From positions 620,001 to 684,000 of the forward strand of contig NZ_PGEX01000001.1 of NCBI RefSeq assembly GCF_002797675.1: 64,000 nucleotides of DNA, given 5' to 3'. The notes beneath the pieces are model-generated. The model had not been told where the DNA came from. It ran no database searches and saw nothing but the letters and a program-made list of their open reading frames with translations. The DNA comes from Hallerella succinigenes (lineage in GTDB: Bacteria > Fibrobacterota > Fibrobacteria > Fibrobacterales > Fibrobacteraceae). Below, one piece after another: positions 1 through 64,000 of this stretch. Position 1 is the first letter of the stretch; every line of letters starts with the position of its first letter. A program made the translations under genes and the position numbers.

Positions 1-45
1 ATTGACGGCACGTCCATTGCAAACAAACTACTGAAAGACCTATGA
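1..45 (+). CDS. 3' end of an upstream gene (partial)
   Basis: The window opens inside an open frame whose last 14 residues read IDGTSIANKLLKDL before a TGA. Its stop overlaps the next start as ATGA, so the two genes are translationally coupled. The DG-x-S/A pattern followed by an amphipathic helix is seen at the ends of some sugar epimerases, but the piece is too short to name. Confidence 0.55.
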   Translation: MDGTSIANKLLKDL

Positions 46-1505
46 CAGAAGAAAACAACAAATTCCCCAAGCGCGTAGTCAAACAGACCTTCGAAGGCAA
101 GTTCGGCATGAGCGATAATCCAGCCGACCACGGTTTTGGCCGCCGTCCGGAAACTCCGGATCCAGATGCACAGGAAACCCGCAGTGAACGCCGCGAATAC
201 GGTCGTTTTCAGGATCGCAAATCTTTTGGCGACCGAGAACGCAGACCGTTTAGCGACCGCGGACGTACCCGAAAGCCGTTTAACGGTGAACGCAACGAAC
301 GACGCTCTTTCGATGACCGCGACGACCGCAGATCCTTCAGCCGCGACGGCGAACGCCGTTCCTACGGGGATCGTGGCGAACGTCGTTCCTTCGGCGACCG
401 CGACGACCGCAGATCCTTCAGCCGCGACGGCGAACGCCGTTCCTACGGGGATCGTGGTGAACGTCGTTCCTTCGGCGACCGCAACAGCCGCAGATCCTTC
501 AGCCGCGACGGCGAACGCCGTCCGTTCGACGATAAAGCCAACCGTCCAATTTTCCGTCAGAAGCCGGAACGCAAGCTCTATGACGACGATGAAGTCGTCC
601 GCGACGAAGAAGCCGTTCTTTCTTTTGCCGATGCTCCGGACATCACTCCGGAATCCGCAGGCACAAACCCGGCATGGTTCCGCCGCCTTCTCGCCCTCAC
701 CACAGAAAAAGGTCGTGAACGCGAAGGAAAGTTCCTCGCTGAAGGTGTCCGCGTCGTGGAAGAAATTCTCACGAACCACATTGACGTCATCATCGGAGTT
801 TATGTCGCCGGCACAAAGAATCTCGACGAAAACGGAGCTCCGGTTTTGAACTCCCTCGGTGAAGAGACCTTCACCCCGCTCGAAAATCTCCAGCCGTCTG
901 TCGACAAGGCTCGCGAACTCAAGGTGGACATTCACGTCATCAGCGAAGATCAGATCAAGCGTCTTTCTTCGACCACGACGACGCAGGGCATTCTCGCCGT
1001 TTGCCGTTCCGCAAGTACAAAGCCGAATTATGAAAAGAGCCGCAGCATCGTCACTCTCGTCGATGCCGTGCAGGATCCGGGGAACCTCGGTGCAATTTTC
1101 CGCACGAGCCTCGGTTTCAATTCCTCGGGCGTAATCGTCGGTAAGGGTTCCGTGAACCCGTTCAACCCGAAGGTCGTCCGCGGCTCCTCGGGCACGTTCC
1201 TCCGCGTTCCATTTGAAAAGGACCGCGACTTGATCGACGCTATCAACGAACTGCACAAGTTCGGCTACACGATCATCGCTACGGATTTACACGGTCGTCA
1301 GAGCCTCTCTGAAATCGAACCGCGCAAGCTCCGCAAGGTCGCATTCCTCGTCGGCAACGAAGGCGCAGGTACGGACCAGCATTTGATCGACATTTCCGAT
1401 GAAACCGTGAAGATCCCGATGTCCAGCGATCTCGAATCCCTGAACGTCTCCGTCGCACACGGCATTCTCTCTTACGAAATGGCAAAGATTCAGAAGGACC
1501 TCTAA
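42..1505 (+). CDS. TrmH/SpoU-family RNA 2'-O-methyltransferase with Arg-rich repeat tail
   Basis: A 487-residue SPOUT methyltransferase, predicted to transfer methyl from SAM to a ribose 2'-OH in rRNA or tRNA. The C-terminal half carries the three SpoU motifs: DPGNLGAIFR (about 345-354), LVGNEGAG (436-443) and IPM...ESLNVSVA (458-472). A substrate-binding region precedes them (about 210-325). Residues 1-205 are an unusual extension rich in Arg, Asp, Ser and Phe, with nine copies of a nine-residue unit of the type RRSFGDRDD. Such basic, aromatic-spaced tails resemble RGG-like RNA-binding regions. The gene overlaps pyrF by one base (TAATG) and the preceding gene by four, so it sits in an operon. 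The methyltransferase call is firm; the target nucleotide is unknown. Confidence 0.9.
   Translation: MTEENNKFPKRVVKQTFEGKFGMSDNPADHGFGRRPETPDPDAQETRSERREYGRFQDRKSFGDRERRPFSDRGRTRKPFNGERNERRSFDDRDDRRSFSRDGERRSYGDRGERRSFGDRDDRRSFSRDGERRSYGDRGERRSFGDRNSRRSFSRDGERRPFDDKANRPIFRQKPERKLYDDDEVVRDEEAVLSFADAPDITPESAGTNPAWFRRLLALTTEKGREREGKFLAEGVRVVEEILTNHIDVIIGVYVAGTKNLDENGAPVLNSLGEETFTPLENLQPSVDKARELKVDIHVISEDQIKRLSSTTTTQGILAVCRSASTKPNYEKSRSIVTLVDAVQDPGNLGAIFRTSLGFNSSGVIVGKGSVNPFNPKVVRGSSGTFLRVPFEKDRDLIDAINELHKFGYTIIATDLHGRQSLSEIEPRKLRKVAFLVGNEGAGTDQHLIDISDETVKIPMSSDLESLNVSVAHGILSYEMAKIQKDL
300..542 (+). repeat. Nine tandem 27-bp in-frame repeats (81-bp higher-order unit)
   Basis: Nine consecutive 27-bp units encode RRSF/RRSY-type nonapeptides inside the methyltransferase gene. 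Units 2-4 and 5-7 are almost identical at the DNA level, giving an 81-bp higher-order repeat. This points to recent expansion and probable copy-number variation between strains. Confidence 0.92.
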
Positions 1506-2377
1506 TGAAATTCTCCGATTGTCTTGAAGCTCGAATCCAGGAATGCGGCAACCCGATTTGCCTCGGTATGGATCCTAAGCTTTCCTTGATGCCTGTGGAA
1601 CGCAAGCATGGTGAAGTCCAGTCCGAAGAAGAAAAAATCAAATTCTTCTACATGGACATTTTGGAAGAATGCTCCAAGCGTAACGTGAAACCGGCCGTGG
1701 TAAAGCCGAACAGTGCCTATTACGAACGTATCAGCATTCAGGGCATGCAGATTCTGCACGATCTGATCGCCGCTTACAAGGGCGAAGGCATTCCTGTAGT
1801 GCTGGACGCCAAACGCGGCGACATTGGAAAAACCAGTGCCGCTTATGCGGACGCCGCCTTCAACGTTTACGGTGCAGACGCCGTGACTGTTAGCCCTTGG
1901 ATGGGTAAGGATTCCGTCGGTCCCTTCCTTGAACACCCGGCAAACGGCGGCGTTTACGCCCTTCTCCGCACAAGCAACAAGGGTGCAGCGGACTTTCAGG
2001 ATCTTCCTGTCGAAGGCAGCACTGCATTCTTCTCGGTGGCAAAAAAGCTGATCGAATGGGACAATGGAAATCTCGGAGCCGTCGTCGGCGCAACGCACCC
2101 GGAAGAACTGGAACGCATCACGGCATTCTTTGCCGCTGCAAACCATGAAATTCCGTTCCTTATTCCGGGCGTTTCCATTCCGGGCGTTCCGGGTGGACAG
2201 GGCGGCGATGCCAAGACCGTTTTGCAAGCTATCGCAAACGGTGGCGGCAAGCGCAAGTTCCATGTTCTCAACAGTTCGAGCGGCTTGAATTTCGCCTGGC
2301 AACGCACAGGCAAAGAAGCCGAATACGCTTCTGCTTGCGTCGATGCTATCGAATCTTTGGCCGAAGCGATCCGTTAA
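1505..2377 (+). CDS. pyrF: Orotidine 5'-phosphate decarboxylase, type 2
   Basis: Converts OMP to UMP in pyrimidine synthesis in the cytoplasm. The 290-residue length and the motif DAKRGDIG (101-108), with the catalytic Asp/Lys set, are typical of the longer type-2 PyrF family. KPNSAYYE (67-74) and the phosphate-gripping GVPGGQGGD near residue 220 also fit. The ATG overlaps the upstream stop by one base, implying translational coupling. The pathway partner pyrE lies separately near 40.5 kb. Confidence 0.95.
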   Translation: MKFSDCLEARIQECGNPICLGMDPKLSLMPVERKHGEVQSEEEKIKFFYMDILEECSKRNVKPAVVKPNSAYYERISIQGMQILHDLIAAYKGEGIPVVLDAKRGDIGKTSAAYADAAFNVYGADAVTVSPWMGKDSVGPFLEHPANGGVYALLRTSNKGAADFQDLPVEGSTAFFSVAKKLIEWDNGNLGAVVGATHPEELERITAFFAAANHEIPFLIPGVSIPGVPGGQGGDAKTVLQAIANGGGKRKFHVLNSSSGLNFAWQRTGKEAEYASACVDAIESLAEAIR

Positions 2378-2404
2378 CGCTCAGATTAAATACATTATTT
2401 GAGT

Positions 2405-3232
2405 ATGCGTCATCTTGTGTGTATTCTTCTTTCTTGTGCAATTGTCGCTCTCGCATTCCATTATGCAGAGCCGTTGCCCAAGCTACCCCAAAAAGAAGAA
2501 TTCCTGCCCAAGGCGGAATATGCGAAAGCTCTCGCCATGGGTCACAATGTGACCGCATCGGGTCTTTTCTGGATTAGCGGTATCATCGATCTCGGTGAAA
2601 GTTACCTGTACGGGACATCCTACGCATGGCTTTCCCATGTGGGCAACCTTTCTACCGAGCTGGATTCGCTTTTCCGCACGCCGTATAATGTCGTCGGCAG
2701 TATCACGAACAACGACGAACCGGACACAACCGACTTTATCGTGATGCGCCGAGCCGTGCGCGTGTACCCGGATGACTGGCGTTTGGCGGTTTACTTCGCC
2801 CTGCGTCTTGCAAACAGTCCCACGCACAATTATGCGGAAGCGGCAAAAATCATGAAGCACTTCTCGACTTCAAAAGACACGACCATTCCGCCACACATCA
2901 AATCGATTTACCGCAACTTCGAGCTGAACACCATGCAGACCGAAATGGCGCTTGAAATGCTCATCAACGACGCACTCAATCCGCAATTCAAAGACTTGAT
3001 CAAGGGCTTTACCCCAAAGACTTTGCGCGCCCTGCATCGGAAGGGAGAACCGGATACAAACATCGTCAATGAAGTTTCCTTTATCATGAAGAAGCTCAGT
3101 GAACATGCGATCGATCCGAATTACGCCTACCAACGTTTGCTCTCCTTCAAAAAGGAAGAACCCGCCGACTCCGCTTCTGCAAAAGAACCTGACACGACCA
3201 CAGCGAACGACACTGCGACTATCGCAAACTAA
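2405..3232 (+). CDS. Membrane-anchored helical (TPR-like) protein, unknown function
   Basis: A 275-residue protein with a hydrophobic N-terminal segment (about 3-20), a probable signal anchor, followed by a soluble alpha-helical region. Stretches such as WRLAVYFALRLANS and AEAAKIMKHF look like degenerate TPR helices. I do not recognise a named family. ATG at 2405 is preferred; an in-frame TTG lies six bases upstream. No strong ribosome-binding site is visible. The Lys/Glu/Ala/Asp/Thr-rich tail is low-complexity. It follows pyrF by 27 bases and may be read from it. Confidence 0.6.
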   Translation: MRHLVCILLSCAIVALAFHYAEPLPKLPQKEEFLPKAEYAKALAMGHNVTASGLFWISGIIDLGESYLYGTSYAWLSHVGNLSTELDSLFRTPYNVVGSITNNDEPDTTDFIVMRRAVRVYPDDWRLAVYFALRLANSPTHNYAEAAKIMKHFSTSKDTTIPPHIKSIYRNFELNTMQTEMALEMLINDALNPQFKDLIKGFTPKTLRALHRKGEPDTNIVNEVSFIMKKLSEHAIDPNYAYQRLLSFKKEEPADSASAKEPDTTTANDTATIAN

Positions 3233-3255
3233 CTTTCAGAAATTCAGAAAAAGAT

Positions 3256-4038
3256 TTAACGCCCCGCAGCCTGCGAGGCTCTTTCTTTATTGCGGGAAAG
3301 TCCCATCAGTTCAAAGGCGTTCGCACTGCGTATAAAGTAATCTTTAGCGACGTCAGAACGTTTTTCATTTAGACCGCGGTAATAAAGGATCGTTGCCGAC
3401 ATAAAGGGGCGACCCGCATTTATCGAACTTTGCAAGGCGACATTGTAAAGCGAATCCGCTTTTGATTCTTGCAACAGGTTTGCCATTCGGGCCGCGGTAA
3501 AGGCGAGCTTGCCAGGAGCATCTCCGTCCAAAGCATCATCCGCATCTTCTAAATACTTTTGGGCATTCGCACGGTCACCTTTGCCAGCAAAGGCGATTCC
3601 TGCGACACAGAGAATGTTTCCACGAAGTGCGTCCGGAATCTCTTTCAAGAATTCCACGGACATCGAATATTTAAGTTCAATGACCTTGTCGTAATTCTCC
3701 TGTTCCAGGAAGATTTCCATCCAGGCGAGATAGTAAGCGGCAAGAGTATTCGTATCCAGTTCCGCCTTGTGAACCTGCAAAAGAAGACCCTGGGCGAACT
3801 CCAAGTCCAGGCTCTGCGCCCGCAACGTCGCCATCGAAATCAAGATGCGCCCTTCCGAAGAAATATCCGATTCTTTACGGCTCGAAAGCAAAGCGCGTTC
3901 GTACAAACCATAAGCCTTGGCGAACTTCCCCGCTCGCACTGCTTTGTCTGCGCGGAACGAAAGGTCCTTGGATTCTGACGAGGCAAAAGCGCACACGGCA
4001 ACAAGCAAACTTGACATCAACATACGACGGATTACCAT
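3256..4038 (-). CDS. Exported TPR-like protein, last gene of the Mla operon
   Basis: 260 residues with a signal peptide (VIRRMLMSSLLVAVCAFASS) and then helical hairpins of TPR character, for example KAVRAGKFAKAYGLYERAL and GDRANAQKYLEDADDAL. It overlaps mlaD by seven bases, so it is translated with the lipid transporter. It may be a periplasmic scaffold for that system, but this is inferred from position only. No catalytic motif is visible. Confidence 0.65.
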   Translation of the reverse strand: MVIRRMLMSSLLVAVCAFASSESKDLSFRADKAVRAGKFAKAYGLYERALLSSRKESDISSEGRILISMATLRAQSLDLEFAQGLLLQVHKAELDTNTLAAYYLAWMEIFLEQENYDKVIELKYSMSVEFLKEIPDALRGNILCVAGIAFAGKGDRANAQKYLEDADDALDGDAPGKLAFTAARMANLLQESKADSLYNVALQSSINAGRPFMSATILYYRGLNEKRSDVAKDYFIRSANAFELMGLSRNKERASQAAGR

Positions 4039-4997
4039 GTATCCTCCGCCACAAACGGAACAGAGTCACGGTTCGGCATCGAACGGCGAATAATCCACAT
4101 GTTCGAAATGCCTTCCATCAAGTCATCCGCGTTTTGCAAAGTTTCTTCGCCACGGGCGACGATTCCATTCATGCTCCCCACGACCCTGCCGAGGGAATCC
4201 ATCGTTCCGTTCAAACGGCCAAAGACGCCGTCTAACGAAAGGAATACGTTGTCAAGCTTCTGCGGCGTGTCTTCCATTTCAACACTCATCGCCGAAAGCT
4301 TTGTCGTGAGCGAATCCGTGCGGTAAAGGATTCTCGGCAAAGTTCCCGACAAAATATCCAGCAGCTGGATGCCTTCGTAAGAGAAGTAATCCAAGCGGTC
4401 CAACTGGCGGTTCAGCTTTTCGTAAATCGTTCTCGATCCGAGAAGGGCTCCGATGGTCGTATTCGTATCCATCGTCAAAGCGACTAGCGTATCGGCCTGA
4501 TTGATCAGCACGGTCACATGTTCGAGCACCTCATTCAGCGTTTCGATCACCGTTTCAATATCCTGTGATTTGCCTGCGGTAATCGTTTCGCCGTCTTCCA
4601 GCATGCGGCCTTCACCTTTGCGAACATCCACGTTCACCACACGTTCCGAAATCACGTTCTGGTCACGAATGGCGAAGATCGTAGCGCGGTCCGTAATCCA
4701 CGGTTGGAATTCTTTTCGAATCGTAAATTCCATGCGCACCATTCCCGACGTTTCGATTTTCATGTCGGAAACATGTCCAATGCTCACGCCGCTGATTTGC
4801 ACATCCGTTCCGGGATGCAAACCGTGGGCTTTCTCAAAATTACTGTAGAGCTTGTATTCTTCGATACCGATAACCCCTGCAGTCATCATTCGGGCATACA
4901 ATACAAACAAGAAGACCATTACGGAGAATGTGATGAAAACGCCGACCAAGAGGCCAGACAAATCCATCCAATTAATTTTCCGAACCGGTTTAAGCAA
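4032..4997 (-). CDS. mlaD: MlaD/MCE-family lipid-binding subunit of ABC transporter
   Basis: 321 residues: one N-terminal transmembrane helix (about 12-36), an MCE domain (about 46-125, containing GLHPGTDVQISGVSIGHV) and a long alpha-helical periplasmic tail that probably forms part of a hydrophobic channel. MCE proteins shuttle phospholipids between inner and outer membrane. Translation appears to start at TTG, eight bases after an AGGAG ribosome-binding site. Genes for the matching ATPase and permease lie immediately upstream, so this is an MlaFED-type complex. Confidence 0.88.
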   Translation of the reverse strand: MLKPVRKINWMDLSGLLVGVFITFSVMVFLFVLYARMMTAGVIGIEEYKLYSNFEKAHGLHPGTDVQISGVSIGHVSDMKIETSGMVRMEFTIRKEFQPWITDRATIFAIRDQNVISERVVNVDVRKGEGRMLEDGETITAGKSQDIETVIETLNEVLEHVTVLINQADTLVALTMDTNTTIGALLGSRTIYEKLNRQLDRLDYFSYEGIQLLDILSGTLPRILYRTDSLTTKLSAMSVEMEDTPQKLDNVFLSLDGVFGRLNGTMDSLGRVVGSMNGIVARGEETLQNADDLMEGISNMWIIRRSMPNRDSVPFVAEDTW

Positions 4998-5057
4998 CCA
5001 GCAATCTCCTTATCCAAAACGTCCACCTTAGGACTTAAAAAAAATACGCTTTTTTCG

Positions 5058-5837
5058 CTACGAAAAGGAGGAATCCAACTGAAAATCTCGCAAATTGCGG
5101 AACATTTCATGCGCCATCGGCGTATCGGAATCCAGCCATTCTTCAAATTTCATGCGCTTGCTCAAACGTTTATTTTCTAAAAAACAAAGATCTGCGCCAA
5201 GCTCTCTCGATATCAAAAGGTCATGTGTCACAAGAATCATCGACGTTTTGAACAACGCCTGCATGTTGTCGATCAACGGCAAAAGCGTATTGCGGTTGTA
5301 ATTGTCAAGACCTGCGGTCGGTTCATCCATCAGCAGAAGACGCGGGTCCATCGCCCAGGCACGCGCAATCGCAACACGTTTCGCCACGCCAGAACTCAAC
5401 ATGTGCGGATATTTTTCCTGTTCATCACGTACACGCATCAAGTCCAAAGCCATGTTCACACGGCGTTCAATTTCCATTGCAGTACCACGGTGATGGTAAT
5501 ACAGGGGAACAAAAATGTTTTCTCGAACCGTCAAGTTCGAAATCAAAGCGCCATTCTGGAAAATCAACTCCACACCGCGGTGCGCCACTTCCAAAGCCGT
5601 ATGCTGAGAAATTGGCAAGTGTTCTCCAAAATAATAGAAATCGCCCGAATTCGGTTTATCAAGCCCTGCGATCAAGCGAAGCAACAAGCTTTTTCCCTTT
5701 CCCGATGCGCCCGCAATGCAAAGTGTTTCTCCACGGCCAAGCACCAAATCCAAACCGTCCAATGTGTCCGCAGAATCTTCCGAATAACGAAAGTGCAAAT
5801 TTTCAATGCGGAGAGCTTCCCCTTGCGTCAAATCCAT
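5058..5837 (-). CDS. mlaF: MlaF-type ABC transporter ATP-binding protein
   Basis: The 259-residue ATPase of the lipid transporter. Walker A is GASGKGKS (43-50), the Q-loop is FQNGAL (about 93-98), Walker B is LLLMDEP (167-173) and the switch His is in VTHD. The signature loop reads LSSGV rather than LSGGQ; Mla ATPases often vary here. Its ATG overlaps the permease stop as TAATG. A 60-base gap separates it from mlaD, which carries its own ribosome-binding site. Confidence 0.92.
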   Translation of the reverse strand: MDLTQGEALRIENLHFRYSEDSADTLDGLDLVLGRGETLCIAGASGKGKSLLLRLIAGLDKPNSGDFYYFGEHLPISQHTALEVAHRGVELIFQNGALISNLTVRENIFVPLYYHHRGTAMEIERRVNMALDLMRVRDEQEKYPHMLSSGVAKRVAIARAWAMDPRLLLMDEPTAGLDNYNRNTLLPLIDNMQALFKTSMILVTHDLLISRELGADLCFLENKRLSKRMKFEEWLDSDTPMAHEMFRNLRDFQLDSSFS

Positions 5838-6709
5838 TAGATGATCCTCGACATTTGATTGGTATAGTCAAAGATGTAAAAGAGCGAGAACAGCACATCG
5901 ATCACAATCACAAACAGAAAGGAATAAATGACCGAACGGGAGGTCGCTTTCGGCACCTGGCGAATGTCACGGCGAATATTCAAACCATGATAGCAAGCAT
6001 TGATAAAAATGATGATCGCAAAAGCGACCGGCTTTAAAATCGCCATCACAAAGTCGGTCGCCGTCAACGAAAGCAGAATGGACTCCGAAATATAATGCCA
6101 CGAAAGATTCAGATTCAACGACTCTCGCGAAGCGAGCACGAGTATTTTCGCGACCGCAAAACCACCACAGATACCGCACGCCGAGAACAAGATATTCGCA
6201 AGGAGCATCGCAACGATACCGCCAAAAAGCGCAGGCATCACCAGGTAACGCACCGGATTCACCCCGAGAGTTGCCAAGGCGTCCACTTCCGAATTGATCG
6301 CCATCGTCCCGATCATCGTCGTGAGAGCGGAACCGCTACGCCCCGAAATGAGGAACGCCGTCAGAATCGGGCCGATTTCACGCACCATCACCACGACCAG
6401 CAAACCGCCGAACGCATCCGAAAAGCCCACACGCGGCATGACGGTCATCGCTTCGACTATCGTCACCGTTCCCGTCAAAACGGAAACGATAAACAGAACG
6501 GGAAAAACTTCGACCACCGTAAAATAAATTTGGCGAATAATATTTCGCAGGTCACCGCGCAGATTTTGCCCTTCCGCAAAAAAGGAGTACAGGGCGCTGA
6601 AAAAAAGAAGAAGCTGTTTTCCAAAAACCGTCGACAGAAAACGACGTCCGATTTTATCGAACACCGATCCGAGCAAAGTCCAGTCGTCTAGTGTACGATG
6701 AACTTTCAT
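5837..6709 (-). CDS. mlaE: MlaE-type permease of lipid ABC transporter
   Basis: A 290-residue integral membrane protein of the MlaE/YrbE family, the permease partner of the adjacent ATPase and MCE protein. Typical features are the N-terminal amphipathic region, the MVREIGPILTAFLISGRSGSA segment around residues 130-150, and four to six hydrophobic helices. It overlaps engB and mlaF by one base each, so translation is coupled on both sides. Confidence 0.92.
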   Translation of the reverse strand: MKVHRTLDDWTLLGSVFDKIGRRFLSTVFGKQLLLFFSALYSFFAEGQNLRGDLRNIIRQIYFTVVEVFPVLFIVSVLTGTVTIVEAMTVMPRVGFSDAFGGLLVVVMVREIGPILTAFLISGRSGSALTTMIGTMAINSEVDALATLGVNPVRYLVMPALFGGIVAMLLANILFSACGICGGFAVAKILVLASRESLNLNLSWHYISESILLSLTATDFVMAILKPVAFAIIIFINACYHGLNIRRDIRQVPKATSRSVIYSFLFVIVIDVLFSLFYIFDYTNQMSRII

Positions 6710-7323
6710 TACGCCTCGACCGCTACAGTAGAAAGGATTTCCTGCCAGAGTTCGCCTAGGCCGATTTTGCGGAGCGTGCTCAAGCGAAGCGGACGGACCT
6801 GATTTTCAAAAAGCTGATTCAAAGCATTACGCGTTTTCGAAAGTTCCGACTGGTTCGCCTTATCGCATTTACTCATCACTGGCAAAACCGGACAACCCAG
6901 GGCACGAATGCCTTCGATGGTTTCCACATCAATCGGCTGCGGACCGAGCTTCGAATCGATCAAATAGACGATACCCTTCAGCTCCTTGGAATGTTCCACA
7001 TAAGCGCGAATGCCATTCTGCATTTCAGAGACTTTGTCGAACTTGACGCCGGCAAAGCCGACGCCCGGAAGGTCCACCAGGTAAAACGCCTGGTTGAATT
7101 TGAAAAAATTGATTTCCTTCGTCTTGCCCGGTTTGGAACTGATTTTCACCAGTTTCCTTCGACCGGTCAACGCATTCAACAAGGAAGATTTACCCACATT
7201 GGAGCGACCGAGAAAAGCCACCTGCGGAAGTCCATCCGTCGGCAGTTGCGAAACATTCGTCGCAGCGGTGGTAAATTCAGCCTCCATCGTCGGGCGAAAT
7301 GCGTTCTTTTCGTTCGGTTTCAT
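6709..7323 (-). CDS. engB: Ribosome-biogenesis GTPase EngB (YihA/YsxC)
   Basis: A 204-residue TrmE-Era-EngA-EngB-type GTPase needed for 50S subunit assembly. G1 is GRSNVGKS (39-46), G3 is DLPG (84-87) and G4 is SKCDK (151-155). Its length matches the family. It overlaps recR by four bases and mlaE by one, in the middle of a long minus-strand operon. Confidence 0.95.
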   Translation of the reverse strand: MKPNEKNAFRPTMEAEFTTAATNVSQLPTDGLPQVAFLGRSNVGKSSLLNALTGRRKLVKISSKPGKTKEINFFKFNQAFYLVDLPGVGFAGVKFDKVSEMQNGIRAYVEHSKELKGIVYLIDSKLGPQPIDVETIEGIRALGCPVLPVMSKCDKANQSELSKTRNALNQLFENQVRPLRLSTLRKIGLGELWQEILSTVAVEA

Positions 7324-7913
7324 ATTCCAGTCCTTGATTCAAATGCGCGAAGTACGGTAACTTCATCAATATACTCCAATTCGCTGCCCATGGGAATACC
7401 CCTGGCGAGGCTAGAGCGCTTTACAGGCACTCCGGCAAGGAGCTTATCGATGAGAAGTATCGTCGAATCCGCTTCCGGGCTCGATCCGAGAGCAAAAATT
7501 ACCTCTTCGATCTTTTCCGTTTGAATTCTTTGGATCAGTTGCGGAATATGCAACGTTTCGGGGCCTACACCGTCGAGCGGGGAAAGAACTCCCCCGAGTA
7601 CAAAGTACAGACCGTGATAAATCCCCGCATTTTCAAACGGGAGAATATCTGAAAATTTTTCCACCACGCAGATGGATCTAGAGCCTTCGCGAGCCTTGCA
7701 AATCGGGCAAGGGTCTTCTTCTGCAAAAGAATGGCATTGGCTGCAACGCTTGACTTTGTCACAGGCTTCGACAATTGTATTCGAAAGTGCTTCCGCACGT
7801 TCCCGCGGACGGGTGAGCACAAAGTAAGCAAGTCTCCGAGCGGTCTTTTTCCCGATTCCCGGAAGCGATGCAAATTCCTGCACCAATTTTTCAAGGCTTG
7901 GCGGCTCAACCAT
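7320..7913 (-). CDS. recR: Recombination mediator RecR
   Basis: A 197-residue protein of the RecFOR pathway, which loads RecA onto gapped DNA. An N-terminal helix-hairpin-helix (LPGIGKKTARRLA, 17-29) precedes a C4 zinc finger (Cys57, Cys60, Cys69, Cys72) and a Toprim domain from about residue 80 (CVVEKFSDIL...). Length is standard. It overlaps the EAL/HDOD gene by eight bases. Confidence 0.96.
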   Translation of the reverse strand: MVEPPSLEKLVQEFASLPGIGKKTARRLAYFVLTRPRERAEALSNTIVEACDKVKRCSQCHSFAEEDPCPICKAREGSRSICVVEKFSDILPFENAGIYHGLYFVLGGVLSPLDGVGPETLHIPQLIQRIQTEKIEEVIFALGSSPEADSTILLIDKLLAGVPVKRSSLARGIPMGSELEYIDEVTVLRAFESRTGI

Positions 7914-9144
7914 GATTCCATCCGTAGGCCGCGTTCAAGCTCGCCGTCAAATCCTTGTTCGAAAGGGAGAGACGCTTCATCAGCGTACCGATACGCTCTT
8001 CTCGGTCATTTTCTACCGCTTCCGCAAGCGCAAGGAGCGTTCCGAGCTTTCCCGAGCCGTGCAACAGTGCACTCGTGATTTCCTTATCGACGTCCAAGTC
8101 TTCAAGGATCGTCGGCATCGGAGCCTTCACAAGAGCATCCATGCGGCTGACAATGCCCGTGATAAATGCTTGAGCAGGCAGGCATCCGTCCGGATCCAAA
8201 ACGTCAGCCAAGGCTTCCAAGAAACGGGCTCTTTGCGAAACATTCTGGAAAAGAGGTTTTCCTTGAGTCGAACCGCCCATTTCCGGTTGCGCATAAAGTA
8301 AGAGCATCAACCAGTCCTGGATGTGCGGAACGCTGAGCCAAGCGATGGCATCTTGAATCGATTCCACCGGACGGCGACGGAATGTCTTTTGCGAATTCGC
8401 ATATTGCACCAAGGCTTTCGCCACGGCAGGATGTTCAAGGAAAGTCTTTTCGATATCTGCAAGCGAAGGATCCCCTCGCAAGAACTGCAACAGGCGAAGA
8501 ATCGTCGCAAGCGAGCCGTCCATTCTTTTACCGCGAACGATTTCCGGCTTCGCAAAGAAAAAGCCTTGAAAAAGATCGTAGCCGTCTTCAAGACGGGCTG
8601 TAAAATCTTCTTCCGTTTCCACTTTTTCTGCAAGCAGAACCATGCCGCGTTCCTTGAAGTACGGAACCGCAGCCTTCAAAGCTTCCGCCGAGTTCTCGAT
8701 CAAGTCGAGCTTCACATACTTGACGTATGGGAAGAACGGTTCGAGACGCTTCAAATTTTCTGCATCAAAAATGACGTCGTCGAGGGCAAATTCATAGCCC
8801 CGTTCGTGGTATTTTTTGACGACCGACACAACGGTATCGTCCGCATCCACCGATTCGAGGATTTCCAAAACAAAACGATCGGAATCCAGCGGACTAAAAA
8901 TATTGTCCAGCAGCATTTCCCGGCTGCAATTGATGAACGCCTTGTGGTTCCCCACGAGGCGCGAAAGTCCGAAGTTATTCAACACGTTTTCCAGAACCTG
9001 GGCCGTTTCACGAACTCCATTCCGAATCAACGCCGTTTTATTATCCGGCGAATCTCGGAACAGAAGTTCATAGGCGAAAATGCCCTGATGGGAATCCAGA
9101 ATCGGTTGACGGGCCAAATACGCAGGAGATTCTACGGGGCTCAT
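7906..9144 (-). CDS. EAL-HDOD signalling protein (YuxH-like)
   Basis: 412 residues: an N-terminal EAL-type domain (about 8-205) and a C-terminal HDOD domain (about 210-405). The opening LARQPILDSHQGIFAYELLFR is characteristic of the YuxH group, in which the EAL motif is altered (here ELL) and c-di-GMP hydrolysis is usually lost. The KLDLIEN and AEKVETEEDF stretches are retained. The protein probably binds a nucleotide or partner rather than degrading c-di-GMP. It lies 11 bases after hisG and overlaps recR. Confidence 0.88.
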   Translation of the reverse strand: MSPVESPAYLARQPILDSHQGIFAYELLFRDSPDNKTALIRNGVRETAQVLENVLNNFGLSRLVGNHKAFINCSREMLLDNIFSPLDSDRFVLEILESVDADDTVVSVVKKYHERGYEFALDDVIFDAENLKRLEPFFPYVKYVKLDLIENSAEALKAAVPYFKERGMVLLAEKVETEEDFTARLEDGYDLFQGFFFAKPEIVRGKRMDGSLATILRLLQFLRGDPSLADIEKTFLEHPAVAKALVQYANSQKTFRRRPVESIQDAIAWLSVPHIQDWLMLLLYAQPEMGGSTQGKPLFQNVSQRARFLEALADVLDPDGCLPAQAFITGIVSRMDALVKAPMPTILEDLDVDKEITSALLHGSGKLGTLLALAEAVENDREERIGTLMKRLSLSNKDLTASLNAAYGWNHG

Positions 9145-9155
9145 CCAATTCCTTA

Positions 9156-9995
9156 TTAAATGCGAGCGGACTTGATGCTAAAGAGGAGAATGCTACGGCA
9201 ACCGATGTCCCAAAGCTTGTCCATCACTGCATTTGCATCTTCTTCCGGCACCATCGCCTTCACTGCATACCAGTCACGGCCGTGAAGCTTCGAGATAGTC
9301 GGAGCATCCAGGCCCGGAGTCATGTCGCAAGCCTTATTGAGAAGTTCCGCCGGACAGTCATACTCGATCATCATGTACGTCTTGGCAACGAGCTTGCCTT
9401 CAATACGGCGAATGAGAGTGTGGACTTCTTCAAGGTCCTGCTTTTGCGGATGGCAGAACAGAGCGGCATTGCTGTGGAACAGAGGTTCGCCCACAATGCG
9501 GAGACCGGCCTGCTTCAACGTCGTACCGGTTTCCACCACATCGACGATTGCGTCAGACACGCCAAGGCTCACAGAAATTTCAACCGCGCCTTCCAGCACG
9601 ACGAAATTCATATCCTTCTTGTAATAGTTGCTGACGATATTCGGGAAGCTCGTTGCGATCGTCGCATTCTTCAGATCGTCGAGAGACTGCACCGGGCTTT
9701 CATTCGGCACGGCGGCGCACATCTTGCTTGCGCCATACGGCAAATCAAGAACCTTTACCGCCGGACTCTTCGCTTCTGCATTGAAATCGATACCGGTAAT
9801 ACCCGCATCGATAATGCCGCGTCCAACGTACATCGGAATATCGCTCGGACGGAGGAAGAAGAATTCAATTCCATTCTTCGAGTCGAGCTGCGTCAAAGTC
9901 TTGTACGGTTTCGAAGCCTTGTAACCGCAATCCTTCAGGAGTTCCTGGGTCGGTTCAAAGAGCATGCCTTTATTGGGAAGAGCAACCTTAATCAT
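9156..9995 (-). CDS. hisG: ATP phosphoribosyltransferase, long form
   Basis: Catalyses the first step of histidine synthesis, ATP plus PRPP to phosphoribosyl-ATP. At 279 residues it is the long HisG form, with a C-terminal ACT-like regulatory domain (from about 205) that normally binds histidine for feedback inhibition, so no HisZ should be needed. VALPNKGMLFEP at the N-terminus and VVETGTTLKQAGL (about 153-165) are family signatures. It overlaps hisE by four bases. Confidence 0.95.
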   Translation of the reverse strand: MIKVALPNKGMLFEPTQELLKDCGYKASKPYKTLTQLDSKNGIEFFFLRPSDIPMYVGRGIIDAGITGIDFNAEAKSPAVKVLDLPYGASKMCAAVPNESPVQSLDDLKNATIATSFPNIVSNYYKKDMNFVVLEGAVEISVSLGVSDAIVDVVETGTTLKQAGLRIVGEPLFHSNAALFCHPQKQDLEEVHTLIRRIEGKLVAKTYMMIEYDCPAELLNKACDMTPGLDAPTISKLHGRDWYAVKAMVPEEDANAVMDKLWDIGCRSILLFSIKSARI

Positions 9996-10252
9996 AATTT
10001 AGCGTACACCTCTTCGAGCTTGATGCCCTTTTCTGCCATCATCACGGCGACATAGTAAAGGACCTGAGAAAGTTCCAAGCACTGAGCGTCATGGGATTCA
10101 AAACGGGCAGCCATCCAAGATTCCGCCGCTTCTTCCACAAGCTTCTTGCCAATGCCATGGGGACCCTTCTTAAAAAGTTCAGTGGTTCCCTTGCCTTCCG
10201 GCATTTCTTTTTTTCGCTGGCAGGCGAGTGCATAGATTTCTTCAAAAGTCAT
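9992..10252 (-). CDS. hisE: Phosphoribosyl-ATP pyrophosphatase
   Basis: An 86-residue all-helical pyrophosphatase that hydrolyses phosphoribosyl-ATP, the product of the next gene hisG. Conserved features include GIGKKLVEEAAE (about 33-44) with the metal-binding Glu residues and the segment leading to LYYVAVMMAEKGI. It is stand-alone HisE rather than the HisIE fusion. It is the first gene of the nine-gene minus-strand operon; a TAAATTTG element lies 25 bases upstream. Confidence 0.93.
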   Translation of the reverse strand: MTFEEIYALACQRKKEMPEGKGTTELFKKGPHGIGKKLVEEAAESWMAARFESHDAQCLELSQVLYYVAVMMAEKGIKLEEVYAKL

Positions 10253-10277
10253 ATAAGCCTCGATTATGGATTTTGCT

Positions 10278-10285
10278 CAAATTTA
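10278..10285 (-). promoter_or_regulatory. Promoter -7 element of the hisE operon
   Basis: On the minus strand the sequence is TAAATTTG, a perfect match to TAnnTTTG, 25 bases before the hisE ATG. The second half of the his-mla run shows no other obvious promoter, so this may drive all nine genes. Confidence 0.5.
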
Positions 10286-10448
10286 ACAAATATTATGGAA
10301 CGCAACAAATGAAAACCTCAAAGCACCCGAAATCCTGCGTAAAAAGCACGTCTAGCCCGAGTTGCCGAACGTCACGAATTTTACTCAATTTTGTTCGCTA
10401 TTTGCGGATTCTACAGCAAAAGCGTTCTATGACCTAGAGGTTATTCAA

Positions 10449-11978
10449 ATGATTACATTCCTCATCGGCGTAGCCATCCTGATCGGGGGCTATTTTACCT
10501 ATGGAAAATTCGTGGAGCGCGTTTTCGGTCCAGATGACCGAAAAACTCCTGCTATCGCTCACCCGGACGGCGTGGACCGAATCGTTCTTCCCCACTGGAA
10601 AAACGTACTCGTCCAACTGCTCAATATTGCAGGTATCGGACCTGTCATCGGCGTCATTCTCGGCATTAAATTCGGCGCCATTGTCTTTTTGCTGATGCCC
10701 CTCGGCAACGTTCTCGGCGGTGCTGTGCACGATTATTTTTCGGGTATGGTCAGCATGCGAAATGACGGCATGAACGTGCCGGCCCTTTCCCACAAGTTTC
10801 TAGGGAGAGGCCCTTCGAAAGTCGTGATGATCTTGATCGCAGTCGCCCTGATCTTTGTCGGCGCAGTCTTTACGAACACGCCGGCAGGCCTTATCAACAC
10901 ACCGGTTCTCGTCGGCGAAGGCAACACGTCCCCGACGATTTTCTGGGGCGCAGTCATCTCCATTTTCGTCTATTACTTTATCAGTACTTTCTTCCCGATT
11001 GACAAAATTATCGGCCGAATCTACCCGATTTTTGGCGGTCTTCTGATTCTCGCTTCCATCGCGATTCTCATCGGAATCCTCCCGGAAATCGGTACTTTGG
11101 ATGAATTCTGCCTTTCCGATTTCTGGAGTAACTTCCACAAGCATCCGACCGGTCAGCCGATCATCCCGATGCTCTTTGTGACCATTGCCTGCGGTATCAT
11201 CAGCGGATTCCACAGTACCCAAAGCCCGATTGTCGCACGTACGGAAAAGTCCGAACACGTCGGTCGTCAAACCTTCTACGGCATGATGATTGTCGAAGGC
11301 TTGATCGGTATGATTTGGGCTGCAGGCGGTATGTATATTTACCACAAGATGCCGGAACTCATCTCCGGTGCCTCGGGCGTGCGCGTTTTGAGCGAACTTG
11401 TGACCACCGTTCTTCCGTTTGCCCCGATTTCGATCCTCGTGGTCATCGGTGTGATTATTCTCGCGGTGACAAGCGGCGACACCTCTCTCCGCAGCCTGCG
11501 CTTGACCATTGCAGAGCTTTTAAACTTTGACCAATCGAGCCCTAAAAACCGTCTGATTTTAACAGTCCCTATCTTCGCCATTTGTGCACTGCTCATCTTG
11601 TGGAGCAATTTCAACAAAGACGGCTTTAACATTCTTTGGAATTACTTCAGCTGGTCTAACCAGGTGATGGCGGTTTGCAGCCTTTGCGTTTCGACCGTCT
11701 ATCTCCGCGCCAAGAAGAAAAACTTCTGGGTTGCTTTGATTCCGTGCATGTTCATGACCTTCATCGTCTGTGCCTACATTTTCTGGGTAAGCCCGGAAAA
11801 CCTCGCCGGCGCTCCGGTCGGCTTTGGCCTGCCGTATAAGGTGGCGATCATGTTCGCCTTGCAAGATGCCATCATTCTCGGATTCTTGCTTTGCGCCCGC
11901 GGCAAGGCTTTAGCCGATATGGGCAACGCATTCCAGCCGGACTTCTGGGATTCCAGCCGAGAATTCCAAAAAAAATAA
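10449..11978 (+). CDS. cstA: CstA-family peptide/pyruvate transporter
   Basis: A 509-residue polytopic membrane protein of the CstA family, linked to peptide uptake and, in later work, pyruvate uptake. CstA hallmarks include ILGIKFGAIVFLLMPLGNVLGGAVHDYFSGM and FHSTQSPIVARTEKSE. It is shorter than E. coli CstA (about 700) and like compact homologues in other phyla. ATG at 10449 is chosen because the hydrophobic helix MITFLIGVAILIGGYF begins there and an AGAGG lies nine bases upstream. A terminator follows. Confidence 0.9.
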   Translation: MITFLIGVAILIGGYFTYGKFVERVFGPDDRKTPAIAHPDGVDRIVLPHWKNVLVQLLNIAGIGPVIGVILGIKFGAIVFLLMPLGNVLGGAVHDYFSGMVSMRNDGMNVPALSHKFLGRGPSKVVMILIAVALIFVGAVFTNTPAGLINTPVLVGEGNTSPTIFWGAVISIFVYYFISTFFPIDKIIGRIYPIFGGLLILASIAILIGILPEIGTLDEFCLSDFWSNFHKHPTGQPIIPMLFVTIACGIISGFHSTQSPIVARTEKSEHVGRQTFYGMMIVEGLIGMIWAAGGMYIYHKMPELISGASGVRVLSELVTTVLPFAPISILVVIGVIILAVTSGDTSLRSLRLTIAELLNFDQSSPKNRLILTVPIFAICALLILWSNFNKDGFNILWNYFSWSNQVMAVCSLCVSTVYLRAKKKNFWVALIPCMFMTFIVCAYIFWVSPENLAGAPVGFGLPYKVAIMFALQDAIILGFLLCARGKALADMGNAFQPDFWDSSREFQKK

Positions 11979-12001
11979 TTCCTTTTTGAGTGCAAATAAC
12001 C

Positions 12002-12032
12002 AAAAACGTCGCTTTTATGCGGCGTTTTTTTT
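12002..12032 (+). terminator. Rho-independent terminator of cstA
   Basis: An eight-pair stem (AACGTCGC with GCGGCGTT, one G-U pair) and a six-base loop are followed by a run of eight T, starting 24 bases after the cstA stop. Confidence 0.9.
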
Positions 12033-12115
12033 CTTAAACCCGTCATCTATCCGTGCATTAAGCACTTCATCGCCTTAGGAGCCTCCCCCCCATTCTTTGA
12101 AATTCCCTTTTTTGT

Positions 12116-12123
12116 TAATTTTG
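12116..12123 (+). promoter_or_regulatory. Promoter -7 element of the RND efflux operon
   Basis: TAATTTTG matches TAnnTTTG, 50 bases before the TolC-like gene. This leaves a leader of roughly 45 bases containing an AAAGGA ribosome-binding site. Confidence 0.45.
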
Positions 12124-12173
12124 GAACACAAGATGATTAATGTAAACAAAGAACAACAAAGGATGATTACCGA

Positions 12174-13577
12174 ATGAGTCGATTCCTTTCGAAATTCACG
12201 CTGTTTGGAGTAGGAGTGCTCGCCGCAATTCCGGCTTGGGCAACTTCTTACACACGTGACGAAGCCGTCAAAATAGCGCTCGAAAAATCCTCCACCATCA
12301 AAACCGCCGAAGAAGAATTGATCTCGGCGAATTCTCAGGTGGACGCCGGATACGGCAACGCGCTCCCGTCGATTGACCTTGACGCAACCGTTACCCGTAT
12401 CTTTGGCTTGGATGACGTAAAAAAGAGCCACGATCTTTCCAACGCCGCATCCCAAATGGACGCCGGAACGGACGAACCTTATGCAGCAGACGTTCTCGCT
12501 CCCGCCATGGACAACTTGATTTACGGCATGAAGAGCCAAGGTTACCGTTGGCAATCCAGCGTGGGCTTGACTGCAACCCAAGTGATTTACGCCCAAGGTA
12601 AGGTTGGAACCGGCATTGAAATCGCCAAGACTTACAAAAACTTGAAAGAAGTGAGCCTCGAAAACGCCAAGGCAAACGTGCGTTACGACGTCGAAAACGC
12701 CTTTGACCAGCTCATCTTCCTCGACTCCTCCATCGCGATTCTCGAAACGAGCATTGACCAAACGCAAAAGCACATCGACTTCGTCAACAAGTCCGTCGAA
12801 AGCGGCCTCGCTTCGGAACTCGACCAGATTCGCGCCCAGCTCGAACTCGACAAGCTCAAATCGACCCTCGAAAAGACAAAGAAGAACCGCGTTCTCGCCC
12901 GCAACAATCTCTTGAACACCATGGGCCTTGAATGGGATTCCGATGCTCAGTTCGAAGGAGAGCTCCGCTTCCCTTCGGACAATCTCCCATATCCGGATAC
13001 CGCCATGGCAAATGTGAAGAAACGTCGCAAGGAACTCGCCCTTCTCGATGCCCAGCAGAAGATGGCCGAAAAGAACATCGAAATTGAAGAAGGCGGATTT
13101 AAGCCGACGCTCGTTCTCGTGGGTGGGCTCAAGTATTCGAACAACAAGAACAAGTTCCACGAATGGGACGCTCCGGACTGGGACGACAACATCAACAAGT
13201 ACGTCGCCCTGAACCTGACGATGAACCTCTTCAACGGTATGAAGACAAAGGAATCCGTCGTCCAGGCAAAGTCCAGCATGCGTAGCGTCCAGATTCAAAA
13301 GGAATCCACCGAACGCGCTTTCCGCGTGCAAATTGAATCCTGTGCAAACACGCTCGAAGACGCGAACAACCAGATCGAAATTCAAAAAAATCAAGTCAAT
13401 TTGGCCCAGCGCAATTTTGATTTGACTGAAGCTTCGTACAAGGTGGGAAGATCCACCCAGCTCGACTTCCTCGACGCATCGCTCAAACTCCGCTCTGCAA
13501 AGAACGACTACCTTCAGGCGATTGTCGACTGGAACAAGGCTTATAACGCACTCCTTCAGGCCACCGGTGAATATTAA
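12174..13577 (+). CDS. TolC-family outer-membrane efflux protein
   Basis: 467 residues with a signal peptide (cleavage near AWATS, about residue 23) and two repeats of the outer-membrane efflux protein fold, rich in long coiled-coil helices (for example LISANSQVDAGYGNALPSID and ANNQIEIQKNQVNLAQRNFDLTEASYKVG). It forms the outer-membrane channel of the tripartite exporter with the two genes that follow at 15-base spacings. The start is the ATG ahead of the signal peptide. Confidence 0.92.
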   Translation: MSRFLSKFTLFGVGVLAAIPAWATSYTRDEAVKIALEKSSTIKTAEEELISANSQVDAGYGNALPSIDLDATVTRIFGLDDVKKSHDLSNAASQMDAGTDEPYAADVLAPAMDNLIYGMKSQGYRWQSSVGLTATQVIYAQGKVGTGIEIAKTYKNLKEVSLENAKANVRYDVENAFDQLIFLDSSIAILETSIDQTQKHIDFVNKSVESGLASELDQIRAQLELDKLKSTLEKTKKNRVLARNNLLNTMGLEWDSDAQFEGELRFPSDNLPYPDTAMANVKKRRKELALLDAQQKMAEKNIEIEEGGFKPTLVLVGGLKYSNNKNKFHEWDAPDWDDNINKYVALNLTMNLFNGMKTKESVVQAKSSMRSVQIQKESTERAFRVQIESCANTLEDANNQIEIQKNQVNLAQRNFDLTEASYKVGRSTQLDFLDASLKLRSAKNDYLQAIVDWNKAYNALLQATGEY

Positions 13578-13592
13578 TAAGTAGAGGAATCC

Positions 13593-14645
13593 ATGAACAA
13601 GACATTCAAAACCCTCCTGACCATTGCAACGGCATCCATGCTCTTGGCTGCCTGCGACCAGAAAGAAACAAAGACGGAACCGGTCGCCAAGAAAGCGTCC
13701 ACCATCGAAGAAATCCAAAAGGAAAAGGGTAAGCCGGCTCGTATCGCCAAGGCCTCTACTCAAACGATTACCGACGTCCGCAAATTCAGCGGTTCGATCG
13801 AAGGCATGCAGCAGAACAGCGCCATCTGCAAGATGGGCGATCCGCTCGCTAAGATCCACGTACAAGTTGGCAGTACCGTGAAGAAGGACCAGGTCCTTGC
13901 TGAATACCTCTTCACCGGCGACAACACCCAGTACCAGCAGGCCGCAGAACAGGTGAAGCTCCTCGAAGCCGCCACCCAGCGTATGCGTGACGTCTTTGAC
14001 AAGGGCGGCATCAGCCAGCAGGACATGGATGCCCAGGAAACGAATCTGAAAATAGCCAAGATGAACTTGGAAACCGCTCGCCGCGCCTCCCTGATTCTCG
14101 CTCCTGAAGCAGGTGTCGTCACCGAACTCAAGTTCAAAGAAGGCCAGACTCCGGGAGTCGGTGGCGTACTCGCCACGATCGCGAAGCTCGACAATGTAAT
14201 CTTAAAGCTCAACGTCACAAGCCAGGATATCGGCTACTTCAAGAAGGGCGCTGCCGCTACTGTAACCATTGCCGGTGAAAAGATGAAGGGTAAAGTTTCC
14301 CTGATTCCTCTCGCCGCCAATCCGACAACTCGATTCTTCCCGGTAGAAGTGACCTTCAACAACAAGGGTAAGAAGCTCCTTCCGGGCATGTACGTGACCG
14401 CAGAACTTGACGCTCGCCAGGTGAACGGTGTTGCAGTTCCGACCGAAGCCGTTGTTTACCGCAACGGTTCGAATGCCGTCTGGATCGTGGACGAAGAAGG
14501 CAAAGCCCGTCGTAAGCTCGTGAAGCTTGGCGTGCAGACCAAGGAATTCATCCAGATCGCTGAAGGCCTCGAAGGCAACGAATCCGTCATCGTCGAAGGC
14601 ATGTCCCGCATGAACGATGGCGACAAGGTCCTGGTTGTCGAATAA
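13593..14645 (+). CDS. RND efflux periplasmic adaptor lipoprotein
   Basis: A 350-residue membrane-fusion protein. The lipobox LLAAC gives lipid-anchored Cys21. The usual order follows: a biotinyl-lipoyl-like half (GDPLAKIHVQVGSTVKKDQVL), a helical hairpin (about 105-150), the second lipoyl half (ILAPEAGVVTELKFKEGQ), a beta-barrel and the membrane-proximal domain ending GDKVLVVE. It links the inner-membrane pump encoded next to the TolC-like channel encoded before it. Confidence 0.93.
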   Translation: MNKTFKTLLTIATASMLLAACDQKETKTEPVAKKASTIEEIQKEKGKPARIAKASTQTITDVRKFSGSIEGMQQNSAICKMGDPLAKIHVQVGSTVKKDQVLAEYLFTGDNTQYQQAAEQVKLLEAATQRMRDVFDKGGISQQDMDAQETNLKIAKMNLETARRASLILAPEAGVVTELKFKEGQTPGVGGVLATIAKLDNVILKLNVTSQDIGYFKKGAAATVTIAGEKMKGKVSLIPLAANPTTRFFPVEVTFNNKGKKLLPGMYVTAELDARQVNGVAVPTEAVVYRNGSNAVWIVDEEGKARRKLVKLGVQTKEFIQIAEGLEGNESVIVEGMSRMNDGDKVLVVE

Positions 14646-14660
14646 GGGAGGCTTTTCCGA

Positions 14661-17600
14661 ATGATTAAAGCAAGTATTTACAAACCGATTACCATGCTCA
14701 TGGTCATTTTGGCCATCGTGGTGTTCGGTCTCTACACCTACTCTATGATGGTGGTGGACTTGATGCCGAAATTTGACATCCCTGTCGTCACCGGTACCAT
14801 CGTCTATTCGGGCGCTAACCCGGAAGAAATCGAAACCACCATTATCAAGCCAATTGAAGACCAGGTGGAACTGGTGGACGGTATCGACTATGTGCAGTCC
14901 ATCTGTATGGAAAACTACGGTATCATTATCGCCATGTTCAACATGGGTATCGACGTGGACGTGGCGGCTAACGACGTTCGTTCCAAAATCGAACTCGCCG
15001 CAGCAGACTTCCCGGATGCAGTCGAAGCGCCTGTTATTTCGAAGGTGGACATTAACGCTTCTGCTATTATGTCCATTTCTTTCACGGGTCCGCTGAACTC
15101 GACAGAACTTCGCCAGAAGGTGGAAGACGAAATCGAACCGCTCTTCACTTCCGTTTCGGGCGTGGCGAGCGTGGACATATTCGGTGGTACGACTCGCCAG
15201 ATTTCCATTGAGCTCGACAAGGAAAAGATGATCGACCGCAATGTGGACATTACGACGATCATGGGACTTTACGGAGCAACGAACGTAAACAACCCGGTCG
15301 GTGAAGTGATCGGCAAGCACAAAAACACCTCTGTTCGTACGGATGGCAAGTTCAAGACTCTCGATGAAATGCGCAACTTGGACATTCCGACGTCCATGGG
15401 CGTTATCAAACTTTCTGAAATCGCAGAAATCAAGGATACCGTCGAAACCATTACCTCTGCTTCCCGTTTCAACGGCCAGAGTTCAATTTCCTTGGATATC
15501 AAAAAGCGTTCCGACGCGAATGTGGTGGAAGTTTCGGAAGGCGTTCTGAAGCGCATGAACGAAATCAACAAGACCCTTCCGGAAGGCTTCGAACTTCACC
15601 TGGTCTATGACAAGAGCGAATCGGTGAACGAATCCATTGACAACGTGATTCAGAACATCATGATTGCCATTGCTTTGACCGCCGTTCTCTTGCTCCTCTT
15701 CCTCGGTAAATTTTCGACGATGATTATCGCCGCTCTCACGATGCCTATTTCCGTGATCGGAGCCTTTACCCTGATGTACTTTGCTGGTTTCGGCATCAAC
15801 ATGATGTCCCTCATGGCACTATCTTCATCTGTAGGCCTGTTGGTGACGAACTCGATCGTGGTGCTTGAAAACATTAGCGCAAAGCTTGGCGAAGGACTCG
15901 ACCCGAAGGAAGCCGCTTACAAGGGTACAAGCGAAATCATGGTGGCTATCATGGCTTCCACTCTGACTAACGTCTGCGTGTTCGTTCCTATCGCGTTCAT
16001 GAAGTCTATTGTGGGTATTTTCTTCCGCACCTTCGGTATGACGATGGTGTTCGCAACGGTCGTGTCCCTGATCATAACCTTTACCCTGACTCCGCTGATG
16101 GCGGCCTACCTGTTCAAGGGCAAAAAGAAGGACGAAAACGGCAACATCATCGAAAGCAAGCCTTCGATTGGCGAACGTATTTTCGGAGTCTTCCCCACGG
16201 TACTGAACGGCATCCGTTTCGTGTACTTGAAGACCCTTTCCTTCTGCCTTTCTGTTCCGGGTGTTATTTTCCAGGTTCTGGCTCTCGTGGCCATGCTGAT
16301 GTTTGTGGGCTACATGACAACCAACAAAATGACCGTGGAACTTTCCCCGAAGCAGGACCAGGGCATGATTTCTGTGATGCTTGAAATGCCCGTGGGTACC
16401 AACATCGAAACAACCGACAGTGTTGCACGCATCATCGAAAGCCGCATCAAGGATGTTCCTGAAATCGTGCATTACAGCGTGACCGTCGGTGGCTCTAACG
16501 GTATGACTTCCGTGAACCAAGCATCGCTCCGTATCAAGCTGTTAAAAGACCGCGAAGGCCGTACCCGCAGTACCGACCAGATTGTGGACTCCCTACGTCC
16601 CTACTTTGCAAACATTCCTGATGCCTACATTTCTATCAAGTCTACTTCCGCTTCTGAAATGAACAACAACTCCAGTGGCGACGTGGTGTTGGAAGTCAGC
16701 GGTCTTAAAATGGATTCCGTGGTCAAGGCCTCTCAAATCGTGCTAGATCGTATCAAAGACAAAATCGACGGTATCGTGGATGTGAAAACAAGCTACGAAG
16801 CCGGTAAGCCGGAAATCCGTTTGATTCCGAATCGTCAAGCTCTTGCCGATTACGGCGTGACCCTCAAGACTGTCGCAACGTACAACTATATCGCTGTAAG
16901 CGGTTACGAAGCAGGTCAGTATTCCGAAGACGGTGAAGAATACGACGTGTACGTTCGCCTGCAAGAAAAGGACAGACAGAGTCATAGCGATATCGAGACC
17001 CTGCCGCTCCTCACCCCGAAGGGCTACGTGAATACAAGCGAACTCTTCTACGTAGAAGACGGTGCAGGCCCAACCCGTATTGACCGTAAGCGCAAGCTGA
17101 GTCGTATCGACATTTCCATGAACCTTTTGCCGGGTCACACGACCGGTGAAATCATGGGCAAGCTGGGAAAACTCACTTCCGAAATGGAGGACGAAATTCC
17201 GGAAGGCGTTTCCTTCGGCTTCGGTGGTAACGCCGATATGCAGAACGATATGGTGCAGGAATTCATAACCGCTATCATCATGGCCATTCTCCTGACCTAC
17301 ATCTTGCTGGTGGCCCTCCTGGAAAGTTTCGCCCAGCCGTTCATCATCATGACTACGATTCCTATGGGTGCAATCGGTGTGTTCCTCGCTCTTATCTTTA
17401 CCGGCAAGGCACTGTCCATGATTTCCCTAATGGCTATCGTGATGCTTATCGGTGTGGTGGTGAATAACGCGATTCTACTTCTGGACGAAGCCAACAGGCT
17501 ATTGCGTAGCGGCGCCATGGGCAGACGTTCTGCCGTAATGACCGCAGCCAAGACCAAGTTCCAGCCCATTGTGCTTGCAACGTTTGCCTCCGTGGTGGCT

Positions 17601-17804
17601 CAGCTTCCGCTGGCTTTCGCCCTGGGTGGTGACGTGGCCGCCATGACCCAGCCTATGGGTATTGCCTCGGTGGGTGGCTTGATTGTGTCCGCACTTCTCA
17701 CCATGTACCTGGTGCCCACCTTCTTCTGGCTCCCGAACGCAATCTTCTCCAAAGTGAAGACGAAAAAAGATAAATTCATTCAAAAGCGTAAGATGCTCGC
17801 ATAA
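14661..17804 (+). CDS. RND-family efflux pump permease with altered relay residues
   Basis: A 1,047-residue AcrB-like inner-membrane pump with 12 predicted helices and two large periplasmic loops. In AcrB a DD pair in TM4 and a Lys in TM10 carry protons. The matching sites here read Thr396-Asn397 (LLVTNSIVVLEN) and Asn935 (VVNNAILLLDE). The fold and operon are clearly those of an exporter, but canonical proton relay is missing, so energy coupling may differ. The substrate cannot be told from sequence. A strong terminator follows directly. Confidence 0.92.
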   Translation: MIKASIYKPITMLMVILAIVVFGLYTYSMMVVDLMPKFDIPVVTGTIVYSGANPEEIETTIIKPIEDQVELVDGIDYVQSICMENYGIIIAMFNMGIDVDVAANDVRSKIELAAADFPDAVEAPVISKVDINASAIMSISFTGPLNSTELRQKVEDEIEPLFTSVSGVASVDIFGGTTRQISIELDKEKMIDRNVDITTIMGLYGATNVNNPVGEVIGKHKNTSVRTDGKFKTLDEMRNLDIPTSMGVIKLSEIAEIKDTVETITSASRFNGQSSISLDIKKRSDANVVEVSEGVLKRMNEINKTLPEGFELHLVYDKSESVNESIDNVIQNIMIAIALTAVLLLLFLGKFSTMIIAALTMPISVIGAFTLMYFAGFGINMMSLMALSSSVGLLVTNSIVVLENISAKLGEGLDPKEAAYKGTSEIMVAIMASTLTNVCVFVPIAFMKSIVGIFFRTFGMTMVFATVVSLIITFTLTPLMAAYLFKGKKKDENGNIIESKPSIGERIFGVFPTVLNGIRFVYLKTLSFCLSVPGVIFQVLALVAMLMFVGYMTTNKMTVELSPKQDQGMISVMLEMPVGTNIETTDSVARIIESRIKDVPEIVHYSVTVGGSNGMTSVNQASLRIKLLKDREGRTRSTDQIVDSLRPYFANIPDAYISIKSTSASEMNNNSSGDVVLEVSGLKMDSVVKASQIVLDRIKDKIDGIVDVKTSYEAGKPEIRLIPNRQALADYGVTLKTVATYNYIAVSGYEAGQYSEDGEEYDVYVRLQEKDRQSHSDIETLPLLTPKGYVNTSELFYVEDGAGPTRIDRKRKLSRIDISMNLLPGHTTGEIMGKLGKLTSEMEDEIPEGVSFGFGGNADMQNDMVQEFITAIIMAILLTYILLVALLESFAQPFIIMTTIPMGAIGVFLALIFTGKALSMISLMAIVMLIGVVVNNAILLLDEANRLLRSGAMGRRSAVMTAAKTKFQPIVLATFASVVAQLPLAFALGGDVAAMTQPMGIASVGGLIVSALLTMYLVPTFFWLPNAIFSKVKTKKDKFIQKRKMLA

Positions 17805-17821
17805 ACTCTGAATTCAAACGC

Positions 17822-17855
17822 AAAAACGGCTGATCAAAGATCAGCCGTTTTTTTT
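17822..17855 (+). terminator. Terminator of the RND operon
   Basis: A perfect 14-pair inverted repeat centred on AAA, with core ACGGCTGATC, ends in a run of eight T. Its AT ends would also allow termination of the convergent minus-strand gene that stops at 17861. Confidence 0.93.
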
Positions 17856-17860
17856 ACAAA

Positions 17861-18565
17861 TTAAAGATCTCGGTAAAAGATCTGCGTTCGTTTTAAAACC
17901 GCATATCGCGTTAAATTCAAGATTCGCGCTTCGCCGATAGTTTCAAAATCCACCGGATGGAATACGAGGCGAGGCGTTCCAAGCGGAGAGCGGAGCGCTA
18001 AGCACGCCGATGTCTGAGCCACGTTCAGCGAAAGCTGCGGAAGGCCTGCAAAGCTCAATGCCGGAGAAAGAATCTTTTGCGACTTCTTGTAAACGGCAAA
18101 ACGGTCTTCATAAAAATCAAATTTGCTTAGCACCTGTTCCTTCAAATGGGCATTCCCATACCAAGCGGGCGGTACAAATCCCCGCGGAAGGTCCAAGCCC
18201 AAAGCGCCCCAAAGAACCATCCCCTGTTCTAATAACCTGAAAGAATCGAAGTCGTCAAGCCCCGCAAATTCCGCTTCGTTTTCCGTCAGCGCAAGAGCCT
18301 TTTTGCCCCAAAAGTTACGATCTATGGAAGTTTGCGCCATGTGACGCGTTCCGTGCAGCAAAAGTTCAAAGCCGTCCCGTAAAAGGCTTTTAAGTTCATT
18401 CTTCAAAAAATCCAGATCCGCTGCCGAAGCCCGCACAGCATCGGGAATCACGGCGACCGTAATCGGCGAATTAGCCGACTGTGCGATACGCCGAATTTGC
18501 CCCACCGCTTTTTTTGCATTTTTAACCGAAAGGTCGTGATAGCAGAGAAAGAATTTAGAAGCCAT
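17861..18565 (-). CDS. DUF2334-like polysaccharide deacetylase-fold protein
   Basis: 234 residues, read from the ATG at 18565 (MASKFFLCYHDLSV). The order of motifs fits the DUF2334 branch of the NodB-like deacetylase fold: an N-terminal YHDLSVKN, ELLLHGTRH (about 88-96) with a possible metal His, GFVPPAWYGN (about 138-147) and a late HPVDFE. No signal peptide is seen, so it is probably cytoplasmic. The longer upstream in-frame extension lacks family similarity and overlaps the gph promoter. Substrate unknown. Confidence 0.72.
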   Translation of the reverse strand: MASKFFLCYHDLSVKNAKKAVGQIRRIAQSANSPITVAVIPDAVRASAADLDFLKNELKSLLRDGFELLLHGTRHMAQTSIDRNFWGKKALALTENEAEFAGLDDFDSFRLLEQGMVLWGALGLDLPRGFVPPAWYGNAHLKEQVLSKFDFYEDRFAVYKKSQKILSPALSFAGLPQLSLNVAQTSACLALRSPLGTPRLVFHPVDFETIGEARILNLTRYAVLKRTQIFYRDL

Positions 18566-18603
18566 ATATGGCGAAGATAATAAAAAGCCTTTGTGCGAAA
18601 TAC

Positions 18604-18611
18604 TAAATTTG
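18604..18611 (+). promoter_or_regulatory. Promoter -7 element of gph
   Basis: TAAATTTG matches TAnnTTTG and ends only five bases before the gph ATG. Transcription would then begin at or next to the start codon, giving a leaderless or near-leaderless mRNA. Confidence 0.5.
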
Positions 18612-18616
18612 GGACG

Positions 18617-19258
18617 ATGAAAACAAAATCCCTGTACATTTTCGACATGGACGGTACACTTTTCAACACGCTCGGCGATTTGAGCGTGGCTGTGAACCAT
18701 GCGCTCGCCGCTTTCGGGTTGAAAACTTTACCGACGGAAAAAGTGAAAAGCTACATCGGAAACGGTTCGCTGAAGCTGATTGAACGCTCTTTGGAAGGTG
18801 CCGACGCACCCCTTCTTGAAGTGCACAAATGCTACTCCGAATTTTACGCACAACACTGCTTGGAAAAAACGGTACCGTATCCGGGTGTCGTAGAATTTTT
18901 AAGGAACTTCCCGGCCAAAAAGGCGCTTGCAACAAACAAGCCGCACACACCAGGCCTTGCTCTTTTAAAACACTTTGGTTTGGAATCCTATTTTGAAGCC
19001 TTTGCCTTTGGCGATGAAGATACGCCCCGGAAGCCGGACGCGGCCCCCTTCTTGAAGGTCCTGAATGCCACCGGAGTTTCTAAAGAAGATGCCGTGATGA
19101 TCGGTGATGACGCTCCGGATATTCTCGGAGCGAAAAATGCAGGCATCGACAGCGTCTTTATCGAAAACGGTTTTGGCAAGCGCGCGAGTTTTGCACCTGT
19201 GGAACCGACTTATTCTATTGCCCATTTTTCGGACCTCGTCCATTTACAGTTCCGCTAA
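18617..19258 (+). CDS. gph: HAD-superfamily phosphatase, phosphoglycolate phosphatase-like
   Basis: A 213-residue HAD hydrolase. Motif I is FDMDGTLF with nucleophile Asp10 and Asp12, motif II is the Thr in ALATNKPH, and motif IV is MIGDDAPDILGAKNAG. The helical cap between motifs I and II and the overall size fit phosphoglycolate phosphatase, though other small phosphate esters are possible substrates. ATG at 18617 is used; an in-frame GTG lies 24 bases upstream but would place the promoter element inside the gene. miaB follows after three bases. Confidence 0.82.
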   Translation: MKTKSLYIFDMDGTLFNTLGDLSVAVNHALAAFGLKTLPTEKVKSYIGNGSLKLIERSLEGADAPLLEVHKCYSEFYAQHCLEKTVPYPGVVEFLRNFPAKKALATNKPHTPGLALLKHFGLESYFEAFAFGDEDTPRKPDAAPFLKVLNATGVSKEDAVMIGDDAPDILGAKNAGIDSVFIENGFGKRASFAPVEPTYSIAHFSDLVHLQFR

Positions 19259-19261
19259 TCT

Positions 19262-20587
19262 ATGTCTTTGCATTATTTAATCGACACTTACGGCTGTCAG
19301 ATGAATGAGTACGATTCCGCACTCATCGCTTCCATGCTTGAAAAAAACGGTTGCGAACCAACCGAAGATCCAAACGAAGCCGATCTTTTCTTTTTCAACA
19401 CATGCTCCGTACGCGAAAAAGCGGAAGAAAGCGCCAAGGCACGAATTTCCAAGATGAAATTCTACAAGAAGCGCCGACCATGGATCAAATTCATTGTCAC
19501 AGGCTGCATGGCGGAACATTTGGGACCCCGTCTCATCGATCAAGTAGATTGCATCGATTACGTCATCGGTCCCGACAAGTACAACCAGATTCCGGAAATT
19601 TTGTTCAAGCATCCGGTTATCGTCAAAAAGCACAATGTTCAAGAACGCGTCCTCACGGGATTTGATATTGAAGAAAATTACATCGGCGAATATGCAAAGA
19701 TTGCCCATCCGTTTTCTTCTTATGTGACGATTCAGCGCGGTTGCAACTTCCGTTGCAGCTATTGCATTGTGCCGTTTGTCCGCGGACGTGAAAAGTACCG
19801 TGCCGCAGACGATGTGATTTACGAAGTAGAAAAGGCGAGCGAACGTGGCATCTCCGAGATTTGCCTGCTAGGTCAGACTGTCAACGCCTACCGCAATCAC
19901 GGCACGGACTTCGCCGACCTGCTGGTGAAAATTTCAGAAATTCCGGGCATTCGCCGCATCCGCTTTATGAGTCCGCATCCCCGTTTTTACACGGAAAAGC
20001 TCATCGATGTGCTGCAGAGCGTTCCAGAAATTTGCCCGCACGCCCACATTCCACTGCAAAGCGGAAGCGATGCTATTCTCGATAAAATGAAGCGTCGATA
20101 CAAGGTTGATGACTTTATGCGGATCCTCGAAAAGTTCCGCGGCAAGAATCCGGATTACGGTCTCACGACCGATATCATCGCAGGCTTTGTCGGCGAAAGC
20201 GACGAAGACTTTGAACAGACTCTTGCCGCAGTCAAGGAGGCCCAATTCGACGCAGCCTTCATGTTCGCCTACAGCCCGCGCGAAGGCACCGTCAGCGCAC
20301 AAGAAACCGAAACCCTTTCGGAAGAGCAGAAGCAGGAACGCTTAGCCCGCCTCGTGGAATTGCAGAATTCGATTACGCTCAAGCGCAACAAGCTGATGAT
20401 CGGCAAGACCGAAGAAATCCTTGTCGAACGACCGTCGTCTAAAGATCCGAACGAATGGGTCGGCAAGACGGGTAGTTTTAAAAAGGTCGTTTTCGCTTCA
20501 AAAACCGCGAAGCCTGGCGACTATGTCAAATGTCATATCAACGAAGTCCGCGGATGGACTCTCCGCGGCACGCCTGTTACAGAATAA
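19262..20587 (+). CDS. miaB: tRNA-2-methylthio-N6-dimethylallyladenosine synthase
   Basis: A 441-residue radical-SAM methylthiotransferase that completes ms2i6A at tRNA position 37. The N-terminal UPF0004 domain holds three cluster Cys (12, 48, 82), the radical-SAM motif is CNFRCSYC (161, 165, 168), and a TRAM RNA-binding domain ends the protein (about 375-441). Length and layout match MiaB rather than RimO or MtaB. It is three bases downstream of gph, so probably cotranscribed. Confidence 0.96.
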   Translation: MSLHYLIDTYGCQMNEYDSALIASMLEKNGCEPTEDPNEADLFFFNTCSVREKAEESAKARISKMKFYKKRRPWIKFIVTGCMAEHLGPRLIDQVDCIDYVIGPDKYNQIPEILFKHPVIVKKHNVQERVLTGFDIEENYIGEYAKIAHPFSSYVTIQRGCNFRCSYCIVPFVRGREKYRAADDVIYEVEKASERGISEICLLGQTVNAYRNHGTDFADLLVKISEIPGIRRIRFMSPHPRFYTEKLIDVLQSVPEICPHAHIPLQSGSDAILDKMKRRYKVDDFMRILEKFRGKNPDYGLTTDIIAGFVGESDEDFEQTLAAVKEAQFDAAFMFAYSPREGTVSAQETETLSEEQKQERLARLVELQNSITLKRNKLMIGKTEEILVERPSSKDPNEWVGKTGSFKKVVFASKTAKPGDYVKCHINEVRGWTLRGTPVTE

Positions 20588-20596
20588 GAGGATACA

Positions 20597-21508
20597 ATGC
20601 GTTTGTTCGCAAAAATTATTTTCTCTACCGCGACGACCCTTGCCACAGTCGTTTCCGCAGCATCACTTGAAGATGCGCAGAAGGCTTATGTTTCTGGAAA
20701 TTGGAAAGGAGCAGCGGAAGCCTTTGAAGCGGTCTGTCCGACGCTGGATATGGCAAAACGTTCCGAATGCGCACTGTGGGGCGTTCTCGCCCGTTCGCAG
20801 ACCGGAAATTCCAAAGATTTTTCCGCCGCCAAAAAAAGACTGGATAGTTTGATTTTCGCCACTGCGGATTCCTTGCCGGTGGTTTCCGATCTTTACATGA
20901 CTCGTGCGCAATTTGAACTTTATTTGAAACGCCCGGATCTCTCGTACAAAAGCCTCAAGGCTTCTTACGCCAAAGCTCGTCCAAGTCAGCTCGCTGTCAT
21001 CTATCAGGTCTGCCAAAGTTTATACAAAGTAAACACCATCGATTCCGTCCATAGCCTTTGCGCTGAAATCGAACGAGCAAAGACATCCCCACGAATCACT
21101 TCTAGCGAATCTCAAACCAGCACAGCCAGTTCGAGCTCCGCTCCCAAAGACAGCACCACCTGCTCTAGTTCTTCCGCTCTTTCCAGCGCATCGGAAGCGA
21201 CTTCCAGTGCAGCCGAAGCCCTTTCTAGCGTAGCCGAAGTCGTACCGGCATCGGTGGACGAAGCCGCACCTACAGGCGACTGGTCCTTGCAGCTAGGCGC
21301 ATTCAGCATCCAGGCAAATGCCGAAATGCTCGCAAACTCTCTCAAGGCAAAAAAAATCGACGCCCGCATCATTGAAGCAAAACACGACGACAGGACGCTC
21401 TACCTGGTGCAGACCGGAGTCTTTGCTAGCCGTGATGAAGCCTTGAAATACGGCGAAGAAGTGCTTTCCAAGCATCATTTGGAATACACGCCTGTAAAAA
21501 AGCTTTAA
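20597..21508 (+). CDS. Exported SPOR-domain protein
   Basis: 303 residues: a signal peptide (about 1-22, ending VVSAAS), a helical TPR-like segment (about 23-150), a Ser/Ala/Thr-rich linker (about 160-215) and a C-terminal SPOR domain (about 222-300, starting WSLQLGAFS). SPOR domains bind denuded peptidoglycan at division sites, so a periplasmic role in cell-wall remodelling is likely. It is nine bases after miaB. Confidence 0.85.
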   Translation: MRLFAKIIFSTATTLATVVSAASLEDAQKAYVSGNWKGAAEAFEAVCPTLDMAKRSECALWGVLARSQTGNSKDFSAAKKRLDSLIFATADSLPVVSDLYMTRAQFELYLKRPDLSYKSLKASYAKARPSQLAVIYQVCQSLYKVNTIDSVHSLCAEIERAKTSPRITSSESQTSTASSSSAPKDSTTCSSSSALSSASEATSSAAEALSSVAEVVPASVDEAAPTGDWSLQLGAFSIQANAEMLANSLKAKKIDARIIEAKHDDRTLYLVQTGVFASRDEALKYGEEVLSKHHLEYTPVKKL

Positions 21509-21545
21509 TTTTTTCTTTTTTCTCTCAAATTTTCGTAAACAGTTC

Positions 21546-21553
21546 TATATTTG
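21546..21553 (+). promoter_or_regulatory. Promoter -7 element of tRNA-Leu
   Basis: TATATTTG matches TAnnTTTG, 12 bases before the mature tRNA 5' end. Because a tRNA has no ribosome-binding site to confuse matters, this is the cleanest evidence for the motif as a promoter element here. Confidence 0.6.
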
Positions 21554-21565
21554 TGTTTACCCCAA

Positions 21566-21649
21566 GCCGGGGTGGTGAAATTGGTAGACGCGCCGGACTC
21601 AAAATCCGGTACTCGCGAGAGTGTGAGGGTTCGATTCCCTCCCCCGGCA
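21566..21649 (+). tRNA. tRNA-Leu, anticodon CAA
   Basis: 84 bases folding into a class-II cloverleaf: acceptor GCCGGGG with CCCCGGC, the D-loop sequence TGGTAGACG, anticodon arm CCGGA-CTCAAAA-TCCGG with CAA at 34-36, a long variable arm (ACTCGCGAGAGT) and the TTCGATT T-loop. The discriminator is A, as expected for Leu. The 3' CCA is not encoded. Confidence 0.97.
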
Positions 21650-21672
21650 TTATAGAGAACTGCTGAGGTTCA

Positions 21673-22443
21673 ATGAAGACTGCTTTCAAAATTCTTTGCG
21701 CCAGCATTTTTGCTGCCTCCGTCTCGTTTGCACAAGACGATTTTGAAACTTATGATGCAGAGGGTGAGGGCTCGACTTATTATGCTCCTGCAGCAGAAAA
21801 AGATGGGGCAAATTATTACAGCGCAGATGACGCAAACGCTCCCGAAGAAACCGTAGCGGGTTCCGCTAGTTCTTCGAGCGACGAATGGGCTGGTTTCGAT
21901 TACGAAAACGCAGGCCTTACCCAATGGGAATTCCAACAGGCAAAAGAAAGCGGCATGAGCCGCGATAAGCTCACTCAGCTTACCGAACTCGGCGTCCGCC
22001 CGTCTGAATACAACCAAGAACCTTGGAAGCGTCTCGGTGTTTCCGAAGAAGACTGGCTTTCTTCTCGCGCTAGCGGCTTGGATGATTCCGATATTGACCG
22101 TACTTATAGAAATCACGCTGGAGAACAGGACCTGGCTTACCTCTCCGCTGTGATCCCGTCCCTCTATCAGTGGAAGCACGACCAAACGGTGAAAGCTATC
22201 TGGATGGATGCCCTTTGGGTTGTCGGCGTTGGCGGTCTTACTTATTTCGCAATCAATAACGATAAATACGATAACACTTGGATTTACTGGTTGATTCCGA
22301 TTCTCGGTGCTCACGGGTGGTCCTTTGCTGACGCGTTCTTCGATACCCAGTGGGCGAATAACCCCGATGCAAACCGCTTTAGCCTCGGCATTGGTCCTAG
22401 CTTCGAAGGTGGTCTCGCTGGTATTCTGCAAGTGCGCTTCTAA
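21673..22443 (+). CDS. Exported protein of unknown function
   Basis: 256 residues with a signal peptide (cleavage after SVSFA, about 19). An acidic Ser-rich stretch follows, then a helical region with short repeated phrases ([49 protein letters not shown]), then a hydrophobic C-terminal part with two probable membrane or barrel segments ([31 protein letters not shown]) and a final strand ending QVRF. I do not recognise the family. It sits between tRNA-Leu and panD. Confidence 0.7.
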
Positions 22444-22448
22444 GCAAA

Positions 22449-22796
22449 ATGCAGATCGAACTTCTTAAATGCAAAATTCATCGCGCTACCGTGACGGACG
22501 CGAACTTGAACTATGAAGGTTCCATTACGCTCGACAGAGCTTTGATGGACGCGGCAGGCATTCTACCTTTCGAAAAAGTCGGCATTCTCGACATCCATAA
22601 CGGAGCGCGCTTTGACACATACGTCATCGAAGGCGAACCGAATTCCGGTACAATCTGCTTGAACGGTGCAGCGGCCCGCATGGTCCAGAAAGGCGACCTC
22701 ATCATTATCGTTTCCTACATTTCCATGACTCCAGAAGAAGCGAAGACCTGGAAACCGACGGTTGTGAAGGTCGACTCCCAGAACAAACTGCGCTAA
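22449..22796 (+). CDS. panD: Aspartate 1-decarboxylase
   Basis: A 115-residue pyruvoyl enzyme that makes beta-alanine for pantothenate and CoA. The self-cleavage site is Gly24-Ser25 within YEGSIT, which generates the pyruvoyl group on Ser25. [27 protein letters not shown] is the family core, with NGAAA conserved. It lies five bases after the preceding gene. coaE, a later CoA-pathway gene, is at 45 kb. Confidence 0.96.
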
Positions 22797-22813
22797 ATCG
22801 CTATATTTAAAGC

Positions 22814-23209
22814 GTGAATCATTCCAAACCAACGATAATTCCTTTGCTTTTCCTTGCAGGGATGTTCATCTCTTGTCAGGACGAGCCTGTGGTCGTTCAA
22901 GAAATCCGCGAAACACCGGGTGATATTCAGGTGTTGAATTCCAGCGGAATTCCGGGCGCCGCTTCCAAGATGCGCGACTACTTGCGCACTCAAGGTTTTG
23001 ACGTGGTAGAAATGAGCAACGACAATCTTTGGAATTACGAAGAAACCATTATCGCCTTGCGCAATCCTCATTGGGCAGGGGCAGAAGCACTTGCCAAAAC
23101 GCTTCACACAGAGAATGTAATCCCACTTGAAAACAAGCACAAACTCGTGGATGCGACCGTATATGTGGGCAAGGACTTTGAAAAATTGATACAGGCAGGA
23201 ACACCATGA
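22814..23209 (+). CDS. Small lipoprotein with LytR C-terminal-like domain
   Basis: 131 residues starting at GTG. A short hydrophobic leader ends in a lipobox-like FISC (Cys20 or near). The rest, from IQVLNSSGIPGAASKMRDYLRTQGFDVVEMSN to VYVGKDFE, matches the LytR_C fold found at the end of cell-wall ligases, but without the catalytic domain. It overlaps rsfS by four bases. In many bacteria rsfS lies beside a lytR-type gene, so this may be a reduced version of that arrangement. Confidence 0.75.
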   Translation: MNHSKPTIIPLLFLAGMFISCQDEPVVVQEIRETPGDIQVLNSSGIPGAASKMRDYLRTQGFDVVEMSNDNLWNYEETIIALRNPHWAGAEALAKTLHTENVIPLENKHKLVDATVYVGKDFEKLIQAGTP

Positions 23210-23817
23210 CAACAGCCAAAAAGACAACGACTAAAAAGACGACCGCAGTGAAAAAGACCGCGGTTAAAGCCGCCGCCAAAAAGACGACTGCAGCCAAGAC
23301 AACTTCAGCCAAAAAAACGGCGGGAAAAAAGACCGCAGTGAAAAAGGCAGTCGTCAATAAAACTGCCGCTACCGTCCAAAAGGCTCCGGCGAAAAAAGCC
23401 GCTCCGAAAAAGGAAGCCTTCTCGAACTCCGTAAAGACCGCAGCGGAAATCCTTTTCCAGCTCCGCGCCCAGAACCTACAGTTGATCGATCTCCGCGGTG
23501 TTTCGGACACCTCTGACTTCATGATCATCGCCACTTGCGAAAGCGAAGCCCAGATGCAGGCGATTCTCGACGAACTTTCCAAGGAATTCAAGCACCAGGG
23601 TCTGCAGCACCGCACCGAATACAAGCCGGGCATCAACATGCGCTGGGCGGTTTTCGACGCAGGCTTTGACCTGATGATCCAGCTGTTTGAAGAGACCAAA
23701 CGCGAAGAGCTCGCCTTTGACAAACTCTACAGCGATGCTAAGATTGTCGACCTCGAAGAAAAGAACTTTGTGAAGACCAAGGCCAAGAAAGCAAAGGTTG
23801 AAGATGAACTCATTTAA
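23206..23817 (+). CDS. rsfS: Ribosomal silencing factor RsfS with histone H1-like tail
   Basis: 203 residues. Residues about 75-185 are the RsfS/Iojap domain (DLRGVSDTSDFMIIATCESEAQMQAI and INMRWAVFDAGFDLMIQLFEE), which binds ribosomal protein L14 (uL14) and blocks subunit joining during starvation. Residues 1-72 are almost entirely Lys, Ala and Thr (AKKTT-, VKKTA-type pieces), resembling bacterial histone H1-like tails, and a short Lys-rich tail ends the protein. Typical RsfS is 105-130 residues, so the extension is unusual. Its end overlaps argS by 14 bases. Confidence 0.88.
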   Translation: MTTAKKTTTKKTTAVKKTAVKAAAKKTTAAKTTSAKKTAGKKTAVKKAVVNKTAATVQKAPAKKAAPKKEAFSNSVKTAAEILFQLRAQNLQLIDLRGVSDTSDFMIIATCESEAQMQAILDELSKEFKHQGLQHRTEYKPGINMRWAVFDAGFDLMIQLFEETKREELAFDKLYSDAKIVDLEEKNFVKTKAKKAKVEDELI

Positions 23818-25516
23818 TGATGCGATAGCCCAGGCTGTTGCCGCTACCGGCGCTTTTGAACTGGAACAGGCTAAAAAGCTGATCACCGTTCCGACGGATA
23901 CGGAACATGGCAACTTCACCCTTCCCTGCTTTGTCCTTGCTCGTTCCCTGCACAAGGCTCCGAAAGTCATTGCAGAAGAACTCGCTCCGAAAATTGAACT
24001 TCCGAACGGCATTTGCAAAGTGGAAGCGGTCGCCGGTTACTTGAACTTTTTCATCGACCGTAAGTTCCTCGCCAAGTCGATTCTCGAAGCCGTGTTTTCT
24101 CAGGGCCTTGAATACGGTCATGCAGAATCCAACGGTAAAGTGGTCTGCATGGACTACAGTTCCCCGAATATCGGTAAGGAACTCGCATTCCATCATTTGC
24201 GTTCGACGATGATCGGAAATTCTCTCGCTCGCATTTACAAGGCTGCGGGTTACAAGGTGGTTCGCATCAATCACTTGGGCGACTGGGGCACGGCCTTCGG
24301 TAAGCTCATCGTGATGTACCTGCGCGAAAAGCGTCCGACGGACCAGGCGACTCTCGATTCGCTGACCGTGAAGGAATTGAACATTCTTTACGCGAGCTTC
24401 TCTAAGGCTGCAGAAGCAGAACCGGGTCTCGAAGATGAAGCCCGTGCCGCATTCTCGAAACTTGAAAAGGGCGATGATTTCTACCATCAGCTCTGGCTCG
24501 CCTTCCGTGCGGCAACTCTCAAGGAACTGATGCGCATCTACAAGATGATGGGCGTCGACTTTGATTATTACACCGGCGAATCCTTCTATGAAGACAAGAT
24601 GCCGGCAGTGATCCAGGACTTGGAAGCCAAGGGTCTTTTGGAACGCAGCGAAGAACGCGACGTGGTGAAGCTAGACGAATACAAGCTGAACCCATGTCTG
24701 ATTCGCAAGAGCGACGGAAGTACTTTGTACGCAACGCGTGACCTCGCCGCCGCGATCTACCGCAAAAAGGAATACAACTTCGACAAGAGCCTCTACGTGG
24801 TGGACTTGGGACAGGCTTTGCACTTTAAACAGGTAAAGCTTGTGCTCAAGAAAATGGGCTACAACTGGCACGACACGCTCGTCCATATTCCGTTCGGCGT
24901 GATCCTGAACCTGATCGACGGCAAGTGGGAAAAGGGCAAGACCCGTACCGGCAAGGCAAAGCTCCTGCGTGACGTGATTGAAGCCGCTCAGCAAAAGATT
25001 TTGGACTTCATCAACCAGAAGAATCCGGAACTCGAAAACAAGGAACTGATCGCGCAGCAGATAGGCATTAGCGCCCTCACCTTCAACGACTTGAAGAACC
25101 ACCGTTTGATGGACGTAAAGTTCGACTGGGACAGCGCTTTGAGCTTCGAAGGCGCAACCGGTCCTTATGTGCAGAACGCGCACGTGCGTCTTTGCAGCAT
25201 TATGCGCAAGGCCGGCTACGATGTGACTCTGCAGGATGTGAACTTTGACCAGCTTTTGGACGATGCTGCCTATGAACTGATCAAGCTCCTTGCCAAGAAG
25301 TCTGAAAAGATTCTCAAGGCTTGCGAAACCGATGAACCGTGTGAACTCGCCCAGTATGCTTTGGATATTGCTGGCGCCGCACACAAATTCATCCACGACG
25401 ACCGTGTTCTCGGCAGTGCAGAAGAAAAGTCCCGTCTCTTCCTCGTGAAATGCACACAGATCATTCTCGAAGACGTTCTCGTGTTGCTCGGACTCTTCCC
25501 TGTTCGCAACATGTAA
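23804..25516 (+). CDS. argS: Arginyl-tRNA synthetase
   Basis: A 570-residue class-I synthetase charging tRNA-Arg. The N-terminal add-1 domain (about 1-85) precedes the catalytic motif SPNIGKELAFHHLRST, the HIGH-equivalent region. The C-terminal anticodon-binding DALR domain starts near 450 (GPYVQNAHVRLCSIMRKAG). ATG at 23804 was chosen over a TTG six bases upstream. It starts inside the rsfS 3' end. Confidence 0.95.
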   Translation: MNSFNDAIAQAVAATGAFELEQAKKLITVPTDTEHGNFTLPCFVLARSLHKAPKVIAEELAPKIELPNGICKVEAVAGYLNFFIDRKFLAKSILEAVFSQGLEYGHAESNGKVVCMDYSSPNIGKELAFHHLRSTMIGNSLARIYKAAGYKVVRINHLGDWGTAFGKLIVMYLREKRPTDQATLDSLTVKELNILYASFSKAAEAEPGLEDEARAAFSKLEKGDDFYHQLWLAFRAATLKELMRIYKMMGVDFDYYTGESFYEDKMPAVIQDLEAKGLLERSEERDVVKLDEYKLNPCLIRKSDGSTLYATRDLAAAIYRKKEYNFDKSLYVVDLGQALHFKQVKLVLKKMGYNWHDTLVHIPFGVILNLIDGKWEKGKTRTGKAKLLRDVIEAAQQKILDFINQKNPELENKELIAQQIGISALTFNDLKNHRLMDVKFDWDSALSFEGATGPYVQNAHVRLCSIMRKAGYDVTLQDVNFDQLLDDAAYELIKLLAKKSEKILKACETDEPCELAQYALDIAGAAHKFIHDDRVLGSAEEKSRLFLVKCTQIILEDVLVLLGLFPVRNM

Positions 25517-25533
25517 TCGGAATATTTCAATCC

Positions 25534-26577
25534 ATGCATCCTTTACTTCAAAAGTCGCTTTCCTTCGAAAGGCTCACGCCCGAGGAAGCGCTTTTGCTTT
25601 TAAAGGAAGCGGAATGGACGGAAGTCGCCCAAGCGGCGAATGCGGTTCGCCATGCAAAGCTCCCCGGCAAACGGGTCGGCTATACGGTCTACCGCATCAT
25701 CAATTACACGAACGTCTGCTCTGTAAACTGTAGCTTCTGTTCCTTTGCCCGCAAAGCGGGGGAACGCGGCACGTATGTGCTTTCCTTGGAACAGATCCGC
25801 AGCAAGGCAGAAGATGCCAAAAAGCTCGGCGCCGACCAGATCTTTTTGCAAGGCGGCGTGAACGAGGAACTGCCAATCGAGTATTACACGGACATTCTTC
25901 GCATGCTCACCCAAGAACTCGGCATGAGCGTTCGCGGTTTTTCGCCCGTAGAACTCGTCCGCATCGCAGATGCACACAAATTAACTCTCGTCGAACTTTT
26001 GAACATTTTGAAAGCCGCGGGCCTTTCTTCGGTACCCGGAGCAGGCGCTGAGATCCTTTCGGACCGAATCCGAAAGATTCTCAGTCCACGAAAACTTTCC
26101 TCCCTCGAATGGCGCAATACACTCGCCGTTTGCCAGAAGAACGGTCTTCCGGGAAGTGCAAACATCGTCATCGGCACTCAAGAAAATCCGGAAGATATCA
26201 TTGCCCACTTAGACCTCGTCCGCGGTCTCCAGGATGAAACAGGCGGAGTCAAAAGTTTTGTCGCCTGGACATTCCAGCCGCAAACCCACGATTTCCCCAT
26301 TCGCCACGTAACTCCGATGGAGTACTTGAAGCTCCTCGGGCTTTCACGCCTTTACTTGGATAACATTCGCCATATCGAGGTTTCTGTTCTCGGAATGGGA
26401 AAGGCTGTCGGAGAACTGGGACTCGTTTCGGGTGCGGACGACATCAACAGCATCGTCCTCGAAGAAAATGTTCTGGAATCTCAAGGTATCCGCGGCATTG
26501 CGGAAGCGGAAAACTTTATCCGCGGAGCGGGCTTCACCCCTTACCGCCGCGACCTGAACTTTACATGCGATCTCTAA
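25534..26577 (+). CDS. mqnC: Cyclic dehypoxanthinyl futalosine synthase
   Basis: A 347-residue radical-SAM enzyme of the futalosine route to menaquinone. The cluster motif is C-x3-C-x2-C (Cys62, 66, 69). MqnC-type signatures are FLQGGVNEELPIEYY, VPGAGAEILSDRIR, RGLQDETGG and the late LGMGKAVGELGLVSGADD, which separate it from the sister enzyme MqnE. It starts 17 bases after argS. Together with the UbiD-family gene two places downstream it marks a partial menaquinone cluster. Confidence 0.9.
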   Translation: MHPLLQKSLSFERLTPEEALLLLKEAEWTEVAQAANAVRHAKLPGKRVGYTVYRIINYTNVCSVNCSFCSFARKAGERGTYVLSLEQIRSKAEDAKKLGADQIFLQGGVNEELPIEYYTDILRMLTQELGMSVRGFSPVELVRIADAHKLTLVELLNILKAAGLSSVPGAGAEILSDRIRKILSPRKLSSLEWRNTLAVCQKNGLPGSANIVIGTQENPEDIIAHLDLVRGLQDETGGVKSFVAWTFQPQTHDFPIRHVTPMEYLKLLGLSRLYLDNIRHIEVSVLGMGKAVGELGLVSGADDINSIVLEENVLESQGIRGIAEAENFIRGAGFTPYRRDLNFTCDL

Positions 26578-26642
26578 ATTCCTCGCGATTTTTTTCTAAC
26601 CTCTGCATCTGAGGTGAGGATTTTATTATCTTGTAGAGTACA

Positions 26643-27125
26643 ATGGGAAACATCATTCAAACATCCGGTTTCGAAATTCAGGAAGACAAAGTTTTTCAGT
26701 ATCTTCACGCTTTCCCGCTGATTTTCGATATGAGCGATACGCCGTCGTTGCTGTATCGCTTGGACGAAGATTTGAAAATCGGTTCCACCGTTTCTTACCG
26801 TCTTGTTTCCGGCTTCCAGATTGTCAACTGGAAAGGCTTTGTTTCCTCGATCAACGGCAATTCCTGGACAGTCGAACTGAAACAGGGACCGTTCTCCATG
26901 TTCCATGCAGAACATTCCATTCAAATGACCGACGGTCTTTTGGAATGCTCGGACGCATTCTCCTACAACGGCGAACCGGTGGACATGACTAGCGTTTTGG
27001 AAAAGGCTCGTGTCGTCTACGCATTCGACGCCCGCCAAAAGTTTTTACAGGCGAAGAACGCTTTTGAATCTCGTCGCCAGACCGAAACCTTTAGAGCTTT
27101 CTCTTCTGGATTCTCTGCGGGCTAA
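26643..27125 (+). CDS. Possible SRPBCC-fold protein in the menaquinone block
   Basis: 160 residues, no signal peptide. The pattern of an N-terminal strand, a helix with FPLIFDMS, and alternating strands (SYRLVSGFQIVNWKGFVSSI, WTVELKQGPFSMFHAEHSI) ending in a long helix resembles the helix-grip (SRPBCC/polyketide-cyclase) fold, as in ligand-binding proteins. This is a visual resemblance only. It lies 65 bases after mqnC and 12 before the UbiD gene, so a role near menaquinone synthesis is possible but unproven. Confidence 0.6.
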   Translation: MGNIIQTSGFEIQEDKVFQYLHAFPLIFDMSDTPSLLYRLDEDLKIGSTVSYRLVSGFQIVNWKGFVSSINGNSWTVELKQGPFSMFHAEHSIQMTDGLLECSDAFSYNGEPVDMTSVLEKARVVYAFDARQKFLQAKNAFESRRQTETFRAFSSGFSAG

Positions 27126-27137
27126 CGGAAACGCACA

Positions 27138-28955
27138 ATGCCTTACAATTCCTTGGAAAGTGCGCTTTTAGATTTAGAAAAGCACGGGATGTTGTTGCGT
27201 ATTCGGGAAGAGGTTTCCCCGGATCTCGTAATGCCGAAAATGGCAGAAATCGCGACGCGAGAATCCTTGCCAGCTCTCCTTTTTGAACACGTAGAGAATT
27301 CCCCGTTCCGCGCTGCAGCCAATATTTTTGGAACGCAAGAACGCGCCCGCTTTCTTTTTCGAAAGACTCTGAAAAAAGCAAAAACCGCGATCGCTTTCCA
27401 CGGCGATCCGATGAAAATTCTCAAGAGCCCGAGCCTTTGGCCGTCGCTTCCAAGTATCGGAATTTCGGCTCTCCCGCTTCCGAGTCTGCGAGCGCCTGTC
27501 CTTGCCGAAGAAACCACACTTTCCAAGCTTCCGCAGATCCGGTTGCACCGGGACGACGGCGGCACTTTTTTAACGCTCCCGCAAGTCTTTTCACAGATGC
27601 CTGGCGAGCAAAACATGCTGAAGTCGAACCTCGGCATGTACCGCATCCAGACTTCGGGAAACGATTACGTCCAGGATGCGGAATGCGGTCTGCATTACCA
27701 GATTGAACGCAACATTGCACGGCACCACGAAGCGGCAATCGAACAGGGCGTTCCTTTAAAAGTGAGCATCTGGCTCGGCGGTCCTCCGTCGCACACGATT
27801 GCGGCGGTAATGCCCATGCCTCAGGACCTTTCGGAACTCCTCTTTGCCGGGCTTCTCGGCGGGCGCAGTTTCCGTTATACCGATTACGAAGGATGGAAAA
27901 TTTCAAGCGATGCGGACTTCTGCATTTTGGGAGAACTCGCTTTGACGCTCAAACCGGAAGGTCCCTTCGGCGATCATATCGGATACTATTCCGCAAAGCA
28001 TGACTTTCCCTATCTGAACGTCAAAAAAGTCTTTTGCAAAAAGAATGCAATCTATCCGTTCACGACTGTGGGCAGACCACCGCAGGAAGATTCGATTTTC
28101 GGAGAACTGATTGGTGAACTGGTCAAACCGATCGTGCCGCAGTCAGTGACGGGCATTTGCGAAATGAATTCCGTCGATGCGGCCGGCGTGCATTCCTTGC
28201 TCCTCGCCATCGGCATGGAACGTTACCTACCGTACAAGAAAGAACGCGAACCGATGGAACTTTTGAAAGAAGCAAACGCGCTTCTCGGTTTTAATCAGGT
28301 TTCGCTTTCCAAGTATGTCTTTATCGCCGCCCGTGAAGACTCTCCGCGTTTAAGCACCCGACACATCGTCGATTACTTTATTCACATTCTCGAACGTTTG
28401 CATTTGAATCAAGACATACATTTTCAAACCGAGACGACAATCGATACTCTTGATTATTCCGGCAGTACCTTGAATCACGGTTCCAAGGTAATCTTTGCGG
28501 TAGCAGGCTCTCCAATCCGTTCGCTCGGACGTTCTGCAGAAGATTTGGCGAACCTAAATTTACCGGACGGATTTTTGAATCCGCAGATTGCATTCCCGGG
28601 GGCGCTCGTCATCGAAGCTTCTCCATCTGCACAGATAGAAGTTCTTGCTTGCGCCCTTTCAAATTGGGACGCCCGTGAAAAGTTCCCGTTCGTGACCGTG
28701 ACCGAAGACGCTTCGTTTGCGGCCAAGAATACGGACAACTGGCTTTGGGTCACCTTTACCCGCAGCGATCCTGCGCGCGACATCTACGGTGCGAATTCCC
28801 ATTTTGAAAACAAGCATTGGACGTGTGAAGCGCCTCTTTGCATTGACGCGCGTATGAAGCCGCAAATGCAAGCCGTCGTAGAAGAAGATCCCCAAATCGA
28901 AGCCTTGGCGCGCGACATTTTGCACCGCGCCCAAAAGCAGCAATGCAGGCACTAG
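27138..28955 (+). CDS. UbiD-family decarboxylase, probably menaquinone pathway (MqnL-like)
   Basis: A 605-residue member of the prenylated-FMN UbiD decarboxylases. The N-terminal domain starts DLEKHGMLLRIREEV; further family features are NLGMYRIQ, HHEAAIEQGVPLKVSIWLGG, GPFGDHIGYYS (about 275-285) and TVGRPPQEDSIFGE (about 313-326). Near mqnC, the natural guess is decarboxylation of 1,4-dihydroxy-6-naphthoate in the futalosine pathway. A matching ubiX-like flavin prenyltransferase is not in this window. Confidence 0.85.
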   Translation: MPYNSLESALLDLEKHGMLLRIREEVSPDLVMPKMAEIATRESLPALLFEHVENSPFRAAANIFGTQERARFLFRKTLKKAKTAIAFHGDPMKILKSPSLWPSLPSIGISALPLPSLRAPVLAEETTLSKLPQIRLHRDDGGTFLTLPQVFSQMPGEQNMLKSNLGMYRIQTSGNDYVQDAECGLHYQIERNIARHHEAAIEQGVPLKVSIWLGGPPSHTIAAVMPMPQDLSELLFAGLLGGRSFRYTDYEGWKISSDADFCILGELALTLKPEGPFGDHIGYYSAKHDFPYLNVKKVFCKKNAIYPFTTVGRPPQEDSIFGELIGELVKPIVPQSVTGICEMNSVDAAGVHSLLLAIGMERYLPYKKEREPMELLKEANALLGFNQVSLSKYVFIAAREDSPRLSTRHIVDYFIHILERLHLNQDIHFQTETTIDTLDYSGSTLNHGSKVIFAVAGSPIRSLGRSAEDLANLNLPDGFLNPQIAFPGALVIEASPSAQIEVLACALSNWDAREKFPFVTVTEDASFAAKNTDNWLWVTFTRSDPARDIYGANSHFENKHWTCEAPLCIDARMKPQMQAVVEEDPQIEALARDILHRAQKQQCRH

Positions 28956-28971
28956 TCAAGCAAGGCGTCCC

Positions 28972-30615
28972 GTGAAAGCGTTTCCGCTGTTTAGCCACAT
29001 CCTCTTTTGCGCCACGTTCTGCTTGTTAGCGAATTTCGCTTCGCCCGCTTACGCTGGCCGTTGCGGAACCCCTCTGATTTGGCAGCAACAGCGCCCCGTT
29101 GCAGAAAACGCTTCTGCACGCAGCTCGTACAAGCCAATCACCAACTGTGACGCAAGCTCCTATTACGACACCACAGCGGTCCAAGAAAAAACGACTACGC
29201 ACTTTCGCATTTACTACGTGCTCGAAGGTCCCCATGCGACGAAAGAAGCCTTTATCGATACGCTCGCCGTAGACCTTGAAAAAGCCTGGGAATTTTACGT
29301 TTCAAAACTCCGCTACTTAAAGCCGATTGCCGCCGACACAACTTGGCATTACCAAAAGGCTTCACACGTAGAGCTTTTCCCAGTGGAAGTTTTGGATCTT
29401 TCCCTGGTGCGCAATAATGAATCTTTGTTCCAAGGTTATTGCGAAGGCTGCATGGGATTTGTTTTTGCGCCGGGCGAAAACGCTCAAGCAACCCAGATTT
29501 TTATCGACAACGATTTTTACTACCAGACTTCTTCAAGTGCGATTCTTCAAAGCGAATTCGACGCGAGCTGCACTTACCCCGAAGCCGACGTTCCACAGAG
29601 CAATTCCTTCAACGAAAAACTGTACCCTATGGAATTCGGCGACGGAATCCGCGTGACCGTTTTTCACGAATTCTATCACACGCTCCAGTTTGCCTATACG
29701 GAAGTCTTTGACTCTTACTGGTTCGAAGCTTCGGCGACAGCCTTCGAAGAAATCACCGTTCCGGACATCAACGATTATTGGAATTACCTGCCCACGCTTT
29801 TTTCGGCGAACAAAAAAAGTTTTTCCGATATCGAAGCGTACTCGATTGCCCTTTGGGGACTTTACAACGACAAGGAATTCGGCAGAGACTTCGACAAAAA
29901 AATCTGGGAACGTTTTAGCAAAAATTCCGACCGCTCCTTAGAGGACATCTTTGCCGAAGAATTGAACAGCCGCAAGCTCGATCCGGATTCCGCCTTTCAA
30001 GATTTTATTTCTCGCCTGTTCTTTTCAGGAGATCGTGCCTCATTCATCGATACAGCAGACTTCATTACAGGCGACGCCGCAGAATGGAATACTTCCCCGC
30101 AAATGCTTGCGGCGACGACAAAATCCGTGGAACTCGAATTCCCCGCCTTTGCCTATTACCGTCTCAAACTCGATTCGCTGCCCGACCTTTCGAATTTCCA
30201 AGGCAAGGCGAGCGTCGCCTTTTACGGCAAAAAGCAAAAGGCGCTTTTCGTTTCCCTGGATACCGCTTCCTTTACAAGCCTTGCCGCCGACATCAGTTCT
30301 GCAGAAAATGCCGTGCTGATCCTTTCCCACCTAAGGAATTCCTCTTCGACTGTACCCGCGCAAGATTCCTTGCCGATGCGCAGTTTCCCGAATCCGTGGA
30401 GAGGAGAATCCCCGCTCTGCTTTGCAGGACTTCCCGATTCGAAAAAATTTATCGAGATTCGCACTCGCTTGGGAAAATTGGTAAAGCGTTATCAATACAC
30501 GGCATCGACTTTCTGTTTGGACGCAGATGAAGTCAAAAACCGTTTAGCCCCGGGCCTCTATTACTTTAGAGCGGGAGCGCGCAGCAAGCTTCAGCCGTTT
30601 ATTGTAATGTACTGA
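28972..30615 (+). CDS. Secreted zinc-metalloprotease-like protein with sorting-type tail
   Basis: 547 residues from a GTG start. A signal peptide (about 1-29) is followed by a Cys-containing region and a metalloprotease-like core with HEFYH at 232-236, a clean HExxH zinc site, then WFEASATAFEE (about 255) in the position expected for the third ligand. The last 80 residues (FPNPWRGESPL... to LAPGLYYFRA...PFIVMY) look like a type IX secretion C-terminal sorting domain. Expected to act outside the cell; substrate unknown. It ends eight bases from the convergent ribD. Confidence 0.75.
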   Translation: MKAFPLFSHILFCATFCLLANFASPAYAGRCGTPLIWQQQRPVAENASARSSYKPITNCDASSYYDTTAVQEKTTTHFRIYYVLEGPHATKEAFIDTLAVDLEKAWEFYVSKLRYLKPIAADTTWHYQKASHVELFPVEVLDLSLVRNNESLFQGYCEGCMGFVFAPGENAQATQIFIDNDFYYQTSSSAILQSEFDASCTYPEADVPQSNSFNEKLYPMEFGDGIRVTVFHEFYHTLQFAYTEVFDSYWFEASATAFEEITVPDINDYWNYLPTLFSANKKSFSDIEAYSIALWGLYNDKEFGRDFDKKIWERFSKNSDRSLEDIFAEELNSRKLDPDSAFQDFISRLFFSGDRASFIDTADFITGDAAEWNTSPQMLAATTKSVELEFPAFAYYRLKLDSLPDLSNFQGKASVAFYGKKQKALFVSLDTASFTSLAADISSAENAVLILSHLRNSSSTVPAQDSLPMRSFPNPWRGESPLCFAGLPDSKKFIEIRTRLGKLVKRYQYTASTFCLDADEVKNRLAPGLYYFRAGARSKLQPFIVMY

Positions 30616-30623
30616 GTCAAACT

Positions 30624-31655
30624 TTACGGAATCGGATTCAAAGCAGTCCAAAGTGTATCTTCGCCAAGGTTTTCAATCTTTTGATATTTCGGTTCTTTTC
30701 CCGTTTTCCAGGAAAGACCTGTGCCGAGCGTTTTTGCGGAACGCAAAATATAAAAACGATTCCAAAGTCCAGAGTTTAAAATGCCCTGGGCAAGCGTCGC
30801 CCCGGTTTCGACTGCCAAGCGGTGAACGCCAAGACTTGCGAAGGTGTCGAGAACGCACTTCCAGTTTTCGGTAAAATCTTGGGACGGTAACAGATGCACT
30901 TCGGCAATCCCTTCCAAGTGCGGCTGCGGATTCCGGCTAAAGACGAGCGTCTTTTTTTGCGGATCGTCAAAGAGGGAAAGCGTCGACGGTAAAACCTGAG
31001 ACCCGCAGAAGACGGCGCGGCACGGGCTGTTTCCGGAGACACCACGCACCGTCAAATGCGGATTGTCCGCTAAAGCTGTTCCACCGCCGACGAGAATGAA
31101 TTCAGCCATTCTGCGCCATTTGGCGGTCCAGGCGTTCGCCATATCTGCGGTAATGCGGACCGGGCTGCGGTCTTCCCGTGCAATGAAACCGTCTGCGGAT
31201 TCCGCCATTTTGCATTCTACAAAGGGACTCTTGGTTTTCACAAAATAATCGTACGCTTCAAAGTAGCGGGAAAATTCCGGAGATGGTTCCACATATGTCG
31301 AAACGATTCCTGCTTCAGCAAGAATTTTTTCACTTTTCCCAAAGACCAAGGGATTCGGGTCTCGATGAGCGAAATAGACCCTTTCGATTCCTGCAGCGAT
31401 AATTGCACTGGTGCACGGAGGCGTTCTACCGTAGTGGCAGCACGGTTCTAGAGTCACGTAAAGAGTTGCACCTTTAGCGGCTTCACCCGCATCACGGAGA
31501 GCCATCACTTCGGCATGGGGACCGTGGACGACCTGGGTATGACCTTTCCCGACAATTCGGCCATCTTTGACGACAATCGCTCCGACTGCAGGATTGGGGT
31601 AAGAAACTCCGATTGCGAGCAGAGCCTCTTCAAAAGCTTGATTAATGAAATTCAT
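30624..31655 (-). CDS. ribD: Bifunctional riboflavin deaminase/reductase
   Basis: 343 residues. The N-terminal deaminase (1-145) has the zinc motifs HAE (47-49) and PCCHYGRTPPC (71-81). The C-terminal reductase (about 150-343) includes KMAESADGFIA and ADNPHLTVRG. It carries out the second and third steps of riboflavin synthesis. ATG at 31655 (MNFINQAFEEAL) is used; an in-frame extension of 17 codons lacks similarity and lies inside the upstream gene. It overlaps the PAS-protein gene by 14 bases. Confidence 0.94.
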   Translation of the reverse strand: MNFINQAFEEALLAIGVSYPNPAVGAIVVKDGRIVGKGHTQVVHGPHAEVMALRDAGEAAKGATLYVTLEPCCHYGRTPPCTSAIIAAGIERVYFAHRDPNPLVFGKSEKILAEAGIVSTYVEPSPEFSRYFEAYDYFVKTKSPFVECKMAESADGFIAREDRSPVRITADMANAWTAKWRRMAEFILVGGGTALADNPHLTVRGVSGNSPCRAVFCGSQVLPSTLSLFDDPQKKTLVFSRNPQPHLEGIAEVHLLPSQDFTENWKCVLDTFASLGVHRLAVETGATLAQGILNSGLWNRFYILRSAKTLGTGLSWKTGKEPKYQKIENLGEDTLWTALNPIP

Positions 31656-32514
31656 TATTTTGAATCCGTTGGCTGACACCGTATAAAGTATACTGTCCAA
31701 CATCATCTTTTTTAAGTGTACTACGCGTCAGCATTTCCACAATGGAGCCGTCGCGATTCTTCACATGGACCTTGTGAACCTGAGGTTCATCATTCATCCG
31801 ATCGCTATCCGCCAAAGCGGCAATGCGATGATTCAGCATTTCTCGGAAATAGCGGATATCTTCTTCGGGGAAAACTTCTTCATTCGAAAGGATCAGACCT
31901 GCGTCTCGATCATCCACTCCAAAACGTTCACGCGTAATGGGAGAAATCAAAACCAGCTGACGGGTCAAGCAATTCATTTCCCAAACAATGTTGAACGAGT
32001 TGTTCAAAAGGATTTCCATTTTATGGCGGGTTTCCACCAGATCCGCCGACAAGCGCATCTGTTCATTCACCGGAAAATAAGAGCAGCACAGCAAACGGTG
32101 AGAATTGTATTTGGTAAAGAAGCCGTAAACTTCATACCACTGCCACCCATAATTCACGTCGCGCAAACGAACGCGCAAGCTGTCAAAAGCGTTTTCAATC
32201 GGGTAGCCTTTTTTTTCCTTTTCACGGACTGCCGACAACGAAGTATGCAAAAGCTTCATATCGTCCGGATGGATCGTTTCGCGAATATCATGCTTGGCCA
32301 CTTCGTCACGCGGAATGCCCAGCACATTCAGCAAGGCATTCGAAGCGGAAAGCACTTTCAAAGACTTCATATCAATAATGGCAAGAAGGCTTTTTGTATT
32401 CAGATCTATGAGCTTAATCAATGCCACTCGATCTTTCAATCGGGCATTTTGCACAAATAACACGATCGTTGCGATCGTCATCGCAATCGTAAATACAACA
32501 ACCTCCATCATCAT
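31642..32514 (-). CDS. Membrane-anchored PAS-domain protein without output domain
   Basis: 290 residues: an N-terminal membrane helix (about 4-23), a first PAS domain (about 37-155, with LGIPRDEVAKHDIRETIHPDD), and a second PAS-like domain (about 165-285) ending in a PAC-like segment KVHVKNRDGSIVEMLTR. No kinase, GGDEF or HTH follows. Three consecutive ATG codons begin the gene; the third (32508) has the best distance from a GAGGA ribosome-binding site. The overlap with ribD is a hint that the sensor may relate to flavin or redox state, but this is speculative. Confidence 0.75.
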   Translation of the reverse strand: MMMEVVVFTIAMTIATIVLFVQNARLKDRVALIKLIDLNTKSLLAIIDMKSLKVLSASNALLNVLGIPRDEVAKHDIRETIHPDDMKLLHTSLSAVREKEKKGYPIENAFDSLRVRLRDVNYGWQWYEVYGFFTKYNSHRLLCCSYFPVNEQMRLSADLVETRHKMEILLNNSFNIVWEMNCLTRQLVLISPITRERFGVDDRDAGLILSNEEVFPEEDIRYFREMLNHRIAALADSDRMNDEPQVHKVHVKNRDGSIVEMLTRSTLKKDDVGQYTLYGVSQRIQNNEFH

Positions 32515-32552
32515 GTCCTCAATTTACATTATTTGACGTTAATTCAGAGAAA

Positions 32553-33320
32553 TTACTTCGTGTTTTCTCTAAATTTACTTTCTTTTTTTTGGCTTTGAAA
32601 ATCGATTTCCACCATTTTGGAATTCATATAGTCCGAATCACGGTGAATGCCGACGCCCGCGCCCCAATTTTTCAACTGGAAATGAAGCCCTATGCCCACT
32701 TTGGGCCCTGGGAAAGCCAGACTTCCTTCCAAAGCGAGCAGCCCCAATCCAAAGCGTTCTTGAAAGATCCAGAGCGGTTCTCTCTTTTGCCGCATCAAAA
32801 ATAATATTCCACTTTGGAAACTTTCCCCAGGCATCCAAAAGGCATGAGCGGTCAAAGATTTTTCAAACCCGTTCCCTGGATACGTCCCCCAAACGCCCCC
32901 GCCAAACTTTTGCACGCGAAAAGCGCATCCCACCCGAACAGTCCACTCCCACCAGGAAGCTTCTCCGGGAACGATCTGCACCGCGGCAGAGCCCCCCGCT
33001 CCCCAAGTCCAGTGCAAAGTGGAAAAAGAAAGGTCGAGCCCGAAGTTTTCACTGCGGTAAAGCGAATCCAAAAAGACGCTTTCAAAAGAGATTCCCGAAT
33101 AGTAACGCGCATTTCCCCATTCCGCAGCAAAGCCCAGAACCTGATAATCCACGCCTTCCATCGGTTCTGTCCAAAGAAGTCCCAGGCGAAAGACATCCGC
33201 GCGTTCCGCAGGATTTTTTCCGCCGTCAAAGAAACCCGGATTCCAAGGCTTGGGAACGCGGACTTCTGCATAAAGCATTCCCAACCCGAGCAAAAAGCAT
33301 AAAAAGATTTTTTGCATCAT
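32553..33320 (-). CDS. Exported beta-rich protein, possible outer-membrane barrel
   Basis: 255 residues with a signal peptide (about 1-18, ending MLYA) and many short alternating aromatic/glycine strands (LDLSFSTLHWTWGAGGSAAVQIV, GIGLHFQLKNWGAGVGIH). This suggests a small outer-membrane barrel. The Lys/Glu-rich last 15 residues would lie in the periplasm. No family recognised. It starts three bases after the lamin-tail gene and is probably cotranscribed with it. Confidence 0.65.
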   Translation of the reverse strand: MMQKIFLCFLLGLGMLYAEVRVPKPWNPGFFDGGKNPAERADVFRLGLLWTEPMEGVDYQVLGFAAEWGNARYYSGISFESVFLDSLYRSENFGLDLSFSTLHWTWGAGGSAAVQIVPGEASWWEWTVRVGCAFRVQKFGGGVWGTYPGNGFEKSLTAHAFWMPGESFQSGILFLMRQKREPLWIFQERFGLGLLALEGSLAFPGPKVGIGLHFQLKNWGAGVGIHRDSDYMNSKMVEIDFQSQKKESKFRENTK

Positions 33321-33323
33321 TCC

Positions 33324-34781
33324 TCACGGTCGAAGCACAAGCCCGATGCGCTTTTCAAAGGCGCCTTGGGATATGCGCAAAAAGTTCACCCCCAAAAATC
33401 CTTTTTGATGCAGCGGAATTTCTGACCAAGAGTTTCCCGAAGGATCTACAGAAAGCTTTGTGCTCCACAGCAAATCGCCCTTGCCCGAAATGAGTTCTAC
33501 AAGGACTTCCGATACTGCGGATTCCGAGCGCACGCGAAGCATGAGCGGTTTAGACGGATTCCGTTTGGAGAACAGGCGCGCATTCCATTCTACAGAAAAA
33601 GGCGGCGCTTTTGATTTTTCGGCGGACGTGGCAAGGCTTCCTGGAGTTTGAAATCCCGGGCTGTTTTCGGTGCGGCCGGTCGCGGCCGAAAATCCCTGTG
33701 GGCAGTGCGGCGAAATGCGCGCGTTCCTTCCCCAGATGACGGAATCTACAGGCGAAGATCCTTGGCAAAGAAAAAGCGTGTCCGCTGCATTTTTTAAGTA
33801 TCCGAAATTCACCGGTAAGATTTTGACGTCGTCGTTTCCGACAAAGGTGCGCATGAGAGCGGTGTCTTTCACAAGGACCGCGCTTTCGTGCTTTTGCAAA
33901 ACGGCACCCGTCAAAAAAGTTTTTTCGCTGCACAGGTTCATTAAAGAAAGGGAAAGTTCACGGGCGCCGGCGTTGTAAATTTCTATCCACTCCGGAGAAC
34001 CTTCTTCTGGGCAAGGGTGCACTTCTGTGATGCGGATCGGGAATGCTCCGGGTTTTGCAATCAACGTGTCCAAGGAGTCATTTGCAGGGATGTCATCAGG
34101 CGGAAGAAAAACCTGTATTTGCAAAGCGTCCGAAGAGATGTGCGTAGAGAATTCTTTGCGACTGCCCCGTGTGAGATCACCCTGCCAAGCATTTTCCGTA
34201 AGAGATGCCGTGCTACGAAACAGAGCCTTGACCCACGCCGAATCACAACCGGTGAGCGTCCAAAAGCCTTTCCAGCCCGATGCAGAAAAAAAGACCGTGT
34301 CGATTTCAATGCGACAGTCCTGAACATCTTCTTCGAGGTAAGCGTTTGGAAGTCCGGGGCTCGCTTCGGCAAAGGTCCAAGAGTCGAAAGAGCTGTCCGT
34401 TCGCACAAAAGATTTTCCGGGTTTGGGTTTAGGAAGCGCCGCAGAATCGTTACAGGCGCCACTCCACAGAGAATATTCCGAGGAGCGGGAATTGGGAAAG
34501 CCTTTCCCCAAAAGCGCTTCACAGGCCAGTTTTTTTGATGTCGGACAAAGGCTCGTGTCGCGAATCAGGAGCAAGCGTTTCGCAGGCTCTAAAACGGTTC
34601 CCTTCCAAATCAGTTTCTGTTCAAAATAAACGGAGAGCGTATCGTGCCACGGCGTTTGCGGCAGTCGAATTTCGACGAATTCACCACGGGAATCATCCAC
34701 GTCCTCAGGATCGGGAAGGATTTCCGCTAAATACGGACACGCTCCCAAGGCGGCAGCGCCAAGCCAGGTGAGCAAGTTCAT
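33324..34781 (-). CDS. Secreted lamin-tail-domain (LTD) protein
   Basis: 485 residues with a short signal peptide (NLLTWLGAAALGACPYLAEI). Two LTD-like stretches are visible: one directly after the signal (ILPDPEDVDDSRGEFVEIRLP) and a clearer one near residues 245-345 (ITEVHPCPEEGSPEWIEIYN...). The C-terminal 80 residues (RLFSKRNPSKPLMLRVRSE... to LRISQG) resemble a type IX sorting domain. Paired Cys residues suggest disulfides. Bacterial LTD proteins are usually surface adhesion or envelope proteins. A TAACTTTA element lies three bases upstream of the ATG. Confidence 0.78.
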   Translation of the reverse strand: MNLLTWLGAAALGACPYLAEILPDPEDVDDSRGEFVEIRLPQTPWHDTLSVYFEQKLIWKGTVLEPAKRLLLIRDTSLCPTSKKLACEALLGKGFPNSRSSEYSLWSGACNDSAALPKPKPGKSFVRTDSSFDSWTFAEASPGLPNAYLEEDVQDCRIEIDTVFFSASGWKGFWTLTGCDSAWVKALFRSTASLTENAWQGDLTRGSRKEFSTHISSDALQIQVFLPPDDIPANDSLDTLIAKPGAFPIRITEVHPCPEEGSPEWIEIYNAGARELSLSLMNLCSEKTFLTGAVLQKHESAVLVKDTALMRTFVGNDDVKILPVNFGYLKNAADTLFLCQGSSPVDSVIWGRNARISPHCPQGFSAATGRTENSPGFQTPGSLATSAEKSKAPPFSVEWNARLFSKRNPSKPLMLRVRSESAVSEVLVELISGKGDLLWSTKLSVDPSGNSWSEIPLHQKGFLGVNFLRISQGAFEKRIGLVLRP

Positions 34782-34805
34782 GAATAAAGTTAAACGCGGT
34801 TACGT

Positions 34806-35723
34806 CTATTGAATCGCGTATTCTCCAGGGAGGATATAGCGAAGCGGGTTGACGGCCTTCGAATTATACCAGACTTCATAATGCAAATGAGGTCCGGCAG
34901 AAAGACCGGTGTTACCCATATAACCGAGCAGCTGATAGCGCTTCACGAACTGTCCCTGCTTCACGGAGTTCAACTGCATGTGAGCGTACTTCGTCACATA
35001 GCCGTTTCCATGATCGAGAGCGACATAGTTGCCAAAGGATTCGCTGTAACGCGAAACGGTGACCACGCCATCTGCGGATGCGTAAATCGGAGTCCAACGG
35101 CTGTTCGCAATGTCTATGCCGTTGTGCATGCGCGAAACACCGGTAATCGGGTGAACTCGAGCGCCAAATGTCGAAGCATAACGGCCAGTCGTCGGGGAAA
35201 TCGAAGGAATATGCTGCCAATGCGCATATTGCTGTCCGACAAATCCAGCGACTTCCGTAAAGCTTCTTTCGTTTTCGTAAGCCTTGGAACGGAACTGTTC
35301 CGCCTTGGCACGCAAAGTCAAAGCCTGGTCGAGAATCGGATACGCAGACCTGCTCAGGCGGACTTCCGGGGCTTCCGGTCCGCCGATCGACATTTCTCGC
35401 GTAGAACGATCCGTCGGGTTCAGACCGAACTTGTAATGGAGGAGATCCTCATTTTCAAAACGGGATTCCATTTCGATATTCAACGAATCCAAACGCGCCT
35501 GTTCCTTGTCGAGCTTCTTGGACAAAGAGATTCGGCTACCGATGGCACGATCCTTGAGAAAATCATAAGTGAAGAGAACACTGCCCTGCAACACCAAGAG
35601 GGCGATTCCTGCGAACACTAGACCCTTTCCCACTCTAAGCACACGTTTAGAGAACTCCGGAAGGCGCAAAGCATGCGACTTGGAAGAGCCTTCGATGTGA
35701 AAGGAAAGTTTGAAAAATCTCAT
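34806..35723 (-). CDS. M23-family peptidoglycan endopeptidase
   Basis: 305 residues: a cytoplasmic start, one membrane helix (about 35-55), a coiled-coil (about 65-90) and a C-terminal LytM/M23 domain (about 180-300). Zinc-binding sites are HNGIDIA (H-x3-D) and HLHYEVW (H-x-H), with the conserved KYAHM between them. It would cleave peptide cross-links in the periplasm or control other wall hydrolases, like MepM relatives. Its TAAATTTG promoter element overlaps the stop of the gene upstream. Confidence 0.9.
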   Translation of the reverse strand: MRFFKLSFHIEGSSKSHALRLPEFSKRVLRVGKGLVFAGIALLVLQGSVLFTYDFLKDRAIGSRISLSKKLDKEQARLDSLNIEMESRFENEDLLHYKFGLNPTDRSTREMSIGGPEAPEVRLSRSAYPILDQALTLRAKAEQFRSKAYENERSFTEVAGFVGQQYAHWQHIPSISPTTGRYASTFGARVHPITGVSRMHNGIDIANSRWTPIYASADGVVTVSRYSESFGNYVALDHGNGYVTKYAHMQLNSVKQGQFVKRYQLLGYMGNTGLSAGPHLHYEVWYNSKAVNPLRYILPGEYAIQ

Positions 35724-35731
35724 GATAAACG

Positions 35732-35739
35732 CAAATTTA
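35732..35739 (-). promoter_or_regulatory. Promoter -7 element of the M23 peptidase gene
   Basis: Minus-strand TAAATTTG lies eight bases before the ATG and includes the stop codon of the upstream co-directional gene. Transcription would start at or very near the start codon. Confidence 0.45.
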
Positions 35740-37230
35740 ATAATTTACGCGGTAGATGGATAGCGTTGTACTATATTCGTAACCCACAACGAGGAATGGA
35801 ACGCCTTTTTCGGGGCTATTTTCGGCAGGAATAAAGAGTACTCCTTCCGGTCCACGATCGGTAGAACTTGCGAAATAATCCAAAATTTGCGGCTTTTTAG
35901 GGTTTTTGAGGTCAAAAACAGCGATTCCGCTCGAGCGTTCCACGGCGACAAAGGCGTACAAGCCCGATTTTGTCTTTCCAACGGTCACATTTTCCGGTTC
36001 CGGGCCCAAATCGTCACTGCGCGAATCCGGTTTGATTTTGCCTTTTTTGGAATTCCAGTTGAAGAGTCCCGGATGATGTTCTGCGAGATACTTTTCCAGG
36101 GCGTTTCCGCTATTCCAGATGCGCTTGCCCGTTTGAGCGTCAAAAATGCTCACGCTTCTGCCCCCAAAGGTATTCAGGTAGCGGCAAGGTTCGTTTCCGT
36201 CACAGGGGTTCAGCGCGTCGATCGAGAGCTTTCCCATCTTTTGAACCTGTTCGGCGGTAAAGACGCTTTCATTTAAGCGACCTTGCGCCTTTAAGGATTG
36301 GGCGGTTGTGACGTCGCTTGTCGCTGGATCGTCGTCGCGCTTTGCGCCTTCGTCCGCGGTTATAAAGTAAAGCTTTCCAGCGGCTTCAAAGGCTTTGATA
36401 CCGTCCGGTTGCAGGTAGCCGCGGATCGGAGCGTTTTCAAGTTCGATCTTTTTGTTTTTGCGGTAGTCGAATTCGTTCCCCTTCTGGGCGTGATCGACCG
36501 TGCCGAGTCCCCAGACGTCCGTGATTTTCGCTTTTTTCACATCGATTTTTGCGACAGCATTGTTTTCTTGGAGCGTTGCAAAGGCGAACTTACTGTCGGG
36601 AGAATACGAAATGTATTCCGGTTCTATGTTTTGCAGATAGCGTCCAGGACCCACCAAACGAACGCCGGCATTCGCGAGAGAAAGGCTATCGAAAGCGGCA
36701 AAATCCAATTCGCTGACACGCGCCGTTTCGAATCCGTTCGAAATATCAATGAGGCTGATCGAGCCTTCGGGATCGACCTCCGCTTCGTCATCGGGCTCGC
36801 CTTCATTTGCGACGAGAAGTGTTTTGCCATCGGGCGCAAAAGCGACCATATCGGGATGAGCGCCCACGGTAAAACTCTTTAATTTATTCAATTTACGGTT
36901 CTGAACCTTGTACAGGTGAAGCGTTCCCGGCGAAGTTTTCGGATTGTTCATTTCTGCAATAGCGAGGAAATCCCGATGCGTCGAAACACAAGGAACTTCG
37001 CCTTTAAAATTCAGCGATTCCAAGATTTGGGGCTTTTCCGGATTTTCGAGGGAAATCAGAAATACCTCATGATCGCCCGATGTCGTAACGAGCATTTTTT
37101 GCGACGCTATATAAGTGGAAATTTCCGAGCCCGAAAGCCCATTCGCTCGAGTCAGACGCCCGACTTCTTCAAGGCCAGCGGCAAAAAGCGATACCGACAA
37201 AACGAGAGCAGCAAGGATTGTATTTTTCAT
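35737..37230 (-). CDS. Exported choice-of-anchor-I type beta-propeller protein
   Basis: 497 residues with a signal peptide (about 1-18, SVSLFAAG). The body is a seven-bladed-propeller-like repeat, with phrases typical of the choice-of-anchor-I/phytase-like group: FAPDGKTLLVANEGEPDDEAEVDPEGSISLIDIS, YISYSPDSKFAFATLQENNAVAKIDV, GPEPENVTVGKTKSGLYAFVAVERSSGIAVFDL. No catalytic residues are obvious. It is divergent from the CDF gene with only 31 bases between start codons. Confidence 0.8.
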   Translation of the reverse strand: MKNTILAALVLSVSLFAAGLEEVGRLTRANGLSGSEISTYIASQKMLVTTSGDHEVFLISLENPEKPQILESLNFKGEVPCVSTHRDFLAIAEMNNPKTSPGTLHLYKVQNRKLNKLKSFTVGAHPDMVAFAPDGKTLLVANEGEPDDEAEVDPEGSISLIDISNGFETARVSELDFAAFDSLSLANAGVRLVGPGRYLQNIEPEYISYSPDSKFAFATLQENNAVAKIDVKKAKITDVWGLGTVDHAQKGNEFDYRKNKKIELENAPIRGYLQPDGIKAFEAAGKLYFITADEGAKRDDDPATSDVTTAQSLKAQGRLNESVFTAEQVQKMGKLSIDALNPCDGNEPCRYLNTFGGRSVSIFDAQTGKRIWNSGNALEKYLAEHHPGLFNWNSKKGKIKPDSRSDDLGPEPENVTVGKTKSGLYAFVAVERSSGIAVFDLKNPKKPQILDYFASSTDRGPEGVLFIPAENSPEKGVPFLVVGYEYSTTLSIYRVNY

Positions 37231-37261
37231 ATGATTTTAAATTATTAAATTACTCAATACG

Positions 37262-38167
37262 ATGGAAATGGAACGAGTTAAAATTGCGCAACGGATCACT
37301 TGGCACGGCTTCTTTGTGAACCTTCTTTTGACAATCGGGAAGATTCTCGCCGGAATTTTTGGAAATTCCGCAGCCATGCTTGCGGACGGCATTCATTCTC
37401 TTTCGGATTTTGTGACGGATTTTATCGTCATCATCTTTGTGCGAATTTCCGGCGAAGACCGCGACAAGAACCATCCCTATGGCCACGGTAAATTTGAAAC
37501 GATGGCTTCGTTGCTGATTAGCATTGCCCTGTTCGCTGTCGCGGTGGGCATTTGTGTGAATGCGGCAAAACAGATTTTCTCTTTTATGCAAGGAAACGCG
37601 CTGGAATCGCCTTCGGGGATCGCCATGATTGCGGCAGTCGTCTGCATCGTGACAAAGGAAGCGCTTTACCAGTACACGGCAAAAATGGGAAAGAAGATCG
37701 ACAGTCCCGTTTTGATTGCGAACGCTTGGCATCACCGTTCCGACGCCCTTTCGAGTATCGGAACCTTGATCGGCATTGGTGGAGCCTTTTTGCTCGGCGG
37801 CAAGTACACGGTTCTCGACCCGATTGCGGCGATTCTTGTGAGCCTTTTCATTGGACGCGTGGCATACCAGATCGGATTTCCGACCGTACAGGAACTGCTC
37901 GAAGCCTCGCTTCCCGAAGACATCGAAAATGAAATTTCCACACTGATCCGCAACACAGACAAGGTGCGTTTTTACCATCATCTGCAAACCCGTAAAATCG
38001 GGAACGCCTACGCGATCGACGTTCACATTAAACTCGACCGAGACATTTCCCTTGTAGAAGCGCACGACGTCGCCACCGACATCGAAAAGCAGCTACGCGA
38101 AAAATACGGCAAACAGACTCAGATAAACGTTCATATGGAACCTCTTGGGGAGGACGGACATGCCTAA
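37262..38167 (+). CDS. Cation diffusion facilitator family transporter
   Basis: A 301-residue CDF metal/proton antiporter with six helices. Metal-site motifs are ADGIHSLSD in TM2 (about 41-49) and WHHRSDA in TM5 (about 156-162). The cytoplasmic C-terminal domain (from about 210) contains the usual VDVHIKLD strand and a His in VHMEPLG. Substrate is probably Zn, Fe or Mn. It overlaps the next gene by eight bases. Confidence 0.93.
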   Translation: MEMERVKIAQRITWHGFFVNLLLTIGKILAGIFGNSAAMLADGIHSLSDFVTDFIVIIFVRISGEDRDKNHPYGHGKFETMASLLISIALFAVAVGICVNAAKQIFSFMQGNALESPSGIAMIAAVVCIVTKEALYQYTAKMGKKIDSPVLIANAWHHRSDALSSIGTLIGIGGAFLLGGKYTVLDPIAAILVSLFIGRVAYQIGFPTVQELLEASLPEDIENEISTLIRNTDKVRFYHHLQTRKIGNAYAIDVHIKLDRDISLVEAHDVATDIEKQLREKYGKQTQINVHMEPLGEDGHA

Positions 38168-39059
38168 AATTGCAACGCTTTTGGCTATGGCTTTTACCGT
38201 ATTTTCTTTGACCGCCTGCGATGACATTCGCGAAGAAAAATACCCGAACGGGAAGGTGCGTTCTCGCGTCCAGTACGTCGAAAACGCAAAACAAGGCGTC
38301 GAAACGGAATTCTACGAGAACGGCAAAGTGAAGCGCACCCGAAATTTTGAAAAGGGAAAAGAACAGGGCGAATCAAAGGAATATTACGAATCCGGAAAGC
38401 TCAAGGCGGAACTCAGCTACACGAACGGCGCTGTAAACGGGACCGTGAAACGCTATTACGAAAACGGCAACGTCCAGTCGATTACTTTGTACGAAATGGG
38501 AACGATTGCAGCCTTCCCCGAGACATTCGACATGGAAGGCGACCCGGAAGTTCAAGGGTCTTACACGGACCCGCGCGACGGCAAGAAGTACGAATGGGTT
38601 CGTATCGGAGACGCGATCTGGACAGCAGAAAACATCCAGTTCGCCCCGGTCAAAGGTTCTCTTTGCATGCAGTGCAATGTTTGGGGAAGGCTTTACGACT
38701 GGGAAAGTGCCAAGAACGCCTGCCCGACTAGTTTCCGTATGCCGAAAATCGCCGATTTTGAAGTTCTTGCCAAGGCTGTCGGACAAAATCCGGCAAAAAA
38801 GCTCAAGGCGACCTTCGGCTGGAACAACGGTGGCGACGGAACCGATGAATTCAGCTTTGGAGTGCGCGCTAGCGGCGCCCATTTTGCAAAATCCGACGTT
38901 CCCGAAAAAGCCCGCAAATTTAAAGATGCGGGAGACAAGGCTTATTTTTGGACCGCAGACGGAAAAGTCGCCGTTTTCAAAAAGAATTCCTCGGACATTT
39001 CCTACGAAAGATTCCAGCCGGAATTCGGCGCTAGCCTGCGCTGTATCCTTGCCAAATAA
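38160..39059 (+). CDS. FISUMP-domain lipoprotein with MORN-like repeats
   Basis: 299 residues. The lipobox SLTAC lipidates Cys20. Residues about 25-115 are MORN/YwqK-like repeats (YPNGKVRSRVQY, FYENGKVKRTRNF, YYESGKLKAELSY, YYENGNVQSITLY). Residues about 130-298 form a FISUMP domain (GKKYEWVRIGDAIWTAENIQF... YDWESAKNACPTSFRMP... FWTADG... GASLRCI), named for its expansion in Fibrobacter succinogenes. The start is fixed by GGGGAGG just upstream. It is probably displayed on the cell surface; function unknown. Confidence 0.88.
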   Translation: MPKIATLLAMAFTVFSLTACDDIREEKYPNGKVRSRVQYVENAKQGVETEFYENGKVKRTRNFEKGKEQGESKEYYESGKLKAELSYTNGAVNGTVKRYYENGNVQSITLYEMGTIAAFPETFDMEGDPEVQGSYTDPRDGKKYEWVRIGDAIWTAENIQFAPVKGSLCMQCNVWGRLYDWESAKNACPTSFRMPKIADFEVLAKAVGQNPAKKLKATFGWNNGGDGTDEFSFGVRASGAHFAKSDVPEKARKFKDAGDKAYFWTADGKVAVFKKNSSDISYERFQPEFGASLRCILAK

Positions 39060-39093
39060 AGTTTAAGCGACTGCAAAATGCTATATTGAGGGC

Positions 39094-39939
39094 ATGGCTA
39101 CTACCCGTTACATTTTGCAAATTCATTGCCCAGACCAAAAGGGTCTCATTGCCGGCACAACGCAGGTTCTTGCGAATGCCGGTGCAAACATCATCGATTT
39201 GACGCAGCATACCGCAAAGGATATCGAAACGTTCTTTCTCCGCGCCGTTTTTGAATGCGAACCGTCCGCTGCTGAAGAAATTCAGAACCATTTTGAATCC
39301 ATCGGTCCGCACCTTTCGCTGACCTGGCAACTGCACGATACTTCCAAGGTGAAACGCCTTGCGATTTTCGTTTCCAAAACAGACCACTGCCTTTATGATC
39401 TTTTGCTGAAGCACCGCGACGGAGATCTTCCTTGCGAATTCAGCTGCATCGTGAGCAATCACACGGAACTAGGCCCGGTCGGCGGCACATTCGGCGTTCC
39501 GTTCTACTATGTACCGAGCAATCAGGAAAAATCGATTTCTGAAAATCGTTTCCGTGAAATCATCAAAGAAACGAATTCCGATGGAATCGTTCTCGCCCGC
39601 TACATGCAGATTCTTTCGGCGGAATTCACCGAAGAATTCAAGTACAAGGTCGTGAACATTCATCACGGTTTCCTCCCCGCCTTTAAGGGCGCAAAGCCTT
39701 ATCACCAAGCATGGCGCAAGGGTGTGAAGATTATCGGTGCAACGGCGCACTTCGCAACGGAAGATCTGGACCAGGGTCCGATCATTTGCCAGGACGTGCA
39801 ACGCGTTCCGGAAACCGCTTCGATCGATGAACTTGTGGAACTCGGCAAGGATATCGAAAAGCGTACCCTTTCAACCGCTGTGAAGCTCTGGCTCGAACAC
39901 CGCGTCTTCGTGTACGAAGGCCGGACTTTCATTTTGTAA
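39094..39939 (+). CDS. purU: Formyltetrahydrofolate deformylase
   Basis: 281 residues: an N-terminal ACT domain (about 5-80) and a formyltransferase-fold domain (about 86-281) with NIHHGFLPAFKGAKPYHQAW and the Asp of ATEDLDQGPII. It hydrolyses 10-formyl-THF to formate and THF, balancing one-carbon pools and feeding purine synthesis. A TATATTG element ends six bases before the ATG. Confidence 0.95.
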   Translation: MATTRYILQIHCPDQKGLIAGTTQVLANAGANIIDLTQHTAKDIETFFLRAVFECEPSAAEEIQNHFESIGPHLSLTWQLHDTSKVKRLAIFVSKTDHCLYDLLLKHRDGDLPCEFSCIVSNHTELGPVGGTFGVPFYYVPSNQEKSISENRFREIIKETNSDGIVLARYMQILSAEFTEEFKYKVVNIHHGFLPAFKGAKPYHQAWRKGVKIIGATAHFATEDLDQGPIICQDVQRVPETASIDELVELGKDIEKRTLSTAVKLWLEHRVFVYEGRTFIL

Positions 39940-39951
39940 GGAAGAATTCCC

Positions 39952-40452
39952 ATGGCAGAAGAAAACAAAATCCAGGAAGCCGAAATCATTTCGACAACCC
40001 CCGCTCCGGACGCTTCCAAAGAAGTCCAGCCGGAAGTTTTGACCGCAGAAGCTCCGAAGCCAGAAGCTTCAGCAGAACAGCCGAAGGAAGAAACGAAGCC
40101 GCAGGAACCGCAGGTCATCATCCAAAAGGAACGCGACCTTTCTCACTATGTAGGATTCGCCCTTTTGACCGTGCTTTCGATTGTGTTCTTCTTTATTCCG
40201 GGCATCGCACTCGTTTACCTCGTGAGCTGCCTCGCGGCGATTACCGCTCCGGTCGCCTGGATTTTTGCAGCGATTCTTTCCGTAATCGTCTGGCTCATCT
40301 TTAAGCTCAAGATCAAGGGTTTCAAGAAGTCTTTCTTCTGGTACATCGGTCTTTGCGCTCTTATCTCTATCATTCTGGTATCGCTTTCTGTGTTTACCAG
40401 CTACCAGGTCCTGAGCGGCATTTTCGCTTTGCTCATCGGAGGCTCGAACTAA
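39952..40452 (+). CDS. Small membrane protein of unknown function
   Basis: 166 residues: residues 1-62 are acidic and Pro/Glu/Ala-rich, probably disordered and cytoplasmic. Three hydrophobic segments follow (about 66-90, 94-115 and 127-165, the last probably two helices). No family recognised. It lies between purU and pyrE with gaps of 12 and 1 base, so it is cotranscribed with them. Confidence 0.65.
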   Translation: MAEENKIQEAEIISTTPAPDASKEVQPEVLTAEAPKPEASAEQPKEETKPQEPQVIIQKERDLSHYVGFALLTVLSIVFFFIPGIALVYLVSCLAAITAPVAWIFAAILSVIVWLIFKLKIKGFKKSFFWYIGLCALISIILVSLSVFTSYQVLSGIFALLIGGSN

Positions 40453-40453
40453 T

Positions 40454-41122
40454 ATGATCAAGAAGGATGAATTCGTCCACTTTCTCGTAGAAACCGGCGC
40501 CCTCAAGTTTGGCGCGTTTGTGACCAAGAGCGGCCGTCATACGCCGTACTTCATCAACACGGGTGAGTTCCGCACGGGCAAAGCTCTCGCCCGCCTTTCG
40601 GAATTTTACGCTCAGGCTTTTGTTGAACATTTTAGCGGCAAGGCGACAAACCTTTTTGGTCCGGCTTACAAGGGCATTCCTCTTTGCGCAGCGACCGCAA
40701 TCGCACTCGCCGAAAAGCACAACCTGGACTTGAGCTTCACCTACAACCGTAAGGAAGCAAAGGACCACGGCGAAGGCGGAAATCTCGTCGGCGACACCTA
40801 CAAGGAAGCCAAGGACGTCGTGATCATCGAAGACGTGATTACCGCAGGTACTTCCGTGAACGAAACGATGCAGACCATGAAGAACTTCCCGAATGCGAAG
40901 ATCAAAGGTCTCCTCATTTCCGTCGACCGTCGCGAACGCCTTGAAAATGGAAAGTCCGCTCTTGAAACCGTTCAGGAAACCTACGGCATCGAAGCCCATT
41001 CCATCATCAACATCGACGACATCATCTCGTTCCTCGAAAGCGAAGACAATCGCAAAAAAATCGGTGCACCGGAAGATATTCTCGAACGCGTTCGCGCTTA
41101 TCGCAAAGAATGGGGTGTGTAA
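40454..41122 (+). CDS. pyrE: Orotate phosphoribosyltransferase
   Basis: 222 residues. Joins orotate and PRPP to OMP, the substrate of PyrF (encoded near 1.5 kb). The PRPP-binding loop is VVIIEDVITAGTSV (about 119-132), and YNRKEAKDHGEGG (about 96-108) is the flexible catalytic loop with conserved Lys and His. Length is standard. Confidence 0.95.
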   Translation: MIKKDEFVHFLVETGALKFGAFVTKSGRHTPYFINTGEFRTGKALARLSEFYAQAFVEHFSGKATNLFGPAYKGIPLCAATAIALAEKHNLDLSFTYNRKEAKDHGEGGNLVGDTYKEAKDVVIIEDVITAGTSVNETMQTMKNFPNAKIKGLLISVDRRERLENGKSALETVQETYGIEAHSIINIDDIISFLESEDNRKKIGAPEDILERVRAYRKEWGV

Positions 41123-41809
41123 ATGAAGGGGGCGCTCCTTCTGTTATCGCTTATTTTAGCGTCGTGCGCGAGCAAGCAGTGGAGCGCGTCTCATCCCTAT
41201 TACAGGGAATCTCCGAGTGCGCAAGAAGAAATCGCCGTACTCGGACTCCATCACGCAGTCGTCATTACTCGGGACAAATGGTTTGCAAAGCACTTGCAAA
41301 TTCCACGCGATTCCGTGTACCTGTTGCTCGGAAAGCAACTTGAAGAAGCCTTTATAAAAGAGCTGCAAAGCACCCGCTACCCGAGCCTTTATATTTGGCC
41401 CGATTCCGCTTATGCAAAGCTCCCCGAAGAGACCCAAAAGCTCGACGAAAAAATTTACATCAAAGGCCGCTTTCCGGCCCAAGGCGTTTCGCTCCAAAGT
41501 CCAGAAGGCAAAACGCCTAAGCATTTGATTTTGATTCACGAATGTACGCTCGGGCTCGATCTGAAAAAAGACTACTTCTTTGATTATACGCTTATCAACA
41601 ACGAAGAAGAAACAAAGCGCACTTCCGAGGCGTTGACGATCATTCTTTCTTATACGCTCTGGGACAACGTGAAACAGCGTGCGCTGTATTCCGCCGTCGC
41701 CGAAGTTCCGCTTGCGATTCCGCACGGCATTCAACCGGGTGACGTTTCCAAGGTTTCGATTTTTGCGGCAGATAGCCTTGTGGCAGGCATCGACGGAGGT
41801 ATCCGATGA
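41123..41809 (+). CDS. Lipoprotein of unknown function
   Basis: 228 residues; lipobox LASC gives lipidated Cys15. The start directly abuts the pyrE stop. The body has mixed alpha/beta character with a beta-rich end (DLKKDYFFDYTLINNEEETKR, LSYTLWDNVKQRALYSAVAEV) that resembles putative outer-membrane lipoproteins of the GNA1162/DUF799 type, but this is only a resemblance. It overlaps the next gene by four bases and probably works with it. Confidence 0.65.
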   Translation: MKGALLLLSLILASCASKQWSASHPYYRESPSAQEEIAVLGLHHAVVITRDKWFAKHLQIPRDSVYLLLGKQLEEAFIKELQSTRYPSLYIWPDSAYAKLPEETQKLDEKIYIKGRFPAQGVSLQSPEGKTPKHLILIHECTLGLDLKKDYFFDYTLINNEEETKRTSEALTIILSYTLWDNVKQRALYSAVAEVPLAIPHGIQPGDVSKVSIFAADSLVAGIDGGIR

Positions 41810-43068
41810 AGCGCTTGTTCCAGATTTTTGCAGCGGCATGCTGTTTTGCAGGCGCCGTTTTTGCCGAAGACGTTTACTTCCGCGAACCGTTTACCCTGTG
41901 GCAGGATCCCGAAATTTTAGTGTGGACGCCGGATTCCGCAGCGCCGATCGACCCGCGTGAATTTTCCCTTTCGTTAAAGCGCAACAACAGTGGAATCGGA
42001 AGCCCGTCCGTACGCATCGCCGGAGAACTGGAACGCGATTCAAGCGCCATCCTTTACGCCGTCTGGCTTAAGAACAATCTGCTTCCGGGAATCCCGGCAG
42101 AACTTTTAAAAGCCCGTGAAGCGAAAATGCAGTCCCGCCTTTCCGCCATCGAAGACAAGTACATTCTGTACATGACAAGGAACGGAAACACGCTCACGGT
42201 CGCCCTCTTTGACGAAACAAGCTATTCCCCGAAGGCTGCCGGTTCCTTACCGTTCAACAGCGACAAGGTTGCATTAGGCGACGCGATTGCCGAAATGTTC
42301 TTTGGCGGCAGCACGAATCGCCGTTTAACAAAAGAAGAACGGGCAAAGAAAGCAGTAGAACCCAACGATTACTATTCCAAGATTCCGACTTTTAGAGGCT
42401 TTTTTGGCGTTGCAGGCGGTTACACGCAGGCACAGGTTCCGTTCACGCCCGACAGCTGGTACAGACGCAAGCTGAACAGCAAAATCAAGAATTACCGCAA
42501 TACGCAGGATTCCCTTTCGCTGTGGAATTTTATCGAAGACTCTTCCCCGCTTTTGAACGTTTATGCGGGCGGCACGTGGTTCGATTTTATCGGTTCGGAA
42601 ATCTTTTTGCGTTTTTCGGAACACGATGCGAAGATCGATGAGAAGGATACGGTTTACAACGAACTCGATGACTGGAAGTTCTACCGTTTTGAAGTCGGTC
42701 TAAGCCTGATGCTTTCTTACCGTTTCCCGATACATAAGAACGTGACGCTTGTACCGCACGGTTCCCTAGGATTTATCTACAGCTTCCTTTCGGAATCGAT
42801 CGACACCAAGAGCGGTTACAAAGCATCGGGAGCGTACAAAGCGCGTATCGAATTCAAAGACTTTTACAAGGGCGCAGTCCTAGCTGTCGGCATGCGGACG
42901 ATTCTCTTAGACCATTACGGCATCGATTTGCGGGCGGGTCTCGCTGGCCGCGGTCGCATTCTCGACAGGGAGCCTTCCGTAGACGCGGTTGCCGAGCCTA
43001 CGGTCATCGGAGGCTCCACGATCGACTGCTTTATTCAGCTCGGTCTCGAATACCACTGGTCTTTATAG
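41806..43068 (+). CDS. Exported protein, probable outer-membrane barrel
   Basis: 420 residues with a signal peptide (about 1-22, ending AVFAED). The N-terminal half is soluble; from about residue 195 the sequence switches to aromatic/glycine strands (FRGFFGVAGGYTQAQVPF, LNVYAGGTWFDFIGSEIFLRF, LSLMLSYRFPIHKNVTLVPHGSLGFIYSFL) and ends LGLEYHWSL with a terminal Leu after Ser, plausible for a barrel. Coupled to the preceding lipoprotein. Function unknown. Confidence 0.68.
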   Translation: MKRLFQIFAAACCFAGAVFAEDVYFREPFTLWQDPEILVWTPDSAAPIDPREFSLSLKRNNSGIGSPSVRIAGELERDSSAILYAVWLKNNLLPGIPAELLKAREAKMQSRLSAIEDKYILYMTRNGNTLTVALFDETSYSPKAAGSLPFNSDKVALGDAIAEMFFGGSTNRRLTKEERAKKAVEPNDYYSKIPTFRGFFGVAGGYTQAQVPFTPDSWYRRKLNSKIKNYRNTQDSLSLWNFIEDSSPLLNVYAGGTWFDFIGSEIFLRFSEHDAKIDEKDTVYNELDDWKFYRFEVGLSLMLSYRFPIHKNVTLVPHGSLGFIYSFLSESIDTKSGYKASGAYKARIEFKDFYKGAVLAVGMRTILLDHYGIDLRAGLAGRGRILDREPSVDAVAEPTVIGGSTIDCFIQLGLEYHWSL

Positions 43069-43073
43069 ACTTT

Positions 43074-44762
43074 TTAGCGGGAACCGTCGTCGATGATTTC
43101 GGAGCCGAGAGCATGCGTTGCCGTGACCAAGTGTTCCTTGATCTTGCGGTATGTGCCGAGCAAGTCGGTGAAGGTGGTCGTGAGCAGAGGATCTTCGCTG
43201 ACTTCGGCGACATGACCCCAGTGCTTTGCACGGCTGTCACGAACCTGTTCCGTAATTTCATGTCCCTGGCGACGGATCGCGGCGAGCGTATGAACGTCAT
43301 GGGAATCATTCAAGACGACAGCGACGTCGTCGGCGAGTTCCGACACGGCATCGTGCAACGAAATCAGGCTTTCCTGGTGCAACTTGTCGAAGGCAACGTT
43401 ATGGTCGCGCAGGCGCAGGCAAAGCTTTAACGCCTGGGTCACGTAGTCGGATGCGGTTTCGAGATCGTCGCTCATGCGGAGTTGGCGTTCCGCATCGTTT
43501 GCAATGCTCTTGGAAACGCTCGTCGAAAGGAGGCCCGTGAGGAAGCTGATGACTTCGGTCTGAGCCATGTCGAGTTTCTCTTCAGCTTCAAAGATGCGTT
43601 CCACAATTTTCTTGTCTGCCTTGCCTTCCAAAACAAGGCGCAGATCCTTGAGCATGTCGCGAACCGTGTCGTTCATCATGTTCATTTCACGGGCAGACTG
43701 CGTAATCGCAGCAAACGGAGACTTGATGAGAGCCGGGTCGAGCTTTGTCACCACAGCGTGCTTCGGCACCACCTTGTTCGGGAAGAACTTGTCCAGGAGC
43801 GCCGGAATCTTGCCCGTAAACGGCAGCACGACGAGGGTGTTCACAATATTGAAAGTCGTGTGGTAAAGCGCAATCGCAAGAGTCACGTTCTTTGGGTCGT
43901 CCGGGTTCGCCATGCCAAAAGCCGTGTGCAAGAACCAGCGCATCCCGGCAATCGTCGGTTCAAAGAGGAGCGTCACCCAAACCACACCGAAGATGTTGAA
44001 GAACAAATGGAAGAAAGCCGCACGGCGAGCGTGGCGGGAAGTATTCGCCGCAATCATCAAAGCGGAAATCGTACAACCGATGTTCTGGCCGAGCACGAGA
44101 GCCGCAGCCGTATTGAAGCCGATCAAGCCCTGGGAAGCAAGCACAATCGTCACACCGAGAGAAGCGGAACTCGACTGCATGATCGTCGCCATGAGGAAGC
44201 CCACCAAGATGCACGCGCAAATGCTCAGAATATTATTCGCATTGAAGACCGCAAGAGCGTTCAAAAAGTCCTGGTTATTCGAAACCGGGGCAAGCGAAAC
44301 CTTCATCGCCGCAAGACCGACAAAAACAAGACCCACACCCAAAAGGGCGAGGGCCGAATACTTGATACGTTCTTTTTTAGCAAAGCAGTAAACCAGGGCA
44401 CAGGCACCGGCGAGAGGCATCCCGTACTGGTCCATATGAAGAACCAAGACCCAGCCCGTAATCGTCGTACCGATATTTGCACCCATGATCACGCCGAGAG
44501 TCTGGGACAGCTGCATGATCCCGGCGTTTACAAACCCGATGACCATCGCCATTGTCACGGCGCTCGACTGTACAAGACAGGTCACGCCCATGCCGACAAG
44601 AATACCTAGAACGCAGTGGTTCGTTACCTTACTAATGAGTTTTTGGAGGGTCGGCCCAGCGATCGTTTGTAGGCCCATCGAAAGGAATCGTAAACCGAGG
44701 AGGAAAATACCCGCGCCACCGATGAGGAAGATGACGCACTGAGCAATTTGCGAGAACAACAT
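43074..44762 (-). CDS. Na/Pi-cotransporter family protein with PhoU-like domain
   Basis: 562 residues. The N-terminal half has the two inverted NptA repeats marked by VQSSAVTMAMVIGFVNAG and MQSSSASLGVTIVLASQG (QSSSA motifs that bind Na and phosphate). The C-terminal region from about 330 is helical and PhoU-like. Family members import phosphate with sodium or regulate phosphate leakage. It is transcribed after a leader of about 65 bases containing a six-pair hairpin. Confidence 0.92.
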   Translation of the reverse strand: MLFSQIAQCVIFLIGGAGIFLLGLRFLSMGLQTIAGPTLQKLISKVTNHCVLGILVGMGVTCLVQSSAVTMAMVIGFVNAGIMQLSQTLGVIMGANIGTTITGWVLVLHMDQYGMPLAGACALVYCFAKKERIKYSALALLGVGLVFVGLAAMKVSLAPVSNNQDFLNALAVFNANNILSICACILVGFLMATIMQSSSASLGVTIVLASQGLIGFNTAAALVLGQNIGCTISALMIAANTSRHARRAAFFHLFFNIFGVVWVTLLFEPTIAGMRWFLHTAFGMANPDDPKNVTLAIALYHTTFNIVNTLVVLPFTGKIPALLDKFFPNKVVPKHAVVTKLDPALIKSPFAAITQSAREMNMMNDTVRDMLKDLRLVLEGKADKKIVERIFEAEEKLDMAQTEVISFLTGLLSTSVSKSIANDAERQLRMSDDLETASDYVTQALKLCLRLRDHNVAFDKLHQESLISLHDAVSELADDVAVVLNDSHDVHTLAAIRRQGHEITEQVRDSRAKHWGHVAEVSEDPLLTTTFTDLLGTYRKIKEHLVTATHALGSEIIDDGSR

Positions 44763-44782
44763 TGTTGGTTCATCCTTATTGG

Positions 44783-44840
44783 AGATGCCAAACGCATCTG
44801 ATGTGTTATTTGGTCGTCCATTGTGGTTGCCCCAAATTTA
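44783..44840 (-). promoter_or_regulatory. Promoter and leader hairpin of the Na/Pi gene
   Basis: TAAATTTG on the minus strand (44833-44840) is a perfect -7 element. Between it and the ATG at 44762 the leader holds AGATGC-GTTTG-GCATCT (44783-44799), a perfect six-pair stem with a five-base loop. No known riboswitch was recognised. Confidence 0.45.
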
Positions 44841-44904
44841 GAATTTCAAATAACTCCTTCAGAGGGATTCTTTACAGATTTTTTACTTGCTCCACATGTT
44901 TTTT

Positions 44905-44933
44905 ACAAAAAAAATTCCGCCACGAGGCGGAAT
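44905..44933 (-). terminator. Terminator of coaE
   Basis: Immediately after the coaE stop on the minus strand: ATTCCGCC with GGCGGAAT, a four-base loop and a run of eight T. Confidence 0.9.
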
Positions 44934-44936
44934 GTT

Positions 44937-45524
44937 TCAAATTTGAGCTTTTTGGAGAACAAGAGCCTGCAATTCCGCGAGACTTCCCCAGTTATCTATA
45001 TATTCATAGTGGTCATTCGGCGGAAGCGGGTCCAGAGCCTGAATTTGCATGCGGCGGAGGGCATCATCCTTCAAAAGCCCGCGCTTTTGGAGCCTTTCGA
45101 GGCGAATGTCGTCCGGAGCCTGGACCACCCAAATTTCTGCCAAATTTTTGGAAAATTCGGGCCATTTGAAGAGCAAAGCCCCTTCCACGGCGGCGATTTT
45201 CGGCGGATTTTCAGAATTTTCAATCCGTTTGAGCTTGTTTTCTGCATGCTTTTGGAGCATTGGATAGACGATTTTTTCCAAATCCTTGAGGGATCTCGGG
45301 TCTTTGAAGACCTGAGAAGCGAGAGCGGCCCGGTCCACGGTGCCGTTTTGGACGCAAACCGCCCCGAAACGTTCGGAAATTTTCGTGCGCAGTTCCTCGG
45401 ATTCCGTGTAAAGCCTGTGCATTTCCACGTCTAAATCCAGTACAAAGGCACCCTTTTCGGCGAGCAGAACTCCGACAGCACTTTTGCCAGAACCGATTTT
45501 ACCGCAAATTCCAATCTTTTTCAT
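44937..45524 (-). CDS. coaE: Dephospho-CoA kinase
   Basis: A 195-residue P-loop kinase, last step of CoA synthesis. Walker A is GKIGSGKS (about 7-14), followed by DLDVEMHRLY, and the lid region includes VVQAPDDIRLERLQKRG. Length is standard. It is divergent from purC with only 29 bases between the two start codons. Confidence 0.93.
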   Translation of the reverse strand: MKKIGICGKIGSGKSAVGVLLAEKGAFVLDLDVEMHRLYTESEELRTKISERFGAVCVQNGTVDRAALASQVFKDPRSLKDLEKIVYPMLQKHAENKLKRIENSENPPKIAAVEGALLFKWPEFSKNLAEIWVVQAPDDIRLERLQKRGLLKDDALRRMQIQALDPLPPNDHYEYIDNWGSLAELQALVLQKAQI

Positions 45525-45553
45525 GCCCGGAATTTAACTAAATTTTTAGCACT
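45525..45553. promoter_or_regulatory. 29-bp divergent promoter region, coaE/purC
   Basis: These 29 bases must supply both promoters. On the plus strand TAAATTTT (45539-45546) stands seven bases from the purC ATG; on the minus strand TAAATTCC stands close to the coaE ATG. Both transcripts can have at most a few untranslated bases. Confidence 0.5.
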
Positions 45554-46438
45554 ATGAGCTTAAAATTCGATACTCCGATTACTGATGTCCCACTGTTCCA
45601 CCAAGGTAAAGTACGTGACATGTACGACCTGGGCGACAGCTTCCTGATGGTCGCAAGCGACCGCCTTTCCGCATTCGACGTGGTGCTCCCCACTCCGATT
45701 ACGGGCAAGGGTAAAATTCTTAACCAGCTTTCGCTCTTCTGGTTCGAACATCTCGGCATGCCGAACCACCTGATTACGGCGAACGTGGACGAATATCCGG
45801 CAGTGCTCCAGAAGTACAAGGATTACCTCCGCGGCCGTTCGATGATCGTGAAGAAAGCCAAGCGTCACAGTGTAGAATGCATCGTGCGAGGCTACATCGT
45901 GGGTTCCGGCTGGAAGGACTACCAGAAGACCGGTAAAATTTGTGGGCACGTTCTCCCCGAAGGCCTGCAGCTCTGCCAGAAGCTCGAAAAGCCGCTCTAC
46001 ACGCCGAGCACCAAGCCGGACGTGGGCCACGACGAAAACATTTCCTTTGAACAGACCTTCGACATCGTCGGCGAAAAGGTGGCTACCGATCTTCGCGATC
46101 TGTCCCTCGACGTCTACACGAAGGCTCGCGATTACGCGGCTTCCAAGGGCATCATTCTCGCCGATACCAAGTTCGAATTTGGCGAAATCGACGGCAAGAC
46201 CGTTTTGATCGACGAAGTCTTGACTCCGGACTCCAGCCGTTATTGGCCTGCAGACAAGTACCAGGTCGGCAAGAACCAGGAAAGCTTCGACAAGCAGTAC
46301 GTGCGTGACTGGCTCGAAACTCTCGACTGGGGCAAGACCTACCCGGGTCCGGAAATTCCGGCTGAAGTCGTGAAGAACACGCTCGCCAAGTACGTGGAAA
46401 TCTTCGTGCGCCTCACCGGACGCGAACCGGAACTTTAA
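45554..46438 (+). CDS. purC: SAICAR synthase
   Basis: A 294-residue phosphoribosylaminoimidazole-succinocarboxamide synthase of purine synthesis. Family motifs are FHQGKVRDMYDLGD (ATP loop), SDRLSAFDVVLP, ECIVRGYIVGSGWKDY and the DEVLTPDSSRYW segment (about 223-234). The size fits the longer, Ade1-like form. A diverged copy of its last 54 codons and 3' flank occurs at 48.3 kb. A strong terminator follows. Confidence 0.95.
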   Translation: MSLKFDTPITDVPLFHQGKVRDMYDLGDSFLMVASDRLSAFDVVLPTPITGKGKILNQLSLFWFEHLGMPNHLITANVDEYPAVLQKYKDYLRGRSMIVKKAKRHSVECIVRGYIVGSGWKDYQKTGKICGHVLPEGLQLCQKLEKPLYTPSTKPDVGHDENISFEQTFDIVGEKVATDLRDLSLDVYTKARDYAASKGIILADTKFEFGEIDGKTVLIDEVLTPDSSRYWPADKYQVGKNQESFDKQYVRDWLETLDWGKTYPGPEIPAEVVKNTLAKYVEIFVRLTGREPEL

Positions 46439-46471
46439 TTCCGAAACAAAACATCGAAAAGCTTCAATAGG

Positions 46472-46498
46472 AAAAGGACTCCAACAGGAGTCCTTTTT
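46472..46498 (+). terminator. Terminator of purC
   Basis: An eleven-pair stem (AAAAGGACTCC with GGAGTCCTTTT) with loop AACA, running into a T-run. Confidence 0.92.
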
Positions 46499-46529
46499 CG
46501 TTTACAGAATCTGTTCCAAACAAGGTTCT

Positions 46530-48080
46530 CTAGCGAACTTCCTTTTCGAGATCCAGATCGCTCAAACGGGAAGCGTCCACCCGTTCAAATTCCTGAACAA
46601 TTTCATCGGAAGGCTTCTTCGTGCAAAGGCTCACCACGACCGCAGTCACAAAGTTCAGCACAAAGCCCGGAACCAGTTCGTACAATCCAAAAATCGAGCA
46701 GTCGCTCGAAAAGCCCGAAAAGTAGAACTTCCACGCAAAAGCAACGACACCGCCGACGATCATTCCGCTAATCGCTCCCGAAAGATTGATGCGCTTCCAG
46801 AAAAGGGCGAGCAGAACGATCGGGCCAAAGGTTGAACCAAAACCCGCCCAGGCAAAGCTCACAAGGCTCATGACCACATCGAGAAATCCACTCGAAGCAC
46901 CCGGACGGCCCTGGAATGCGAGATAACCCGCAACAAGAGCGATCGCCACCACGACGCCACGGCTCACCAGCATCAGTTCCTGATTGCTTGCATTCTTGTG
47001 AATCAAACGCTTGTAAAGATCATTGCTAAAAGCACTCGCCGAAACCAAGAGCTGGGAGTCCGCTGTACTCATGATCGCCGCAAGCACAGCGGACATCATG
47101 ATCGCCGCAATGACGGTCGGGAACAGGTTCTGCGTCACCACCAAGAATACACGTTCCGGATCATCCAAGGCTATGCCCTGCTGCATCAAATAATAACGTC
47201 CAAACACAGCAATCAATATTGAAGCACCGAGCGAAAGTACAACCCAAGTCATGGCGATGCGACGGGAATGCGTGATCTCATCCGGATTCTTGATCGACAT
47301 AAAGCGCACAAGGATATGCGGCATGCCAAAGTAGCCAAGGCCCCAAGCCAGGGAAGAAACGATCGAAATCATCGTTACCGCCTTACCCGTCGAAGCATTC
47401 GTGAAAATGTTCATCAAGTAGGGATTCACCTGGTTCATCGCATCGACTGTCGGAGCAAAGCCGTCGTTCATTTCGCAGATAATCGTCGGCACGAGCAAAA
47501 GCGCTATCAGCATCAAAACGCCCTGCACAAAGTCCGTCCAGCTCACCGCCAAAAAGCCACCGAGGAACGTGTAGCCCACGACCACAATCACGCCCACCCA
47601 AAGAGAAGTCGTATATTCCCAACCGAAAATCGTTGAGAACAATTTACCGCAACTGACAAATCCCGAAGTCGTATAGAACAGAAAGAAGATCAAAATAAAG
47701 AGAGCGGAAACCACGCGGATGATTCCGCGCTTGTCCCGGAAGCGGTTCGCAAAAAAGTCCGGCAGCGTAATGGAATCGTTGCAGTAATACGTGTACTTGC
47801 GAAGCCTGCGACCGACAATTTTCCAGTTCACATAGGTTCCGACGACAAGACCGAGACCGATCCACGCTTCCGAAAGGCCCGAAAGGTAAATCGCGCCCGG
47901 GAGGCCCATCAAAAGCCAGCCACTCATATCGGAAGCTTGAGCGGACATCGCCACGACCCATTTATTCATGCCGCGATTGCCCAAATAATAGGAATTCAGA
48001 CTGTTCGCCCTGCGAGAGAAATAAAATCCGATACCGAGCATCATCAACAGGTAAAGGATGAAAATAGCCATTATAGTCAT
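46530..48080 (-). CDS. putP: Sodium/solute symporter, PutP-type
   Basis: A 516-residue member of the sodium:solute symporter family with about 13 helices. SAQASDMSGWLLMGLPGAIYLSGLSEAWIGLGL and the downstream DSQLLVSASAFSNDLYKR are characteristic of proline permease PutP. Proline/Na cotransport is the likely activity; related solutes cannot be excluded. It is convergent with purC. Its upstream flank is only 38 bases before a fragment of the helicase gene begins. Confidence 0.9.
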   Translation of the reverse strand: MTIMAIFILYLLMMLGIGFYFSRRANSLNSYYLGNRGMNKWVVAMSAQASDMSGWLLMGLPGAIYLSGLSEAWIGLGLVVGTYVNWKIVGRRLRKYTYYCNDSITLPDFFANRFRDKRGIIRVVSALFILIFFLFYTTSGFVSCGKLFSTIFGWEYTTSLWVGVIVVVGYTFLGGFLAVSWTDFVQGVLMLIALLLVPTIICEMNDGFAPTVDAMNQVNPYLMNIFTNASTGKAVTMISIVSSLAWGLGYFGMPHILVRFMSIKNPDEITHSRRIAMTWVVLSLGASILIAVFGRYYLMQQGIALDDPERVFLVVTQNLFPTVIAAIMMSAVLAAIMSTADSQLLVSASAFSNDLYKRLIHKNASNQELMLVSRGVVVAIALVAGYLAFQGRPGASSGFLDVVMSLVSFAWAGFGSTFGPIVLLALFWKRINLSGAISGMIVGGVVAFAWKFYFSGFSSDCSIFGLYELVPGFVLNFVTAVVVSLCTKKPSDEIVQEFERVDASRLSDLDLEKEVR

Positions 48081-48118
48081 AGGGACTCCTCGTAAAAAAA
48101 CTTGTTTGCAATAATAGC

Positions 48119-48252
48119 TTTTAATTCTTACCTAGCGTGAAAACTTCGCGAAGTTCGTCATCCGACATTTTTGTGATCCAATTTTCGCCGGTCGCGACGG
48201 TCATCTCGGAAATTTTCTTTTTGCTTTCGAGGATGTCGTTGATTTTTTCTTC
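48119..48252 (-). pseudogene. Left direct repeat: 3'-end fragment of the SNF2 helicase gene
   Basis: 134 bases match 51651-51784 with a single difference (48175 versus 51707), which is synonymous (Ile ATC/ATT) in the helicase frame. It encodes the last 43 or so helicase residues, ending FTLGKN, and nothing upstream of them. The homology stops sharply at 48252, where purC-like sequence begins. Confidence 0.93.
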
Positions 48253-48480
48253 CAGATCGAATCAGGAAAATTTTGGCAAACAGTACGTGCGAGACCGGCT
48301 CGAACCTCTCGACAAGGACAAAACCTACCCGAGTCCAGAAATTCCGTCAGAAGTCGTGAAGAACATGCTCACCAAGTATGCGAAAATCTTCATGCGCCTC
48401 ACCAGCTGCGAACCGGAACTTTCCGAAAGAAAACATCAAAAAAACTTAAAAAAGATTCCTGTAAAAGGAACCGTTTTTTG
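48253..48480 (+). pseudogene. Decayed 3' end of a second purC plus its terminator
   Basis: From AAT at 48260 to CTT at 48421 the sequence aligns without gaps to the last 54 codons of purC, with 39 of 54 residues the same. The normal stop is lost, and substitutions include two Trp (to Arg and Lys) and Arg to Cys. The matching 3' flank and a degenerate hairpin (TTCCT...AGGAA then T-run) continue to about 48480. No start, no catalytic part: a remnant. The 48081-48504 stretch holds only this and the adjacent helicase fragment. Confidence 0.88.
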
Positions 48481-48504
48481 CTTCAAGTAAATAAAATTTT
48501 AGCG

Positions 48505-49587
48505 TTATAACAATTCAATTAAGTCATAAAAGTAATATAAATTACCGCGTTTTCTTTCGTCGGAGAATACGATATTATTGGCGGTCAGTTTATCCAACAT
48601 GCGATTGACAGTCGTGTTGGAAAGCCCTGTTTCCTTTTCAATTGCGCGACTGTTCTGAACCGGATTTTTAAAGAAACAGGAAAACACTTGTTTAAGCAAT
48701 CTTGATGAAGAAATCTTTGCAATTTTCTTTAAGCTCAACTCGTAGAGTTCTTCTATTTTCAAGACATTACCTTCGTATTTGGCACACTGCCTATCCACAA
48801 TTCCAAGGAAAAACTTAATCCATTCATTCCAGGCGCCATTTACCCGGACATCGTTCAGCATTTTATAATAGCGGAATTTTTCTTTTTCAATAGCTTCACT
48901 TAAAAAAAGCCAGGGCATTTCTATTTCGTGAACCTTAAAAAGAAACAGCGGGATCAGCATTCGACCAAGGCGTCCATTTCCATCTGCAAACGGGTGGATT
49001 GTTTCGAACTGCTCATGAATAACTGCCGCATTTACCAAATTCCGCTCTCCAGATGTAGGCGAATTCATAAACGCAATCAAGTTATCCATCAACGGTTTTA
49101 CAAACTTTGCTTCTGGCGGTACAAAAGTGATTTCTTTTGAATTCTCATTTTGAATAAAGTTTTGTTCAGTGCGGTAAAGTCCAATATTATCCGTTAAGCA
49201 ATGCACGTTTCCACTCAAAAGGATCCTATGCATTTCAAGGAACATCTCCTCCGTAAAAATTCCCGTGCGCATTAGATAATCACGTCCATATCGCGTCGCT
49301 GCCGAATAATTTTTCACTTCATTGACATTTTTGTCGGAATCATCTTCAAGCGCTGTTTTTTCCAAAGAGCTTTGCAACGAGGTCCTTGTACCTTCCATCC
49401 GACTAGAATGCAAACTTTCTTTGATATACATCGAAGCCATGCAAGATTCCCGCGCGATGGATCTTTCTAGTAGCGCCGAATATACTTTTAATCGCGAAAC
49501 AGAATCCACTAATTCGTCAACGAATGCGGTTTTGTCAATTCTTTCAAATGCGGATTCAATGCGAGATGCAGCAAAAGGTTCTTGCAT
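48505..49587 (-). CDS. Fic-domain protein with N-terminal inhibitory motif and wHTH
   Basis: A 360-residue Fic enzyme, expected to AMPylate (or otherwise modify) a protein target. The active loop is HPFADGNGRLGR (His198). An inhibitory helix motif S-x3-E-G occurs at Ser61-Glu65-Gly66, on the N-terminal side (class II), so the enzyme is self-restrained. A C-terminal winged helix (about 300-360, LSNTTVNRMLDKLTANNIVF) suggests DNA binding, as in many stand-alone Fic regulators. It lies 58 bases after the preceding minus-strand gene, inside a block bounded by direct repeats. Confidence 0.9.
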   Translation of the reverse strand: MQEPFAASRIESAFERIDKTAFVDELVDSVSRLKVYSALLERSIARESCMASMYIKESLHSSRMEGTRTSLQSSLEKTALEDDSDKNVNEVKNYSAATRYGRDYLMRTGIFTEEMFLEMHRILLSGNVHCLTDNIGLYRTEQNFIQNENSKEITFVPPEAKFVKPLMDNLIAFMNSPTSGERNLVNAAVIHEQFETIHPFADGNGRLGRMLIPLFLFKVHEIEMPWLFLSEAIEKEKFRYYKMLNDVRVNGAWNEWIKFFLGIVDRQCAKYEGNVLKIEELYELSLKKIAKISSSRLLKQVFSCFFKNPVQNSRAIEKETGLSNTTVNRMLDKLTANNIVFSDERKRGNLYYFYDLIELL

Positions 49588-49645
49588 ATTGCAAACAAAT
49601 CTATCAAAAATTGTTTACTGTTTACAAGTGTACATTTGTTTAATT

Positions 49646-50404
49646 TTATTTGGGCTTTACGTATTCCTGTTTCAAAGAATCAAGGCAGTCCGTGTTCAAA
49701 TTAAAGGACTTGAATGCCTCGTAAAGGCCTGAAATAAAGGTGAAATTGGTCATCATTTGTTTTCTGTAGGCGTTGAAGTCTTCCCCGAATTTTTTTGCCT
49801 CCTTTTTTTTACGAGGCCAATAAGAATAATTTGTCGATATTTTGCAGTTTGAATGAATTTGCTTATCTATTCGTGGTAGATTGCAATTAGCATAATAACT
49901 TTCCGTGATATCTCCATAAATGTCATAACCCACCTCTATACGTAATGGGAAACGTTTTTCTTTGGGGTCTACTACATAGACGGCTGTTGTCGGTGGAGGA
50001 TTTTTTTTGGTAGAGTCGATAAGGACCGCGACATTGGGCGTTGCCGCTATATAGGAAAATCCATTTCGTTCAAAGGTTTCCATGCATGAAACTTCGTCTG
50101 GACTAGGGCTGACATAGCGATTGTAGTAGTAAGAATCATGCAAAATTCTGTAATCCGATTCATCAAGGAATCTGTACCATATTCGAATCTCGTAATTGTC
50201 GTCATATTGAAGGAATCTTTGACCAGGTTTGTCAATGAATTCAGCAAATTCCACGTTGCCAACAACGACTGTTTTTACGTGGTCTGAAAAAAGAAATTTT
50301 GTGAATATATTTCCCTTTACAAGATGCCCAATGGCGAAAAAAAGGATGGTTGCCACAGCAACGGCGACAACCACGAATAACATTTTAATCCAAACCGATT
50401 TCAT
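49646..50404 (-). CDS. Membrane-anchored protein of unknown function (island gene)
   Basis: 252 residues: one N-terminal membrane helix (about 7-28) and a large domain outside the membrane with four Cys residues, an even number that would allow disulfides. Tyr/Asn-rich beta-type segments dominate (YEIRIWYRFLDESDYRILHDSYYYNRYVS). No family recognised. It overlaps the upstream gene by 20 bases, so the two are tightly coupled. A protective (immunity-like) role for its partner is possible but only inferred from position and topology. Confidence 0.62.
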   Translation of the reverse strand: MKSVWIKMLFVVVAVAVATILFFAIGHLVKGNIFTKFLFSDHVKTVVVGNVEFAEFIDKPGQRFLQYDDNYEIRIWYRFLDESDYRILHDSYYYNRYVSPSPDEVSCMETFERNGFSYIAATPNVAVLIDSTKKNPPPTTAVYVVDPKEKRFPLRIEVGYDIYGDITESYYANCNLPRIDKQIHSNCKISTNYSYWPRKKKEAKKFGEDFNAYRKQMMTNFTFISGLYEAFKSFNLNTDCLDSLKQEYVKPK

Positions 50405-51380
50405 TCAAAAGTCCTTTAAGCACCTTGTTCATGAACGCTCTTTTGGAAATTTCCAAAAGATAAGGATTCAATTTTACTGTCAACGGGAAAAAATAATGTT
50501 TGTTTACTTTTTCGGCAAATTTTTTCCAACCTCCATAAGAATTTACAAATGTGAAGAACCTGCTAAATTCTTTTTGCTTGTAATAGCGGTCAATTGCATC
50601 GTAAAGGGATAAGTTTCGGTTGTTTATTAACGAAGCTATATTACGGGCGTCAATGTCTGCATAAAAATCGCCTGTACCAAAGAATTTGCTGTATCGGGGG
50701 TGAGCACCACCAATGTTGTTCAATGCAGTGTCGCGTATTGCAGCATAGCTTAGACTATCGTTCGTTCTCACGGAATCAAGATGCGCCGCGTAAGTGAACA
50801 TGTCACCAGCCCAACTGGCCCATTCTGTAGGCAAGGCACAATCGTCACTATAGCAATCCAAATGCCGGCTAAGTGAAGCGCTGAAATGGGGAAGGTCGAC
50901 AACTACGCTGGAATCCGGAAATTCAAGAGACTTGAACCGACCGTTTGGGGAGAAACTGTTTTGATAGCTCGGATACTTCCATCGGGTCATAAATTTCATA
51001 TATGGGTCAGCAATACCCGATGTTACATTCCACTTCAATCCTTTGTATCCTCCAAAATCCCTCAAAATTCGGGAAATTTCCAAAGCACGCGCTTTTTTTT
51101 GCCCTTTGGGGATACTGTTCAAATCATCCAAATTTTGAATAACCTGTAAAAAAGAGTCTATTTTGTCTTCTTGTGAAGCAGGCTCAGCGAACAGCTCATA
51201 AAAAGAATATGGAGCAATTTGCGTTGTACCTGCGGGCGTCCCCCACAGCAACGAGAAAGACGCAAACGGAGATTCCTTTTCCGGACAAAGTGTATTGGAA
51301 CGCTCGCCAGAAGCAAGCAAATTTTGAAGTCCTGCTAACCGATTTCTAGAGTCGGCATCCGATATAAAATCATTTGGCAT
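50385..51380 (-). CDS. Unrecognised soluble protein (island gene), possible effector
   Basis: 331 residues, no signal peptide, with a good GGAAAG ribosome-binding site. The central part has a notable pattern of aromatic-flanked acids: DLPHFSASLSRHL, WASWAGDMFTYAAHLDSV, GTGDFYADIDARNIASLI and FVNSYGGWKKF. Such spacing is reminiscent of hydrolase domains at the ends of polymorphic toxins, but I cannot assign it. First gene of a three-gene unit with the membrane protein and fic. Confidence 0.62.
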   Translation of the reverse strand: MPNDFISDADSRNRLAGLQNLLASGERSNTLCPEKESPFASFSLLWGTPAGTTQIAPYSFYELFAEPASQEDKIDSFLQVIQNLDDLNSIPKGQKKARALEISRILRDFGGYKGLKWNVTSGIADPYMKFMTRWKYPSYQNSFSPNGRFKSLEFPDSSVVVDLPHFSASLSRHLDCYSDDCALPTEWASWAGDMFTYAAHLDSVRTNDSLSYAAIRDTALNNIGGAHPRYSKFFGTGDFYADIDARNIASLINNRNLSLYDAIDRYYKQKEFSRFFTFVNSYGGWKKFAEKVNKHYFFPLTVKLNPYLLEISKRAFMNKVLKGLLNEIGLD

Positions 51381-51442
51381 GATCTTTCCTTTGCCCCAAA
51401 ATTTTGAGGCAGTTAAAATAAACCGGAAGCGAAGAAATTTGG

Positions 51443-51520
51443 TATCTTTGTCAAGCCGTTAGAGTTACCATGCTCTTCGCCGAAGGACTTCCGACTGCAA
51501 TCGGGAGTCCTTCTTTTTTC
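51443..51520 (+). ncRNA. Candidate small RNA with own promoter and terminator
   Basis: TATCTTTG (51443-51450) is a perfect TAnnTTTG element. About 35 bases later comes a 12-pair hairpin (51483-51494 with 51501-51512, one G-U) followed by C and six T. No plus-strand gene lies upstream, so the terminator would end a transcript of about 60-65 bases. A second hairpin (CCAGTG...CACTGG, 51520-51539) follows. It lies in an AT-rich 270-bp gap. Confidence 0.45.
51483..51519 (+). terminator. Strong hairpin terminator in the island flank
   Basis: AAGGACTTCCGA pairs with TCGGGAGTCCTT across the loop CTGCAA, followed by CTTTTTT. It is oriented for plus-strand transcription, away from the neighbouring minus-strand genes. 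Confidence 0.8.
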
Positions 51521-51650
51521 CAGTGGCGAACATCACTGGGTCAAATATACACAATTTTAATGTTAAAATATTGTTTTTTGTAAAATAATAAACATTTTTT
51601 TAGTTTTTTGTATACAATATCACAATCAAAGCCATTGTTTCACAATTATA

Positions 51651-51784
51651 TTTTAATTCTTACCTAGCGTGAAAACTTCGCGAAGTTCGTCATCCGACAT
51701 TTTTGTAATCCAATTTTCGCCGGTCGCGACGGTCATCTCGGAAATTTTCTTTTTGCTTTCGAGGATGTCGTTGATTTTTTCTTC
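51651..51784 (-). repeat. Right direct repeat (3' end of the intact helicase gene)
   Basis: This is the functional copy of the 134-bp repeat also present at 48119-48252. The two copies are 3,532 bases apart in the same orientation and bracket the purC remnant, fic and the two unknown genes. Confidence 0.93.
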
Positions 51785-54700
51785 AAAAGTGTCTTTGGTA
51801 ATTAAGCGGTGAACGACCACGCGGCGGTTTTGGCCGATACGGTAAGCACGGTCCGTCGCCTGGGCCTCTACGGCGGGATTCCACCACAAGTCGTAATGGA
51901 TAACCTGCGAAGCAGCGGTCAAATTGAGACCTGTGCCGCCCGCCTTGAGCGAAAGAATCAACACGCGGCGATCCGGATCCTTTTCAAATTCGTCTATCGC
52001 CTTTCCGCGGGCACCGATCGACATGCCGCCGTGATAAAAGAGCGCTTCCGTTTTGAGTTTCGAATGGAGAACCTTTTGCAAAATTTCGCCCATTTCCGTA
52101 AACTGCGTAAACACAAGGACCTTTTCGTCGGTATCGAGAATGGAACCTACGATGTCGAGAAACAATTCCATTTTGCCGGAAAGCGCGGGATCCGTTTTGC
52201 CATCCTTTAAATATTGCGACGGGTGGTTGCAAATCTGTTTTAAGGCGGTAATCAGGCGAAGTACGGCGGCACTGCGTTCGAATTTATCTTCCGCATTTTC
52301 CAGGTCGAATTCGCCGAGCTTTTGCATGATGCTGTTGAAAGTATCGTTGTACAGCTTTTCCTGTTCGGGCGAAAGACTTGCCCACTCGTTCTGTTCGAGT
52401 TTTTCGGGAAGGTCCGCGATGATCGACTTGTCCGTTTTGAGGCGTCGCAATAAAAAGGGCGCCGTGACCTTGCGGAAGAGTTCCGCGCAATGCTTGTTCG
52501 CGCGTTCCTGAATCGGCCTTTCGAATTCTTCGTGGAAAGACTTTGCACTGCCAAAGAACCCGCGATTGCAAAAGTCCATGATGCTCCAGAATTCCATCAA
52601 GCGGTTTTCCACCGGAGTTCCACTCATCGCGATTTTCACATGGGCATTCAAAGCTCTCACAGCGCGGCTTTGCGAAGTTCCCGCATTCTTGATATTCTGC
52701 GCTTCATCGATCACCACAAGTTGCCAGTTCATATCGGTCAGCTGTTCTTGATCGGAGCGGAGAACGCCGTAAGTCGTCACAAAGATATCCGCATTCACGC
52801 CTTCGACGTTGCGATTGGAACCGTGATAAATGCAAACCTTCAACCCCGGTGCAAACTTTGCGAGTTCCCGTTTCCAGTTTTGCAAAAGGCCCGTGGGAAC
52901 AACGACGATCGCTTTGCGTTCGTCAAAGGCTCCGTCGTTTTTCATCTGCTGCAAAAGGGTAATCACCTGGAGCGTTTTACCAAGGCCCATGTCGTCGGCA
53001 ATGATGCTTCCAAATCCGAGCTTGGAATTGCCGAGCATCCACGCAAAGCCTCGGCGCTGATACGGGCGAAGGTTCGCCTGGATTTCTGCAGGCACCGGAA
53101 TCGAAGATTCGTTTTCTTCTTTGAGCTTGTGAATTTCTTCGAGCGCTTCCGGCGCAATTTCCACCGAGAGCCCTTCGAATTCGCCGGCGAGCGCAATCTG
53201 TAAAACTTTGATCGCAGGCACCTTGAAACGGTCCCGCAAACCGTCCTTCAACTGCTTGACATCGGACGGGGTAACGTAAAAATACTGGCCTTCAAAATAG
53301 AGCAGGTCTTTCGACTTTTCGTACAACTCCATGAACTGTTTGCCGTCCATCACCTTTTCGCCGATAACCACGGACCAGTTCAATCGCAAAAGGTTTTCCA
53401 GTCGGCAGAATCCCGCCTGCGCCTTTTCTTCGGAACGGACAATCTGCGGATGCGGCACGCCGCGAACGACCCGTTCAATTCCCGCCGGCAGGTTCATGCC
53501 GATGCACAAAGCGCGAAACAGCGGAACGGATTCATTCAAAAAGCGAATCAGGTTTTCTCCGGAAAGATGAATATTGTCGATTGCCTTCCGCGAAACGTAT
53601 TCATCATAACCCGGCAAAAAATTTTGCATCGGCTGCACGGCCCGCAAAACGAGTCCGCGTTTTTCCGCCGGGAATTCCCGCGTCCAAAGCTTGGAATAAG
53701 GCTGCGCCTTGTTCAAATCGCGGTCCAAAAAATCCAGATCGACATCGACTTTTCCAAAGCCCGCATCGGCGCCGTTCACCACCGGCAAATATTTTGCATT
53801 CGAAAGTTCATAGCCGGCGAGCCATTTTTCGATTTCCAAAATATCGTCTGCGGCATCGCCCGAATAATCGAGAGTCGCGTTGCCGAAAAAGGCGTACAGG
53901 CGGCTGTCTTTAAACTTCTTTTCGGGATCGATGCGGCGCATGTAAATGGAAAGGATCGCGGTCACAAGCATTTCTGCCGAATTCTGCGTCATCTGCTTCG
54001 GGGATTCCATTTCACTGCGCACAAACTTCACCGGCATCCAAGCCTGCAAACGCGCGATTGCCCCATGGACTTCGGGAATGGACTTGAGCGGAAGCCAAAA
54101 GAAACGCGCCACTTTTTTATCAAGCGCAAAAAGCTTGGGGTAAACCGATCCGCGATTCAGTATTTCTAAAGCGGTCTGACGGGCGTAATTCAAAAGCTTG
54201 AACGAGATATCCGCCTTGCTCATTCCCGTCGGACCTTCCACAGAAACCGCGTCTACGGCCCATTCGAGTGGAATCTTGCCGAACATCCAAAGGTCCGTTC
54301 CCGCGTAACGGACAACTCCCCCTTCCGAAAGATCCACCGATTTTTCCGGGTAACATTCAAAGCTTTCCGCAAACTGTTCTAGGCACGTTTCACGGTAAAG
54401 ATTCACAAATTCTTCGGGGAAAGCCGCATTCGGCGCAACGGCATTCACTAGCGCCTTGCGCGCATCCACGATGTTTGCCGATTCATATTCCGGAACTTCC
54501 GAAATTTCTTCCGAACCTTCAAGGGGAACGTGGGTAAATTTTTCTGCAAAAACGGGAAGGGCCGTTTTGCCGTTTTCCACGGGAAGCTCTTCTTCCCAAG
54601 CGGCCTGCGTGCACTGTTCCGCGAGCTGGCAAACATCCATGCCGCGGACGGTGAAAATCGTAAACGGATCCTTGTCGATCTTTTTACCGATACCGTGCAA

Positions 54701-55096
54701 AGCCGCGTAAGCGTGATTGCACATGCCGCGCATTCCGCAACTGCATTTGACCGAAAATTTGACGCCCGCGCCGGGCACCATTTTAAGGCCCTGCTCCTTG
54801 GCAAAGTCAAGAGTTTCTTTCGGTTCCAGATGATGCGCAAGGGAGCCTGCGAGTTCCGGATTCTTTTTTAAGCCTTCCATCAGCAGAGATTCTTCTTCCT
54901 CGGAAAAGCGCGACATCATGAGTTCTACATTCTGCGTGCTCCAGGAGCCGTCTACAATGCGAGCCTTGACGGTGCGCCCCGAAATCTTGACGTCGGCTGC
55001 ACGAGCCTCCGAACGCGAATATACGGCAAAAGAGCGCTCCACAGCGCTGCGCCATTCATCGCCCCAAGGGGTTCGTTTTACGGAATCCGTTGCCAT
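51653..55096 (-). CDS. SNF2-family helicase with SWIM zinc finger
   Basis: A 1,147-residue SWI2/SNF2 ATPase. An N-terminal SWIM finger (Cys118-x-Cys120...Cys126-x-His128) and a long linker precede the helicase core, with Walker A in DDMGLGKT (about 682), DEAQ in VVIDEAQNI, and the C-terminal helicase motifs KVLVFTQFTEMG and QATDRAYRIGQ. It probably remodels protein-DNA complexes during transcription or repair. A TATCTTTG element ends five bases before the ATG. Its last 43 codons are duplicated next to putP. Confidence 0.93.
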   Translation of the reverse strand: MATDSVKRTPWGDEWRSAVERSFAVYSRSEARAADVKISGRTVKARIVDGSWSTQNVELMMSRFSEEEESLLMEGLKKNPELAGSLAHHLEPKETLDFAKEQGLKMVPGAGVKFSVKCSCGMRGMCNHAYAALHGIGKKIDKDPFTIFTVRGMDVCQLAEQCTQAAWEEELPVENGKTALPVFAEKFTHVPLEGSEEISEVPEYESANIVDARKALVNAVAPNAAFPEEFVNLYRETCLEQFAESFECYPEKSVDLSEGGVVRYAGTDLWMFGKIPLEWAVDAVSVEGPTGMSKADISFKLLNYARQTALEILNRGSVYPKLFALDKKVARFFWLPLKSIPEVHGAIARLQAWMPVKFVRSEMESPKQMTQNSAEMLVTAILSIYMRRIDPEKKFKDSRLYAFFGNATLDYSGDAADDILEIEKWLAGYELSNAKYLPVVNGADAGFGKVDVDLDFLDRDLNKAQPYSKLWTREFPAEKRGLVLRAVQPMQNFLPGYDEYVSRKAIDNIHLSGENLIRFLNESVPLFRALCIGMNLPAGIERVVRGVPHPQIVRSEEKAQAGFCRLENLLRLNWSVVIGEKVMDGKQFMELYEKSKDLLYFEGQYFYVTPSDVKQLKDGLRDRFKVPAIKVLQIALAGEFEGLSVEIAPEALEEIHKLKEENESSIPVPAEIQANLRPYQRRGFAWMLGNSKLGFGSIIADDMGLGKTLQVITLLQQMKNDGAFDERKAIVVVPTGLLQNWKRELAKFAPGLKVCIYHGSNRNVEGVNADIFVTTYGVLRSDQEQLTDMNWQLVVIDEAQNIKNAGTSQSRAVRALNAHVKIAMSGTPVENRLMEFWSIMDFCNRGFFGSAKSFHEEFERPIQERANKHCAELFRKVTAPFLLRRLKTDKSIIADLPEKLEQNEWASLSPEQEKLYNDTFNSIMQKLGEFDLENAEDKFERSAAVLRLITALKQICNHPSQYLKDGKTDPALSGKMELFLDIVGSILDTDEKVLVFTQFTEMGEILQKVLHSKLKTEALFYHGGMSIGARGKAIDEFEKDPDRRVLILSLKAGGTGLNLTAASQVIHYDLWWNPAVEAQATDRAYRIGQNRRVVVHRLITKDTFEEKINDILESKKKISEMTVATGENWITKMSDDELREVFTLGKN

Positions 55097-55101
55097 CGCG
55101 C

Positions 55102-55109
55102 CAAAGATA
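55102..55109 (-). promoter_or_regulatory. Promoter -7 element of the helicase gene
   Basis: Minus-strand TATCTTTG is a perfect TAnnTTTG match, five bases before the ATG and with no ribosome-binding site between: a clear leaderless candidate. Confidence 0.5.
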
Positions 55110-55206
55110 GCAAATTACTGCACGGATGTACATTGAAATTATATGTGCCTTTATCGGCTACCCTATCGGGCTTTGAGTCTTCTAAAGAGCCTCCGTTACG
55201 GGGTCT

Positions 55207-55221
55207 TGGATAAAACGTCCA
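55207..55221 (+). promoter_or_regulatory. Operator-like dyad A (TGGA-N7-TCCA), upstream of the TIGR02147 gene
   Basis: TGGA-TAAAACG-TCCA is followed by AAATACGCC. The same element precedes the GH43 gene (13 of 14 bases of GGATAAATCGTCCA shared) and, weaker, the CE6 gene. No plus-strand gene lies upstream of this copy, so it is not part of a 3' untranslated region. Confidence 0.6.
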
Positions 55222-55244
55222 CAGGAAATACGCCCAAGGTATAC

Positions 55245-55298
55245 TTTTTTTTACCTGTCCAGTCTACTTTAATATTGTAAAGTTATAGGTAAAAAAAA
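55245..55298 (+). promoter_or_regulatory. Nested inverted repeats abutting the TIGR02147 start codon
   Basis: Outer arms TTTTTTTTACCT (55245-55256) and AGGTAAAAAAAA (55287-55298) are perfect 12-bp complements; inner arms ACTTTA (55266-55271) and TAAAGT (55278-55283) are perfect 6-bp complements. In RNA the outer stem would sequester the bases directly before the ATG at 55301; in DNA it could be an autoregulatory site. Confidence 0.6.
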
Positions 55299-55300
55299 CT

Positions 55301-56164
55301 ATGGTTACGTTTTCTGACATATCGGATTACCGCGACTTCCTGAAGGAGTATTACGACCGTAAAAAGGCGGAAATGCCCTTCTATTCGTACCGTATGATGG
55401 GTGACAAGCTGGGCCTTGACTCCAGCTATTTGTACCGTGTGCTAAAAAAAAAGCAGCATTTGCCCGCTCATGCCCTTCCGGCCGCCAAGGAAATTCTGGA
55501 ACTGGCCGGTCGCGAGGCCGAGTACTTTGACCTGCTCTTTTCTGCCGCCGTGGTCAAGGACAAGACGAAAAAAGAAGAATTGATGGCTAAGGCTGTCTCT
55601 CTTAGGGACGTGGACCGGCATAGACTCCAGGCCGCGGAGCTCAAATTATTGGAAAACTGGTGGATTCCGGCGGTTCGCGCCTACCTAGAACTAAACGGTG
55701 GCGTGGTGAACCATAAACAAATTTCCAAGGATATTTGCCCCCCGATTACCGAAGAACAGGCTAAAGAGGCCGTAGATACCCTGCTGGAAGTGGGTCTGGT
55801 GAAAAAGATGGCTTCTGGCAAGCTGGCCCTAACCGATGCTCACCTCACGATGGGCGGCCCCGAAAAAAAGGAAGCGGTCCGCAAGTTCCAAAAACAGGTC
55901 CTCGCTTTGGCGAGTGATGCCCTTGATAACATTCCCGTAGACGAAAGAAACATTTCTACTCTTACATTGTCTGTGGACCAGGCCTGCTTTGACGATCTCG
56001 GGGATATGCTCCGGGAATTCAGGCGCCTCGTCCAGAAACGGGTTGATAGTGCCAAAAATTCAGACCGTGTAATGCAGCTTTCTATGGCTTTTTACCCGGT
56101 GGCGCGCAAAGGCGAGGTTGGATCCGTCAACGCAACGGAGGATGCCCAAAGGGAGTCAAAATGA
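55301..56164 (+). CDS. TIGR02147-family regulator-like protein
   Basis: A 287-residue member of the TIGR02147 family (DUF4423-type), a paralogous group expanded in Fibrobacter. The N-terminal third (DFLKEYYDRKKAEMPFYSYRMMGDKLGLDSSYLYRVLKKKQHLPA) looks like a helix-turn-helix. The middle (VNHKQISKDICPPITEEQAKEAVDTLLEVGLVKK) looks like a second winged helix, and the C-terminal part (about 195-260) is a conserved all-alpha/beta domain. No signal peptide. Its stop overlaps the start of the lipoprotein gene as ATGA. A transcription factor for the downstream xylanase genes is the best guess; family members have little experimental characterisation that I know of. Confidence 0.85.
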   Translation: MVTFSDISDYRDFLKEYYDRKKAEMPFYSYRMMGDKLGLDSSYLYRVLKKKQHLPAHALPAAKEILELAGREAEYFDLLFSAAVVKDKTKKEELMAKAVSLRDVDRHRLQAAELKLLENWWIPAVRAYLELNGGVVNHKQISKDICPPITEEQAKEAVDTLLEVGLVKKMASGKLALTDAHLTMGGPEKKEAVRKFQKQVLALASDALDNIPVDERNISTLTLSVDQACFDDLGDMLREFRRLVQKRVDSAKNSDRVMQLSMAFYPVARKGEVGSVNATEDAQRESK

Positions 56165-57486
56165 GATACTGGGTGTGGAAAATGGCTTTTGCAGCATTGG
56201 GTGGAATCTTCGTTGCTTGCAGTACCGATGGAGACAGCGTGGCCGGATCTACCCTTGAAACGGAGAACTCCATTGCGGTGACCCTGACGGTACAACGGGA
56301 AGGCGGCATCCCTGCCGCCCGTTCCAAGGTGTTTGTCCGTCCGGCATACTTCCTGGCAGGTGCCAACAATTATGCTTTTGCCGAAAATCAAGACTTGTCC
56401 GAATCGGATTCCCCAGTAGTGGCATCGGATAGCGCCTTGGGTATCTTGAACTTGGTAACGGACTCTCTGGGCCTTGTGGACTTGCCCCGGCTCAAGCCCG
56501 GCTACTATGTCATCGAAGCCCGTCAAAATATGGAAAGGGCCGCGTCCCGGGTGGTAGTGACGGACAGTTCCGTAGATTCCCTGTCCATGACCGTGCTTTC
56601 TACGGGGGCCATGAAGGGCCAGGTATACCTGCCTGCCGGCATGAAGTCGGTAACGGTGGGCATCCAGGGACTGGACTATTTTGTGCAGACCGACTCCCTC
56701 GGCCATTTTGAATTTGACAACCTGCCTGCGGGTACTTTCAGTGTGGTGGGCTTTGTGTACCGCACCTACGAAAGTACCGGCTCCGACGGCGAACCGGTGG
56801 TCATGAGCAGCTATCTGCAGGTGGGCTCGAGTTCCACAAAGGTCGAGTCCGAAGCGACGGTCGAAGACGTAACGATCGGCCAGCGTCCTATCGAAATCAT
56901 TCCGGATTCTGTCGTATCGGATACCGAAGACGTTTACCCCATCGTCTACTTCGAGGATTTCGAGGACAGTACTCAAGGTTGGTATAAAGGTGTTTCGAAA
57001 TATGGGATTGTCCATGCGCTCGATGCCCAGTATGACACGGAACGGGACGGTCTTGTAGGCCATTTCGTATACCAAACCGACTCTAATTATAACTGGGTAC
57101 TTATGGGCCGTTCCCTAAACGGAATAGTGGACCTGTCGGAGCTGGACTCCGTTGAAATTTGGGCCCGGGGTAGCAAGGGGGATTCTACCCAGTGGCTAAG
57201 CTTCTCCTTCGACGTGCTCATGGATTCCCTGACCCTGGACAGCCTGGGCTACGAAAACGGAAAGTCCTGGGTGCATCTGGAACTGGATACAACCTGGCAA
57301 CGGTATGTCATTACTCCGAAGGACCTTTTAGAAACCGATTCCCTAAAAATCGGAGCTAATCTTGGCTGGGACAACGTAAAGGATCACGTGACTAACCTAA
57401 ACCTCTTTGGCGGTGGTGTCGGCGGTTCCTTCGAGTTCTGGATCGACGACATTACCATTTACGGTGTCAAGCCCTGGGAACCTTAG
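56161..57486 (+). CDS. Surface lipoprotein with Ig-like and CBM-like domains, coupled to the regulator
   Basis: 441 residues. Lipobox IFVAC gives lipidated Cys20. Residues about 38-240 contain two carboxypeptidase-regulatory-like beta domains (LVDLPRLKPGYYVIEARQ; GMKSVTVGIQGLDYFVQTDSLGHFEFDNLPAGTFSVVG). Residues about 258-438 form a jelly-roll domain of CBM11/CIA30 type (YFEDFEDSTQGWY, DSVEIWARGSKGD, FEFWIDDITIYG) that could bind polysaccharide. No enzyme motif. Because it is coupled to the TIGR02147 gene and followed by xylanases, a role as substrate sensor at the cell surface is plausible but inferred. Confidence 0.78.
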   Translation: MRYWVWKMAFAALGGIFVACSTDGDSVAGSTLETENSIAVTLTVQREGGIPAARSKVFVRPAYFLAGANNYAFAENQDLSESDSPVVASDSALGILNLVTDSLGLVDLPRLKPGYYVIEARQNMERAASRVVVTDSSVDSLSMTVLSTGAMKGQVYLPAGMKSVTVGIQGLDYFVQTDSLGHFEFDNLPAGTFSVVGFVYRTYESTGSDGEPVVMSSYLQVGSSSTKVESEATVEDVTIGQRPIEIIPDSVVSDTEDVYPIVYFEDFEDSTQGWYKGVSKYGIVHALDAQYDTERDGLVGHFVYQTDSNYNWVLMGRSLNGIVDLSELDSVEIWARGSKGDSTQWLSFSFDVLMDSLTLDSLGYENGKSWVHLELDTTWQRYVITPKDLLETDSLKIGANLGWDNVKDHVTNLNLFGGGVGGSFEFWIDDITIYGVKPWEP

Positions 57487-57493
57487 CCCTTTT

Positions 57494-57512
57494 CATGGAT
57501 AAATCGTCCATG
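57494..57512 (+). promoter_or_regulatory. Operator-like dyad B, upstream of the GH43 gene
   Basis: CATGGA-TAAATCG-TCCATG, perfect six-base arms around seven bases, beginning eight bases after the lipoprotein stop. It is followed by AATATGCC (AATACGCC in copy A). The TCCA arm lies 47 bases before TAGTTTTA, the same distance as from copy A to TACTTTAA. Confidence 0.62.
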
Positions 57513-57522
57513 TAATATGCCT

Positions 57523-57549
57523 AAAGCCGATGAAAATCGGCTTTTTTTG
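57523..57549 (+). terminator. Terminator after the regulator/lipoprotein pair
   Basis: AAGCCGAT pairs with ATCGGCTT across GAAA, followed by T-run. It separates the pair from the GH43 gene, which therefore needs its own promoter. Confidence 0.9.
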
Positions 57550-57553
57550 TGGG

Positions 57554-57561
57554 TAGTTTTA
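57554..57561 (+). promoter_or_regulatory. Candidate -7 element of the GH43 gene
   Basis: TAGTTTTA, within GGGTAGTTTTA, which recurs exactly before the CE6 gene. It matches TAnnTTTG except for the last base and lies 41 bases upstream of the GH43 ATG. Confidence 0.5.
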
Positions 57562-57602
57562 GCAACATAAGTTAAGTGTGGTTTTGCCTCATAGGAGTTC
57601 TT

Positions 57603-59849
57603 ATGTTGAACGGGAATGTATGGTGCAAGTCTTGCCTTCAAAAGGTGGCTTGTCTGGTTGCAGGTCTTACGGTTTTTGGCCTGGCGGATAATCCGATTTC
57701 GAGCTACCATTATCTGGCGGACCCCGCCGCCGCATCCGATGGAGAGTATTTCTACGTCATTACCGACTCTGACGACCCGGCGGCAGCCAATGCCAACGGC
57801 TACAACATCAAGGCCCTTTATGCTTTCCGCACGAAGGACATGAAGAACTGGACCGACTTCGGCATTATCTACGATGCCCGCAAGGTTGACGGTATCGGCG
57901 ATATCTGGGCATCCGGTATTGCGGTAAACCCCAATGACGGACGCCTGTACATCGTTTTCCCCGATGGCGGTGGCGGCGGTATCGGCCTCATCGGCGCCGA
58001 CAGTATTGCAGGCCCCTGGACGAACCCTGTTTCGGGCAACAAGAAGCTGATCAACAACTGGGGAGGTGGTCTTGCGGACTGCGACGGTATCGGTTGGTGC
58101 TTTGATCCGGCTATTTTCTTCGACGACGACGGCCAGGGCTATTTCACTTTCGGTGGCGGCAGCAGCGATACCCGCAAGGCGGAGGACAACAACAACGACA
58201 TTTTCAACATTTACAAGCTGAACAAGGACATGAAGGGTTTTGACGTGAATACCAAGACCCACCTGAAGATTGGTGGCCCGAGGGCCATGGAAGCTTCCTA
58301 CATTCACAAGTACAAGGGAAACTACTACCTTTCCTACAGTACAGCGGATTTGCGCATTGCCTACGGCATGTCCAAGAACCCCATGGGTCCCTACGAATAC
58401 AAGGGCATCTTCATGGGAAACCCGAGTATCAACGGCCAGAACATCAACGCGAACAACAACAACCATCACGGTATCGCGGAATTCAAGGGACGCTGGTATG
58501 TAACCTATCATGACCGCCGCATTGCCAACGGCTACGACGGCCTAGAAAAAATCCCCGCCGAAGACGGCAAGGCGGATCCAGTTGCAGCTTTCCACCGCAG
58601 CGTGAGCGTCGACGAGTTCTTCTACAATGACGATGGCACCATGATGCCGCTGACCTTTACCAAGGAAGGGCCGGAGCAGATCGAGAACTTTGACCCCTAC
58701 GATTGGTACCCGGCCCTTACCAGTTCCAAGCAGAAGGGCATCCGCAGCCGTTCCAACTTTACCCTGGGCAAGGTGACCGAGCACCTGCTGCTCCCGCTTT
58801 CTACCAAGGAATCCTGGATCCGCGTGAGTGGCGTGGATTTTGGAACGGCGGCGACAGGGTTCGTGGTTCAGGCCGCGAGCGCCGAAGACGGCAACAAGAT
58901 CGAAATCCACACGGATTCTGCCACAGGTACACTGGCAGGGGTCTGTTCCCTCAAGAATACGGGCAACAAAACTACCTATGTCGAAAACACCTGCGAGGTG
59001 GAAGGTCTCAAGGGTATCGTAGACCAGTTGTTCCTGGTGTTCAAGGGCTCCAAGGATTCTACCATGGCTATCAAGGCCTGGGGCTTCGAAGGCAGCGGAA
59101 CTACGCCCCCTACACCACAGCAGCCCTATGGTGACAAGCCTTGGGAAGTTCCGGGAAAAATCGAAGCTGAAAATTACGATGTTCCAGGTTCTGGCCGTGG
59201 CGACGTGTCGTCCTACAGCGACAAAAATGCAGAAAACCAGGGAGACGCTGAATTCCGCGATACCGAAGGGGTAGACGTGGTAAAAGGCGGTTCCGGTTAC
59301 GCCATCGGCTACACCGAGGCCGGCGAATGGCTGGAATACACCGTCGATGTGAAGACGACCGGGGACTACAAGTTGACCGTAAATGCAGCATCCGGTTCCA
59401 AGACTTCCAGCATCCTTTTCACAGTGGACGGCAACGCCCTTTCCGATACGGTCAAGATTCCCCAGACAGACACCACCTGGAATGTGTACAAGTTAATTGA
59501 CGGCGGTTCCGTGAAGCTTACAGAAGGCTCCCATATTATCCGTCTTTCCATTACCGGTAGCTACGTAAATGTAGACTGGTTCAAGCTGGAATCCATCGTA
59601 AACGGCGAAGTGGTGGAAATTTCCGAAGAAACCACCGGGATTCTTGTCCGGCATGTAAAACTTGACGCGATACAAACATCTGCCTACGACGTGTTTGACC
59701 TGCGGGGCCATAAGGTGGCAAGTTTCATGGCCACTAGCTTATCTGAAGCGTCCAAAATGTGGCGTTCCCGGGCCCAGAAATTTCAGGGAATATGCTTGAT
59801 CCGTAGCCGTAAAACAGGAATGGTGGCTAAAATCCCCGTTTCCCGCTAG
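57603..59849 (+). CDS. Secreted GH43 glycosidase with CBM6 and FPm-1 module
   Basis: 748 residues. The signal peptide ends near AD29. The GH43 propeller (about 30-390) shows the expected triad: base Asp40 (YLADPAAASDG), pKa-tuning Asp168 (CFDPAIFFDDDG) and acid Glu230 (AMEASYIHKYKGNYYLSYS). A beta-sandwich follows, then CBM6 (about 530-665, GEWLEYTVDV...VNVDWFKLE), then a basic module FPm-1 (677-748, YDVFDLRGHKVASF...). Likely an arabinofuranosidase or xylosidase trimming xylan. ATG at 57603 is fixed by AGGAG five bases upstream. Confidence 0.9.
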   Translation: MLNGNVWCKSCLQKVACLVAGLTVFGLADNPISSYHYLADPAAASDGEYFYVITDSDDPAAANANGYNIKALYAFRTKDMKNWTDFGIIYDARKVDGIGDIWASGIAVNPNDGRLYIVFPDGGGGGIGLIGADSIAGPWTNPVSGNKKLINNWGGGLADCDGIGWCFDPAIFFDDDGQGYFTFGGGSSDTRKAEDNNNDIFNIYKLNKDMKGFDVNTKTHLKIGGPRAMEASYIHKYKGNYYLSYSTADLRIAYGMSKNPMGPYEYKGIFMGNPSINGQNINANNNNHHGIAEFKGRWYVTYHDRRIANGYDGLEKIPAEDGKADPVAAFHRSVSVDEFFYNDDGTMMPLTFTKEGPEQIENFDPYDWYPALTSSKQKGIRSRSNFTLGKVTEHLLLPLSTKESWIRVSGVDFGTAATGFVVQAASAEDGNKIEIHTDSATGTLAGVCSLKNTGNKTTYVENTCEVEGLKGIVDQLFLVFKGSKDSTMAIKAWGFEGSGTTPPTPQQPYGDKPWEVPGKIEAENYDVPGSGRGDVSSYSDKNAENQGDAEFRDTEGVDVVKGGSGYAIGYTEAGEWLEYTVDVKTTGDYKLTVNAASGSKTSSILFTVDGNALSDTVKIPQTDTTWNVYKLIDGGSVKLTEGSHIIRLSITGSYVNVDWFKLESIVNGEVVEISEETTGILVRHVKLDAIQTSAYDVFDLRGHKVASFMATSLSEASKMWRSRAQKFQGICLIRSRKTGMVAKIPVSR

Positions 59850-59870
59850 TTTTCCACAAAACACATCCAA

Positions 59871-59900
59871 GAGAGGCACCTCCAAATGGAGGCGCCTTTC
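59871..59900 (+). terminator. Hairpin between the GH43 and GH30 genes (weak terminator or attenuator)
   Basis: About 13 pairs with one A-C mismatch (arms around AGGCACCTCC and GGAGGCGCCT, loop AAAT). There is no proper T-run, so it may reduce rather than stop readthrough, or protect the upstream message 3' end. No dyad of the TGGA-N7-TCCA type and no clear TAnnTTTG element is seen in the 139-bp gap, so GH30 is probably cotranscribed with GH43. Confidence 0.55.
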
Positions 59901-59988
59901 TTGAAATAAATAAGGGCTAAAAAGTCAACCCTTGACAAAAAGCAAAAAGGACGATGCATTTTTTGTCGAGCGGTGGAAAGGAGTAATC

Positions 59989-62064
59989 ATGAAAATTTCA
60001 AATAGGGTGAAGAATGTATCCTGTATTCTCGGGGTATTCGGGATTGGGTGCACGGCGATGGCCGCGACTGTCAACGTGGATTTAGACGAAGAACATCAGG
60101 TCATACGCGGTTTTGGGGGTATGGTCCATAACCAGTGGCAGGGCGGTGGCGGCCTTTCCGAAGCTGACGCAAAGATTGCGTTCGGTACAGGTGAAGGCAC
60201 AATCGGCCTCAATACGCTGCGTATTCCCGTATATGCGAGCTCAAGCGATTTCAACAAGGAAGTGAACGCCGCGAAGTACGCCAAAAAATACGCCGGTGAT
60301 GACTTTCTCTTGTATGCAACACCCTGGACTTCGCCTTATGCCGGAGCCAATCAGCACATGGCAGACTCAAATTACCAGAACTATGTAGACCATCTGAACA
60401 GCTTTACGGCATACATGAAGGATCAGGGTGTGCCCCTCTATGCCATTTCCATCAGTAACGAACCGGACTGGTGTGGGGAATGGGCCTGCTGGAGTGCCGA
60501 TGAAATCTATAACTTCACCAAGGACTATGCCGATCAAATGCGCAAGAACGGTACCAAGGTAATTTCTACGGAATCCTTCGCATACCAAAAAAAATTGTAC
60601 AACAAGGTGCTAGACGACGCAAATGCCCTCAAGAACTGGGACATTCTCGGAGCCCATTTCTATGCCAGCAGCGCTACTACCGGCGACGATTTTTTCCAAT
60701 ACGCACTAGCGGATCAGAAAAACGTGGAACGTTGGATGACGGAACACTACACCGAAAGTCAGGGCAGCGGCAACTACTGGCGCAAAGTCATGTATACGGG
60801 TGACCAAGCAAATCAGAACAAGCTGGATACGGTACGTGCCATGGACGTGGGCTATGAAATCCACCGCGCCATGGTGGTGGGTAACTTCAATCAGTACACC
60901 TGGTGGTATATCCGCCGCTGTTACGGCCTGATCATGGAAAAGGATTTTGGCAACAAGCTCAGCATTCCCACCGATGAAATCGGAAAGATTTCCAAGCGCG
61001 GTTACATAATGAGCCAGTTTGCCCGTTTCGTACGCCCTGGGGCCATCCGTGTGGGGGCAACCGACAAGCCCGAAGACAATCTCTTTGCTAGCGCCTACAA
61101 GAGTGCCGATGGAGATAGCGTCATTGTCGTGCTGGTGAACCGGGATTACGGCAAGAGCAAGACGGTGACGGTGAACGTGCCGGGTGCCGATATATCGACT
61201 TTCCACATGTACACTACCAGCGAGGCGAAAAATGCCAAGGACGAAGGCGAAGTGGAAGTGGAAAACGGATCTGTCACCATTACCATGGAATCCGGCGCCA
61301 CCAACAAGGACTGTATCGTGACCCTGGTGGGCGTTGGAGAACAGATTGTCATTCCCCGAGAACCCTACGATGGTAAAGTCGCAACTTTGCCGGGTAAGGT
61401 CGAAGCCGAAAACTACGACGTACCGGGCAAGGGTAAGGGAAATTCCACCTACCAGGATTCCGATTCCGAGAACAAGGGCGACGCCGAATTTCGCGATACC
61501 GAAGGGGTAGACGTGGTAAAAGGCGGTTCCAATTACGCCATCGGTTACACCACGACGGGCGAATGGTTGGAATACACTGTCGACGTGAAGAAATCGGGCG
61601 AATACGAGTTGCTGGTTCATGCCGCCTCCGGAAGCGAAACTTCCAGTTTCCAGTTCTCCATTGACGGGCAAACCATGACCGAGGTTATCGAGATGCCCAA
61701 GACCGGCGAGGACTGGAGCGTTTACAAGGATGTTTCAGCCGGCAAGGTGAACCTGACGGAAGGTCAGCACATTGTGCGGCTCTCCATTACGGGTGGCTAC
61801 GTGAATATCGACTGGTTCCGCTTCGGCACCGAGGCGGAAGAATACAAGGAAGGTACGACTTTTACGGTGTCCGCGCCCCTGCTCCTGCCCACCGAAACTG
61901 AAAATTTCCGTATTTTCGACATGAATGGCAGCTATCTGGGTTCCGTCCAGGCGATGGGAATGCAGGAACTCCGTTCCAGGGCAGCAAATCTGGTGAAACG
62001 GGGCGGAGCCTATCTGGCCAAGTCCCTCGGTGGCCGTACTGTACGCATCCAGGTGACCAAATAG
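59989..62064 (+). CDS. GH30 glucuronoxylanase (subfamily 8-like) with CBM6 and FPm-1
   Basis: 691 residues. Signal peptide about 1-26 (cleaved near AMAA). Catalytic residues are acid/base Glu158 (ISNEPDW) and nucleophile Glu252 (WMTEHYTES). The segment TWWYIRRCYGLIM with Arg309-Arg310, then ISKRGYIMSQFARFVRPGAIRV, matches GH30_8 enzymes, where an Arg in this segment grips the glucuronic-acid side chain of xylan. A side beta-domain leads to CBM6 (about 470-605) and a basic FPm-1 module (about 620-691). The ATG at 59989 follows AAGGAG. An endo-glucuronoxylanase is predicted. Confidence 0.92.
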   Translation: MKISNRVKNVSCILGVFGIGCTAMAATVNVDLDEEHQVIRGFGGMVHNQWQGGGGLSEADAKIAFGTGEGTIGLNTLRIPVYASSSDFNKEVNAAKYAKKYAGDDFLLYATPWTSPYAGANQHMADSNYQNYVDHLNSFTAYMKDQGVPLYAISISNEPDWCGEWACWSADEIYNFTKDYADQMRKNGTKVISTESFAYQKKLYNKVLDDANALKNWDILGAHFYASSATTGDDFFQYALADQKNVERWMTEHYTESQGSGNYWRKVMYTGDQANQNKLDTVRAMDVGYEIHRAMVVGNFNQYTWWYIRRCYGLIMEKDFGNKLSIPTDEIGKISKRGYIMSQFARFVRPGAIRVGATDKPEDNLFASAYKSADGDSVIVVLVNRDYGKSKTVTVNVPGADISTFHMYTTSEAKNAKDEGEVEVENGSVTITMESGATNKDCIVTLVGVGEQIVIPREPYDGKVATLPGKVEAENYDVPGKGKGNSTYQDSDSENKGDAEFRDTEGVDVVKGGSNYAIGYTTTGEWLEYTVDVKKSGEYELLVHAASGSETSSFQFSIDGQTMTEVIEMPKTGEDWSVYKDVSAGKVNLTEGQHIVRLSITGGYVNIDWFRFGTEAEEYKEGTTFTVSAPLLLPTETENFRIFDMNGSYLGSVQAMGMQELRSRAANLVKRGGAYLAKSLGGRTVRIQVTK

Positions 62065-62076
62065 ATTTATCCATCG

Positions 62077-62091
62077 TTGACTATTTGTCCA
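62077..62091 (+). promoter_or_regulatory. Operator-like dyad C, upstream of the CE6 gene
   Basis: TTGA-CTATTTG-TCCA: same spacing as copies A and B with one mismatch in the left arm, then AACATGGGG. It starts 13 bases after the GH30 stop. The TCCA arm lies 48 bases before TAGTTTTA. Confidence 0.45.
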
Positions 62092-62093
62092 TA

Positions 62094-62129
62094 GAACATG
62101 GGGCTTTCCCCGTGTTCTTTGTGCTTTTT
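62094..62129 (+). terminator. Hairpin terminator after GH30
   Basis: GAACATGGGG pairs with CCCCGTGTTC (one G-U) across CTTT, with TT after it and a second T5 run a few bases later. Confidence 0.7.
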
Positions 62130-62135
62130 GGGGGG

Positions 62136-62143
62136 TAGTTTTA
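62136..62143 (+). promoter_or_regulatory. Candidate -7 element of the CE6 gene
   Basis: TAGTTTTA inside GGGTAGTTTTA, identical to the element before the GH43 gene, 17 bases from the CE6 ATG. Confidence 0.5.
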
Positions 62144-62160
62144 AGGAAAAGGAGTGTGAT

Positions 62161-63840
62161 ATGGACATGAAAAAAAAGTCCGATTTTTTGACAACGGTTT
62201 CTTGGGCCGTTTGGGGATTGCTTTTGATTCCCCTGATGCTTCAAGCCGCTCCTAATCCCAATTTTCACATTTACATAGCCTACGGACAAAGCAATATGGC
62301 AGGGAACGGCGATATAGACCCAGCTGTAGACCAGGCTACAGCCCCGAAAAACTTCATTATGCTTGCTTCCCATACGGCAAATGCGAGTCAGCGCAGCGGA
62401 AACACGACCCAGTCCATTAAGACAGGAGAATGGGCCGCGGCAATTCCTCCCATGTTCCATGCCTTCGAGAATCTTTCCCCGGCGGACTACTTTGGTCGCG
62501 CCATGGTGGATTCCTTGCCGGGGGTTACGGTGGGTATTATCCCCGTAGCTATCGGAGCTGTAAGTATCAAGGCCTTTGACAAGGACCAGTACCAGGCCTA
62601 CTTCAGTTCTGCCGCAAGCTATATCCAGAGTTGGGCAAAGGACTACGATTCAAATCCTTACCAGAGGATTGTGGATTTAGGCAAGAAGGCCAAGGAAGTG
62701 GGCGTCATCAAGGGTTTTATCTTTCACCAGGGCGAAACCGACGGGGCGGGCACGGAATGGCAAAACAACGTGTATAAGACCTACAAAGACATTGTAGATG
62801 CCCTGGAACTGGACGAAAACGAAGTTCCTTTTGTGGCGGGCGAAATGATGAACGATCCTACGGGAAATTCGGGCCAAGGAAGTTGCTGCTCTAGCAAGAA
62901 CACCGGCATCGCCCAACTAAAGAGCAAGTTCAAGAAATTCGGACTTGCCTCTTCCCAGGGGCTCAAGGGCAACGGCAAAGACCCCTATCATTTTGGCCGT
63001 GAGGGCGTGATTGAACTAGGCAAACGTTATGCATCCGAAATGCTCAAGCTCATCGACAAGACCATTGATCCAAATGCCCCGGAAGTGAACCTGGTGGATC
63101 CGACCCAGTCAACGGTAGCCGATGAACCGCCCGAAGAATATGGACCCTATGGCGATGAACCTGCAACGATTCCCGGTACTATCGAAGCGGAGGAATATAA
63201 CAAGGGTGGCGCAGGCAAGGCCTACTACGACCTAAACAAGGGTAACGAAGGGGGCAAATTCCGCAAGGACGATGTGGATATTTACCAACCCAATATGGGA
63301 TTGTCTATAGGCTATTGCCAAAAGGGGGAATGGCTCAAGTACACGGTAAATGTAACGGCCGACGGTGAATACGAAATTTCAGCCAATGTGGCAGGCGACA
63401 ACGGTACCGGTAGCTTTGTCCTATACATGGATGATGAACGCATCGGCGAAGAAATTCTGAATAACGGAAAGGGCTTTGACACGTACTCCGTGGTAAGCGG
63501 CGGTAAGGTCTCCCTGAAGGCGGGGAAACACGATCTGAAGCTGGAAATCACCAACGACTGGATCGATATCGATTACGTAGAGTTTAAGACTGTAGCGGTT
63601 GCCGATTCGAATACGACAGCGATTGCGAAGGACTTGAAACTTATAACCGAACCCGAAAGCGGCTTTGAACTCTTTGACCTGCGGGGGAAGCGCGTGGCTC
63701 GATTCCGGGCAAGCGGTATGGCGGATGCCCTGAACTATGCCAGGTCGGGAACGATTAATCTGCGTCGTGGAGTTTACCTGCTCCGCGGAAACGTGGCCGG
63801 AGCTACCGTGACCCGCAAGGTAGGCATTTATGTCGAATAG
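62161..63840 (+). CDS. CE6 acetylxylan esterase with CBM6 and FPm-1
   Basis: 559 residues. The signal peptide ends near LQAAP (about 31). The SGNH/CE6 domain (32-300) has nucleophile Ser44 (YGQSNMAG), HQGETD (189-194) and catalytic His277 (KDPYHFGREG). CBM6 follows (about 345-490, EWLKYTVNV...IDIDYVEFKT), then a basic FPm-1 module (about 500-559, FELFDLRGKRVARF...LRRGVYLLRG). It removes acetyl groups from xylan so that the neighbouring GH30 and GH43 enzymes can act. F. succinogenes is known to have CE6-CBM6 esterases. ATG at 62161 follows AAGGAG; the longer in-frame extension covers the terminator and promoter. Confidence 0.92.
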   Translation: MDMKKKSDFLTTVSWAVWGLLLIPLMLQAAPNPNFHIYIAYGQSNMAGNGDIDPAVDQATAPKNFIMLASHTANASQRSGNTTQSIKTGEWAAAIPPMFHAFENLSPADYFGRAMVDSLPGVTVGIIPVAIGAVSIKAFDKDQYQAYFSSAASYIQSWAKDYDSNPYQRIVDLGKKAKEVGVIKGFIFHQGETDGAGTEWQNNVYKTYKDIVDALELDENEVPFVAGEMMNDPTGNSGQGSCCSSKNTGIAQLKSKFKKFGLASSQGLKGNGKDPYHFGREGVIELGKRYASEMLKLIDKTIDPNAPEVNLVDPTQSTVADEPPEEYGPYGDEPATIPGTIEAEEYNKGGAGKAYYDLNKGNEGGKFRKDDVDIYQPNMGLSIGYCQKGEWLKYTVNVTADGEYEISANVAGDNGTGSFVLYMDDERIGEEILNNGKGFDTYSVVSGGKVSLKAGKHDLKLEITNDWIDIDYVEFKTVAVADSNTTAIAKDLKLITEPESGFELFDLRGKRVARFRASGMADALNYARSGTINLRRGVYLLRGNVAGATVTRKVGIYVE

Positions 63841-63913
63841 CGAAATCAGAATCATAAAGCAGATTGCGGTCATGGGACTTTTGGTCGTAATTCTCGGGAT
63901 GCTTTTCAGCTAG
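63830..63913 (+). CDS. Possible 27-residue membrane peptide overlapping the CE6 3' end
   Basis: MSNSEIRIIKQIAVMG then LLVVILGMLFS: a charged start and one hydrophobic helix. It overlaps the esterase gene by 11 bases in another frame, as coupled small proteins do. Nothing confirms that it is translated, and there is no independent ribosome-binding site. Confidence 0.3.
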   Translation: MSNSEIRIIKQIAVMGLLVVILGMLFS

Positions 63914-64000
63914 AACTTTTGGGAACCTTTTTTGTGCTTGTAAAAAAACTTGTATACCAGGGTACTGTTTTGCAGGTAAGCAACTCAGGCGGTGCACTTG

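Follow-up and report, generated by a model that had tools for sequence, protein, structure and literature searches.

A recurrent pairing of TIGR02147 genes with genes for tagged, exported partners in Fibrobacterota and other phyla

The RRNPP systems (Rap-Phr, PlcR-PapR, Rgg-SHP and PrgX-cCF10) consist of a cytoplasmic helix-turn-helix (HTH) protein and an adjacent, often overlapping gene for an exported peptide. The gene pair described here, a TIGR02147 gene followed by a lipoprotein gene in Hallerella succinigenes, recalls this arrangement in that the neighbouring product is exported and carries a short conserved segment near its processing site, but several differences are evident. RRNPP proteins have an HTH domain and then a TPR array, whereas TIGR02147 has a predicted winged helix and DUF4423; the regulator of the pair has an HTH in its model, Pfam finds no TPR in it, and PrgX appears in its fold list only at E 0.62. 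Partners of TIGR02147 are usually full lipoproteins of 79 to ~1000 aa and not small peptide precursors, and the hosts are Gram-negative and lack a known importer. Membership in RRNPP is thus not claimed for these cassettes. FlgM-type exported regulators offer another comparison, as the reading of a product before its export would couple gene expression to export. The TIGR02147 pair, however, shows no anti-sigma homology, and its exported member takes the Sec/lipoprotein route rather than a flagellar or type III apparatus.

TIGR02147 (Fsuc_second)/DUF4423 is a paralogous family without an assigned function. A full-text literature search, of limited coverage so that absence from it is no proof, found no mention of TIGR02147 and no description of the pairing. 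DUF4423 appeared once, in a Bdellovibrio proteome table, and searches with the tag sequence returned chance word matches only. A Bdellovibrio hit, locus Bd0108, was discarded as a relative: the neighbours named in the paper are pilus genes, and nothing there points to TIGR02147. The novelty lies in the cassette and its tag as a recurring unit across phyla, for which no earlier description was found.

The two-gene unit of Hallerella succinigenes

The window, the whole 64,000-nucleotide stretch that was analysed, spans positions 620001-684000 of a Fibrobacterota genome that is assembled as a single contig of 3.13 Mb. The features of the two-gene unit lie on the forward strand and are numbered within the window. 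The first gene (55301..56164) encodes a predicted cytoplasmic regulator of 287 aa that matches TIGR02147 at 199.8 bits (cut-off 50) and DUF4423 (PF14394) at 95.7 bits (cut-off 30). Its AlphaFold model (pLDDT 89) contains a putative Xre/HigA-like HTH at residues 8-90 (55322..55570), with HigA-type chains matching at Z ~7-8; a winged helix of MarR/ArsR/HxlR type at residues 107-183 (55619..55849; Z 7-8), where DUF4423 begins; and long helices. The C-terminal helical part of DUF4423 extends over residues 186-269 (55856..56107), and within it R216, T222 and P266 are near-invariant. Because structural similarity is moderate (Z up to 8.2) and Foldseek with the model gave no match below E 0.001, the assignment of two HTH-type domains is made at the level of the fold, and from the fold DNA binding is likely. 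Sequence comparison with the PDB gave weak matches, the best being C.BclI at E 0.03, and these were not used alone. The regulator has neither a signal peptide nor a membrane segment, the maximum 19-residue hydropathy being 0.77. The preliminary description had taken the product for a cytoplasmic HTH protein and had seen no membrane-spanning link encoded in the pair; both points are borne out by the hydropathy and the modelled folds.

The start and stop codons of the two genes overlap by ATGA (56161..56164). The second gene (56161..57486) encodes a lipoprotein of 441 aa, beginning with a signal peptide and lipobox (FVA-C; 56161..56220) that aligns in paralogues; the lipidated Cys20 is invariant across 12 aligned partners. 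Next comes a segment termed here the tag, AGSTLETENSIA, at residues 28-39 (56242..56277) with the core ETENS at 33-37, which is conserved in orthologues and paralogues and nearly specific to TIGR02147 partners. Beta domains follow (56278..56760), with strands seen in the model, and the second appears carboxypeptidase-regulatory-like (Pfam CarboxypepD_reg, E 1.8e-6, under the curated cut-off). Residues 257-438 (56929..57474) model as a CBM11-like jelly roll. This domain matches 1v0a at Z 14.3, with an rmsd of 3.4 over 158 residues, and complex I assembly intermediates containing NDUFAF1/CIA30 (7zkq, Z 13.4). As the whole lipoprotein model has a mean pLDDT of only 59, the fold call leans on the better-modelled C-terminal part, where local values are mostly ~55-80. 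The likeness to CBM11/CIA30 is one of fold; a Pfam search of the lipoprotein sequence gave no CBM11 match, and the fold is not common to all partners. An architecture of two beta domains and a CBM11/CIA30-like last domain, as proposed earlier, is in agreement with these matches.

A strong intrinsic terminator (57523..57551), consisting of the hairpin GCCGAT-GAAA-ATCGGC at 57523-57544 and a T run, ends the unit, and the overlap and the hairpin together agree with the notion of a closed two-gene unit. Downstream are genes for a GH43 protein and then a GH30-type protein, each with a CBM6, followed by an open reading frame (62098-63840) in which the GQSNMAG motif of SGNH/CE6 esterases was recognized by eye. 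The position of the pair directly before a GH43-GH30-CE6 series therefore holds, with the CE6-type assignment resting on that motif. In strain S85, few recognisable transcriptional regulators were noted near cellulase genes (PMC3079729).

Within the window orthologue group the regulators are 73-80 percent identical and the lipoproteins ~35-40 percent; the lipoprotein thus evolves much faster than its regulator. This may represent diversifying selection on a surface protein.

Distribution of the pairing

How general is this arrangement? The Hallerella genome has 13 TIGR02147 genes, one of them a fragment, and in 11 of the 13 the next gene encodes a lipoprotein (one of only 110 aa), usually with a 4-base overlap. 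The two regulators that have no partner are those at 501062 and 1722583, and orthologues of the former also stand alone elsewhere in the genus. Other genomes of the genus show the pairing as well. Of 167 genomes of the phylum, 156 contain TIGR02147, and copy numbers above 20 are common among them; the number of pairs per Fibrobacterota genome ranges from one to more than 50, and in nearly all sampled families of the phylum the next gene encodes a lipoprotein. The same pairing occurs in eight genomes outside the phylum. Among 80 named loci from Bdellovibrionota, Myxococcota, Desulfobacterota, a Nitrospira MAG and Fibrobacterota, 75 show it. A non-redundant collection of 157 regulators (less than 80 percent identity; Fibrobacterota, Myxococcota, Bdellovibrionota, Desulfobacterota and others) has an exported partner, mostly a lipoprotein, directly downstream in 142 cases. 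A later sample of 90 loci was drawn from the phylum to which a Polyangiaceae genome belongs (50 loci, almost all new) and from further Fibrobacterota (40 loci); 78 of the 87 with enough flanking sequence show the pairing. Its frequency is far above chance. The preliminary description had suggested that the two genes function as a pair and that the neighbours of TIGR02147 genes be tabulated; since these genes nearly always precede an overlapping lipoprotein gene, a paired function is well supported.

There are exceptions that involve the second gene. A tagged lipoprotein, SLGNSAESGNPEIAGTI, is encoded at 127466-127585 of the Hallerella genome (L152) with no adjacent TIGR02147 gene, next to what looks like mnmG; it is possible that this protein is a partner in trans of the regulators 501062 or 1722583. 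At 1354494-1355310 (L025; 1354881) a paralogue of the window pair has an intact lipoprotein gene beside a regulator pseudogene with internal deletions and a frame change, the aligned region being 95 percent identical to the orthologue locus. Absence of the regulator thus does not make the partner obviously harmful, unless the window paralogue covers for the lost regulator.

Near two TIGR02147 loci are two open reading frames of 457 aa that share the N-terminus MKTLQFFMYRPPKSHAQ (L021, 1555-2929, and L024, reverse strand). These are probably the transposase of a mobile element.

A short tag in the exported partners

Partners share a tag of ~10 residues shortly after the lipidated cysteine, a feature not mentioned in the preliminary description, of the form G-x(n)-[DE][TVI][GET]N[PTSG]. 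In Fibrobacteraceae it appears as AGSTFETENS, AGTATDTENT, AGGVTDIGNS or AGIEIGNP, and elsewhere as GTETGNP, GTEVGNP or STGVGNP, with deviating tags (GGSEVWG, GTAVGNP, VGNGGD) in some lineages. Five Fibrobacterota partners (L369, L380, L387, L391 and L392) have a shortened GGSEVWG/GGTETVIG without the Asn. Four partners outside the phylum (L172, L186, L187 and L191) have a non-lipid signal peptide and then a VGNGGD-type motif; thus, the lipid anchor is not obligatory.

In the lipoprotein model the tag is disordered (pLDDT ~30). Within orthologue groups it is among the best-conserved parts, while signal peptide and body diverge, and its rate of evolution is about as slow as that of the regulator. 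Codon third positions of the tag vary among 60 partners that have the GNP tag in its strict form. What is selected is therefore the peptide rather than a nucleic acid site, and an RNA or DNA operator within the tag codons is ruled out by this free variation.

The bodies behind the tag are varied. By blastp, 166 tagged partners fall into 32 body clusters, two large ones accounting for 122 of the 166, and the tag persists where the body has been replaced. Partners as small as 79-110 aa retain it, and those of ~100 aa have hardly more than a signal peptide, the tag and a spacer that is of low complexity or contains cysteine. Tandem GG[TS]xxGNP copies, two to four of them, open the mature lipoprotein at five loci in other phyla (L174, L181, L197, L245 and L255), e.g. 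GGTDFGNPKVGGSDFGNPEVGGSDFGNPGQQGGSDFGNP. At another locus (L304, G395 contig 93) a single TIGR02147 gene is followed by several consecutive genes for tagged lipoproteins (KEVSDGGTELGNPDNE).

Is the tag peculiar to TIGR02147 partners? A profile of signal peptide and tag, run over the Hallerella genome, gave ten matches at E up to 1e-10, all of them TIGR02147 partners; the next match was the orphan tagged lipoprotein, followed by other lipoproteins matching via their signal peptides. As the profile was partly built from the same partners, their place at the top of the list is expected and the informative part is the absence of others; the GIEIGNP-type partner was missed. The DNA pattern for GT[DE]xGNP, searched in 14 other genomes, gave 21 matches, 16 directly behind a TIGR02147 gene on the same strand. 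Of the remaining five, two fall in additional tagged lipoproteins within one such cluster, one lies where a contig ends and two are chance matches. The reversed pattern gave a single match in the same genomes. A strict tag pattern is found in 33, 51 and 7 partners of three sets, as against 2.1, 3.3 and 1.0 in shuffles; a loose score (threshold 8) was passed by 23 percent of shuffles, and only the strict pattern was used. In the Hallerella genome, 18 other lipoproteins all lack the strict pattern, which rules out a general lipoprotein signal. A tagged partner was found in 13 of 14 relatives with TIGR02147 and in none of ten genomes, from two genera, that lack it. This joint absence amounts to two independent losses at most, in genes whose linkage would lead one to expect loss together.

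Possible roles of the tag

A co-evolution analysis of the pairs, which had been put forward in the preliminary description, did not yield a contact. Among training pairs, the best signal in the covariation screen was between the acidic residue of the tag and regulator residue 242 (Pagel p 0.0007), but after phylogenetic simulation its family-wise p was 0.17, and a pre-stated test on held-out pairs failed (odds ratio 2.0, Fisher p 0.23). Direct-contact covariation was dropped for these two reasons. Because of the held-out failure, the link between regulator and tag is to be regarded as functional and statistical, not physical.

What, then, is the relationship between the two proteins? A family with HTH folds and no export signal that is accompanied by an exported tag across several phyla, even as the bodies change, is most simply taken as one whose members read the tag. 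The two genes would constitute a dedicated cassette, whereby the regulator recognizes the tag of its partner as a ligand and its HTH domains control transcription of the cassette itself; a probability of roughly 0.4 is given to this reading. The regulator, with its Xre-like HTH, winged helix and helical C-terminal part, would reside in the cytoplasm, and the partner would be exported and usually lipidated. The cognate ligand would be the disordered tag, which follows a G/A-G/S stretch where the mature partner begins. The likeliest place of reading would be the cytoplasm, where the regulator might meet nascent or not-yet-exported partner, such that expression would follow export; alternatively, a released tag peptide might return to the regulator. 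Bodies behind the tag would be interchangeable cargo, CBM11-like in the case of the window. Points against a ligand are the two partnerless regulators, the one tagged lipoprotein without a regulator and the one intact lipoprotein beside a pseudogene. A more specific form of the proposal is unlikely: that the tag itself is a peptide-type signal of Gram-negatives, released or pre-export and bound by its cognate TIGR02147, with many private channels per genome.

The lack of a contact signal on held-out pairs also bears on a different explanation, in which TIGR02147 is an autoregulatory transcription factor for some other cytoplasmic cue and the tag works in the envelope, in sorting, surface display or docking to a third protein, and marks only this class of lipoprotein. 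Like a sorting signal, the tag sits next to the lipid anchor in the exported portion, and conserved orphans exist of both the regulator and the tagged lipoprotein. This explanation is the main rival but somewhat less likely, as the tag is missing from other lipoproteins of the genome, a comparable GN motif is present on non-lipidated Sec partners outside the phylum, and tag and TIGR02147 are jointly absent in two genera; moreover, a pure envelope signal would have no reason to track one regulator family over four phyla. Outside-in sensing of sugar, the candidate reading of the preliminary description, in which the lipoprotein would bind a glycan outside and inform the regulator via a trans-envelope link, is improbable. 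The CBM11-like fold of the window lipoprotein and the xylan-type enzymes downstream of the pair speak for it, but the pair encodes nothing that spans the membrane, many partners have unrelated bodies or just low-complexity spacers, and identity among orthologous bodies drops to ~35-40 percent against 73-80 percent for the regulator. The neighbours of most other pairs in the genome, judged from their open reading frames, do not resemble CAZyme clusters. The GH43-GH30 neighbourhood is therefore not a rule, and sugar sensing does not stand as a common theme of the pairs, given also the variety of bodies.

Two further explanations appear very improbable. An overlapping pair with the HTH protein first, a HigA-like domain and many paralogues per genome would suit a toxin-antitoxin or addiction module, in which the HTH protein neutralizes an exported toxic partner via the tag. 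However, at 1354881 the lipoprotein is intact where the regulator is internally deleted (though a paralogous regulator could compensate), the bodies resemble Ig and CBM domains or spacers, and there is no PADLOC match, on which ground a defence system was likewise set aside. Nor is it easy to see the pairing as lineage inheritance, i.e. an old, much duplicated operon with the tag as a functionless ancestral leftover. Linked genes do duplicate together, but few windows of the protein are as conserved as the tag, which outlasts replacement of the body and is present in tandem copies in some lineages.

Neither half of the pair has a described function, despite the number of pairs in Fibrobacterota genomes, and the tag offers a small element that is directly testable. 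Should a plain autoregulated operon prove to be the case, the cassette would be a variant of a familiar arrangement. If, on the other hand, tag and regulator communicate, this would constitute a signalling or export-sensing principle that extends over at least four phyla.
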